IMG/VR virus record: IMGVR_UViG_3300032236_000070
Span: 1-35,312 of that record
Length of the DNA: 35,312 nt
Source of the DNA: a virus
Direction: 5' to 3' (one strand)
The translations under genes were made by a program, and so were the position numbers. A model generated the notes under the pieces. It was not told the origin of the DNA, made no database searches, and saw only the letters and a list, made by a program, of their open reading frames with translations. Positions 1 through 35,312 of the stretch are shown piece after piece (position 1 is the first letter of the stretch; every line of letters starts with the position of its first letter).

Positions 1-41
1 ACGCACTAACCGCCCGTGTGGTGGCTCTCGAAAGCAAGTAA
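1..41 (+). CDS. 3' end of the S74-chaperone fibre gene (partial copy)
   Basis: This is the C-terminal tail of the gene that appears complete at 34292-35230. The last residues, ending ...ALESK before the TAA, are repeated here only because the window starts inside the circular overlap. Confidence 0.9.
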   Translation, partial: ALTARVVALESK

Positions 42-123
42 TATGGCACTTACATTAGACGGAACGGCTGGTATCACATTCCCTAGTGGTAGTGGTACAC
101 AAGCGGCACAATCAAAAGTGTTG
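1..123. repeat. Terminal redundancy, left copy
   Basis: These 123 bases are identical to 35190-35312. They cover the last codons and stop of the S74 fibre gene (stop at 39-41) and the first 27 codons of the next fibre gene. An exact overlap placed across a gene junction, with no packaging-site feature, is what a circular or circularly permuted molecule looks like after assembly. Confidence 0.95.
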
Positions 124-525
124 CAAGTGGTTAATGCTACTTATTCAACTGAAGTAACAAATTCCACAAGCACTTATGCTGATACAGGGTTAACTGCATC
201 AATTACGCCATTATTTTCAACAAGCAAAGTTTTAGTTTTTGTAGAACAAAATGGGTGTAATAAGCAAACAAATGATACTTTTATAAGGCTTCAATTACTT
301 AGGGGTTCAACTGTTTTAATTCAATTTGAAGGTGTTGGCGGATATACAAATAACACAACACAAAATAATTTTGGAGGAAGTTCGGCATCTTATTTAGATT
401 CGCCATCAACTACTTCATCTACAACATACAAAACACAATTACAAAGTGCGGCAAACAATGCAACTGTAAGCGTACAAAGAAATAACTCGGTATCAACTAT
501 TACTCTTATGGAAATTGCGGCATGA
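43..525 (+). CDS. Tail fibre / adhesin tip protein
   Basis: 160 aa from the ATG at 43; an in-frame GTG at 16 lies inside the end of the preceding gene and is not needed. The N-terminus (MALTLDGTAGITFPSGSGTQ) is a fibre N-terminal motif I recognise from many phage tail genes, and GITFP recurs in the fibre gene at 33458. The rest is Ser/Thr/Asn-rich and predicted beta, as expected for a receptor-binding tip. It follows the S74 fibre gene by one base on the circle and overlaps the next gene by 4 nt. It is clearly richer in A+T than the head genes, which suggests separate acquisition. The role is inferred from motif and position. Confidence 0.75.
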   Translation: MALTLDGTAGITFPSGSGTQAAQSKVLQVVNATYSTEVTNSTSTYADTGLTASITPLFSTSKVLVFVEQNGCNKQTNDTFIRLQLLRGSTVLIQFEGVGGYTNNTTQNNFGGSSASYLDSPSTTSSTTYKTQLQSAANNATVSVQRNNSVSTITLMEIAA

Positions 526-779
526 ACAAACATCAAGCAATTATTGAAACGCACTCAAATGTGGCTGTTATCCGTGGTAACGATGCTTTCGATATTGAGG
601 GCAACTTCGTTACCTATGACGAATCAGCAGTTCAAGCCTACATAGATGCTCATGCCTACATAGCAAAACGCCAACAAGCCTATCCAAGCATTGCTGACCA
701 ACTAGATTTAATCTATCACCAAGGGCTAGACGCTTGGAAATTGGCTATACAAGCAGTAAAAGAGGAATTCCCCAAATGA
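522..779 (+). CDS. Small fibre-associated conserved phage protein
   Basis: 85 aa, starting in an ATGA overlap with the fibre gene. The C-terminus has the pattern YPSIADQLDLIYHQGLDAWKLAI followed by VKEEFPK, which I recognise as a common ending of small proteins encoded beside phage fibre genes. No enzymatic motif or membrane segment is visible. It may be a fibre assembly factor or a minor virion protein; neither can be shown from sequence. Confidence 0.7.
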   Translation: MNKHQAIIETHSNVAVIRGNDAFDIEGNFVTYDESAVQAYIDAHAYIAKRQQAYPSIADQLDLIYHQGLDAWKLAIQAVKEEFPK

Positions 780-1093
780 CAGTATTTATCTGGAAAATAT
801 CCGAAATCACATCCGAAGATGGTGCGATCACCCATGCCAAATATCATGTGACCGCTGAAGATAATGGCGACATTGTGGAAACCGAAGGCCATTGGTGGTT
901 TAAGGACCAGGCCGTTAAGATTCCTTTTGACCAGGTTAAACAAAGCGATGTAGCTGAATGGATCGAAAAAGAAACAACACAAGACGGTGTAAATTCAATA
1001 AAATCACAGCTGCAAAGCCAAATGGACTACATCAAAAAAGGGGTAAACAATGACTTGCCTTGGGGAAATCAGGTTTTTAAAGTCAAGTTTTAA
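776..1093 (+). CDS. Conserved phage protein next to the tail hub
   Basis: 105 aa from the ATG at 776, which overlaps the previous stop (ATGA); an upstream in-frame codon at 734 is buried in the preceding gene. The protein is soluble and mixed alpha/beta, with the motif GHWWFKDQAVKIPFDQV in the middle and no catalytic signature. It is the last gene before the tail-hub genes. Function unknown. Confidence 0.65.
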   Translation: MTVFIWKISEITSEDGAITHAKYHVTAEDNGDIVETEGHWWFKDQAVKIPFDQVKQSDVAEWIEKETTQDGVNSIKSQLQSQMDYIKKGVNNDLPWGNQVFKVKF

Positions 1094-1102
1094 GGGTCAA
1101 AA

Positions 1103-2077
1103 ATGACAACCCCCTACGACATAATTACCCGATCGTTAAAAGATATTGGCGCATTAGAAGCTGGGGAAAGCCCGTCCGCGGATGCTACCCAGGACGCGTT
1201 CGATATGCTCAACGATTTGCTGGCGCAATGGTCCAACGAAAACATGATGGTTTTTTACAAGACCGAAATCATTTTTCAGACCGTCCAAAATACCGTGCAA
1301 TATACCCTTGGACCAGGCGGATCGGTCGGGGCTACATTCACAGGATCGATCTCAGGCACAACCCTAACAGTCCCCGCGGATGGTGTAACAGCTGGCGCGA
1401 TAACTATGGGTATGACTCTAAGCGGCACAGGAATTACCGCTGGAACGACCATTGTTGGCTTTAATACGGGCGCTGGTGGCAACGTAAACGAAGGCGGCAC
1501 ATATACCGTCAGCAAGTCACAAACAGCGTCCAGCACCACAATTACAGCTTATTACGAACGTCCATTGACAATCGAATCGGCCTTTGTTCGCGTGGCAACG
1601 CAGCAAGGTGGATCAAACGTGGCTGGCGGCTACCTGGATTATCCCGTGGCGATTCTCAGCCTGGAAGAATACGAATCATTAGGCATTAAGCAGCTAAATG
1701 GTCCGTGGGCCAAGATGATTTATTACCAACCAAGCGAAACCCTGGGAACGTTGTACGTTTTCCCGAATCCCGCTAATGGTGAGCTGCATTTGTTTGCCAG
1801 CACGATTTTCCGCACATTCCAGAACTATTACGAAACCATCACGTTGCCCCAGGGCTATAACATGGCTATGCGCTGGTGTTTGGCGGAACGTTTGATGCCG
1901 ATGTACGGTAAAGCCAGCGCCACGCAGATTACGCTGATTAATTCGTTTTCTGCCCAGGCCAAGGCCACAATTAAGCGCACAAACATGAAGCCGCCACAAG
2001 TGGCCCGTTATCCCGATTCCTTGTTGATGGGCAAAGCTAAAGACGCTGGTTTCATCATGGACGGGGGATTTAGATAA
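1103..2077 (+). CDS. P22 gp4-like tail accessory / head-to-tail adaptor protein
   Basis: 324 aa. The N-terminus ([48 protein letters not shown]) is the helical signature of gp4-type packaged-DNA stabilisation proteins, which bind the portal after packaging and start the tail. P22 gp4 is about half this size. Part of the excess is a Gly/Thr-rich insert at about residues 77-149, between [10 protein letters not shown] and the resumed family sequence [12 protein letters not shown]. The same insert type occurs twice in the next gene. The stop overlaps the next start by one base. Confidence 0.85.
1331..1549 (+). repeat. Insertion module copy 1, in gp4-like gene
   Basis: Encodes about residues 77-149 of the gp4-like protein: [12 protein letters not shown], then [13 protein letters not shown], then [16 protein letters not shown]. 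It shares both ends and internal order with the two modules in the next gene but has a different middle. Confidence 0.85.
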
Positions 2078-3963
2078 TGCCTGACTTTGGTTTTGTCGGG
2101 GCTTCTTACGAAGCGCCATCGATCTACCAAGATGCCCAGGAATGTATTAATTTCTTCCCAGAAGTTGATCCAACCAAACCCCAGGGCGATCGTGGTGTTG
2201 TGGCTTTGTACCCAACGCCTGGCTTGTCTTCCCTGGTTCTTTTCCAGAATCAGCAAGAAGTCCGCGGCATGGTCACGCTATCTGGTGGCAGCATCATGGT
2301 GGCGGTTTGCGGACCTTATGTCTATGCGCTAACTTCCAATTTCATAGGAACATTGGTTGGTCAGCTCAACACATCTACGGGCCGCGTAGGTATCACGGAT
2401 AACGGCGTAAACGCTTATATTGTGGACGGGACGAACCGATATACCTGGCGCATTTCCAGCCCTTCTTCTGCGGTGTTTACTGGTTCTATATCGGGGACAA
2501 CCCTAACCGTTACAGCAATTACCAACGGCACAATTGCAGCGGGGCAATCCCTTTTTGGTGTCGGTGTTACAAACGAAACCGTTATAACCGCCCTGGGATC
2601 GGGTTCTGGTGGTATTGGCACTTACACGATCAACCTATCACAAACAGTCGGCAGCCGACAAATGAACAGCACGGCGGTGGCTGCCAAAGTAACTGGATCG
2701 ATTTCTGGCACAACCTTAACGGTGTCAGCGGTCACAAGCGGAACTTTATATGTTGGGCAAACCATCCAAGGAACTGGTGTCACCGCATTAACTATCATTA
2801 CCGCCCTGGGAACTGGATCGGGCGGAACTGGCACTTACACGGTTAGCACAAGCCAAACGGTGGCTTCGACAACCCTATATGGTTTAAATTTCTCGCAAAT
2901 GCCAACTTCTGACGGGGCATTTACGGGCGGCACAAACGTGGACATTGTGGACAATTATTTTGTTTACAACCGCCCAAGCACCCAGCAGTTTGGCTGCTCA
3001 AATGTTTTATCGCCTATTTCTGGCAATACCAACTTTTCCAGCAAAGATGGCGCACCCGACAACCTGGTGACGCTAATTGTTGATCACCGCGAAATCTATT
3101 TACTGGGCGAAACATCTAGCGAAGTTTGGGTGGACCAGGGCACAAGCCCTTTCCCGTTTACCAGGATTCCAGGCACATCAACCCAGCACGGCATCGTCAC
3201 CCCTTTTAGCGTGGCCCGCCTGGGTAATTCGTTTGCCTATCTATCCAAGAACAACCGCGGAACTGCCATGATCGTTCAAATGAACGGTTATATCCCGCAA
3301 CGGATTTCAACCCACGCGGTCGAAAACAGCTTAACAGGCCAAACCATCACCGATGCGGTGGCCTGGACCTACCAGCTGGAAGGCCACGAAGTTTATGTAA
3401 TTAGCTTCCCAAGTATCAATTTAACCTGGTGCTATGACGTTGCCACGGGTATGTGGCACAAGTGGCTATACACAAACGACAAGGGCCAATACGAGCGCTG
3501 CCGCGGTAATTGTGCTGCGGTGTTCCAGGGTTATGTTTTGGTTGGGGATTACGCCAACGGCAAGATTTACCGTTTGGACCGCAGCATTTATACGGATGAT
3601 GGGCAATACGTTAAACGTATCCGCCGCGCCCCCCATCTAACCACGGACTTGCAGCGTCAATACTTTGAAGAGCTGCAGATTCAATTCCAGCCTGGTGTTG
3701 GATTGTCTGGTATTACTACCCCGCTAAACCAAGAAGTAGTCGGTGCTGATCCCCAGGCCATGCTGCGCTGGTCAAGTGATGGCGGTTCTACTTGGTCAAA
3801 CGAACATTGGACCAGCATCGGTCAAATTGGCAAATACACAAACCGCGCAATTTGGCGGCGCTTGGGATGGTCCAGGGATCGAATCTTTGAAGTGACCGTG
3901 ACCGACCCCGTGAAGGCGGTGATTGTGTCGGCTAACCTAAAAATGACAGCTGGGGAGAATTAA
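2077..3963 (+). CDS. P22 gp10-like tail hub / packaged DNA stabilisation protein
   Basis: 628 aa. The N-terminus ([29 protein letters not shown]) and the block [31 protein letters not shown] are typical of gp10-type hub proteins that assemble onto gp4 and seal the head. P22 gp10 is about 472 aa. Here about 135 residues are added as two tandem copies of a Gly/Thr-rich module (about residues 133-198 and 205-268), inserted between [11 protein letters not shown] and the conserved [11 protein letters not shown]. The order gp4-like then gp10-like is that of P22-type tail operons. Confidence 0.88.
2473..2670 (+). repeat. Insertion module copy 2, in gp10-like gene
   Basis: Encodes about residues 133-198: [13 protein letters not shown], then [26 protein letters not shown], then [13 protein letters not shown]. 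It is followed after about six residues by copy 3. Confidence 0.85.
2689..2880 (+). repeat. Insertion module copy 3, in gp10-like gene
   Basis: Encodes about residues 205-268: [12 protein letters not shown], then [20 protein letters not shown], then [17 protein letters not shown]. Its ending resembles copy 1 more than copy 2 does. Confidence 0.85.
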
Positions 3964-4193
3964 TGGCACTTTTACCCAATCCACAAACGCAGCCCTATCC
4001 GCAATCGGAATTCTTGGATGGGCAAACCAAACGCCCAACCCGCGCATGGCAGCAGTTCTTTATTAACTTATTGAACTTTAGTAGCGCGACCACGGCAACA
4101 GCTGGATCGGCTACGCTGCCAGCTAATCCCGTTGGCTTTATGAATGTGACCGTAAATGGGGTGGCTTACAAAGTGCCATATTACAACCAATGA
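3963..4193 (+). CDS. Small tail-module protein
   Basis: 76 aa, one-base overlap with the gp10-like gene and an ATGA overlap with the next. It has two parts: a proline-rich start with PTRAWQQFFINLLN, and an end reading LPANPVGFMNVTVNGVAYKVPYYNQ. I have seen the second pattern in small proteins beside phage tail genes. There is no signal peptide or membrane segment. Probably a minor tail component; not proven. Confidence 0.65.
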   Translation: MALLPNPQTQPYPQSEFLDGQTKRPTRAWQQFFINLLNFSSATTATAGSATLPANPVGFMNVTVNGVAYKVPYYNQ

Positions 4194-4636
4194 ACCTGGA
4201 GCTGCTGACAAAACACGTTCCTACCCGCGAAGAAATTCAGCGGCTGCAAGATGAAATGGCTAAAATGCCACAAGCAGAATTGCAAACCGAACACTACTTT
4301 TCGCAAGGAATGTATTGTCGGAAAGTATTTAGAAAAGCTGGAACGATCATTGTCGGCAAAGTCCACAAAAAAGATCACTTTTTCATGTGTGCCCAGGGAC
4401 AAATCATTGCCTGGTCCGAAAAAGGCATGGTGACTTTGAACGCTGGCGATGTGTTGTGCAGCAAAGCTGGGACAAAACGGGTGACTATGGCGGTCACGGA
4501 TGCAATCGGCATCACCGTACACAAGACGAACAAAACGGATTTGGACAAGATCGAAAAAGAGTTAATAGAACCAGACGAATTGGCTTTGTACGATTCTTCT
4601 AATAACATCAAGGTTAAAGCCTTGGAGGGTAAATAA
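4190..4636 (+). CDS. Cupin-like protein in the tail module
   Basis: 148 aa. After an N-terminal helical stretch (about 1-45), residues 50-112 have the spacing of a small cupin barrel: GTIIVGKVHKKDHFFMCAQGQIIAW, then VTLNAGDVLCSKAGTKRVTMAVTDAIGITVH. His59, His63 and His111 could bind metal. The C-terminal 30 residues are acidic and helical (IEKELIEPDELALYD). It lies between the hub genes and the ejection-type genes, so a virion or assembly role is plausible, but the fold is inferred from pattern only. Confidence 0.6.
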   Translation: MNLELLTKHVPTREEIQRLQDEMAKMPQAELQTEHYFSQGMYCRKVFRKAGTIIVGKVHKKDHFFMCAQGQIIAWSEKGMVTLNAGDVLCSKAGTKRVTMAVTDAIGITVHKTNKTDLDKIEKELIEPDELALYDSSNNIKVKALEGK

Positions 4637-5347
4637 ATGACTTGGGTAACTGTTGCGGTTGTTGGTGGTGGCGCTACGCTGGCTTCTGGATATATGCAAA
4701 GCCAGGCTGCTAAAGATGCAGCAAATACGGTTGCGGGCGGCGCTAGATATGCGGCGGACATTAACAAACAAATGTTTGACACTACGAACGAAAACCTTCG
4801 TCCGTACCGTGAAGCTGGCACAACCACATTAAAAGACCTTCTTACCCAAATGCCTAATTTGACAAAGGCATACACGGCAGAAGACTTTGCCCAGGGCATC
4901 GATCCAGGTTATCAATTCCGTTTGGCGCAAGGCCAAAAAGCGCTTCAAAACCAAACAAATATGGGCGGCGGCTTGATAAGCGGAAATGCTTTGCAAGGAA
5001 TGCAAGATTACACCCAGGGCCAAGCTTCTCAGGAATTTGGAAATGCATTTGCGCGAAACAGCGCTACGCAAACCAATATTTTTAACAGGCTAAAAAGCAT
5101 TGCAGATATGGGGCTGGGGGCAGCTGGAACAACTGCGGATGCTGCTACAAAAACAGGCGAAAGCATGGGATCGGCTGCAATTGCTGGCGCACAAGCCCAG
5201 GGAGCTGGTCAAATAGGCCAGGCTAAAGCTATTGGTAACACATTAACAGGCATGGCTAACTATGCAACGCTGCCATACTATATGCAGCAACCATCACCAA
5301 CTGGTTATGGAAAAGACGCATCACAATTGAATGTAAGCCAGGCATAA
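4637..5347 (+). CDS. Ejection (DNA transfer) protein, P22 gp7-like
   Basis: 236 aa, preceded by a good ribosome site (GGAGG, 4624-4629). It starts with a hydrophobic Gly-rich segment (VTVAVVGGGATLASGYMQSQAA). It then has the pattern NLRPYREAGTTTLKDLL, DPGYQFRLAQGQKAL, GGGLISGNALQGM and GQASQEFGNAFARN, typical of phage ejection/internal proteins. The C-terminal half is Ala/Gly-rich. First of three genes in the position of P22 gp7-gp20-gp16. Assignment is by motif and order. Confidence 0.78.
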   Translation: MTWVTVAVVGGGATLASGYMQSQAAKDAANTVAGGARYAADINKQMFDTTNENLRPYREAGTTTLKDLLTQMPNLTKAYTAEDFAQGIDPGYQFRLAQGQKALQNQTNMGGGLISGNALQGMQDYTQGQASQEFGNAFARNSATQTNIFNRLKSIADMGLGAAGTTADAATKTGESMGSAAIAGAQAQGAGQIGQAKAIGNTLTGMANYATLPYYMQQPSPTGYGKDASQLNVSQA

Positions 5348-5356
5348 GGACTAGAC

Positions 5357-6835
5357 ATGGCAACCTATCAATATACCCCCATGCCAGCGGTTGAAGGGCC
5401 GCAAACAATGTCTATTGGAGACATGATTAACACCGCCCGCGCTGGGCAAGCTTACCAACAATCACAGCAAATGAACCCCTTGGCGGTTCAGCAGCAGCAG
5501 CAATTGGTAGCTAAAGGCGGAATTGAATTAGGACAATTAAAACAAGCAGATTTAGAACGTAGAAATTTGCAAGAATTTTTTGCCAATCCTGACAACTTCC
5601 AAACCAATGGAAGAATTGACATTGACAAAATCAACAAAGTTGTTCCAACAATAGCGCCTTACACGGGTTCGGAAGCGATCCAAAAATACACAACTTTGGG
5701 GAAAGCTCAAACTGAAGCTATTGGCGCAAAACAAAACCTAACATTAAGCGCACGGGAAAAAATTGCCCAAAGATTTAATATTCTTGCTCGCGTAGGGGTT
5801 GACAAGGTTGAACCCTATATCCAAGAAATGGAATTAATGAAAAAGGAAAATCCAGACGATCCAGATACGCATCGACTGCTTGATGCCTACAAAACAATTT
5901 GGCAAACCGAAATGAAGTCTGGTCCTGATTTACCAGGAAAAGTTATTGCTGGCGCACAAACATTGCTAACCCCAGCACAGCAGCAAACAACATTTGCACC
6001 AACTATTTCCACGCAAGACGGAAGAACCGTTATCACAACGCCTAGCGTTGGAGCTAAACAGCCAACCGCAGAAGTCGGCACAGCTGGAGGTTTACAACAA
6101 GGTGGACCACAAGAACTGCCAAAAGCTGGAACTCAAGTTGCCCCAGGAATGCGAATTCCTTATGCGGTTCGTTCTGCTGCACAGCCTTACATTCCAGAAC
6201 CAAATGAACCAGGAGATGCAGAATCAGGTCAAGCTTACCGCGATAGTTTGGTTAAGCGTCAAACCGCGCTATCTACAAACCGCAGAAATGTGGAAGAAAC
6301 AATTGGACAAGCTCAAAAAATATACAGCGAGTTGTATTTTCCAAAAGGCGGCATCCCTGGTAATCTTGAGCAAAAGATTAAAACAGCTATTGCTAGTGAT
6401 GAATACAAACAATTGGCTAAAGACTTGGCCCAAATGCAGCTTTCCAATTTGCAAGCTATGGGCCAGGGCGGGGGTACGGTTGCTGGCATAGATTTAACAA
6501 AAGTCGCCAGCGGGGATATAACTGTTCCGCCAGATGTGTTGATCAAAATTGCCCGCAGAGCGCAATCGGACATAACAAATCTTGATATGCAAGCCCAGGG
6601 CGCACAGCAGTTCAAACAACGATTCGGCGACAACAACATGAAGGCCTATCAACAAGCCTGGAATGCCAACGCTGATAGCAAGATTTTCGAAGCCATGAAT
6701 TTGACCAAAGAAATTACAGACCCAGCTCAATTAGAAAAAGAGCTAAATAAGCTGTTCCCGTCAAAAGCAAAACACGAAGAATTTTTAAAGAAGTATAGAA
6801 ATCTTAAAAGACTATCTGAAACAGGAACGCAATAA
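5357..6835 (+). CDS. Internal virion / ejection protein (gp20 position)
   Basis: 492 aa. Very rich in Gln and Ala, with a poly-Gln run near residue 45, helical segments at about 60-190, a low-complexity linker at about 200-260 and a helical C-terminal half. No enzymatic motif is visible. Its place between the gp7-like protein and the muralytic protein, and a one-base overlap with the latter, suggest it is the middle ejection protein. The DNA at 5500-6000 is noticeably A-rich. Confidence 0.68.
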   Translation: MATYQYTPMPAVEGPQTMSIGDMINTARAGQAYQQSQQMNPLAVQQQQQLVAKGGIELGQLKQADLERRNLQEFFANPDNFQTNGRIDIDKINKVVPTIAPYTGSEAIQKYTTLGKAQTEAIGAKQNLTLSAREKIAQRFNILARVGVDKVEPYIQEMELMKKENPDDPDTHRLLDAYKTIWQTEMKSGPDLPGKVIAGAQTLLTPAQQQTTFAPTISTQDGRTVITTPSVGAKQPTAEVGTAGGLQQGGPQELPKAGTQVAPGMRIPYAVRSAAQPYIPEPNEPGDAESGQAYRDSLVKRQTALSTNRRNVEETIGQAQKIYSELYFPKGGIPGNLEQKIKTAIASDEYKQLAKDLAQMQLSNLQAMGQGGGTVAGIDLTKVASGDITVPPDVLIKIARRAQSDITNLDMQAQGAQQFKQRFGDNNMKAYQQAWNANADSKIFEAMNLTKEITDPAQLEKELNKLFPSKAKHEEFLKKYRNLKRLSETGTQ

Positions 6836-9516
6836 TGGATGTTTTAGAACAATATCTAAGCGGCGGCAAAACGGCTGCTCCGTTTACACCTGGGCGATCC
6901 GTTGTCACCGATCAATTGCTAGATAGCTTGAGAAAAGTTGAAAGCGATAAAGACCCGTATGCTTTAAACAAACAATCTAAAGCAATGGGCGCTTACCAAT
7001 TCATGCCAGAAACCGTGCAAATGTTGCACAAACAAGGCATTGAATTTAACCCATTTAATGAAAAGCAAGCCAGGGAAGCTGCGCGTACATACCTGGGCCA
7101 GCTGGTCGAACGTAATGGCGGTGATGTAGATAAAGCTCTGGCGCAATATGGCGGGTTTGTAACTAAAAACCCAGCTGAATACGTTGGTAAAGTAAAACAA
7201 GGCGCAGCGCAAACATCGGCACAACCCGCGCCAGCTTCAGCAGCCCAGCCAGTATCTAGCGATCCGTTGGAGAACTTCTTTGCTGGCAAAAAACCCGCAC
7301 CAGCTCCAGCACAGCCAGGTCAAAACGTGGCGCAGCCAGCAGCAGCTCCAGCCCAAACACCAGCTGCACCTGATCAAACTTTGACATCTAAAGTTGCCGA
7401 CATAGCAGCCCAAACATTTAATAGGTATCAGGACGTAAAAAGAAACCTGGGTGAACGTGTGGCTGGTGCTATCGATACAGCATACGGCGGCATAGTTCCC
7501 GCAGCTTACGGCGCGTTTGTGCAAGCTGGGGTTAGACCATATAAAACACCGCAAGAAGCGGAAGCAATAGGCCAGGCTGCAGCCGCTTCTATCGACAAAC
7601 CATTAGGCAAAGCGATGGGCATCACGGGCAGCGAAGCTTATCAAAAACCGTTGGGCGGCATAACCGAACCTATTGCCCAGCAAGTTAATAAGATGTTTAA
7701 CGTCCTGGGAATGACTCCAGAACAAATTTCTGAGAAAACAGGAATAGCTCCCGAAGACATTAGAAACATGGTGGTGATCGGTTCTGCAGCTATTCCCCAG
7801 GCATTAAAAGAAGCTGCGCCAGTAGTTTCCCAGGTTGCCAAACCAATACGCGAAGCAGCCAAAGAATTAGAAGTGGTTCGGCCTGGTCAGCTGACAAAAG
7901 AGCAGATGCAAGCTCAGTTTGAAGCCGCCCAAGGCAAAGTACCAGCTGGCAGCGTAGGTGCAGCTGCGACACAAAACAATCCATATTTTGGAAAAATTAC
8001 AGGCGAAGAACACGGGGGAAGTGAAATATTCCCACAAGTTAAATTGGTAAAAATTCCACAAGATGTTCCATTACAAGAACAACAACTGCGGTCACAGCTT
8101 TTTCAAGAAGTTATGCCTGGTGTTAACCCTAGGGTTGGCGTGATAACTGGAAACGATAACCTATTGCGAAACGAACACGCATTGGCATCTATGGCCGAAC
8201 CAAATGCATTAGGTTTAAAAATGAAACAGCAGATAGCCAATGAACAAACTGGATTATCTAATTTTGCTGAAGAACGTGTAAATGCTACAGGCGCATCTAG
8301 AAGTTTAATTAATGATGAACAGCGCGGGCAAAGAATTAATAATGTATTTCATGGCGTTGATCCAGAGGATATGTCTGGCGCAAGTATCACAGGATATTTA
8401 AATCAAGCTAAAAGACAAATTTATAATTCAGCATTTGATAAAGTTGGAAACAATCAAATCAAAACTACGCACATAGATAAATTTGTTAATGATCCACTTG
8501 AAATAACCACATTTAAAGCAGCTGGTCAAAAACAATTACTGGAATCTGCAAAAGAATTTATTGATTTAGCAAGGACAACTGGTTTCAAAATGCCTGACGG
8601 TACTTTTTTGCCGCCTGGTTCTGTTTCAGCTTATGACCATGTAAAAAAGATTTTTAACAATCCTAAAATTTGGAATAGAGATAGATCGAGTTTGATTAGA
8701 GACATTAACGGCGCAATTGATCAAGACATTGCAGCCGTTGCTGATCCAGCGCTTTACAAGCTTGGTGACAACATTCACAAACTAGAAAAAAATCTATTTA
8801 AGTCAAAAGGGATTGATAAAGTTTTTGGTGAAGTTGATCAAAATGATGTAATTAAATCAGCTACGCCTTTAGAAAAGATACCGCAAAAGCTAAACAATAT
8901 GCCAAAAGACCAATGGCGGCATATTCGGGACACGTTGAACGAGCTGGCAAATGGAAGAATTAGAAACGCGCCAGAAGGTATGCCACCTATTCCTCCAGAA
9001 TTACAGCAATCTGCTAGGGCTGCTGTAGCTGAAATTGATGGCGCTTTAGCCCGTGAAGTTTACAAGGCTGGCGCACACAATGTTGGTGAATGGAGCAGCA
9101 AAAAAGCCAACAATGTAATGAATTCTGTTGTGGGCCAAAAGATTGTAGAAACATTTCCACCGAATGAAGTGCAGAAGTTTCATGCATTGAACTATGTTGG
9201 ACAATTTACTCCGCCTTTGAAATATGAAGGCGCAGCTTTACAAGCGCGTAGGGTAAGTTTATTGGAAAAGGGTTTACCTTCACTTGGTGCTACTGTTGGC
9301 GGAGCAATAGGTGGCTATCTGGGTGAAAATGCCCCAACTGCAATAGGTGGTGGAGCGTATGTTGGTCGTGAAATTGGAGCAAAACTACAAACCAGATCGG
9401 CTGCCAAAGCAGAAGCAAAAGCTTTAAAGAAAATGGAAAAAGAAATGGAAGAAGCCGCTAAACTGGGCAAACAAACAGGCCAAAACAAAGCCATCGATTT
9501 GCTAAACAAGAAATAA
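6835..9516 (+). CDS. Large ejection protein with lytic transglycosylase-like domain
   Basis: 893 aa. Residues 25-120 form a goose-lysozyme/SLT-like domain: LLDSLRKVESDKDPYALNKQSKAMGAYQFMP has the expected catalytic Glu36 and the GAYQFMP motif. A long Ala/Pro linker follows (about 125-185). The large middle part is helical and unassigned. Near the C-terminus is a glycine-zipper-like hydrophobic stretch (LGATVGGAIGGYLGENAPTAIGGGAYVG), then a charged coiled coil. Known phage proteins of this build travel with the DNA, cut peptidoglycan locally and may insert in the inner membrane; that role is inferred. DNA at 8200-8900 is A+T-rich. Confidence 0.82.
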   Translation: MDVLEQYLSGGKTAAPFTPGRSVVTDQLLDSLRKVESDKDPYALNKQSKAMGAYQFMPETVQMLHKQGIEFNPFNEKQAREAARTYLGQLVERNGGDVDKALAQYGGFVTKNPAEYVGKVKQGAAQTSAQPAPASAAQPVSSDPLENFFAGKKPAPAPAQPGQNVAQPAAAPAQTPAAPDQTLTSKVADIAAQTFNRYQDVKRNLGERVAGAIDTAYGGIVPAAYGAFVQAGVRPYKTPQEAEAIGQAAAASIDKPLGKAMGITGSEAYQKPLGGITEPIAQQVNKMFNVLGMTPEQISEKTGIAPEDIRNMVVIGSAAIPQALKEAAPVVSQVAKPIREAAKELEVVRPGQLTKEQMQAQFEAAQGKVPAGSVGAAATQNNPYFGKITGEEHGGSEIFPQVKLVKIPQDVPLQEQQLRSQLFQEVMPGVNPRVGVITGNDNLLRNEHALASMAEPNALGLKMKQQIANEQTGLSNFAEERVNATGASRSLINDEQRGQRINNVFHGVDPEDMSGASITGYLNQAKRQIYNSAFDKVGNNQIKTTHIDKFVNDPLEITTFKAAGQKQLLESAKEFIDLARTTGFKMPDGTFLPPGSVSAYDHVKKIFNNPKIWNRDRSSLIRDINGAIDQDIAAVADPALYKLGDNIHKLEKNLFKSKGIDKVFGEVDQNDVIKSATPLEKIPQKLNNMPKDQWRHIRDTLNELANGRIRNAPEGMPPIPPELQQSARAAVAEIDGALAREVYKAGAHNVGEWSSKKANNVMNSVVGQKIVETFPPNEVQKFHALNYVGQFTPPLKYEGAALQARRVSLLEKGLPSLGATVGGAIGGYLGENAPTAIGGGAYVGREIGAKLQTRSAAKAEAKALKKMEKEMEEAAKLGKQTGQNKAIDLLNKK

Positions 9517-9525
9517 GGATCAAAC

Positions 9526-10302
9526 ATGGCAGTCAATCTTTCGCCAGTAGGCAACAGCCAACAATTTTTTGATAACAACGGCATTCCGCTAGGTGGCGGC
9601 CTAATCTATACCTACCAGGCTGGATCAAGCACCCCGTTGCCGACTTACACCGATGTAAACGGCACAACTGCAAATGCAAACCCTATTGTGTTGAACTCTA
9701 GCGGTCGCCTGGACAATGAAGTTTGGTTGACCTATGGTTATAACTACAAGTTTGTATTGAAGACTTCCGCGGGTACAACCCTGGGAACTTACGATAATCT
9801 TTATGGAATTATTGGTGTAGCTGGAACAAGCACAGGAACAACTATTCCTACGGGCATGATTTCCCTCTGGTATGGATCAATTGGCAGCGTACCCACGGGC
9901 TGGTATTTATGCGATGGATCAAACGGAACACCTGATCTTCGGGACAAATTTATTGTCGGCGCTGGATCGACTTATTCGGTGGCTGCTACTGGTGGATCGA
10001 CCGATGCAATTGTGGTAACTCATAACCACACGGCGACTTCAACTTCAACCGTTACCGATCCTGGTCACACACACACGCTGGCAATTAGTGCTGGTTCTAG
10101 CATTACTGGTTTGGGTAGTTCTGGCGCATCTGGTTGGCAAGGAACAAATACTGGCGTTTCTTATGTAAGCGTAAGCGGCACTAACAGCTCCACAACGGGC
10201 GTTAGCGTGGCAACATCGACCACAACTGCAAATGCTGGCACAAGCGGCACAAATGCCAACTTGCCGCCTTACTATGCCCTAGCTTATGTGATGAAGGCCT
10301 AA
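9526..10302 (+). CDS. Collar-domain tail fibre protein
   Basis: 258 aa, ribosome site AAGGAT just upstream. Residues 1-100 match a frequent fibre N-terminal pattern (FDNNGIPLGGGLIYTYQAG, TANANPIVLNSSGR, YKFVLKTSAGTTLGTYDNLYG). Residues 109-147 are a phage tail-collar domain (PTGMISLWYGSIGSVPTGWYLCDG, TPDLRDKFIVGAG). The tip has HNH (166-168) and HTH (181-183), HxH pairs like the metal-binding pairs of T4 long-fibre tips. It is encoded away from the main fibre cluster, between the ejection and lysis genes. Confidence 0.85.
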   Translation: MAVNLSPVGNSQQFFDNNGIPLGGGLIYTYQAGSSTPLPTYTDVNGTTANANPIVLNSSGRLDNEVWLTYGYNYKFVLKTSAGTTLGTYDNLYGIIGVAGTSTGTTIPTGMISLWYGSIGSVPTGWYLCDGSNGTPDLRDKFIVGAGSTYSVAATGGSTDAIVVTHNHTATSTSTVTDPGHTHTLAISAGSSITGLGSSGASGWQGTNTGVSYVSVSGTNSSTTGVSVATSTTTANAGTSGTNANLPPYYALAYVMKA

Positions 10303-10303
10303 C

Positions 10304-10498
10304 ATGGAAGACGTTGCAACCAGGATCGCGGTCCACGAAGCTATTTGCGCCGAACGGTATAAAAATATTGAACAGTCGCTATCCGTTGGGGAAAAGCGAA
10401 TGACCAAGATCGAATACCTACTTTATGGCGTAATGATCTGCATTTTGCTAGGCCCAGGCGTGGCTGCCACATTTATCCAGAAGATTTTTGGCCTTTAA
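10304..10498 (+). CDS. Small membrane protein, XhlA-like layout
   Basis: 64 aa. The N-terminal 40 residues are charged and helical, and residues about 42-60 form one hydrophobic segment (LLYGVMICILLGPGVAATFI). This layout resembles haemolysin/XhlA-type phage proteins that act with holins, but there is no firm motif. One base separates it from the fibre gene, and it opens the lysis cassette. Confidence 0.6.
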   Translation: MEDVATRIAVHEAICAERYKNIEQSLSVGEKRMTKIEYLLYGVMICILLGPGVAATFIQKIFGL

Positions 10499-10501
10499 GG
10501 T

Positions 10502-11227
10502 GTGTTCGATCCGCTGACCATTGGGGCGGCGTTTAAGGCCATGCAGCTGGCCTATGATGGCATTACTTACTGCTGCGAAGCCTTGTCCGAAGGCAAAGTG
10601 GCGGTCCAAAAGATCAAAAAAGCCACAGAAGATGCAAAAACCATTGTTAACGATGCCAAGGGAATCTGGGGATTCTTCAAGGGACTCTTTAGCCCAGCTC
10701 AAGGTACACCACAAGGTAAGCTTGAAGGTAAACCAGAAGCCAAGCTTGTGGCAAAAAAGGAAACCTATACAACCCACATTCCTAACGAAGCCGAAATCGT
10801 CCAACAGTTTATTGGGCACTTAGGGGCTTTTTTCCGTCATCACAAAGAACTAAGCGAATATGTGGAAATCAAATACGAAGAAGTTTTCCGCAGCTCCGAT
10901 CCAAATCCAGAAGACATATTGGAGTTAAGCGTATACAAAAACGAGCTGGACCAGGCGTATGTGAAGCTGTCGGGCATGATGCGGGGGGCTAATGTCCCGT
11001 ATCAATTAGGGCCGCTTTGGGACAACTACAACAACATTTATTCCAAGGTCCAGCTGGAGCAGCAAAAGAGAAAAGAGCAAATTAGAATCAGAAGGCAAAA
11101 AGAAGCTTACCAACGGGAAAGGTTTAGACAAGAAAAAGTGGAATTAGGCATGGGTTTATTTTTGGTGCTAATCATCGTTTCTTGGCTTTATGCCGTATGG
11201 ATAAATTCATTTACCGTGGAGTTTTGA
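10502..11227 (+). CDS. Phage protein with C-terminal membrane anchor, unknown function
   Basis: 241 aa from a GTG at 10502 with AAGG just upstream; no better start precedes MFDPLTIGAAFKAMQLAYDGI. It is helical throughout, with a Lys-rich linker (about 68-85), a strongly charged coiled coil near 175-210 (QLEQQKRKEQIRIRRQKEAY), then one membrane segment close to the C-terminus (MGLFLVLIIVSWLYAVWI). A tail-anchored protein in the lysis region could contribute to holin or spanin function, but I do not recognise a family. Confidence 0.65.
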   Translation: MFDPLTIGAAFKAMQLAYDGITYCCEALSEGKVAVQKIKKATEDAKTIVNDAKGIWGFFKGLFSPAQGTPQGKLEGKPEAKLVAKKETYTTHIPNEAEIVQQFIGHLGAFFRHHKELSEYVEIKYEEVFRSSDPNPEDILELSVYKNELDQAYVKLSGMMRGANVPYQLGPLWDNYNNIYSKVQLEQQKRKEQIRIRRQKEAYQRERFRQEKVELGMGLFLVLIIVSWLYAVWINSFTVEF

Positions 11228-11382
11228 TCCTGGTTTGCCTAATGCTGACCATTGTCTTAATTGTGTCGCCCGTGCTTATTATGATGTGGATCAAAATACA
11301 GAAGGCGGAAATCAGGATCGAGAAAAAGGAAAAGCAGATAGAACGAAGACTTCGATTAATTGAAAGGCAAGGCAATGAATGA
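11197..11382 (+). CDS. Small membrane protein with basic coiled coil (spanin-like layout)
   Basis: 61 aa from the ATG at 11197, overlapping the previous gene by 31 nt and the holin gene by 8 nt. One N-terminal membrane segment (VLILVCLMLTIVLIVSPVLIMMWI) is followed by a charged helix (KAEIRIEKKEKQIERRLRLIERQ). This is the topology of a short inner-membrane spanin, though it is much shorter than typical Rz. No outer-membrane partner was found next to it. Confidence 0.55.
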   Translation: MDKFIYRGVLILVCLMLTIVLIVSPVLIMMWIKIQKAEIRIEKKEKQIERRLRLIERQGNE

Positions 11383-11824
11383 CTTATTCGGTTTACTCAA
11401 GGGTATCGCACCCACGCTGGCAACTGCTGTCGCTGGTCCTATGGGTGGGGCTGCTGTTACCGCTTTGGCTGCTAAGTTTGGCGTTTCTGATTCCGTTGAC
11501 GCTGTCGCTAAAGCTATCGCGGATGATCCAGCTGCAGCTGCAAAGCTGGCAGAAGTAGAAGCGGAATTTGCCAAGGCCGAATTACAGGCCGTTACAACCC
11601 GCTGGGAAGCTGACATGAAGTCAGACTCTACGCTATCGAAAAACATCCGTCCTATGACCCTTATTGCAATCCTGGCGGCCTATTTTTTGTTTGCCATAAT
11701 GTCGGCGTTTAACATCAACGTCAACGAATCCTATGTGAAGCTTTTGGGCGAATGGGGGCAGCTGATCATGCTGGCCTACTTCGGCGGTCGCACGGTTGAA
11801 AAAGTTATGGAGAAAAGAAAATGA
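11375..11824 (+). CDS. Holin of the 3-TM (GTA-holin-like) family
   Basis: 149 aa from the ATG at 11375; the in-frame TTG at 11360 is less likely. A hydrophobic Ala/Gly-rich N-terminus (GIAPTLATAVAGPMGGAAVTALAAKFGV) is followed by an amphipathic helix, then ETTR-type sequence with ...RWEADMKSDSTLSKNIRPMTLIAILAAYFLFAIMSAFNI, then a last hydrophobic segment before GGRTVEKVMEK. The pattern of R-W/D-SDS-L-x-R-P with terminal GGR is that of phage 3-TM holins. Expected to open the inner membrane for the endolysin. Confidence 0.78.
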   Translation: MNDLFGLLKGIAPTLATAVAGPMGGAAVTALAAKFGVSDSVDAVAKAIADDPAAAAKLAEVEAEFAKAELQAVTTRWEADMKSDSTLSKNIRPMTLIAILAAYFLFAIMSAFNINVNESYVKLLGEWGQLIMLAYFGGRTVEKVMEKRK

Positions 11825-12132
11825 AAGAACTCTTATTGGCATGGCTTAACAAGCCAAAAGAAAAACCAACGGTAGAAGAGGTAGAAGTCCAGGTTTGGGC
11901 TTTTGTAGTTAAAGCTACGACCGTCATGGTGTTAGGCATTGCATTCGGTGTTTTGTATGCCGTGGCTATCGTGCCAGAAGATAACGCATTAGCCCCGATC
12001 GATGCAGTTTTCTTGGAAATCTTGAAAGCTATTGCATTTATGGGTGTCGGCTTAATGGGCGGCATTTCTGGTCGCAAAGGAACAAATGCTATCGCCAAAG
12101 CAATCGTAGGGGAAGAAAATGCAGCTAAGTGA
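11821..12132 (+). CDS. Two-TM membrane protein, possible second holin
   Basis: 103 aa, ATGA overlap with the holin gene and a 14-nt overlap with the endolysin gene. It has a charged N-terminus, two membrane segments (FVVKATTVMVLGIAFGVLYAVAIV and ILKAIAFMGVGLMGGISG) and a basic C-terminus (GRKGTNAIAKAIVG). Placed directly between a holin and the endolysin, it may be a co-holin or antiholin. This is inferred from topology and position. Confidence 0.62.
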   Translation: MKELLLAWLNKPKEKPTVEEVEVQVWAFVVKATTVMVLGIAFGVLYAVAIVPEDNALAPIDAVFLEILKAIAFMGVGLMGGISGRKGTNAIAKAIVGEENAAK

Positions 12133-12577
12133 TCATTTCAGCCTGGAAGAAGCCACGGCATCGGAAACTGCAACGCGCCTGGGGATCAGTAACCAGCCAA
12201 ACGCGCAGCAGCTGGAGAACATGAAAAAGGCAGCCGAAGGCATGGAAAAGGTCCGTGCCTTATTAAGTAAATCCATCCACGTTAATTCCTGGCTGCGGTT
12301 GCCTGACGTTAACGTTGCAGTCGGTGGCAGCAAGATTTCCAGCCACATGGACGGGTGGGCCATCGATTTCACTTGTAAAGACTTTGGCAATCCTTTGGCG
12401 GTGTGCAAGGCCATCGAAGCAGCTGGTATTCAGTTTGACCAAATGATCCACGAATACGCAACCTGGACGCATATAAGCTTTGCGCCTGAGATGCGTGGAC
12501 AAAAGCTGACGATCTTCAGACCAGAAGGTAAATATAAGATCGGGCTATTGTCAAAAGAAGAATACGAAAAGCATTAA
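12119..12577 (+). CDS. Endolysin, peptidase M15 family
   Basis: 152 aa. Residues 54-120 carry the M15 zinc site: HVNSWLRLPDVNVAVGG, then SSHMDGWAIDF with His76 and Asp83, then WTHISF with His118 as third ligand. Enzymes of this family cut peptide cross-links of peptidoglycan. There is no signal peptide, so it should depend on a holin. It is the last gene of the plus arm; its stop overlaps the stop of a converging minus-strand gene by 4 nt. Confidence 0.88.
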   Translation: MQLSDHFSLEEATASETATRLGISNQPNAQQLENMKKAAEGMEKVRALLSKSIHVNSWLRLPDVNVAVGGSKISSHMDGWAIDFTCKDFGNPLAVCKAIEAAGIQFDQMIHEYATWTHISFAPEMRGQKLTIFRPEGKYKIGLLSKEEYEKH

Positions 12578-12678
12578 TCTTTATCCATGCTAAACCAGAG
12601 TACGGCGATTATTATGCCGACTCCGATGCAAGCGCCCATTAACAAAAGGGCAAACAAAGTGAGAATGTTTTCAATCAT
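12574..12678 (-). CDS. Tiny membrane protein (34 aa)
   Basis: Reads MIENILTLFALLLMGACIG then VGIIIAVLWFSMDKD. It starts in an ATGA overlap with the stop of the gene at 12675-12893, with AAGGAGAAA upstream, so translation is well supported. Nearly the whole length is a single hydrophobic helix. Last gene of the minus arm; its stop overlaps the endolysin stop on the other strand. Function unknown. Confidence 0.68.
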   Translation of the reverse strand: MIENILTLFALLLMGACIGVGIIIAVLWFSMDKD

Positions 12679-12893
12679 AGATTTTTCTCCTTGAGTTTGG
12701 ACTCGACTTCTTGAATCAAAGCAATAAAGGCTGGTACGCTTTGATATGCTTGACGCTTTTCTGCTCTATCCCATAATTTAATTTTTTCCTCATCCGTCAG
12801 CCCTACCCATGTGCGTTGTGGTTGTTGCGCTTCTTCCAATTTTGTTATGCGTACAGTTATGTCGTGCAAGATTTGTTGTATATGTGGGTTCAT
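12675..12893 (-). CDS. Small protein with RTWVGLTDEE motif, copy A
   Basis: 72 aa, ATGA overlap with the gene upstream. An N-terminal helix is followed by QRTWVGLTDEEKIKLWDRAEKRQAY. The motif recurs in the neighbouring gene, and at DNA level a 17-base identity (12803-12819 and 12997-13013) marks the shared part. It is common in small early proteins of phages, function unknown. Confidence 0.65.
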   Translation of the reverse strand: MNPHIQQILHDITVRITKLEEAQQPQRTWVGLTDEEKIKLWDRAEKRQAYQSVPAFIALIQEVESKLKEKNL

Positions 12894-13138
12894 GTGTTCT
12901 TCTCCTTGAGGGCTTGTTGCACCATGCGACCAAGACTGTATTTTTTGCCTTCATGTTGTTGTCCATAAATCATTAGCATTTCATCATCTGTCAGGTCTAC
13001 CCATGTGCGTTGTTGTGGTGTGGTGTAGAGAGGATTCCATGCGCCTTTTTCTGCATCTTTTGGTAATTTTTTGCGAAAGTGTGCCGTGTTTAACCATTGC
13101 CACGCCACAGGCTTTTGTTTCATTACTTCTATGCTCAT
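12890..13138 (-). CDS. Small protein with RTWVDLTDDE motif, copy B
   Basis: 82 aa from the ATG at 13138, chosen because it overlaps the upstream stop (ATGA) and has AAAGGA upstream; an earlier in-frame ATG at 13171 lies inside the preceding gene. It reads KPVAWQWLNTAHFRKK, then NPLYTTPQQRTWVDLTDDE, then a helical end. The N-terminal PVAW...PLY unit is a familiar arrangement in small phage proteins. Related to its neighbour only through the RTWV motif. Confidence 0.65.
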   Translation of the reverse strand: MSIEVMKQKPVAWQWLNTAHFRKKLPKDAEKGAWNPLYTTPQQRTWVDLTDDEMLMIYGQQHEGKKYSLGRMVQQALKEKNT

Positions 13139-13437
13139 AACAAAATCCTTTGCTTTGGGGCGATCTGCCATTCACGTTCCAGGCGATTAGATTTTGACTT
13201 AACCACATTACCCGTCAAGCAGATTTCCCCTTCCCTTTCCAGCTCATGCAGCCGCCTGGCAACTTGCATGGACTCCAAACCAGTATGGTGGGCAATACCA
13301 TCTTTTCCCAGGCTGCCGTGTTCTATAAGGCATTGCACGATCTTGGCTGCATGGGCTTTGGCTAGGTCCTTTGCAGAACCAGCCGCGGCCCAGCTTGTCA
13401 TCGGATCGCTATTTCTAACCCTTGGATGATCAAGCAT
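13135..13437 (-). CDS. Winged-helix DNA-binding-like protein
   Basis: 100 aa, AGGAG upstream. Residues 28-80 fit a winged helix: HAAKIVQCLIEHGSLGKDGIAHHTGLESMQVARRLHELEREGEICLTG. The second helix pair (IAHHTGLESMQVARRLHEL) would be the recognition unit, and the wing follows. It could regulate early transcription or act in replication initiation. It lies in the recombination part of the minus arm. Confidence 0.65.
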   Translation of the reverse strand: MLDHPRVRNSDPMTSWAAAGSAKDLAKAHAAKIVQCLIEHGSLGKDGIAHHTGLESMQVARRLHELEREGEICLTGNVVKSKSNRLEREWQIAPKQRILL

Positions 13438-13445
13438 GGAAGCTC

Positions 13446-13712
13446 CTAGAATTTAATTTCTTCGTATTCACCAGGCCTAGATTCGCCCTGGCGTTCTTCG
13501 CGTGGCTTTTTCTCATAGCAGCGAAACCAACCGTCATATTCTTTAGAAATCGGCATCGAATCCATTTTGACTTTGAATGTGAACTTTTGCAGATCAGTCC
13601 CTTCTGGACATTCGACAAACAGCGTTCCATGTTCGGCCCAGAATGTTTTCTCTTCACCAGCTGCGGTTGTGTAGGTACGGGCGGGAAATTTGATTTCGTA
13701 GGATTTTTTCAT
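13446..13712 (-). CDS. Small protein coupled to the exonuclease gene
   Basis: 88 aa, ATGA overlap with the exonuclease gene. Predicted mostly beta in the first 60 residues (YEIKFPARTYTTAAGEEKTFWAEHGTLFVE, then LQKFTFKVKMDSMPISKEYDGWFRCYE), with a charged Arg/Glu tail. A small beta-rich protein encoded with an exonuclease and an annealing protein could bind single-stranded DNA, but no family signature is visible. Confidence 0.6.
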   Translation of the reverse strand: MKKSYEIKFPARTYTTAAGEEKTFWAEHGTLFVECPEGTDLQKFTFKVKMDSMPISKEYDGWFRCYEKKPREERQGESRPGEYEEIKF

Positions 13713-14338
13713 TTTGATTCAATAATTGCATTAAGTTGTTGGACCTGGGCATCGACTTCGGCAAGAAATTTCACAATCTCCGCTTCAATTTCTGCGATAA
13801 ATTTGTCGTCACGGTCTACCCGTTTAACAAACAATTGCACTTTAGGTGGCATTCGGGGATCGAACACCACATACTGGCAATATTTACGGTCCGCACAGGC
13901 CATCTGGAATTGCATTTGCGCCAGGTAGCGCTGCGGGACTTTTTGAGTTAGTAGGGTTTCGATCATTCCCTTCGACTCAGGGCATTTGATTTCGATCATG
14001 CCTTCGCCATCGTCCAGAAGGCCATCAGGGGACGCGCCAGCCATATCAATTAATGGGTGTGGCATGAACCCTACTTCCTGGACCATCTGGCCCGTGGTGG
14101 CTTCGAAAAGACCGCGGGCAAATGGTTCTTGGTCAATACCCCATTGCATGGCGGAGCTGGTAAACCCTTCGGCCTTGGTTTTTGTAATACGTTCCAGCAC
14201 CAGCTGCGTCATGTAGGTGTCGCGGGTGGCTGCATAACCAGTTTTGGTTTTGGCGATTACATCTGCCACGCGGGATGCGGTTACTTTGCCCAAGCGGGCA
14301 GCAAACCATTCTTCGGTACGTTGTTCTATTTCGTTCAT
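13709..14338 (-). CDS. YqaJ / lambda-exo-type recombination exonuclease
   Basis: 209 aa. The N-terminus (QRTEEWFAARLGKVTASRVADVIAKTKTGY) and the core GASPDGLLDDGEGMIEIKCPES, with Asp105, Glu116 and Lys118 as the nuclease centre, are diagnostic of the YqaJ/lambda-exonuclease fold. Helix PQRYLAQMQFQMACADRKYC completes the family pattern. Such enzymes resect double-stranded ends for an annealing protein, which is encoded two genes upstream. ATGA overlaps on both sides. Confidence 0.88.
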   Translation of the reverse strand: MNEIEQRTEEWFAARLGKVTASRVADVIAKTKTGYAATRDTYMTQLVLERITKTKAEGFTSSAMQWGIDQEPFARGLFEATTGQMVQEVGFMPHPLIDMAGASPDGLLDDGEGMIEIKCPESKGMIETLLTQKVPQRYLAQMQFQMACADRKYCQYVVFDPRMPPKVQLFVKRVDRDDKFIAEIEAEIVKFLAEVDAQVQQLNAIIESK

Positions 14339-14541
14339 TCTGATCTCGCTTTCATCATTGCGTCTGCTAAATCGTAGGCTTCTGCGGCAATTCTTACGTT
14401 TGTCATCGCAGTTGATGGGTCAGAAGCACAAATTCCTTGCATAGCCTTAGCCGCAAAATAATCACGCAAATTCATGCCAGTTTGATATTTCACGCCATCG
14501 CCATAATCAACAACGATTGGAAATGCTGGTGTGTTATCCAT
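14335..14541 (-). CDS. Small conserved phage protein (MNLRDYFAAKAMQG motif)
   Basis: 68 aa from the ATG at 14541, with AAGGA about 9 nt upstream; an in-frame ATG at 14562 lies deeper in the ERF gene. It reads MDNTPAFPIVVDYGDGVKYQTGMNLRDYFAAKAMQGICAS, then a helix AAEAYDLADAMMKAR. The MNLRDYFAAKAMQG block is widespread in small phage early proteins of unknown function. Confidence 0.68.
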   Translation of the reverse strand: MDNTPAFPIVVDYGDGVKYQTGMNLRDYFAAKAMQGICASDPSTAMTNVRIAAEAYDLADAMMKARSE

Positions 14542-15106
14542 TTGTTTTTTCCTTTTTTGCACGTTCTACACGGGATTTCTTGGCGGCCATAACTTTGGCT
14601 TGCCAGGCCTGGTCGCCATTGCAAGCTTCAAACGCTGCCTGGTACGCTGCGGTTAACTCTTCGCTATTACTGGTGGCATCGATGGCAGCCAGGTGGTCCG
14701 CCATAAGTTTGTCGTTTACTTTGGGAGCTGGTCGTTTGGCTGCAGCGTTGCCATCGTCATCTTCTGGAGCAATACCACAGGCAGCCATAAGGCTGTATCG
14801 GCGGGCATACGTCAACGCGCTAGCGTATCCCTGGGGATCGTGTTTGACCGCGGGGAAGTGGACAATCCCGCATTCCAGCATTTCGCCAGATTCGTGGACA
14901 AACACGGTTTCGACCATTACGCCATCGGTGCAATCGGAATTCTTCTGCAGCAAGTAAATGCCGTTATCGTTTAACGCGTCCACAACAGCTTCCACGCAAG
15001 CGGATAGGTCAGCGTAGCGGCTGCGGAAATGCGGGTTTGTAGAGGTCTTTAAAGCTGGCCCAAAGGCCTTTTGTGCTTTTACTAGGGCGGTGGCAATGTT
15101 TTTCAT
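14534..15106 (-). CDS. erf: ERF-family single-strand annealing protein
   Basis: 190 aa, close to P22 Erf in length. Residues 1-60 (MKNIATALVKAQKAFGPALKTSTNPHFRSRYADLSA, then ALNDNGIYLLQ) and 90-120 (DPQGYASALTYARRYSLMAACGIAPEDDDGN) are the ERF signature. The C-terminal Lys/Arg-rich helix is the variable part. It should pair with the exonuclease for recombination or circularisation of the phage DNA. Start confirmed by an ATGA overlap with the gene upstream. Confidence 0.88.
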   Translation of the reverse strand: MKNIATALVKAQKAFGPALKTSTNPHFRSRYADLSACVEAVVDALNDNGIYLLQKNSDCTDGVMVETVFVHESGEMLECGIVHFPAVKHDPQGYASALTYARRYSLMAACGIAPEDDDGNAAAKRPAPKVNDKLMADHLAAIDATSNSEELTAAYQAAFEACNGDQAWQAKVMAAKKSRVERAKKEKTNG

Positions 15107-15270
15107 TTAGTTTCCTTTTCGTACACTTCACAAGTAAGGCCAAACAAGCTGCTGTCAAAGTTAACCAGGTCGTATGTGAAATTGCACTTCTTAACGTCCA
15201 GGTTGTATTTGACCGACAAGATCAGGGCCACGGCATCTTTGACTTCGTCAATTGATAATTCGATTTGCAT
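15103..15270 (-). CDS. Small acidic protein (55 aa)
   Basis: MQIELSIDEVKDAVALILSV, then KYNLDVKKCNFTYDLVNFD, ending YEKETK. It is preceded by AAGGAAACACC and shares ATGA with the ERF gene, so translation is well supported. A helix followed by strands; no signature. Possibly a partner of the annealing protein because of the coupling. Function unknown. Confidence 0.65.
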   Translation of the reverse strand: MQIELSIDEVKDAVALILSVKYNLDVKKCNFTYDLVNFDSSLFGLTCEVYEKETK

Positions 15271-15279
15271 GGTGTTTCC

Positions 15280-15558
15280 TTAGTATGGATATTTAGGGCC
15301 GCAAGTAACTTCGACTATGGTTTCAACCGAATAGCCGCTAACTTTGCGTTTGGCATAAATTGGGATGGCCCGCAAGCCAGACGTTTCGCATTGGCGTACC
15401 GCATCGATTACTTCATTGCGTCCCATCATTTGAATTTTGGGATCGACAATTAGTTCCTGGTTGGGAGCTTGAAAGTTAATGTCAGCAACAGGCGCTAGCT
15501 TGGGTGAAGACGAACAACCAGCTGCAGCCAGCAAAAGCAAAAAGATAAATTTATTCAT
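15280..15558 (-). CDS. Phage-encoded lipoprotein
   Basis: 92 aa. The N-terminus MNKFIFLLLLAAAGCSSSP is a short lipoprotein signal with Cys15 as lipidation site; the residue at -3 is Ala rather than the preferred Leu. The mature part is soluble, with Cys57 and Cys86 available for a disulfide (VRQCETSGLRAI, VEVTCGPKYPY). Lipoproteins in phage early regions often act at the envelope, for example in superinfection exclusion. That is inference: the gene could also be a lysis factor far from the lysis cassette. Confidence 0.68.
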   Translation of the reverse strand: MNKFIFLLLLAAAGCSSSPKLAPVADINFQAPNQELIVDPKIQMMGRNEVIDAVRQCETSGLRAIPIYAKRKVSGYSVETIVEVTCGPKYPY

Positions 15559-15559
15559 G

Positions 15560-15700
15560 TTAGTTTCCAGTTATTAAAAGGGCGAAGATCAGGCCAGCGA
15601 CAAAGCCGCTTAACCACAAAATTACCAGGTCCGCCCTGGTCGGGCGTGTTGGTGTGTAAGGGCCTTCGATGGCGTTTTGGGTGTAGTTATCAAGCTTCAT
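15560..15700 (-). CDS. Small membrane protein (46 aa)
   Basis: MKLDNYTQNAIEGPYTPTR, then PTRADLVILWLSGFVAGLIFALLITGN. A soluble N-terminal half with Pro/Thr is followed by one C-terminal membrane segment. It starts in an ATGA overlap with the gene upstream and ends just before the lipoprotein gene, so the two may be translated together at the envelope. Confidence 0.62.
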   Translation of the reverse strand: MKLDNYTQNAIEGPYTPTRPTRADLVILWLSGFVAGLIFALLITGN

Positions 15701-15960
15701 AAAATGACTCCAGTTTTTTGGTAATAACGATCTAAGGCTGCGTCAAGTTTTTGTTCTTCCATCTCAACGCGGCAAGCGATTTCATATTGGCGTTCGAAGT
15801 CCTGGATAACGCTGTCGCGCAGCATCTCCGTTACTAATTGACCGCCGACATAAGCGAACAGCAAGTTATAGCTGCAAGGTTCGAAGAAGCAATCGACTTT
15901 GGTGAAGTCGTAATTGCAAGTAAAACGATCTAGGTCGGTGTGTTCTAGTGCGTAGTCCAT
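15697..15960 (-). CDS. Unknown early protein
   Basis: 87 aa from the ATG at 15960 (AAGGGG upstream); an in-frame ATG at 16011 would run into the preceding gene and has no such site. It begins MDYALEHTDLDRFTCNYDFTKVDCFFEPCSYNLLFAYVGG and ends with a charged helix (FERQYEIACRVEMEEQKLDAALDRYYQ). Four cysteines are present, with no recognisable metal-site spacing. Function unknown. Confidence 0.58.
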   Translation of the reverse strand: MDYALEHTDLDRFTCNYDFTKVDCFFEPCSYNLLFAYVGGQLVTEMLRDSVIQDFERQYEIACRVEMEEQKLDAALDRYYQKTGVIL

Positions 15961-15970
15961 GTTGATCCCC

Positions 15971-16192
15971 TTATTTCCAAACTGAGTAAGGTTCGCCGCC
16001 TGACAACGCAATGTCGTAGGGGGAAAAGATTGGGGTGAAATTACGCGGTGTGTTTTGAATGTTTACGGCGTTATCGTAAAAATCTTCGCGCAATGTATCT
16101 AGGCGTTTGCCGCCTACTTCAACCAGGTTGCAATTTGCCTGGATAGTTAACACGTTGGTTGGTGTGTTACGACCGAATGTAAAAGCTCTCAT
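15971..16192 (-). CDS. Unknown early protein behind the second leader
   Basis: 73 aa from the ATG at 16192, with AAAGGAAATCAA upstream, a leader almost identical to that of the LPD29 gene. It reads MRAFTFGRNTPTNVLTIQANCNLVEVGGKRLDTLREDFYDNAVNIQ, then a short tail. Mostly beta. No family recognised. It is the first gene after the duplicated promoter/operator copy, so it is probably the head of its own transcript. Confidence 0.62.
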   Translation of the reverse strand: MRAFTFGRNTPTNVLTIQANCNLVEVGGKRLDTLREDFYDNAVNIQNTPRNFTPIFSPYDIALSGGEPYSVWK

Positions 16193-16268
16193 TTGATTTC
16201 CTTTAAAAGACCCTATGCGGAATTGCTGGGGCATGAATGCATTGTAAAGCTAGCTTATCAATTATTTT
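16193..16268 (-). promoter_or_regulatory. Second minus-arm leader, copy of the main reverse control region
   Basis: This gap aligns with 17348-17420. Shared blocks are GATTTCCTTT(T)AAAAG, a CCC...TGC block, GGGCATGA, a TAA-GC-AGCT operator and AATT. The base order from ribosome site to operator is the same. The aligned -10 reads TACAAT on the minus strand (16241-16246). No good -35 lies 16-18 bases upstream, so the promoter may be weak or activated. Confidence 0.6.
16245..16257. promoter_or_regulatory. Operator-like palindrome, copy 3
   Basis: TAAAGCTAGCTTA contains the perfect palindrome AAGCTAGCTT (16247-16256). It is the most symmetric of three related sites; the others are at 17401 and 17471. 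It lies immediately upstream of the candidate -10. Confidence 0.55.
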
Positions 16269-16589
16269 CTAGGTGTTTACCCTAATATCATCATAAAAAG
16301 CTGCAACTTCGTTTTTGATCTGGTCCAGCTTGGCGATCACCTGGGCTTGCTGGGCTTCCACAGCTGGTTTAGTGACGCGGCTGCAGCTGGTGGCTGCCCA
16401 GGTCATGCCGTAGTCCTGGCAAACCGTGTAGTACCACATAGCGCCTTCTTTTTGGCTGCCGACTACGGTGGTAGTCAATTGCCCGCTGTAGCGCTTCATG
16501 GTGGTTATGGTGATTCGCGTGGTGCTATCGATTGGGAAGTAGTTCTCAGCTTTCCAACCGAAGGCGCTTTTTACTGCTTTGATTTCCAT
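16269..16589 (-). CDS. Unknown early protein
   Basis: 106 aa, AAAGGATTAATC upstream. An N-terminal beta region (SAFGWKAENYFPIDSTTRITITTMKRYSGQLTTTVVGSQKEGAMWYYTV) is followed by a helical end (VEAQQAQVIAKLDQIKNEVAAFYDDI). It lies two genes downstream of the LPD29 gene in the minus arm. No membrane segment or catalytic motif. Function unknown. Confidence 0.6.
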   Translation of the reverse strand: MEIKAVKSAFGWKAENYFPIDSTTRITITTMKRYSGQLTTTVVGSQKEGAMWYYTVCQDYGMTWAATSCSRVTKPAVEAQQAQVIAKLDQIKNEVAAFYDDIRVNT

Positions 16590-16591
16590 GA

Positions 16592-16783
16592 TTAATCCTT
16601 TAAGTTTGCAATTTGTTTTGCATACACGATGGCCTGGGCCAACATATCCAGCGGAAAGATGCGGACCGTAGGAACGATCTGTTCCGCATCGGTATCGAGC
16701 AAGGTCACGGCATAGCCGCGACTGATTTCTGTCACTAGGGCCGCGATGCCGTATTCTTCGTTGATGTAGGTTGCGATTTGCAT
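16592..16783 (-). CDS. Small early protein
   Basis: 63 aa, AAGGAGAACACACC before the ATG. MQIATYINEEYGIAALVTEISRGYAVTLLDTDAEQIVPTVRIFP, then a helix LDMLAQAIVYAKQIANL. A compact beta-then-helix protein; no family recognised. Directly downstream of the LPD29 gene. Confidence 0.62.
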   Translation of the reverse strand: MQIATYINEEYGIAALVTEISRGYAVTLLDTDAEQIVPTVRIFPLDMLAQAIVYAKQIANLKD

Positions 16784-16795
16784 GGTGTGTTCTCC

Positions 16796-17347
16796 TTATG
16801 CTGCTAATCTGCCAACTGCACCGTAGCCATAACCATCGTCACCCAGGAAACCCACGCGGGCTAGGGTGGCGCTGGGGCTGCTGGCGCAAAGGCTAACTTC
16901 TGACACCTGGCCCATGATGCGGCGGTTATCTTCGTAGTTCAAACGGTCGGCGATGTAAGCGCTATAACCAGCTGGTGCGGTGATCTGCGGCATTGGATAA
17001 CCGAAGTAGGCGCAAGCTGCAGCAACTTGGGTGGTTAAGAACTCAGCGGAAAAGTCGCGGTTAATGAAGATGAAGTCAGCACCGAAGCGCACTTCCTGAC
17101 CGTCCAGGCTGCCGTAGTTCAAACCTTTGTAATCGGTCATGCCATCGAAATAAGCGCCTTCGAACATACCAGCAACCAATTTAACCTGGTCGTATGTTGG
17201 GCCATCGGTGTAGCGGATATTGATGGAAGCGCCGCCGCTGTAAACGCTGGACTTAACGCTGAACTTCACACCTGGGAAAGACTCTTTTAGAGCTGCGCGA
17301 ACTAATTTTGCAGTTTCGGCACAAGAAAGATATTGACGATTTGACAT
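16796..17347 (-). CDS. LPD29-domain protein, first gene of the minus arm
   Basis: 183 aa. Residues 8-100 match the large polyvalent-protein-associated domain 29: ETAKLVRAALKESFPGVKFSVKSSVYSGGASINIRYTDGP, then EGAYFDGMTDY, then GADFIFINRDFS. The domain was described in very large polyvalent proteins of phages and conjugative elements; here it stands alone with a C-terminal extension. It has a good ribosome site (AAAAGGAAATC) and sits behind the strong reverse promoter, so it should be among the first proteins made. Biochemical role unknown. Confidence 0.72.
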   Translation of the reverse strand: MSNRQYLSCAETAKLVRAALKESFPGVKFSVKSSVYSGGASINIRYTDGPTYDQVKLVAGMFEGAYFDGMTDYKGLNYGSLDGQEVRFGADFIFINRDFSAEFLTTQVAAACAYFGYPMPQITAPAGYSAYIADRLNYEDNRRIMGQVSEVSLCASSPSATLARVGFLGDDGYGYGAVGRLAA

Positions 17348-17396
17348 TTTGATTTCCTTTTAAAAGTCCCCGTGCAATTCGCTAGGGCATGACCGA

Positions 17397-17425
17397 ATAT
17401 TAAGCCAGCTAAATATTAATTGCAA
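17397..17425 (-). promoter_or_regulatory. Reverse promoter of the minus arm
   Basis: On the minus strand: -35 TTGCAA (17420-17425), 17-base spacer, -10 TAATAT (17397-17402). About 50 bases downstream lies the ribosome site of the LPD29 gene. The spacer contains the operator-like repeat. Confidence 0.72.
17401..17413. promoter_or_regulatory. Operator-like repeat, copy 1
   Basis: TAAGCCAGCTAAA, inside the spacer of the reverse promoter. It matches the copy at 17471 in 11 of 13 positions. A repressor bound here would cover the -10 and spacer. Confidence 0.6.
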
Positions 17426-17461
17426 CAAGTATTTATAAAGCCCCCTTAACTTTGTAGGGTA

Positions 17462-17490
17462 TTGACAAAATAAGCAAGCTAACTTAATAT
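17462..17490 (+). promoter_or_regulatory. Forward promoter of the plus arm
   Basis: -35 TTGACA (17462-17467), 17-base spacer, -10 TAATAT (17485-17490), a near-consensus sigma-70 promoter. The expected transcription start is about 17497, the A of the ATG of the Cro-like gene. Confidence 0.8.
17471..17483. promoter_or_regulatory. Operator-like repeat, copy 2
   Basis: TAAGCAAGCTAAC lies in the spacer of the forward promoter. With the copy in the reverse promoter it gives one binding-site candidate per divergent promoter, the arrangement expected for a Cro/CI-type switch. Confidence 0.6.
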
Positions 17491-17496
17491 GCGAAT

Positions 17497-17655
17497 ATGA
17501 CAAAAGAGCAAGCAATTGAAAAAGCTGGTTCTGCCAGGAAGCTGGCGGAGCTGCTGGGCATAACAACTGCAGCCATTAGCCAATGGACCAACGTCCCCCA
17601 GGCTAGGGTTTGGCAGCTGCGGGTGTTGCATCCCGAATGGTTTAACGTAAAATAG
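17497..17655 (+). CDS. Cro/YdaS-like repressor
   Basis: 52 aa: MTKEQAIEKAGSARKLAELL, then GITTAAISQWTNVPQARVWQL, ending HPEWFNVK. This is the compact helix-turn-helix of Cro/YdaS proteins (AELLGITTAAISQW as the HTH). There is no ribosome site, and the ATG lies only 7 bases after the -10, so the mRNA is probably leaderless. It should bind the operator repeats and down-regulate one or both arms. No CI partner gene is visible; the divergent gene encodes an LPD29 protein instead. Confidence 0.82.
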   Translation: MTKEQAIEKAGSARKLAELLGITTAAISQWTNVPQARVWQLRVLHPEWFNVK

Positions 17656-17659
17656 TTTT

Positions 17660-17725
17660 GAACAGGGCTAGATGCGAAGTCATGAGCGCATCGAAAGGGG
17701 TTACACCTTCCCCCCGCCCTAGTTC
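17660..17725 (+). ncRNA. Candidate three-way-junction RNA element
   Basis: Between the Cro-like stop and the DUF1376 gene. P1 is 17660-17668 with 17716-17725 (9 bp with one bulged A). P2 is GATGCG/CGCATC (17671-17676/17687-17692) with a 10-nt loop. P3 is AAGG/CCTT (17695-17698/17706-17709), or alternatively GGGG with the C-run. A short TCTTTTC follows P1, then the ribosome site of the replication gene. It could be an mRNA leader, a processed small RNA or an attenuator. It is not a tRNA. Confidence 0.5.
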
Positions 17726-17755
17726 TCTTTTCAAAGGTGGGAAAAAGGTTTGCCA

Positions 17756-18520
17756 ATGCATTACTACCAATTCAATATCGGTGACTATCAAAGTCACACC
17801 GCACATTTATCCGACATTGAAGATTTAACTTATCGGCGTTTGCTTGATTGGTACTATCTTCACGAAATCCCGATACCGCTAGATTTAACTGAAACATCCA
17901 GGCAAATTCGTATGCGATCGCATAGCGATTCCATTGCGTTGGTTTTGCAAGAGTATTTCGAATGCACAGAAGATGGTTGGATTCATCACAGGGCCGACAA
18001 AGAAATTGCCAGGGCTGGAGAGAAATCTAGCAAGGCAAGCGAAAGCGCTAAAGCCCGATGGAATAAGGCTAAAGATGCGAACGCATTGCCAACGCAATCC
18101 GAAGGCAATGCTACACAAGACACATTACACATAACCAATAACCCATTACCCAATATTAAAGAAGGTAAACCTTCTTTGTCGGGAAGTGCCTTCCCGCCTT
18201 GTCCACATTCCGAATTATTAAAACTTTGGGAAAAGCATTTGCCACACCTTACCCAACCAAGAACCTGGGAAGGCAACCGCCAGGCCAATATGCGGCAGCG
18301 CTGGATTCAAGCTGGTAAACCATCGGCCTATTCCCCCGAAGGCTACAAAACCACGGAAGCTGGATTGAAGTGGTGGGATGCGTTTTTTGCCTACATTGCC
18401 AACGACACATCTTTGGCTAACGGATTTGAGACAAAAGGGCGAACGTGGCGGCCTGATTTGGAATGGATTGTGAATGCCACTAACTTTCAAAAAATCATTG
18501 ACGGAAAGTACGCCAAATGA
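17756..18520 (+). CDS. DUF1376-family replication protein
   Basis: 254 aa from the ATG at 17756 with AAGG 7 bases upstream; a TTG at 17750 is less likely. Residues 1-85 (MHYYQFNIGDYQSHTAHLSD, then YRRLLDWYYLHE, then WIHHRADKEIARA) are the DUF1376 (YdaU-like) domain. A linker and a C-terminal region with WDAFFAYIANDTSLANGF and WRPDLEWIVNATNFQKIIDGKYAK follow, the pattern of phage replication-initiation proteins. First large gene of the plus arm. No helicase or primase gene lies nearby, so host enzymes are probably recruited. Confidence 0.78.
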   Translation: MHYYQFNIGDYQSHTAHLSDIEDLTYRRLLDWYYLHEIPIPLDLTETSRQIRMRSHSDSIALVLQEYFECTEDGWIHHRADKEIARAGEKSSKASESAKARWNKAKDANALPTQSEGNATQDTLHITNNPLPNIKEGKPSLSGSAFPPCPHSELLKLWEKHLPHLTQPRTWEGNRQANMRQRWIQAGKPSAYSPEGYKTTEAGLKWWDAFFAYIANDTSLANGFETKGRTWRPDLEWIVNATNFQKIIDGKYAK

Positions 18521-18750
18521 GTTTTGCTAAACCTGAGAAAAAACAAGAATCTGGAATTGACGAAATGCAGCGCCTAATGTGTTCCGTGCCTGGCTGCAAT
18601 CAACGCTGGACGGTCCATATAAGCGGAGACAAGCCCAAATGCTCGCATCACCAATGGTCAGGCGAAAAGCCCAGCCGCAACCCAGCAAGCCTATTGCCAA
18701 AAGAACCAAAGACCGTGGCGCAATGGTATGACGACAAGGAGGATTTCTAA
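18517..18750 (+). CDS. Small zinc-finger-like protein
   Basis: 77 aa, ATGA overlap with the replication gene. A CxxxxC pair (Cys22, Cys27; MCSVPGCNQRW) and Cys42 with His44/His45 (KCSHHQW) form one likely zinc site. The rest is charged and Pro-rich, ending in TVAQWYDDKEDF. It may bind nucleic acid or the replication complex. Translation of the next gene is helped by a strong AAGGAGG at the end of this one. Confidence 0.65.
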   Translation: MSFAKPEKKQESGIDEMQRLMCSVPGCNQRWTVHISGDKPKCSHHQWSGEKPSRNPASLLPKEPKTVAQWYDDKEDF

Positions 18751-18953
18751 TGAACTACCAAACAGCAAACCTAATCCTGGACCGCCTGGTTGATGGCGAA
18801 AGTTATCCACTTAACATTGTTAACAAAGCTTTAGAAATGACTGGGGATTTAGATGGATTACATGAGGGAATGCGAAGCCAGGGAATGGATCACACGGTAT
18901 CGCAAGAAGGTACGGGAAGAAGGCAAGGGGGAAGCGATGGATTGGTGGAATAG
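18750..18953 (+). CDS. Small early protein overlapping the next frame
   Basis: 67 aa, with AAGGAGG about 9 bases before the ATG. The first 35 residues (MNYQTANLILDRLVDGESYP, then LNIVNKALEMTGDLDG) look like a real small phage domain. The last 30 residues are low-complexity (GMDHTVSQEGTGRRQGGSDG) and are the out-of-frame reading of the next gene. The true functional part is probably only the N-terminal half. Confidence 0.55.
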   Translation: MNYQTANLILDRLVDGESYPLNIVNKALEMTGDLDGLHEGMRSQGMDHTVSQEGTGRRQGGSDGLVE

Positions 18954-19050
18954 AACTTTGGCAGACATTGCCAAGAAGCGCGGGCAAGCTGCAGCCGACC
19001 AGCTGCGCGACAACATGAACAGGCTAAAAAATGCTGATCGTAAACTTTGA
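18853..19050 (+). CDS. Small helical protein before rusA
   Basis: 65 aa from ATG 18853, or 62 aa from ATG 18862. MRECEAREWITRYRKKVREE, then WWNRTLADIAKKRGQAAADQLRDNMNRLK: a strongly charged helical protein. The C-terminal WWNxTLxDIxxKRGxxAADxLRxxMN block is a pattern I associate with small proteins in phage replication operons. It overlaps both neighbours (101 nt with the frame before, 20 nt with rusA). Confidence 0.6.
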   Translation: MDYMRECEAREWITRYRKKVREEGKGEAMDWWNRTLADIAKKRGQAAADQLRDNMNRLKNADRKL

Positions 19051-19450
19051 AGTACCAGGCGATCCCGTCCCCAAAGGCCGCCCACGGTTTGCTAGGCGCG
19101 GGCAGTTTGTCCAAACCTATACCGATTCCAAAACAATCGAATACGAAACCCGCGTGGCGACCAAAGCACGGATGGCAATTGGCAGCTCAGAACCGCTAAA
19201 AGGCCATTTAACCGTGTTTTTATATCTTCGTTATGCCGTACCAGCGTCATACTCCAAAAAACGCACGGAAGCTTGTTTAAACGGTTTGGAGTTTCCAAAA
19301 CGCGTAGACCTGGACAACTGTTACAAAAGCATCACGGACGCAATGAACGGGATTATTTACCTGGACGACAGCCAAATCGTGGAAGCCCACATTCTGAAAT
19401 GCTATGCGCTAGAACCAGGCGCAAACATAATGATTCACGAACACACATGA
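19031..19450 (+). CDS. rusA: RusA-family Holliday junction resolvase
   Basis: 139 aa. The N-terminus VNFEVPGDPVPKGRPRF and the core FPKRVDLDNCYKSITDAMNGIIYLDDSQIVEAH are diagnostic. Asp93, Asp95, Lys99 and Asp112/113 fit the catalytic acidic cluster of RusA. It resolves branched DNA before packaging. It is followed directly by ninB, a frequent pair in lambdoid phages. Confidence 0.88.
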   Translation: MLIVNFEVPGDPVPKGRPRFARRGQFVQTYTDSKTIEYETRVATKARMAIGSSEPLKGHLTVFLYLRYAVPASYSKKRTEACLNGLEFPKRVDLDNCYKSITDAMNGIIYLDDSQIVEAHILKCYALEPGANIMIHEHT

Positions 19451-19863
19451 TTATCCAGCTGCACAACCCCCAGCAAGCCGCGGTGGTAATGAAGGAAATC
19501 TGGCCCAAGATAAAAGAAGGGCTGCAAGCTGGTCGGCGTATGCGCCTGGAAATCAAACAAGCCAGGCGCAGCACCGAACAAAACGATATGTTTCACGCGC
19601 TAATCCACAAAGTCGCTGCTGAAATGAAAAAGGTTGGATCGACCTGGACCGCGGACGATTGGAAAAGGCTGCTAATCGACCAATGGGCGCATGAAACAAA
19701 CCGCAAGCTGGGCAAGATCGCCCCCAGCCTGGACGGTGAACGGGTGGTGCAGCTGGGAATGCAAAGCCACAAATTCACGATGGAAGAAGGATCAGAATTT
19801 ATTGAATGGCTGCTAGCTTGGATGGCACAAAAAGGAATTGAACATGACACAAGAAATCATTGA
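19447..19863 (+). CDS. ninB: NinB-family recombination protein (lambda Orf-like)
   Basis: 138 aa, ATGA overlap with rusA. The sequence RRMRLEIKQARRSTEQNDMFHALIHKVAAEM, then WTADDWKRLLIDQWAHETNR, then HKFTMEEGSEFIEWLLAWMAQKGI is the NinB signature. Lambda Orf/NinB is a recombination mediator that binds single-stranded DNA and helps load annealing proteins; the ERF protein on the other arm is the likely partner. Confidence 0.85.
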   Translation: MIIQLHNPQQAAVVMKEIWPKIKEGLQAGRRMRLEIKQARRSTEQNDMFHALIHKVAAEMKKVGSTWTADDWKRLLIDQWAHETNRKLGKIAPSLDGERVVQLGMQSHKFTMEEGSEFIEWLLAWMAQKGIEHDTRNH

Positions 19864-20128
19864 AATGGCTAAAGAGGCTGGATTGGAAACACAAGATGGG
19901 TTTTCTGAATCTGTTTTCTACTTTGCCAAACTGGTCAGAAACGATTACAGCAATAAACACGCACAGTTATGGCTAAAACGAATTGATGAGGCTGTTAAAG
20001 CAGAGCGTGAGGCGTGTGCAAAGGTTGCCGACCAAATAAGCGACAAATACGGTTGGGGTTATTACGGCAACGAGGTAGACACAGCAGATGAAATCGCTGA
20101 CGCAATCAGAGCAAGGGGACAAGCATGA
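19844..20128 (+). CDS. Small protein ending in RARGQA, copy A
   Basis: 94 aa from the ATG at 19844, with AAAGGA 7 bases upstream. A helical protein: MTQEIIEMAKEAGLETQDGF, then EAVKAEREACAKVADQISDK, then ADEIADAIRARGQA. The AEREACAKVAD...IRARG pattern is very common in small phage proteins of unknown function. Its last codons belong to a 25-bp repeat that also supplies the ribosome site and start of the next gene. Confidence 0.68.
   Translation: MTQEIIEMAKEAGLETQDGFSESVFYFAKLVRNDYSNKHAQLWLKRIDEAVKAEREACAKVADQISDKYGWGYYGNEVDTADEIADAIRARGQA
20104..20128 (+). repeat. 25-bp junction repeat, copy 1
   Basis: Identical to 20301-20325. It contains the last IRARGQA codons, the ribosome site AAGGGG and the ATGA junction to the next gene. 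Confidence 0.88.
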
Positions 20129-20325
20129 TGACAATAAAAGAACTTATAGAAAACCCATGCCAATCATCGCCAGATGGAAAACATTGGGAGCCTGCATTAC
20201 CAGAAAAAGGTTGGCTTTGGTGGCGTATTCGTTTAAGTGACGCATGGTCTGTATGGAAAGGTGATGCTGTGGCTGTCCGTCAAACAACTAAAGACGATTT
20301 AATCAGAGCAAGGGGACAAGCATGA
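20125..20325 (+). CDS. Small Trp-rich protein ending in RARGQA
   Basis: 66 aa: MMTIKELIENPCQSSPDGKH, then WEPALPEKGWLWWRIRLSDAWSVWKGDAVAV, ending LIRARGQA. Unrelated to the previous gene except for the identical end. It is flanked by two copies of the 25-bp repeat, so the gene looks like a cassette inserted between a gene end and the next start. Confidence 0.62.
   Translation: MMTIKELIENPCQSSPDGKHWEPALPEKGWLWWRIRLSDAWSVWKGDAVAVRQTTKDDLIRARGQA
20301..20325 (+). repeat. 25-bp junction repeat, copy 2
   Basis: Identical to 20104-20128, 197 bp apart. It again spans the end of one gene, a ribosome site and the start of the next (20322). Confidence 0.88.
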
Positions 20326-20783
20326 GAAAAAAGTGCCAGCGCAAAATCTGGTCAACCACAATTAATCCAATCACTTACGCAATTGCTGGCGCTAGGGTGA
20401 CGGACCAGGCATTGTTGGACAAACTTAGGCTGCGGGAGTTAAGCGCGTTTGATTCAATGGTCAAGGGTTACGGCACGGTCGAAGATTGGCGGCTGCTGGT
20501 GGACATGATGAACATTGCCGAAATGATGGGCAAAAACGGCATAGGTCCAGAAGTGTTGCCATATTGCGAACAAGGTTGCCAGGCCATGACAGAAGCAGCC
20601 AGGCGTTACCAGGAAACCATGAAGATGGGATTGTCTGGTGTCGGCATTAATGCTTTGCGGGAAATTTTCGCCTACCACGATGCCCAGCGCTGCAGCGTTT
20701 CCAGGTCGGTTTACGAAACCATGATCACCAAAACAAGCAATTACATCCGAAGCAAAGGAAAAGACGTAGTCGAAATCAAATGA
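20322..20783 (+). CDS. Conserved phage protein, unknown function
   Basis: 153 aa, ATGA overlaps at both ends. Mostly helical: TDQALLDKLRLRELSAFDSMVKGYGTVEDWRLLVDMMNIAEMMG, then EAARRYQETMKMGLSGVGINALREIFAYHDAQRCSVSRSVYETMITKT. It sits between recombination and nuclease genes. I know this general type as a conserved hypothetical in phage replication regions; no function can be assigned. Confidence 0.65.
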   Translation: MRKKCQRKIWSTTINPITYAIAGARVTDQALLDKLRLRELSAFDSMVKGYGTVEDWRLLVDMMNIAEMMGKNGIGPEVLPYCEQGCQAMTEAARRYQETMKMGLSGVGINALREIFAYHDAQRCSVSRSVYETMITKTSNYIRSKGKDVVEIK

Positions 20784-21118
20784 TGATCCCAAAACACAAT
20801 TACGTCCGAAGCAAAAAGTTGCTGCAGCTGGTAGCTGGCCTGGAATGCCAATGCTGCGGCAGCGGTGAGATGGTCCAGGCCGCGCATACCAACTGGGGTG
20901 GTGGTAAGGGCCGCGGAATTAAAGCTGACGACAACTTGGTGGCTGCGTTATGCCAAAGCTGCCATTACGAAATCGACCAGGGCGCTAACCTGACAAAAGC
21001 CCAGCGCCAGGAAAAATGGCAACACGCGCACGTTGCAACCGTGGCAAAATTGTGTGACCAGGGCGCATGGCCCGAAAATGTGCCAATTCCATCGTTTAGT
21101 GATATAGTGCAAACATGA
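20780..21118 (+). CDS. YbcO/DUF1364-like nuclease
   Basis: 112 aa. Begins PKHNYVRSKKLLQLVAGLECQCCG and continues QAAHTNWGGGKGRGIKADDNLVAALCQSCHYEIDQG. Cys23/Cys26, Cys58/Cys61 form a zinc knuckle, with His36 and His62 as further key residues, as in YbcO-type HNH-like nucleases that replace NinG or Rap in some lambdoid phages. Likely a DNA junction or flap nuclease in recombination; not shown here. Confidence 0.78.
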   Translation: MMIPKHNYVRSKKLLQLVAGLECQCCGSGEMVQAAHTNWGGGKGRGIKADDNLVAALCQSCHYEIDQGANLTKAQRQEKWQHAHVATVAKLCDQGAWPENVPIPSFSDIVQT

Positions 21119-21474
21119 ACCATGAAGTAGCCGAATTTGTCGCCACATTGCTGCATTCCAGCACGGTTACGCATTTCATGCATTGGTCCACAAACAACAT
21201 TGCAAAACATGAAGCTTTGGGAAGATACTATGCAAAAATTATTAAACTGGTTGACAAATATGCAGAAGCGTACATGGGACGCTATGAGCAGCTTAAAAAA
21301 TTCCCTGACGAATTTCATACGGAAAAAGACCCCGTAAAATATTTAACCAGCATGAAAGAATTTGTCCAGGAAGCCCGCAAAGAGCTACCCCAGGACACCG
21401 AATTACAGAATCTAATTGATGAAATTGCTGATTTGATCAATTCGACTTTGTATAAACTCCGCTACTTAGATTAA
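21115..21474 (+). CDS. Ferritin/Dps-like helical protein
   Basis: 119 aa, ATGA overlap. A four-helix pattern with LLHSSTVTHFMHWSTNNIAKHEALGRYYAKIIKLVDKYAEAYMGRYEQLKKF resembles a phage family of Dps/ferritin-like proteins (DUF5856 type). The His...His/Glu spacing in the first two helices (HWSTNNIAKHEALGRYY) is typical. Whether it binds iron or is only a fold relative is unclear. Confidence 0.6.
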   Translation: MNHEVAEFVATLLHSSTVTHFMHWSTNNIAKHEALGRYYAKIIKLVDKYAEAYMGRYEQLKKFPDEFHTEKDPVKYLTSMKEFVQEARKELPQDTELQNLIDEIADLINSTLYKLRYLD

Positions 21475-21483
21475 GGAAAAATC

Positions 21484-21696
21484 ATGGCTGAAATCGAGAA
21501 AAACGAACCCAAAGGCTACGGCACACACGCGATGATGAAGGGCAACCCAGCTGCTTCTGACTCTACTGGCGAACGTGGCAGCGCCAAAAACAACATTCCT
21601 AACGCTATGACCAACAAAGTCGGCGCGGACAAGAAGTTCGATGGCGGACGTTCTAACGGCGTTTGCTATACACACGACCGCAAGTCTTACCAGTAA
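21484..21696 (+). CDS. Small Gly/Lys-rich protein
   Basis: 70 aa, AAGGAAAAATC upstream. Disordered composition: NEPKGYGTHAMMKGNPAASD, then GSAKNNIPNAMTNKVGADKK, then SNGVCYTHDRKSYQ. The stop and the next start share one base. Could be a small virion protein or a partner of the downstream Zeta-like kinase. No family recognised. Confidence 0.58.
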   Translation: MAEIEKNEPKGYGTHAMMKGNPAASDSTGERGSAKNNIPNAMTNKVGADKKFDGGRSNGVCYTHDRKSYQ

Positions 21697-22610
21697 TGGC
21701 TAATCCCCTAACCGCAATGATGGCGGCGGGGCAACCACAAGCCGACCCTGGCATGAACAGGGTTTCGGCGCTTGTGCCGCAAACACCCCAGGGCCAGGTA
21801 AATCCAATCGAACAGGAATATTTCCAACGGTTGGCAGCACAATATCCGCAGCTGGTGGAAGAGTATGCAGCACATCCAGAATCAAAGGGTGGACGGATTA
21901 TTAACACCGATGTAGCGCGAGAAATGTCTCCGCATTATCGGGAAGATCGGACCAGGTCCGCTGACGTACATGAACCGTCCAGCCACTTCATGAAGAAGCT
22001 TTATGCCGACAGACTCTCGCAGCCAACCCCCAAGGGCATGGATAACACGGTGGTATTTAGCGCGGGTGGAACTGGTGCGGGCAAGACCACGGCCCTGGAC
22101 ATATTGGAAAAAGTCGATCCCGCGCTTGCAAAAGCCGAAATGATCTACGACACCAACATGAACAAGTTTTCATCGGCGGACAAAAAGATTCAGCAAGCCC
22201 TGGAAGCAAAACGCAAAGTCCGAATCATTTACACCTACCGCGATCCAGCCGATGCCCTGGAGCATGGCGCATTGGCACGGGCGCATAGGATGGAAAAGGA
22301 AAAAGGATCAGGTCGGACCGTCCCAATTGGCGAACATCTAAAAACCCACATGGGTTCGCGCCAGGTAATTGAAGAGCTACAGAAGAAATACGCCAAAAAC
22401 CCCCGTGTAAACATCCAAATTGTTGACAATTCGTTGGGCAAGGGCAACGCAAGAGCAAGCCAGCTTGACAAGTTGCCTAAATTAGAAGAAAATGAAGTCA
22501 AAAGGAGGTTATATGAGACTCTCGAAAGAGTACGTTCCCAGGGAATCGGCGGAACGGAGCGCATCAGCGATGCCATCTACAGAGGAACAAAGGGCGCTAA
22601 CGCCCGCTGA
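21696..22610 (+). CDS. Zeta-toxin-like P-loop kinase
   Basis: 304 aa from ATG 21696. Walker A GGTGAGKT at residues 124-131, preceded by NTVVFSA. Then YDTNMNKFSSADKKIQQALEAKRKVRIIYTYRDPADALEHGALARAHRMEKEKGSGRTVP: the Arg-rich helix and GR-VP motif (about 195-210) are typical of Zeta kinases. The N-terminal 115 residues (RIINTDVAREMSPHYREDRTRSADVHEPSSHF) are a leader seen in phage relatives. Zeta enzymes phosphorylate UDP-activated sugars; the substrate here is unknown. No epsilon-type antitoxin is recognised. It lies just before the GroES and head genes. Confidence 0.75.
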   Translation: MANPLTAMMAAGQPQADPGMNRVSALVPQTPQGQVNPIEQEYFQRLAAQYPQLVEEYAAHPESKGGRIINTDVAREMSPHYREDRTRSADVHEPSSHFMKKLYADRLSQPTPKGMDNTVVFSAGGTGAGKTTALDILEKVDPALAKAEMIYDTNMNKFSSADKKIQQALEAKRKVRIIYTYRDPADALEHGALARAHRMEKEKGSGRTVPIGEHLKTHMGSRQVIEELQKKYAKNPRVNIQIVDNSLGKGNARASQLDKLPKLEENEVKRRLYETLERVRSQGIGGTERISDAIYRGTKGANAR

Positions 22611-22725
22611 ACATCGTGAACTTCGGGCTTTTGAAGCAGAAAACAAAGGCCTGGCAGAACGCATGGCTGCTGGTTTAAACAGAGCTGTTATGCGCGAAGA
22701 CATGGATGGGACTCGTGGTGTCTAG
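22513..22725 (+). CDS. Small helical protein overlapping the kinase gene
   Basis: 70 aa from ATG 22513, preceded by AGGAGG 5 bases upstream, an almost ideal ribosome site inside the kinase gene. The overlap is 98 nt. MRLSKEYVPRESAERSASAM, then LTPAEHRELRAFEAENKGLAERMAAGLNRAVMRED: charged and helical. The strong site argues that this is a real gene. It might regulate the kinase; that is speculation. Confidence 0.62.
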   Translation: MRLSKEYVPRESAERSASAMPSTEEQRALTPAEHRELRAFEAENKGLAERMAAGLNRAVMREDMDGTRGV

Positions 22726-22945
22726 TTGCGCTACTTGTGTCTACTTTAAAAATGCCCAAATCATGGGCAGCTGCCGCCGTTATCCGCAAATGCTTAACAA
22801 GCATGAAAACGATTGGTGTGGTGAACACGTTTTAGAACCTACGGTAGTAGTGCAAATGCCCGTGTACGACATAATGACCGACACCATTACAGAACCCCCT
22901 AAACGCAAATACACAAGGAAAAAAGATGCTGCAGCCGTTGCGTGA
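22706..22945 (+). CDS. Cys-rich small protein (zinc or Fe-S site)
   Basis: 79 aa from ATG 22706, overlapping the previous gene by 20 nt; the later in-frame GTG codons 22715 and 22718 are alternative starts. Cys8, Cys11, Cys23 and Cys38 (SCATCVYF, GSCRRYP, DWCGEH) form one four-Cys site. This arrangement is common in small phage proteins. The C-terminus is Pro/Lys-rich (EPPKRKYTRKK). Confidence 0.66.
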   Translation: MGLVVSSCATCVYFKNAQIMGSCRRYPQMLNKHENDWCGEHVLEPTVVVQMPVYDIMTDTITEPPKRKYTRKKDAAAVA

Positions 22946-23183
22946 CCGCGTGGTGGTACGTCCCCAAGTGCGGACGCTATCAGAAATCATCGTGGTAAAC
23001 AACAAAGAACCATTTAACGAAGGCACGATTATGGCGATCGGTCCAATGGTTTCAGAAGTAAAAGTCGGCGATTTCGTGAAATACGGAAACGGCGATTATT
23101 TAAATTGGCCTACCCACAACATTGCGGGCCAGGACTATCAAGTAATTCAAGAAGCGGACATTTGTGCCGTAGTTGAAGCATAA
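22926..23183 (+). CDS. Phage co-chaperonin, GroES-like
   Basis: 85 aa, with AAGGAAAAA before the ATG. LQPLRDRVVVRPQ, then GTIMAIGPMVSEVKVGDFVKYGNGDY, ending YQVIQEADICAVVE follows the GroES fold from first to last strand. SEIIVVNNKEPFNE replaces the GroES mobile loop, with IIV as the likely GroEL contact. Slightly shorter than GroES (97 aa). It would let host GroEL fold a phage protein, most likely the coat protein encoded about 6 kb downstream. No groEL gene is present. Confidence 0.85.
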   Translation: MLQPLRDRVVVRPQVRTLSEIIVVNNKEPFNEGTIMAIGPMVSEVKVGDFVKYGNGDYLNWPTHNIAGQDYQVIQEADICAVVEA

Positions 23184-23215
23184 TCCCAAAACCCAACCCT
23201 TTTAAGGATCAAATC

Positions 23216-23617
23216 ATGTCAAATTCAATTGCAACTGGTGTCGCATATAACGATCCAGAATTCTCAACCGTATATGCAACCCAGCAAATCGGCTATTCCA
23301 CAGCTGCACAAGGTTCTGTTACCCAGGCAACCGATAAGTCTACTGGTGTAACTTTGAACACTTCAGCTGGTCGCATCACAATGAACAACGCAGCCCTGGC
23401 ATCAAACGCCGCGGTTTCGTTCACATTGACTAACAGCCTGATCAGCACAAACGATGCAATTATCGTTAACGTGTCTGGTGGCGGCACAGCTGGTGCTTAC
23501 ACAACTTATGTTTCCAGCATGACAGCTGGTTCTGCCGTGTTGACATTGCGTAACATGAGTGGCGGTTCATTATCTGAAGCCGTTATTCTTAACTACGCAA
23601 TCATCCACGGTCAGTAA
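23216..23617 (+). CDS. Probable virion decoration protein
   Basis: 133 aa, AAGGATC upstream. Predicted beta: GSVTQATDKSTGVTLNTSAG, RITMNNAALASNAAVSFTLTNSLISTNDAIIVNVSGG, then GSAVLTLRNMSGGSLSEAVILNYAIIHG. I recognise this pattern from phage structural proteins near head genes. It has a high Ser/Thr content and no cysteine. A capsid or tail surface role is inferred. Confidence 0.65.
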   Translation: MSNSIATGVAYNDPEFSTVYATQQIGYSTAAQGSVTQATDKSTGVTLNTSAGRITMNNAALASNAAVSFTLTNSLISTNDAIIVNVSGGGTAGAYTTYVSSMTAGSAVLTLRNMSGGSLSEAVILNYAIIHGQ

Positions 23618-23793
23618 TGACTGAAGCAGCCCTAAAAGCCAGGATTGAACAGCTAACCGCCCAGGCCCGTCAAATGGAGATAACTCTCCAGGCGATCGGC
23701 GGGGCGATCCAGGACTGCCAATACTGGTTAACCCAACTGGAAGCTAAAGATGCCCCTAATCAAGTCAATGACACCCAAAGCGCTGAAGGCTAA
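23617..23793 (+). CDS. Small coiled-coil protein (58 aa)
   Basis: MTEAALKARIEQLTAQARQM, then EITLQAIGGAIQDCQYWLTQ, ending LEAKDAPNQVNDTQSAEG. Starts on the last base of the previous stop and overlaps the next gene by 44 nt. The heptad pattern over residues 5-43 suggests a coiled coil. No function known. Confidence 0.6.
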   Translation: MTEAALKARIEQLTAQARQMEITLQAIGGAIQDCQYWLTQLEAKDAPNQVNDTQSAEG

Positions 23794-23899
23794 TATCAAA
23801 AAAGAGATAGAAGCTGGCAAGCCGCCCAAACAAGCGGTGGCAATTGCCTATTCTGTAAAGCGGGAAGCTGAGAAGAAAAAGCCAGCTAAAAAGAAATGA
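23750..23899 (+). CDS. Small basic protein (49 aa) before terminase
   Basis: MPLIKSMTPKALKANIKKEI, then EAGKPPKQAVAIAYSVKREA, ending KKKPAKKK. The KSxTPKAxKxNIKxEIxAGKPxKQAVAIAYSVKR pattern is a widespread small phage protein. Very basic, possibly DNA-binding. It overlaps the gene before by 44 nt and the gene after by 4 nt (ATGA). Confidence 0.7.
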   Translation: MPLIKSMTPKALKANIKKEIEAGKPPKQAVAIAYSVKREAEKKKPAKKK

Positions 23900-24054
23900 A
23901 ACCAGGACTCTATGCCAACATACACAAAAAGCAAGAACGGATAGCCCGTGAAAAGGCCGAAGGCAAGCCCGTGGAACGTATGCGTAAGCCTGGCAGCAAA
24001 GGCGCACCCACAGCTGCAGCATTCAAACAATCTGCTAAGACAGCTAAAAAATGA
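23896..24054 (+). CDS. Small basic protein (52 aa) before terminase
   Basis: MKPGLYANIHKKQERIAREK, then AEGKPVERMRKPGSKGAPTA, ending FKQSAKTAKK. The LYANIHxKxxRI...MRKPGxKGAPTAxxFxxSAKTAKK pattern often occurs immediately before terminase genes in phages. Basic and probably disordered. Shares ATGA with terminase small subunit. Confidence 0.7.
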   Translation: MKPGLYANIHKKQERIAREKAEGKPVERMRKPGSKGAPTAAAFKQSAKTAKK

Positions 24055-24458
24055 CCGAAGAAGTTAAACGCCCCGTAGGACGACCAAGCTTGTATGACCC
24101 CGCACTATGCGACCAGGTAATCGAGCTAGGCAGCCAGGGTAAATCCATTGAACAAATAGCCGCAAAGCTAGGTGTTTCTACTAGGGTTATGTTCGACTGG
24201 AAGGATAGGCATCCAGAATTTATGCACGCCTTGGATCAGGCGAAGGAATTAGAGCTGGATTGGTGGGAATCGATAGCCCAAAATATGATGGTGGAAGAGA
24301 AAGACGCTGCCAAGCTAAACAGCTCGATCTGGTCCAGGTCGATGGCTGCAAGATTCCCCAAGAAGTATCGGGAAAGCACCAAAACAGAAATCACAGGCGA
24401 AAACGGCACACCGCTGCTGCAAGGCATCCAGGTCACATTTGTAAAGCCTAATGAATGA
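24051..24458 (+). CDS. terS: Terminase small subunit
   Basis: 135 aa. The N-terminal PVGRPSLYDPALCDQVIELGSQGKSIEQIAAKLGVSTRVMFDWKDRHPEF is the helix-turn-helix DNA-binding part. A helical oligomerisation region follows (ELELDWWESIAQNMM), then the C-terminal strand-rich end GIQVTFVKPNE. It recognises the packaging start site and presents DNA to the large subunit, whose gene overlaps by 8 nt. Confidence 0.85.
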   Translation: MTEEVKRPVGRPSLYDPALCDQVIELGSQGKSIEQIAAKLGVSTRVMFDWKDRHPEFMHALDQAKELELDWWESIAQNMMVEEKDAAKLNSSIWSRSMAARFPKKYRESTKTEITGENGTPLLQGIQVTFVKPNE

Positions 24459-25728
24459 CATAGTCAACCAGGCGATAGCTAAAGCGGAATTCCCAATTAA
24501 GCTCAAGGGCTTGTTTGAGAAAAGCCGCTACAAAGTCGCCTACGGTGGAAGAGGTGGTGCAAAAAGTTGGGGAATAGCCCGCGCTTTACTGATCAAAGGC
24601 GCTAAAGACCCGATCCGCATCCTATGCGCCAGGGAATTCCAAACATCAATCAAGGATTCGGTTCACAAGCTGCTATGCGACCAGATCGAAGCGCTTGGAC
24701 TGCTGGGGTTCTATGAGATAACCCAGAACAGCATCCGCGGCAAGAACGGGACAGAGTTTGCATTTGTTGGCCTACGCAACAACGTGGCAAACATAAAAAG
24801 TTATGAAGGGGTGGATATCTGTTGGGTGGAGGAGGCACAAATGACCAGCCGCCTATCCTGGAACATCCTAATCCCGACCATCCGCAAACAGGGCAGCGAG
24901 ATATGGATTAGCTTTAACCCAGAGCTAGAGACAGACGAAACATATCAGCGGTTTGTGCTAAACCCGCCCGCGGACTGCATCCTGATCAAGATCAACTGGA
25001 GCGATAACCCCTGGTTTCCAGATACATTGATGCTGGAAAAAGACGCATTGAAAGCCCGCGACCTGGAAGCATACAACCAGGTATGGGAAGGTTTATGCCG
25101 CCAATCAGTCGATGGGGCTATCTTTGCCAAAGAGCTGCAGCAAGCGGAGCTGGACGGACGATTGACTAAAGTCCCGTATGACGCAACAAAACCAGTTCAT
25201 GCCGTGTTTGACCTGGGATGGGCAGATAGCACAGCCATTTGGTTTTTGCAGTTTGTGGGCATGGAAACCAGGCTAATCCGCTACATTGAAGACAGCCAGA
25301 AGACCATTAGCCATTACCTGGCAACGATGCAAACGTTTGGTTATGTGTACGACAAGGTTTGGCTGCCCCATGACGCAGAGAACAAAACCCTGGCTGCAGC
25401 TGGTCGGTCGATTGACGACATTGTGCGGGCTGCTGGGTATAAGACGCAGATTCTGCCCCGTGTGCCGATTCTGGATTCGATCAACGCTGCCAGGACCATA
25501 TTCCCCAGCTGCTATTTCGACCGCGAGAACGCAGCCGAAGGCATCAATTGCCTACGCCATTACCGTTATGAAGTCGATCCAACAACGGGCCAGTTCAGTC
25601 GAACCCCGCTGCATGACCATTACTCACATGGGGCGGACGCATTCAGATACATTGCGCTAATGATTAAAGAACCAGCAGCCAGGAAGCCCAAGGCACAAGT
25701 TGCAATGGTCGCTGGTTGGATGGGATAA
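24451..25728 (+). CDS. terL: Terminase large subunit
   Basis: 425 aa. Walker A GGRGGAKS (32-39), Walker B ICWVEEA (123-129) and coupling motif SFNP (154-157) form the packaging ATPase. Asp254/Asp259 (FDLGWADS), Asp308 (PHDAENK) and Asp396 (YSHGADAFRY) mark the RNase-H-like nuclease. Length and motifs fit the PBSX/P22-type family that cuts headful DNA, in agreement with the circular permutation. All key residues are present. Confidence 0.92.
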   Translation: MNDIVNQAIAKAEFPIKLKGLFEKSRYKVAYGGRGGAKSWGIARALLIKGAKDPIRILCAREFQTSIKDSVHKLLCDQIEALGLLGFYEITQNSIRGKNGTEFAFVGLRNNVANIKSYEGVDICWVEEAQMTSRLSWNILIPTIRKQGSEIWISFNPELETDETYQRFVLNPPADCILIKINWSDNPWFPDTLMLEKDALKARDLEAYNQVWEGLCRQSVDGAIFAKELQQAELDGRLTKVPYDATKPVHAVFDLGWADSTAIWFLQFVGMETRLIRYIEDSQKTISHYLATMQTFGYVYDKVWLPHDAENKTLAAAGRSIDDIVRAAGYKTQILPRVPILDSINAARTIFPSCYFDRENAAEGINCLRHYRYEVDPTTGQFSRTPLHDHYSHGADAFRYIALMIKEPAARKPKAQVAMVAGWMG

Positions 25729-25748
25729 TGAATTAAAGAGGTACACCA

Positions 25749-27902
25749 ATGGCACAAACAAACGAAGCAAAAGACGGAAGAATCCAGGAAGCCATCAAGT
25801 TTTGGCATCTAGTCAATGATGCGGATTCAATGAACCGCGCCGAAGCTTTGCAAGACATTAAATTTGCAGCTGGCGACCAATGGCCCGTTGAAATACAGAA
25901 CTCGCGCAACGTGGAAGCCCGCCCTTGTTTGACCATTAACAAGATCGATGCGTACATCCGCCAGGTGACAAACCAGCAGCGTATGCAGCGCCCCAGGATC
26001 AAAGTGCAGCCAGTAAATAACCTGGCAGATTACAAGATCGCCCAGGTGATCGAAGGCATGACCAGGCACATCGAAGTGAACTCTAACGCTGACACCGCAT
26101 ACGACACCGCTTTTGACTATGCCGTGCGGATGGGTTGGGGCTTTTGGCGGATCAACACACGCTACGTTAGCGAAGATTCGTTCGACCAGGAAATATACAT
26201 CGACACGATAGACAACCCGTTTACCGTTTACTTCGATCCTAATTCCGTTCTGCCTGACGGATCGGACGCTGAAAAGTGCCTGATCACGACCATCATGGAT
26301 AAGAAGGTATTCCGCGACCATTATCCAGACGCAAACGATGGCGCTAACTTCACGCAGCGATCAACAGGTGACGACACCGCCAGCTGGATCACCAAGGAAG
26401 ACATTCGGATCGCCGAATATTTCTATGTTGAACGTGAACGCGCCAAGCTTTACCAACTAAGCGATAACACGGTCCACTTTGCCGATTCTGCTAACTTCTT
26501 CGAACGCGTGGAAGCAGCTGGTTTGTCCGTTGTGGATGAACGCGACACATTCCGCAAAGCCATTAAATGGTGCAAGATGACAGCCCTGGAAGTCCTGGAA
26601 GAGAAAACCTGGGCTGGAAAATATATCCCCGTTGTACCGTGCTACGGCGCACAAGTAATCGTGGACGACCGCCGCAAGCGCTACGGCCTGGTCCGATTTG
26701 CGAAAGACCCGCAGCGGATGTATAACTTCTGGCGCACCAGCATGACCGAATCGGTTGCGCTAGCTCCAAAGGCCAAGTGGCTGCTGGCAGAAGGCCAGGA
26801 CGAAGGGCACGAAAACGAATGGGCATTGGCTAACATCAAGTCCAGCCCCGTGCTGCGTTACAAGCAAAAAGATATTGAAGGCGTACCAGCTCCAGCTCCA
26901 CAAAGGCTGCAGCCAGAACCGCCGCCCGCTGGAATTATGGAAGCAGCTGGCGCTATCTCAGCCGATCTGCAAATGGTCCTGGGCATACTTGATCCGAACC
27001 AGCTGCCAACGGGCAACATATCTGGCAAGGCATTGGCTGGACAACAGAACCAGGTTGACCTATCGAATTTCCATTTCTACGACAACATGACCAGGTCGAT
27101 CCGTCACACGGGCAAAATCATCCTGGATTTGATTCCAAAAATCTACGACACGCACCGCGTTATGCGGATCATTGGATCGGATGGGCAGCCAGACATGACC
27201 ACGATCAACGAGAAGACAGAAGTCGGCGAAGTGCTAAACGATGTGACGGTTGGCGAATACGATGTGGTTATGGATACTGGACCAGGATTCCAAACCAAAC
27301 GCCAGCAAGCCGTGGAAGCCATGATGCCGCTGCTAACAGGCAACGAGCAGCTGTTCAATATCGCTGGCGATCTGGTGTTTAGAAACATGGACTTTCCTGG
27401 TGCGGACGTAATTGCGGACCGCCTAGCATCCATGAACCCAATGGCCCAAGTGGACGAAAAATCGGACATTCCGCCCCAGGTCCAAATGGAATTGGCAAAC
27501 AGCAAAAAGCAGCTGCAAGAAATGCAGCAGCAGCTCCAGGCCGCGCAGCTGGAGATCAACAACCGCGGACAAGTGCAGCAAATCAAAGAAGACGGTGCAA
27601 CCAAGCGCAAGCTTATGGAAGTCACCGCAAAGGCGCACAACACCGAAACGATGGCAGAGGTCAAAGTCAACGACCAAAACACCCGCGCCATCACTAGCCA
27701 GAACAAGACCGAAATCGATGCGATTGTCGAATTGTTGCTGCATCACATGGATACAAACCGCCTTATGCGCGAGATCGAAAAGCGCAATATGGAGCAAGGC
27801 CAGTATGCAACGATTGCAGCGTCAGATATTGCCGAAGGTGCAAGCCCATTTACGCAGCAGCAGCCAGAGCAGCCGCAAATGGAACAACAACCTATGCAGT
27901 AA
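25749..27902 (+). CDS. P22-type portal protein
   Basis: 717 aa, near the 725 aa of P22 gp1, with AAAGAGGT upstream. FAAGDQWPVEIQNSRNVEARPCLTINKIDAYIRQVTNQQRMQRPRIKVQPV is the typical start of this family. ISADLQMVLGILDPNQLPTGNISGKALAGQQNQVDLSNFHFYDNMTRSIRHTGKIILDLIPKIY is the clip/stem region. The C-terminus has a long Gln/Glu-rich helix (about 580-700) that matches the P22 barrel, and ends in a Gln/Pro tail. Forms the dodecameric DNA gate and binds the gp4-like protein. Confidence 0.92.
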   Translation: MAQTNEAKDGRIQEAIKFWHLVNDADSMNRAEALQDIKFAAGDQWPVEIQNSRNVEARPCLTINKIDAYIRQVTNQQRMQRPRIKVQPVNNLADYKIAQVIEGMTRHIEVNSNADTAYDTAFDYAVRMGWGFWRINTRYVSEDSFDQEIYIDTIDNPFTVYFDPNSVLPDGSDAEKCLITTIMDKKVFRDHYPDANDGANFTQRSTGDDTASWITKEDIRIAEYFYVERERAKLYQLSDNTVHFADSANFFERVEAAGLSVVDERDTFRKAIKWCKMTALEVLEEKTWAGKYIPVVPCYGAQVIVDDRRKRYGLVRFAKDPQRMYNFWRTSMTESVALAPKAKWLLAEGQDEGHENEWALANIKSSPVLRYKQKDIEGVPAPAPQRLQPEPPPAGIMEAAGAISADLQMVLGILDPNQLPTGNISGKALAGQQNQVDLSNFHFYDNMTRSIRHTGKIILDLIPKIYDTHRVMRIIGSDGQPDMTTINEKTEVGEVLNDVTVGEYDVVMDTGPGFQTKRQQAVEAMMPLLTGNEQLFNIAGDLVFRNMDFPGADVIADRLASMNPMAQVDEKSDIPPQVQMELANSKKQLQEMQQQLQAAQLEINNRGQVQQIKEDGATKRKLMEVTAKAHNTETMAEVKVNDQNTRAITSQNKTEIDAIVELLLHHMDTNRLMREIEKRNMEQGQYATIAASDIAEGASPFTQQQPEQPQMEQQPMQ

Positions 27903-27904
27903 GC

Positions 27905-27932
27905 TTGACAAGTGAGTAATTTCGGGTAATAT
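27905..27932 (+). promoter_or_regulatory. Promoter before the scaffold-coat genes
   Basis: TTGACA (27905-27910), 16-base spacer, TAATAT (27927-27932), directly after the portal stop. It would give an extra transcript for scaffold and coat, the proteins needed in highest amount. Confidence 0.68.
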
Positions 27933-27947
27933 CGCCCAAAACCCTTA

Positions 27948-27964
27948 CCCGTGGGGTTCACGGG
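27948..27964 (+). other. 5'-UTR hairpin of the scaffold transcript
   Basis: CCCGTG, loop GGGTT, CACGGG form a 6-bp perfect stem about 10-15 bases after the expected transcription start. There is no U-run, so it is a leader structure rather than a terminator; it may protect the mRNA 5' end. Confidence 0.5.
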
Positions 27965-27986
27965 GCAAATTCTTTGAGGAAACTCA

Positions 27987-28907
27987 ATGTCAGAAGTAGC
28001 AGAACGACTTGCAGCCAATGTGGTTACAAGTGAAAATTTAGCCGAATTTAACGCCAAGAAATTGGGTTTAGCTGATCCAGAACCGAACCAGGCCGCGGCT
28101 GCTGTTGAGGAAACTCCAGCAGAACCGACTGATGAGGTGGTCCAGAGTGAACCAAATGGTGAAGATGAAGCGAAAGCAACGGAAGAACGCAAGCCCAACC
28201 CAAAGTTGGAGAAGCGGTTTTCACAGATTACAAAAGAGCGCGAATCAGCACGGGAAGAGGCCCGAAGGGAACGCGAACTAAGGGAATCTTTGGAAGCCCA
28301 GGTCAGGGAGCTACAAAACAAGGTGCAGCCAACCGCTGAACCAAAGTTTGAAGCAGAACCGAAGCCAGAGCAATTTACCGATATGTATGAGTACCAACAG
28401 GCGCTCATAGATTACAAGGTAGATCAGCGATTAGGGGAAGAGAAGCAGAAGGAAGCAAATGCCAGGGCAGAAGCCGAACGTCAGAAGGTGATCAACACCT
28501 GGGCGAAACGGGTTGAAGCTGCCAAGTCAGAGATTCCAGACTTTGAAGACATGGTCGGATCAGCAGACGTTGCGGTAAGCAATGAAGTGCGCGATGCGAT
28601 TTTTGAATCAGAGGTTGGACCTCGCGTTTTGTATCACCTGGCTGAAAATCCCGATCTCGCGGAAAAGCTCAACGGCATGACAATGACCGCAGCTTTGAGA
28701 ATGATTGGTAAATTGGAGTCGCAATTCGAGAAAAAACCCGAAGAGCCATTGCAGAAAACCGCTGTTAACAAAAGTAAAGCACCAGCACCGATTAACCCTA
28801 TCAGATCGGCAGCCAACGGGCGAGATGTGAACCTGACCAGCGATGGTCAATTCCACGGTTCATATCAAGCTTGGAAAGCAGCACGACTTGCTGGGCGAAT
28901 CCGCTAG
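27987..28907 (+). CDS. Scaffolding protein
   Basis: 306 aa, close to the 303 aa of P22 gp8. Acidic N-terminal third (EETPAEPTDEVVQSEPNGEDEAKA), a strongly charged coiled coil at about 65-115 (KLEKRFSQITKERESAREEARRERELRESLEAQVREL), a second helical region near 145-175, and a basic C-terminus where P22 scaffold contacts coat. Located between portal and coat. Directs procapsid assembly and is then released or degraded. Confidence 0.85.
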   Translation: MSEVAERLAANVVTSENLAEFNAKKLGLADPEPNQAAAAVEETPAEPTDEVVQSEPNGEDEAKATEERKPNPKLEKRFSQITKERESAREEARRERELRESLEAQVRELQNKVQPTAEPKFEAEPKPEQFTDMYEYQQALIDYKVDQRLGEEKQKEANARAEAERQKVINTWAKRVEAAKSEIPDFEDMVGSADVAVSNEVRDAIFESEVGPRVLYHLAENPDLAEKLNGMTMTAALRMIGKLESQFEKKPEEPLQKTAVNKSKAPAPINPIRSAANGRDVNLTSDGQFHGSYQAWKAARLAGRIR

Positions 28908-28946
28908 TGAAACAAACGCAACAATCCAACATTTGGAGAAACTTAA

Positions 28947-30194
28947 ATGGCAAATAATTTATTGACGATCAGCATGATCACTAATGAGGCCTTAATGGTC
29001 TTGGAAAACGAGTTGACCTTTTCGGGCCAAGTCGATCGCAACTATGATGATCAGTTCGCGGTCACAGGTGCGAAAATTGGGGCAACTTTGAATGTACGCC
29101 GTCCTGGTCGTTTCGTTGGAACTACTGGTCCAGCATTGAACGTTGAAGACTTTAACGAGACTTCAGTACCCGTTACTTTGTCAACCCAGTTCCACGTTGA
29201 CACCCAATTTACTAGCCAAGACCTGGCTTTGTCATTGGACGCATTTTCGGATCGCATTCTCAAACCCGCGGTGGCTGCCATAGCCAATAAGGTGGACTTT
29301 GACGGCCTGACAATGGCTAAGAACAACACCGCCAACATCGTTGGCACAGCTGGCACACCCCCAACTGGTCTTATTACATATTTGACCGCTGGCGCTTATC
29401 TTGATTCTGAAGGCGCACCACGCGATGGTCGCCGTTCATGCATCATCGAACCATTTACATCTGCAACTATCGTTGACAGCTTAAAAGGTTTGTTCATGCC
29501 ATCGGACAAAATCAGCGATCAATACAGCAAAGGCATGATGGGCCGCGATTCCGCTGGCGTTTCATGGTACATGGACCAAAACGTTGTGGCACAAACATTC
29601 GGTTCTTATGCGACCGCTACTTTGTCTTGCAACACATCAACCGCAACTGGTTTCCTGACTTCTGGTTGGGCATCAACTTCTACCATTGCTTTGACCGCAG
29701 CGACTGCTACTGCTGGTTTGAAACAAGGTGACGTTATCCAGATCGCTGGTGTGTACGCCGTCAACCCACAAAACCGCCAGGCTTACGGCAGCAACAAGCT
29801 CCGTAACTTCGTGGTGACTTCGCCCGTGACCGTTGCAACTTCTGGTACTACTTCAGTAACAGTTAGCCCCGCAATCATCACAGCTGGTCAGTTCCAGAAC
29901 GTGTCAATCCCAACTACAAACTCTGCAGCTGTTGTAACTCCATTTAATAATACTGGAACAGTAAGTCCGCAGAATATTGTAATGCATAAGAATGCATTTT
30001 GCTTGGCAACGGCAGATTTAGAGCTTCCAGACGGAGTCCATTTTGCTGGACGCGCTAGTGATAAAGAATTAGGTTTGTCCTTGCGTGTAGTACGCCAGTA
30101 TACAATTAACAATGATAGTATTCCTACTCGCGTTGATGTGTTGTATGGCTGGGCGCCTTTGTACCCTGAGTTGGCTTGCCGCGTTGCAGCCTAA
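28947..30194 (+). CDS. Major capsid protein, P22 coat type
   Basis: 415 aa (P22 coat 430 aa). MANNLLTISMITNEALMVLENELTFSGQVDRNYDDQFAVTGAKIGATLNVRRPGRF is the N-arm and start of the HK97 fold in the P22 coat family. Residues about 225-345, with GDVIQIAGVYAVNPQNRQAYG and LRNFVVTSPVTV, correspond to the P22 insertion (I) domain. The C-terminus YTINNDSIPTRVDVLYGWAPLYPELACRVAA closes the fold. Codon use here is more G+C-rich than in the fibre genes. Likely client of the phage GroES. Confidence 0.92.
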   Translation: MANNLLTISMITNEALMVLENELTFSGQVDRNYDDQFAVTGAKIGATLNVRRPGRFVGTTGPALNVEDFNETSVPVTLSTQFHVDTQFTSQDLALSLDAFSDRILKPAVAAIANKVDFDGLTMAKNNTANIVGTAGTPPTGLITYLTAGAYLDSEGAPRDGRRSCIIEPFTSATIVDSLKGLFMPSDKISDQYSKGMMGRDSAGVSWYMDQNVVAQTFGSYATATLSCNTSTATGFLTSGWASTSTIALTAATATAGLKQGDVIQIAGVYAVNPQNRQAYGSNKLRNFVVTSPVTVATSGTTSVTVSPAIITAGQFQNVSIPTTNSAAVVTPFNNTGTVSPQNIVMHKNAFCLATADLELPDGVHFAGRASDKELGLSLRVVRQYTINNDSIPTRVDVLYGWAPLYPELACRVAA

Positions 30195-30251
30195 ACCTAA
30201 TGGGGGCTAATCACCCGCGTTTCATCAAACATTTTTTAAGGAATACATATC

Positions 30252-30683
30252 ATGGCAAATCCAGGACCAGCAAGTACCCAAACGATTCACCCATCTAACC
30301 TGGCAACGAACCAAGCGATTCGCCTTTTGGCTTACGCTAATTCCGTTCCAGTTAGCCAAACTGGTGACGCAGCTGTTACCCTTCCAGTTTTCAATACTGC
30401 TTCTTATAACGTTCAATATGTGGCGATCACAAACGCCAATTCTGACGTTAGCAGCGCAGCATTGGCTATTTGGACCGCACCTAACGGCACAGGAACTGAA
30501 ATTGTTACCAACGCAGCATTGACTAGCAACACAAGCTCGACTTATGTTACTAACTCAACCGTTGTGGCTGGCACAAAAACTACCCGCTTGACAGCTCAAA
30601 CCTTGTACGTCAAGGTCGGAACTGCCGTTGCTGGCGGTACTGTAGACATCTTCGTTTACGGATACGACTTCAGCGAGTTTTAA
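30252..30683 (+). CDS. Probable capsid decoration / head protein
   Basis: 143 aa, AAGGAAT upstream. A beta-rich protein: NQAIRLLAYANSVPVSQTGDAAVTLPVFNTASYNVQYVAITNANSDVSSAALAIWTAP, then TLYVKVGTAVAGGTVDIFVYGYDFSEF. No cysteine, high Ala/Thr. Located right after coat and before a terminator, as a decoration protein would be. The assignment is by position and composition. Confidence 0.65.
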   Translation: MANPGPASTQTIHPSNLATNQAIRLLAYANSVPVSQTGDAAVTLPVFNTASYNVQYVAITNANSDVSSAALAIWTAPNGTGTEIVTNAALTSNTSSTYVTNSTVVAGTKTTRLTAQTLYVKVGTAVAGGTVDIFVYGYDFSEF

Positions 30684-30702
30684 TCGTTGATTAAATAAGG
30701 GG

Positions 30703-30737
30703 AAGCCACTCTCACAAGGGGTGGCTTTTTCCTTTTT
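30703..30737 (+). terminator. Intrinsic terminator after the head genes
   Basis: Stem AAGCCACTC (30703-30711) with GGGTGGCTT (30719-30727), 9 bp including one G-T pair, 7-nt loop, followed by a T-rich tail (TTTCCTTTTT). The best intrinsic terminator in the window. It separates head genes from the fibre genes. Confidence 0.88.
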
Positions 30738-30743
30738 GAAGCC

Positions 30744-30749
30744 TATAAT
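30744..30749 (+). promoter_or_regulatory. Candidate -10 element of the fibre operon
   Basis: A perfect TATAAT directly after the terminator and 27 bases before the next start codon. The -35 position (about 30721-30726) falls inside the terminator stem and does not match the consensus, so activity is uncertain. Confidence 0.45.
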
Positions 30750-30775
30750 TCAGACACAATTTTGAAGGATTGAAC

Positions 30776-31114
30776 ATGGTCAACACTTCCGTGATGCGAT
30801 ATAGCGGTCGCACTTATACGCTAGACCTAACAACATCGGCAAGTGCTGCCACGTTGATTGAAGCCACAACAAACGACCAAACCAACTACGTTTCTTTGTT
30901 AAACGTGGGAACTGGCGTTGTTGGCATTGAATTTTCTAATTCCAGCACCGTCCCAACCCCAACCGTTGCGACAACTGGCAACAAAGGTTCTTTTGTGCTG
31001 CCAGGCGGCATGAATTACCCCCTCATAGTCGCTGCCCCAAAAGCACCGTTTTACATCAAGGCCATTAGTTCGGGCACAAACACCCTCTACATCACCGCTT
31101 GCCAAGCGGATTAA
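30776..31114 (+). CDS. Small beta-rich virion protein
   Basis: 112 aa from ATG 30776 with GAAGGA upstream; an in-frame TTG at 30770 is less likely. RYSGRTYTLDLTTSASAATLIEATTNDQTNYVSLLNVGTGVVGIEFSNS, then FVLPGGMNYPLIVAAPKAPFYIKAISSGTNTLYITACQAD. Predicted beta sandwich, similar in style to head decoration or fibre base proteins. First gene after the terminator. Confidence 0.62.
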   Translation: MVNTSVMRYSGRTYTLDLTTSASAATLIEATTNDQTNYVSLLNVGTGVVGIEFSNSSTVPTPTVATTGNKGSFVLPGGMNYPLIVAAPKAPFYIKAISSGTNTLYITACQAD

Positions 31115-31123
31115 GGCTGCCTT

Positions 31124-33448
31124 ATGGCTAATCAAGCCGCAACAACGTCAACGATTAACATCGTTCCCGTTCAAGGGATATTTAAGCCCGAACCAACGTT
31201 TGACCTGGTGACGTTGATTGGGCCAGCTGGTACGCCGTTCTATGCAAACATTAATCCCGTTCAGTCGGGATTGACGATTACCAACAGCACGATTGATAGC
31301 AGCGTAATCGGCGGCACAACGCCCGCAGCTGGAACATTTACCAACATTGCAACGACCACGGGCACGATCACTTCGACACCTAGCGGTCCAAACGACATTG
31401 TTAACCAGGCATACGTTGACGCGGTGGCCCAGGGTTTGGCCTTTAAACAGCCAGCAAACTACACCACAACTGGCAATATCACGTTGTCAGGCCTGGCAGT
31501 CCAGGGAAATGGCGATTGGACTTCGACATTGACTGCGGGCAACCGCATCCTGGTTAAAAACCAAACAGCTGGCGCAGATAACGGCATTTATGTCGCTGCA
31601 GCTGGTGCATGGGCCAGATCATCGGACGCGAATACCTGGAACGAAATCGTTGCAGCCTATTTGTTTGTTCTGGCTGGTACGGTTTGGGCTGGATCGTCTT
31701 GGGTGGACACCAACCAGGCTGGCGGAACATTGGGCACTACGCCCATTACATTCACGCAATTCTCGAATAATGCGACATACACAGCTGGCACGGGCTTAAC
31801 CCTGGCTGGTTATCAGTTCAGCATTACGCCCGTGGGCACGGCTGGCACTTACGGATCGGCTTCATCCGTCCCCGTTATCACAACAAATGCCAGCGGTCAG
31901 GTTTCATCGGTCACAAACACATCGATAGCCATTGCAAACACCCAGGTTTCTGGCCTGGGCACAATGTCCACGCAAAACGCAAATGCGGTGGCGATTACTG
32001 GTGGCACGATCAACGGCACAACCATCGGCGGATCGACTGCTGCAGCCATAACAGGCACAACAGTAACAGCTAACACCTATTTCAGCGGCCCAGGAACGAA
32101 TTTAACGGGCACAGCAAGCGGTTTATCGATTGGGGGCAATGCAGCCACAGCAACCAGCGCTGGCAGCGTCACAAACAGCCTGACAATCAATTCTGGCGGT
32201 GCTGGCGGTACTTCGCCCCAAACCTACAACGGCGCTTCTGCAGTCACGATCAGCTACAACACCGTAGGCGCACCCAGCACCACGGGAACAAATGCTAGCG
32301 GTACATGGTCCATTAGCATTAGCGGAAACGCTGCAACCGTCACCAACGGCCTATATTCCACGGGTTCTTACTCCAATCCATCCTGGTTAACTTCGATTTC
32401 TGGATCGATCGTGTCGGGCGCGGTGGCTACGGCTACCACGGCAACAAACGTTACGGGCGGCGCAGCTGGTTCGCTGGTTTACCAAACTGCAGCTGCAACC
32501 ACTTCTACCCTAGCCCTGGGCACGACTAACTACGTTCTAACAGCTGGCGCAAGTGCCCCGCAGTATGTGGCCCAATCTACTTTGTCGGTTGGATCAGCTT
32601 CTACGGCGACCACGGCGACCAACTTGGCGGGCGGTGGTGCTGGTTATGTGCCTTACCAATCAGGATCGGGCGCGACTTCGTTCCTGGCTGCGGGAACAAT
32701 TGGTTATGTCCTGACTTCCAACGGAACAAGTGCCCCAACCTGGACCGCGCCAGCTGCCTATGCAACGGTGACGGACGACACGACAACCGCTGGAACGCGT
32801 TATCCGCTGTTTGCCAACCAAACCACGGGCAACATATCAACCGAATATGTCAGCTCAACCAAGCTGCAATACAACCCTTCCACGGGCGTATTTACATCCA
32901 CTAGCTTCACGGGCGCGGGCACGGGACTAACTGGAACTGCAGCCAGTTTGTCGATCGGCGGAAACGCAGCAACCGCAACAAGTGCAACAAGTGCAACGAC
33001 CGCAACCAACCTGGCTGGCGGCACGGCAAACCAAATCCCGTATCAAACTGGAGCTGGTGCGACTTCATTTGTGGCTGCACCAAGCACAGCAAGCACCGCG
33101 TTGACCTGGAACGGATCGGCGTTTACCTGGGCGACCGCGGGCACGGCAGTCACGATCACGGACGACACAACCACAAACGCAACCCGTTATCCATTGTTTG
33201 CAAATGCCACAACAGGCACGGTAAGCACCGAATACGTCAGTTCGACCAAATACAAATACAACCCAAGCACGGGCGAATTGACCGCGCCAGTTCAAATTGC
33301 ATCAAACGGCATCAACATCAATTCGACAACCGTTGGCGCAAGCTACACAATAGCAAGTGGCAATAACGGGTTTTCGGTTGGACCAATCACAATTGCGTCA
33401 GGCCAGGCAGTAACAGTCACATCTGGACAGCGTTGGGTTGTTCTTTAA
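31124..33448 (+). CDS. Long repetitive tail fibre protein
   Basis: 774 aa. An N-terminal segment (1-80) probably attaches to the tail. Residues about 85-225 are a known fibre domain (DIVNQAYVDAVAQGLAF, then NRILVKNQTAGADNGIYVAAAGAWARSSDANTW, then GGTLGTTPITFTQF). Then come repeats: LSIGGNAATATSA twice, TATTATNLAGG with (V/I)PYQ twice, and TDDTTT--TRYPLFAN-TTG--STEYVSSTK-YNPSTG twice (about 548-590 and 675-715). Such repeat shafts extend trimeric fibres. The largest protein of the fibre cluster. Confidence 0.82.
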   Translation: MANQAATTSTINIVPVQGIFKPEPTFDLVTLIGPAGTPFYANINPVQSGLTITNSTIDSSVIGGTTPAAGTFTNIATTTGTITSTPSGPNDIVNQAYVDAVAQGLAFKQPANYTTTGNITLSGLAVQGNGDWTSTLTAGNRILVKNQTAGADNGIYVAAAGAWARSSDANTWNEIVAAYLFVLAGTVWAGSSWVDTNQAGGTLGTTPITFTQFSNNATYTAGTGLTLAGYQFSITPVGTAGTYGSASSVPVITTNASGQVSSVTNTSIAIANTQVSGLGTMSTQNANAVAITGGTINGTTIGGSTAAAITGTTVTANTYFSGPGTNLTGTASGLSIGGNAATATSAGSVTNSLTINSGGAGGTSPQTYNGASAVTISYNTVGAPSTTGTNASGTWSISISGNAATVTNGLYSTGSYSNPSWLTSISGSIVSGAVATATTATNVTGGAAGSLVYQTAAATTSTLALGTTNYVLTAGASAPQYVAQSTLSVGSASTATTATNLAGGGAGYVPYQSGSGATSFLAAGTIGYVLTSNGTSAPTWTAPAAYATVTDDTTTAGTRYPLFANQTTGNISTEYVSSTKLQYNPSTGVFTSTSFTGAGTGLTGTAASLSIGGNAATATSATSATTATNLAGGTANQIPYQTGAGATSFVAAPSTASTALTWNGSAFTWATAGTAVTITDDTTTNATRYPLFANATTGTVSTEYVSSTKYKYNPSTGELTAPVQIASNGININSTTVGASYTIASGNNGFSVGPITIASGQAVTVTSGQRWVVL

Positions 33449-33457
33449 AGGATAAGT

Positions 33458-34033
33458 ATGAGTCAAGTAGTAATAGCGGGAGACACAAGCGGAACGATAA
33501 CGCTACAAGCACCAGCCGTGTCTGGTTCTAGCGTTTTGACATTGCCAGCGACTACCGCAACATTGGCAACATTAACCACACCTTCTTTTGGAACAACCAT
33601 CGGGGTGGGCGCGGCAACTGCATCGGCAAGCGGTGCTGGCATCACTTTCCCCGCAACCCAATCAGCATCATCTGACGCAAACACATTGGATGATTATGAG
33701 GAAGGCACTTGGAGTCCAAATCAAGGTTCTGGCATAACACGAGTTGGAACTTTTAGTTCTTCTGGAACTTATACAAAGATTGGTAATCTTGTGTTTATTG
33801 CTGGGAAAATTAGTGCTACTACAAGTATTTCTTGTAGTGCTGGTGGAATTTTGTCAAGTAATTTACCTTTTACTTGTAGAACACAATTATCAGCCGCTGG
33901 TGGCGTGTTAAATGGTAGTCAAGCAAGTAGTGGAATTACATTTGTAAATCCATCTTCAACAGAACTCTATACTCCAAATGCAATAGCGTCATTTACAGAT
34001 ATTTATTACAGCGCTGTTTATCAAACAACATAA
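33458..34033 (+). CDS. Fibre tip protein with DANTLDDYEEGTWSP motif
   Basis: 191 aa, AAGGATAAGT upstream. The N-terminal half (SGTITLQAPAVSGSSVLTLPATTATLAT, then GITFPATQSASSDANTLDDYEEGTWSP) is a frequent fibre adaptor motif. The C-terminal half (TRVGTFSSSGTYTKIGNLVFIAGKISAT and on) is a variable, A+T-rich beta tip that may contact the receptor. The base composition changes sharply near 33700, suggesting a module junction right after the conserved motif. Confidence 0.78.
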   Translation: MSQVVIAGDTSGTITLQAPAVSGSSVLTLPATTATLATLTTPSFGTTIGVGAATASASGAGITFPATQSASSDANTLDDYEEGTWSPNQGSGITRVGTFSSSGTYTKIGNLVFIAGKISATTSISCSAGGILSSNLPFTCRTQLSAAGGVLNGSQASSGITFVNPSSTELYTPNAIASFTDIYYSAVYQTT

Positions 34034-34042
34034 GGATAAAAC

Positions 34043-34291
34043 ATGGCACTCACAGAAACCAAAGTCATTGACCAAATCACAGTCACAGAAAACGGCATAG
34101 TCTTGTATCGGGAAGTAACTCGCATCCTAAAAGATGGTGAGCAGATAGCGCAGACATACCATCGTACAAGCCTAACACCAGCACAAGACTTAACTGGTCA
34201 ACCAGCCAATGTAATGGCTATCTGTAATGCGGCATGGACTGAAGCGGTTATATCGGCATATCAGGCTCAAGTAGCCCAACAAGGTGTCTAA
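34043..34291 (+). CDS. Small fibre-associated protein
   Basis: 82 aa, AAGGATAAAAC upstream. ETKVIDQITVTENGIVLYREVTRILKDGEQIAQTYHRTSLTPAQDLTGQPANVMAICNAAWTEAVISAYQ. I recognise DQITVTENGIVLYRE...TYHRTSLxPxQDLTGQP as a common small protein next to phage fibre genes. Function unknown; perhaps a fibre assembly factor. Ends immediately before the next ATG. Confidence 0.72.
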   Translation: MALTETKVIDQITVTENGIVLYREVTRILKDGEQIAQTYHRTSLTPAQDLTGQPANVMAICNAAWTEAVISAYQAQVAQQGV

Positions 34292-35230
34292 ATGACCACT
34301 ACCCTAAACGCATCTACTGCTGGTGCTGGTGGCTTTATTGCTACTGGTGACAATTCTGGCTCATTAGCACTACAAACTGCTGGCACTACGGCAGTAACAA
34401 TTACAACCGCACAGAATGTTGGAATTGGTACTGCTTCGCCTAACGCAACAAATTCTAGTCGTGCCTTAACAGTAAATGGTGCTACTGATGCCGCTTATGA
34501 ATTGATGAGCAACGGAACAATGTCAGCATATTTATATTCTGATGGAGCAACACTTACCGCATCAAATGTAGCAAACGGGTCTTTTGTATTTAAGGCCAAC
34601 AATACAGAGATTTTCCGCATCATGCCTGCTGGAAATTTTGTAGTAGGTGCAACAGGCGCACCTGGTGGAAATGCATTTGGTTCTATACAAAATGTATGTT
34701 CTGCTTCTAGTAATTCTTTATACACAAAAAATACAAATTCTGCGCCTTATGGAATAGAAGTTCAATATTCTGGAGCCGCACCAAATGGAACAGGAAATCC
34801 ATTTTTAGAATGTTTTGACACGGGCGCAACTAGAGTTGTATTTCGTTCAAATGGTGGATTAGCAAACTATTCTGCTAATAATGCCAACTTGTCTGACCAG
34901 CGTGAGAAAAAAGACATTGCACTTGCGCCAAATTATTTAGGCAAAATTTGCCAGATACCAGTTAAAACATTTTTGTTTAATGACCAAACAGATAGTGATT
35001 TAAACCTTGGCGTAATAGCACAAGATGTGCAAGCGGTATGCCCTGAGTTAGTAATGGAAAGCAACTGGGCGGGTAAAAACGAACCAGAAAAGATGCGTTT
35101 GTCTATCTACCAGACAGACTTGCAATACGCATTGATGAAATCCATACAAGAACTAAAAGCAATAAACGACACACAAGCCGAAACAATCAACGCACTAACC
35201 GCCCGTGTGGTGGCTCTCGAAAGCAAGTAA
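34292..35230 (+). CDS. Tail fibre with S74 intramolecular chaperone domain
   Basis: 312 aa. N-terminal motif GAGGFIATGDNSGSLALQTAGTTAVTITTAQNVGIGTASP, a beta middle part (60-195), then the S74 chaperone: SDQREKKDIALAPNYLGKICQIPVKTFLFND, then LNLGVIAQDVQAVCPELV, ending in a coiled coil (LMKSIQELKAINDTQAETINALTARVVALE). Ser201 is the expected catalytic residue; the chaperone normally cuts itself off once the trimer has folded. The middle part is A+T-rich. Confidence 0.85.
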   Translation: MTTTLNASTAGAGGFIATGDNSGSLALQTAGTTAVTITTAQNVGIGTASPNATNSSRALTVNGATDAAYELMSNGTMSAYLYSDGATLTASNVANGSFVFKANNTEIFRIMPAGNFVVGATGAPGGNAFGSIQNVCSASSNSLYTKNTNSAPYGIEVQYSGAAPNGTGNPFLECFDTGATRVVFRSNGGLANYSANNANLSDQREKKDIALAPNYLGKICQIPVKTFLFNDQTDSDLNLGVIAQDVQAVCPELVMESNWAGKNEPEKMRLSIYQTDLQYALMKSIQELKAINDTQAETINALTARVVALESK

Positions 35231-35312
35231 TATGGCACTTACATTAGACGGAACGGCTGGTATCACATTCCCTAGTGGTAGTGGTACACAAGCGGCACAA
35301 TCAAAAGTGTTG
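35190..35312. repeat. Terminal redundancy, right copy
   Basis: Identical to 1-123, base for base. The window therefore contains each base of the circle once plus this overlap. Confidence 0.95.
35232..35312 (+). CDS. 5' end of the fibre tip gene (partial copy)
   Basis: First 27 codons (MALTLDGTAGITFPSGSGTQ and on) of the gene that is complete at 43-525; cut by the window end. It shows that the fibre tip gene follows the S74 fibre gene by one base on the circular genome. Confidence 0.9.
   Translation, partial: MALTLDGTAGITFPSGSGTQAAQSKVL

Follow-up and report, generated by a model that had tools for sequence, protein, structure and literature searches.

A divergent phage int-alpA-type RNA as a candidate antisense brake on a replication gene

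The window analyzed here is the whole 35,312-nt stretch of IMG/VR virus record IMGVR_UViG_3300032236_000070, numbered from its first nucleotide. On its plus strand, the gene for a P22 Cro-like/YdaS-like helix-turn-helix (HTH) protein is followed by a 66-nt structured RNA and then by the gene for a DUF1376/primosomal replication protein, which is presumed to be the regulated gene (Table 1). The replication gene most likely begins at ATG 17756 and not at TTG 17750, because the tblastn matches of most homologues begin at that methionine. The first-pass annotation had described a T-rich stretch after the RNA and then the ribosome-binding site (RBS) of the DUF1376 gene; its statement about the RBS is right, and the likely start codon can now be added to it. 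Elsewhere in the window, at 24051-30194 and 13709-15106, lie a packaging/head module (terminase, portal, scaffold, coat), a DNA ejection protein and a YqaJ exonuclease/Erf pair on the minus strand.

Table 1. Features of the leader between the Cro-like and replication genes (window coordinates)
Feature	Position	Strand	Basis and remarks
P22 Cro-like/YdaS-like HTH protein	17497..17655	+	PF14549, E 1.7e-12; 3′ end carries the promoter of the RNA
Predicted promoter	17626..17653	+	Weak -35 TTGCAT (17626-17631), 16-nt spacer, -10 TAAAAT (17648-17653); read in the sequence
int-alpA-like three-way-junction RNA	17660..17725	+	Folding; covariation; model R1, 69.3 bits; RF02996, 28.8 bits, E 4.3e-4
P1, 5′ strand	17660..17668	+	Partner 17716-17725; variable P1 pair paired in 115/115
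Hairpin 1 (H1), 6 bp	17671..17692	+	Apical loop AAGUCAUGAG with self-complementary UCAUGA; 5/6 pairs change on both sides
Hairpin 3 (H3)	17697..17713	+	Loop UUACACCUU (17701-17709), the putative antisense element, core CACCUU (17704-17709)
P1, 3′ strand	17716..17725	+	Pairing and covariation, as for the 5′ strand
U-rich tract after P1	17726..17732	+	A short RNA might end here; weak
Target 1 (T1), AAGGUG	17734..17739	+	Complementary to H3 loop; loop-T1 covariation 0/20,000, z -14.0
Target 2 (T2), AAGGU	17745..17749	+	Shine-Dalgarno (SD) of the replication gene; complementary to H3 loop; covariation 0/20,000, z -12.2
DUF1376/primosomal replication protein	17756..18520	+	PF07120, E 9e-23; PHROG primosomal/O-like replication

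Both direct reading and folding of the RNA yield a three-way junction formed by P1, H1 and H3, in agreement with the closed junction, 9-bp stem with a bulge and perfect 6-bp hairpin that had been drawn by eye. P1 pairs GAAC-A-GGGC with GCCC-U-(A)-GUUC to give 9 bp and one bulged A; H1 is the perfect hairpin GATGCG/CGCATC (17671-17676 / 17687-17692), and H3 is closed by GGGG/CCCC (17697-17700 / 17710-17713) beneath the loop TTACACCTT at 17701-17709. The predicted minimum free energy is -24.4 kcal/mol, compared with -15.9 ± 3.1 for shuffled sequences (z -2.78; 2 of 200 shuffles equally good), and the same three-way junction is kept in the minimum free energy fold of a longer leader. Taken alone, a z of this size proves little, and homology was used as the test. 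Across the whole window the RNA occurs at its own place only, with no further copies.

Homologues of the RNA stand directly 5′ of a replication gene in phage leaders, of which more than 110 are distinct; most come from freshwater contigs. With the DUF1376 protein (17756-18520) as query, IMG/VR yielded 80 loci, in which about 50 distinct leaders display the same elements immediately 5′ of the gene, in the shared order GAAAC - NGGC - UA - H1 - GAAAA - H3 - CU - GCCN - GUUUC. When viral contigs were scanned with a pattern of this scaffold that leaves out the letters of the loop, at least 120 stretches matched; among the matches listed there were 77 distinct RNAs in 80 loci, nearly all just 5′ of a replication gene. 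Within the junction, CUAG, GAAA and CUGCC hardly vary across the family.

The stems vary in a compensatory manner, more so than in shuffled alignments. When 63 distinct RNAs are aligned, 98.3% of the pair cells are paired (82% after shuffling and 34-60% with slid partners), 128 cells carry double changes versus 36.6 ± 4.9 after shuffling (0/500), and the covariation score is 0.454 versus 0.135. None of 500 shuffles reached the observed values for pairing, double-change cells, pair types or covariation; the number of pairs with changes on both sides, seven, was reached by 18 of the 500. The middle pair of the H3 stem is CG in 31 sequences, AU in 18, GC in 13 and UA in one, and is thus paired in 100% of the alignment. 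Direct parsing gives the same picture in 115 RNAs, with a variable P1 pair that appears as CG, AT, TA, GC or GT and a middle H3 pair that appears as AT, CG, GC or TA, each paired in 115/115. Because compensatory changes conserve the structure in 63 distinct homologues, the fold is more than chance. The search for compensatory stem changes among homologues that had been suggested beforehand was therefore passed strongly, and the proposal of a conserved structured RNA between the Cro-like and replication genes is borne out.

A further proposal, that mutually exclusive pairings of a G-run and a C-run in the third arm would act as a switch, is not supported. In most members H3 is closed by only 3 bp; among the 115 parsed RNAs it is a 3-bp stem in which a fourth pair is possible in 15, and the alternative register is confined to the window and its nearest relatives. 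The two-register switch was dropped for this lack of conservation.

The family appears to be carried by uncultured phages. A nucleotide search of named phages matched the start of DUF1376 and not the RNA, ten named DUF1376 phages, including Methylophilaceae phage P19250A, gave no RNA match near the gene, and the phage-type RNA pattern found nothing in 84,980 bacterial and archaeal species; these searches thus returned no host or cultured phage with the RNA. We know of no lysogen.

The first-pass annotation knew of no named RNA family that the structure matched. No Rfam family reaches its own cut-off in the window, but a permissive search matched the region end to end to int-alpA (RF02996) at 28.8 bits (E 4.3e-4 in 401 nt), below the gathering score of 35.8 bits. 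Seven of 20 close phage relatives score at or above this threshold. The reciprocal comparison gives the same answer: R1, a covariance model of the phage RNAs to which the window scores 69.3 bits, matches three Escherichia coli int-alpA RNAs (E 9e-5, 1.6e-4 and 3e-3) and, over 252 genomes, found two sites only, both of them int-alpA RNAs called by Rfam itself. The junction letters of int-alpA (CUAG, CGAAAA, CU) are present in the window RNA, as judged from the alignment to the Rfam model and the reciprocal R1 matches. Because the covariance-model matches are reciprocal and 7/20 relatives lie above the cut-off, these comparisons identify the window RNA as a divergent phage branch of int-alpA, homologous to the bacterial RNAs.

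The family is named for its place between the integrase and alpA genes and is said to have been first described by Weinberg in 2017; to our knowledge, no function or target of it has been published. A literature search, whose scope did not extend to the original family description, returned one paper with int-alpA, as a table entry (PMC12370729), and none naming RF02996. The phage and bacterial RNAs share the three-way junction, the junction letters UA, GAAAA and CU, and the loop-T1-T2 design described below. They differ in that the phage-type RNA sits 5′ of a replication gene and not between int and alpA, has a longer H1, and has a -10 box at the base of its stem. In the window, the neighbors are the Cro-like and DUF1376 replication genes, and neither an integrase nor AlpA was found among the proteins searched, a subset of its ORFs.

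The Cro-like gene and the predicted promoter overlap at the 3′ end of the gene, and the -10 box, TAAAAT at 17648-17653, is positioned such that transcription should start at or next to G17660, the first base of P1. This spacing is a property of the family: a TAnnnT hexamer lies exactly -11 from the 5′ base of P1 (the first G) in 82 of 102 distinct upstream regions, and a match of at least four of six positions to a -10 box occurs at -13..-10 in 96/102, with 11.6 expected from shuffles. The upstream sequence around this fixed-distance box is otherwise variable. On this basis, the RNA seems more likely to be initiated at a promoter of its own than to be processed from the first plus-arm transcript, as had been entertained earlier. 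At the other end of the RNA, the fraction of T across the family is 0.47 in the 8 nt after P1 versus 0.25 further downstream. Since the U-rich tract is weak and a consensus scan predicted no intrinsic terminator after P1 or in the leader, a free short RNA is not assured.

The main new result is that the loop of H3 is complementary to T1 and T2 and covaries with both. In an initial test of 25 loops, the loops matched their own leaders better than those of others at both the best and the second-best site (0/20,000 permutations). With 57 distinct loops, the mean duplex energy with the half of the leader containing T1 is -9.33 kcal/mol for a loop and its own leader versus -5.64 for swapped leaders (z -14.0), and for the T2 half -8.05 versus -4.93 kcal/mol (z -12.2), neither difference being reached in 20,000 permutations; related loops are not fully independent, even though each distinct loop entered once and near relatives are among the swaps. 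Control regions lack this complementarity (z +2.7 for the 40 nt upstream, z -1.2 for the first 40 nt of the coding sequence), and there is no third target 5′ of the RNA like that of P4.

Both sites occupy regular positions. T1 starts a median of 6 nt (IQR 5-7) after P1 and offers at least five pairs in 111/111 leaders, and T2 ends a median of 6 nt (IQR 4-8) before the start codon, keeping the spacing of an SD, with at least four pairs in 93/111; complementarity and regularity of placement are thus both greater for T1. The words themselves differ widely, as in L009 (loop CCCACC, partners GGGUGG and GUGGG), L008 (ACCUCC; GGAGGU and GAGG), L040 (CCGCAC(CC); GGGUGC and GUGCGG) and L021 (AACUCCC; GGGAG and GGAGUU). 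Within the window, some other RBS regions pair with the loop about equally well or better (for example, that of the gene at 4637 at -10.1 kcal/mol versus -8.8 for the replication gene), and therefore the window alone would not single out the replication gene; the predicted specificity rests on covariation across the family. When the closed RNA is cofolded with its target, no gain is predicted, and therefore pairing must begin at the loop or need a chaperone.

The same design is seen in bacterial int-alpA RNAs. Those collected by the scaffold pattern (27 loops) covary with T1 at 0/20,000 and with T2 at 21/20,000, and those found with the Rfam model only (274 genomes of one class, 35 above the cut-off; the parser read 26 loops and missed the other 23) give 0/20,000 for both targets. 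Because independent bacterial sets exhibit the same covariation, complementarity to two targets is, as far as sequence comparison can say, a property of int-alpA RNAs at large. Three independent sets, with two targets for each RNA, make the evidence for pairing unusually strong for a purely computational case. We know of no published statement of this complementarity, and priority is not established.

Among the phages, the loop turns over rapidly. Of 49 phage pairs whose replication proteins are 85-95% identical over the first 120 aa, 40 have different antisense loops, and L008 and L009, which are 98% identical over the same span, nevertheless differ in loop, T1 and T2 alike; conversely, an identical loop recurs 5′ of distant replication proteins. 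The gene that follows the RNA is also exchangeable, encoding DUF1376 or an unrelated lambda O-like or other replication initiator (PHROGs; members lacking Pfam DUF1376). In two leaders, the RNA and DUF1376 are separated by an inserted gene of 76-77 aa (MATLTLKK...; L034 2771-2998, L035 2397-2627). The RNA sits 5′ of the insert, whose own RBS is T2, and T2 thus follows whichever gene comes first; the inserted protein of L034 has no Pfam or PHROG match. A separate case is L017 (2850-3010), in which the DUF1376 leader contains no int-alpA-type RNA and has instead a different hairpin-rich, terminator-like leader that holds the inverted repeat CCCCUGAA / UUCAGGGG.

Comparison with known antisense systems provides a framework for these observations. 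In plasmids, copy-number antisense RNAs of the RNAI and CopA type limit replication, and their loops define incompatibility. The likeness of the phage RNA to these is one of function and by analogy only: RNAI and CopA are transcribed from the strand opposite their target, whereas the phage RNA lies on the same strand and only a word of 6-8 nt is complementary. The C4 RNAs of P1/P7 and the CI RNA of P4 work in a similar way, as three-stem phage RNAs of about 70-80 nt with loop words complementary to targets, one of them over an RBS. P4 CI is an antisense RNA that guards the replication genes by way of two complementary sites and premature termination (PMC4825925), and C4 of P1/P7 blocks the RBS of ant, a 4-nt difference in the loop preventing cross-action and setting heteroimmunity (PMC5320573, PMC12197685).

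A loop complementary to two sites, including a downstream RBS, is likewise found in the window RNA family, as the T1 and T2 covariation indicates. There are nonetheless differences, in that C4 and CI have two antisense words (a′ and b′), one target on each side and ends trimmed by RNase P, whereas the window RNA has one antisense loop, both targets downstream and a predicted promoter of its own. Membership in the C4/CI family was considered and dropped: C4 (RF01695) has no match at gathering in the window and none at E<=10 in the region, and P4 CI, the positive control, matches the C4 model at 74.9 bits. The likeness would then be a shared way of working and not homology.

Given the structure, its position, the promoter-like box and the two-target complementarity with its concerted change, as observed in the sequences, we consider it likely that the RNA is a divergent int-alpA-type antisense RNA that acts as a brake on the replication gene, with cross-phage immunity. 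We infer the course of events, from transcription and the 3′ end of the short RNA to action in trans, the sign of repression, the role of T1 and immunity, as follows. From the promoter located at the 3′ end of the Cro-like gene, a transcript would start at the 5′ base of the three-way junction, in which the H3 loop would display an antisense word of 6-8 nt for T1, just after the structure, and for T2, the SD. After termination or cleavage at the U-rich tract, the short RNA would bind replication mRNAs in trans at T2 and probably also at T1, and this pairing could block translation, provoke termination or both, such that less replication protein is made as phage copies rise. Co-infecting phages with the same loop word would be repressed (homoimmunity) and those with other words would escape (heteroimmunity). 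Fast, concerted change of word and targets is what selection for immunity or incompatibility would give. In read-through transcripts, T1 may sequester the H3 loop of the same mRNA, so that the SD stays accessible; T1 could be such a cis decoy, a second docking site or a trigger of termination. The roles in replication control or as a trans-acting sRNA that had been listed as possible from the sequence alone are in keeping with a loop antisense to T1 and to the RBS of the replication gene.

A stretch of about 50 nt in a single leader contains all of the pairing partners, and conceivably no diffusible RNA is involved: the H3 loop would pair with T1, leaving the SD free (ON), or with T2, masking the SD (OFF), and the choice might be influenced by a ligand, a protein or the ribosome on the conserved junction (UA, GAAAA, CU). 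The near invariance of CUAG, GAAA and CUGCC and the lack of an evident terminator would suit such a cis-only switch, but it offers no reason for a loop and two targets, one of them the SD, to change together between replication proteins that are 85-98% identical, and the promoter-like box at the base of the stem fits a discrete RNA. We think a cis-only switch unlikely; because loop, T1 and T2 change together among near-identical replication proteins, action in trans is favored over action in cis.

The main event might instead be termination, with the short RNA, or the loop in cis, acting on nascent T1 to bring about Rho-dependent or intrinsic termination and the overlap of T2 with the SD being secondary. 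The greater complementarity and more regular placement of T1 point this way, as does the premature termination by which P4 CI stops expression of the P4 replication genes (compare seqC; PMC4825925). Yet T2 covaries too and keeps its SD spacing, and no terminator structure is seen in the leader, which makes this account quite improbable. Very improbable indeed is a reading of the loop, T1 and T2 words as DNA sites, for example operators or iterons recognized by a repressor or a replication protein with changing specificity, with the hairpins incidental. Three copies of a 6-7 bp word do occur beside the Cro-like and replication genes; however, the stems covary as RNA pairs, the inverted copy always occupies the apical loop of H3, the position of T2 is set by the start codon and not by DNA geometry, and the same design exists in bacterial int-alpA RNAs beside quite different genes.

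The RNA represents a divergent phage form of int-alpA, a known family that still lacks an explanation, and there is strong evidence that it works on phage replication genes in the manner of C4. In the antisense reading, int-alpA, a family with no function known to us, gains a testable one, and common uncultured freshwater phages would have an antisense brake on their replication initiators. If action in trans is true, metagenomes could reveal phage co-infection groups directly through a loop of 6-8 nt, and there would be a second phage RNA scaffold doing the job of C4/CI.

A wider conjecture, which we hold tentatively and regard as doubtful as a whole, is that all int-alpA RNAs are antisense RNAs with two targets, sharing a constant scaffold into which different identity words of 6-8 nt can be exchanged, each matching T1 and the SD of the next gene. 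Freshwater phages would diversify this word fast, as an immunity or incompatibility code on replication initiators; T1 would neutralize the mRNA's own copy; and self-complementary H1 loops would dock the free RNA on the H1 loop of the leader.

The apical loops of H1 (17677-17686 in the window; L002-L161 among the phages) contain off-axis self-complementary words such as UCAUGA, UAGCUA, UAAUUA and UGAUC. Among 20 distinct H1 loops of at least 8 nt, a 6-nt palindrome is present in 11 (about 9% expected) and a 4-nt palindrome in 18 (43% expected). A kissing dimer of the free RNA with the copy in the mRNA leader is possible. Similar words occur in the bacterial int-alpA RNAs L225, L253 and L270. 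Outside Proteobacteria, int-alpA-like RNAs with a T1-like word were found by the scaffold pattern in Bacillota (L254, Neobacillus; L276, Brevibacillus). Finally, both types of antisense RNA, int-alpA and C4, occur in one E. coli island (L202, NZ_CP027586 2133667-2138712), in which an int-alpA RNA is accompanied by two tandem C4 / isrK / c4-a1b1 sets around Icd-like genes.
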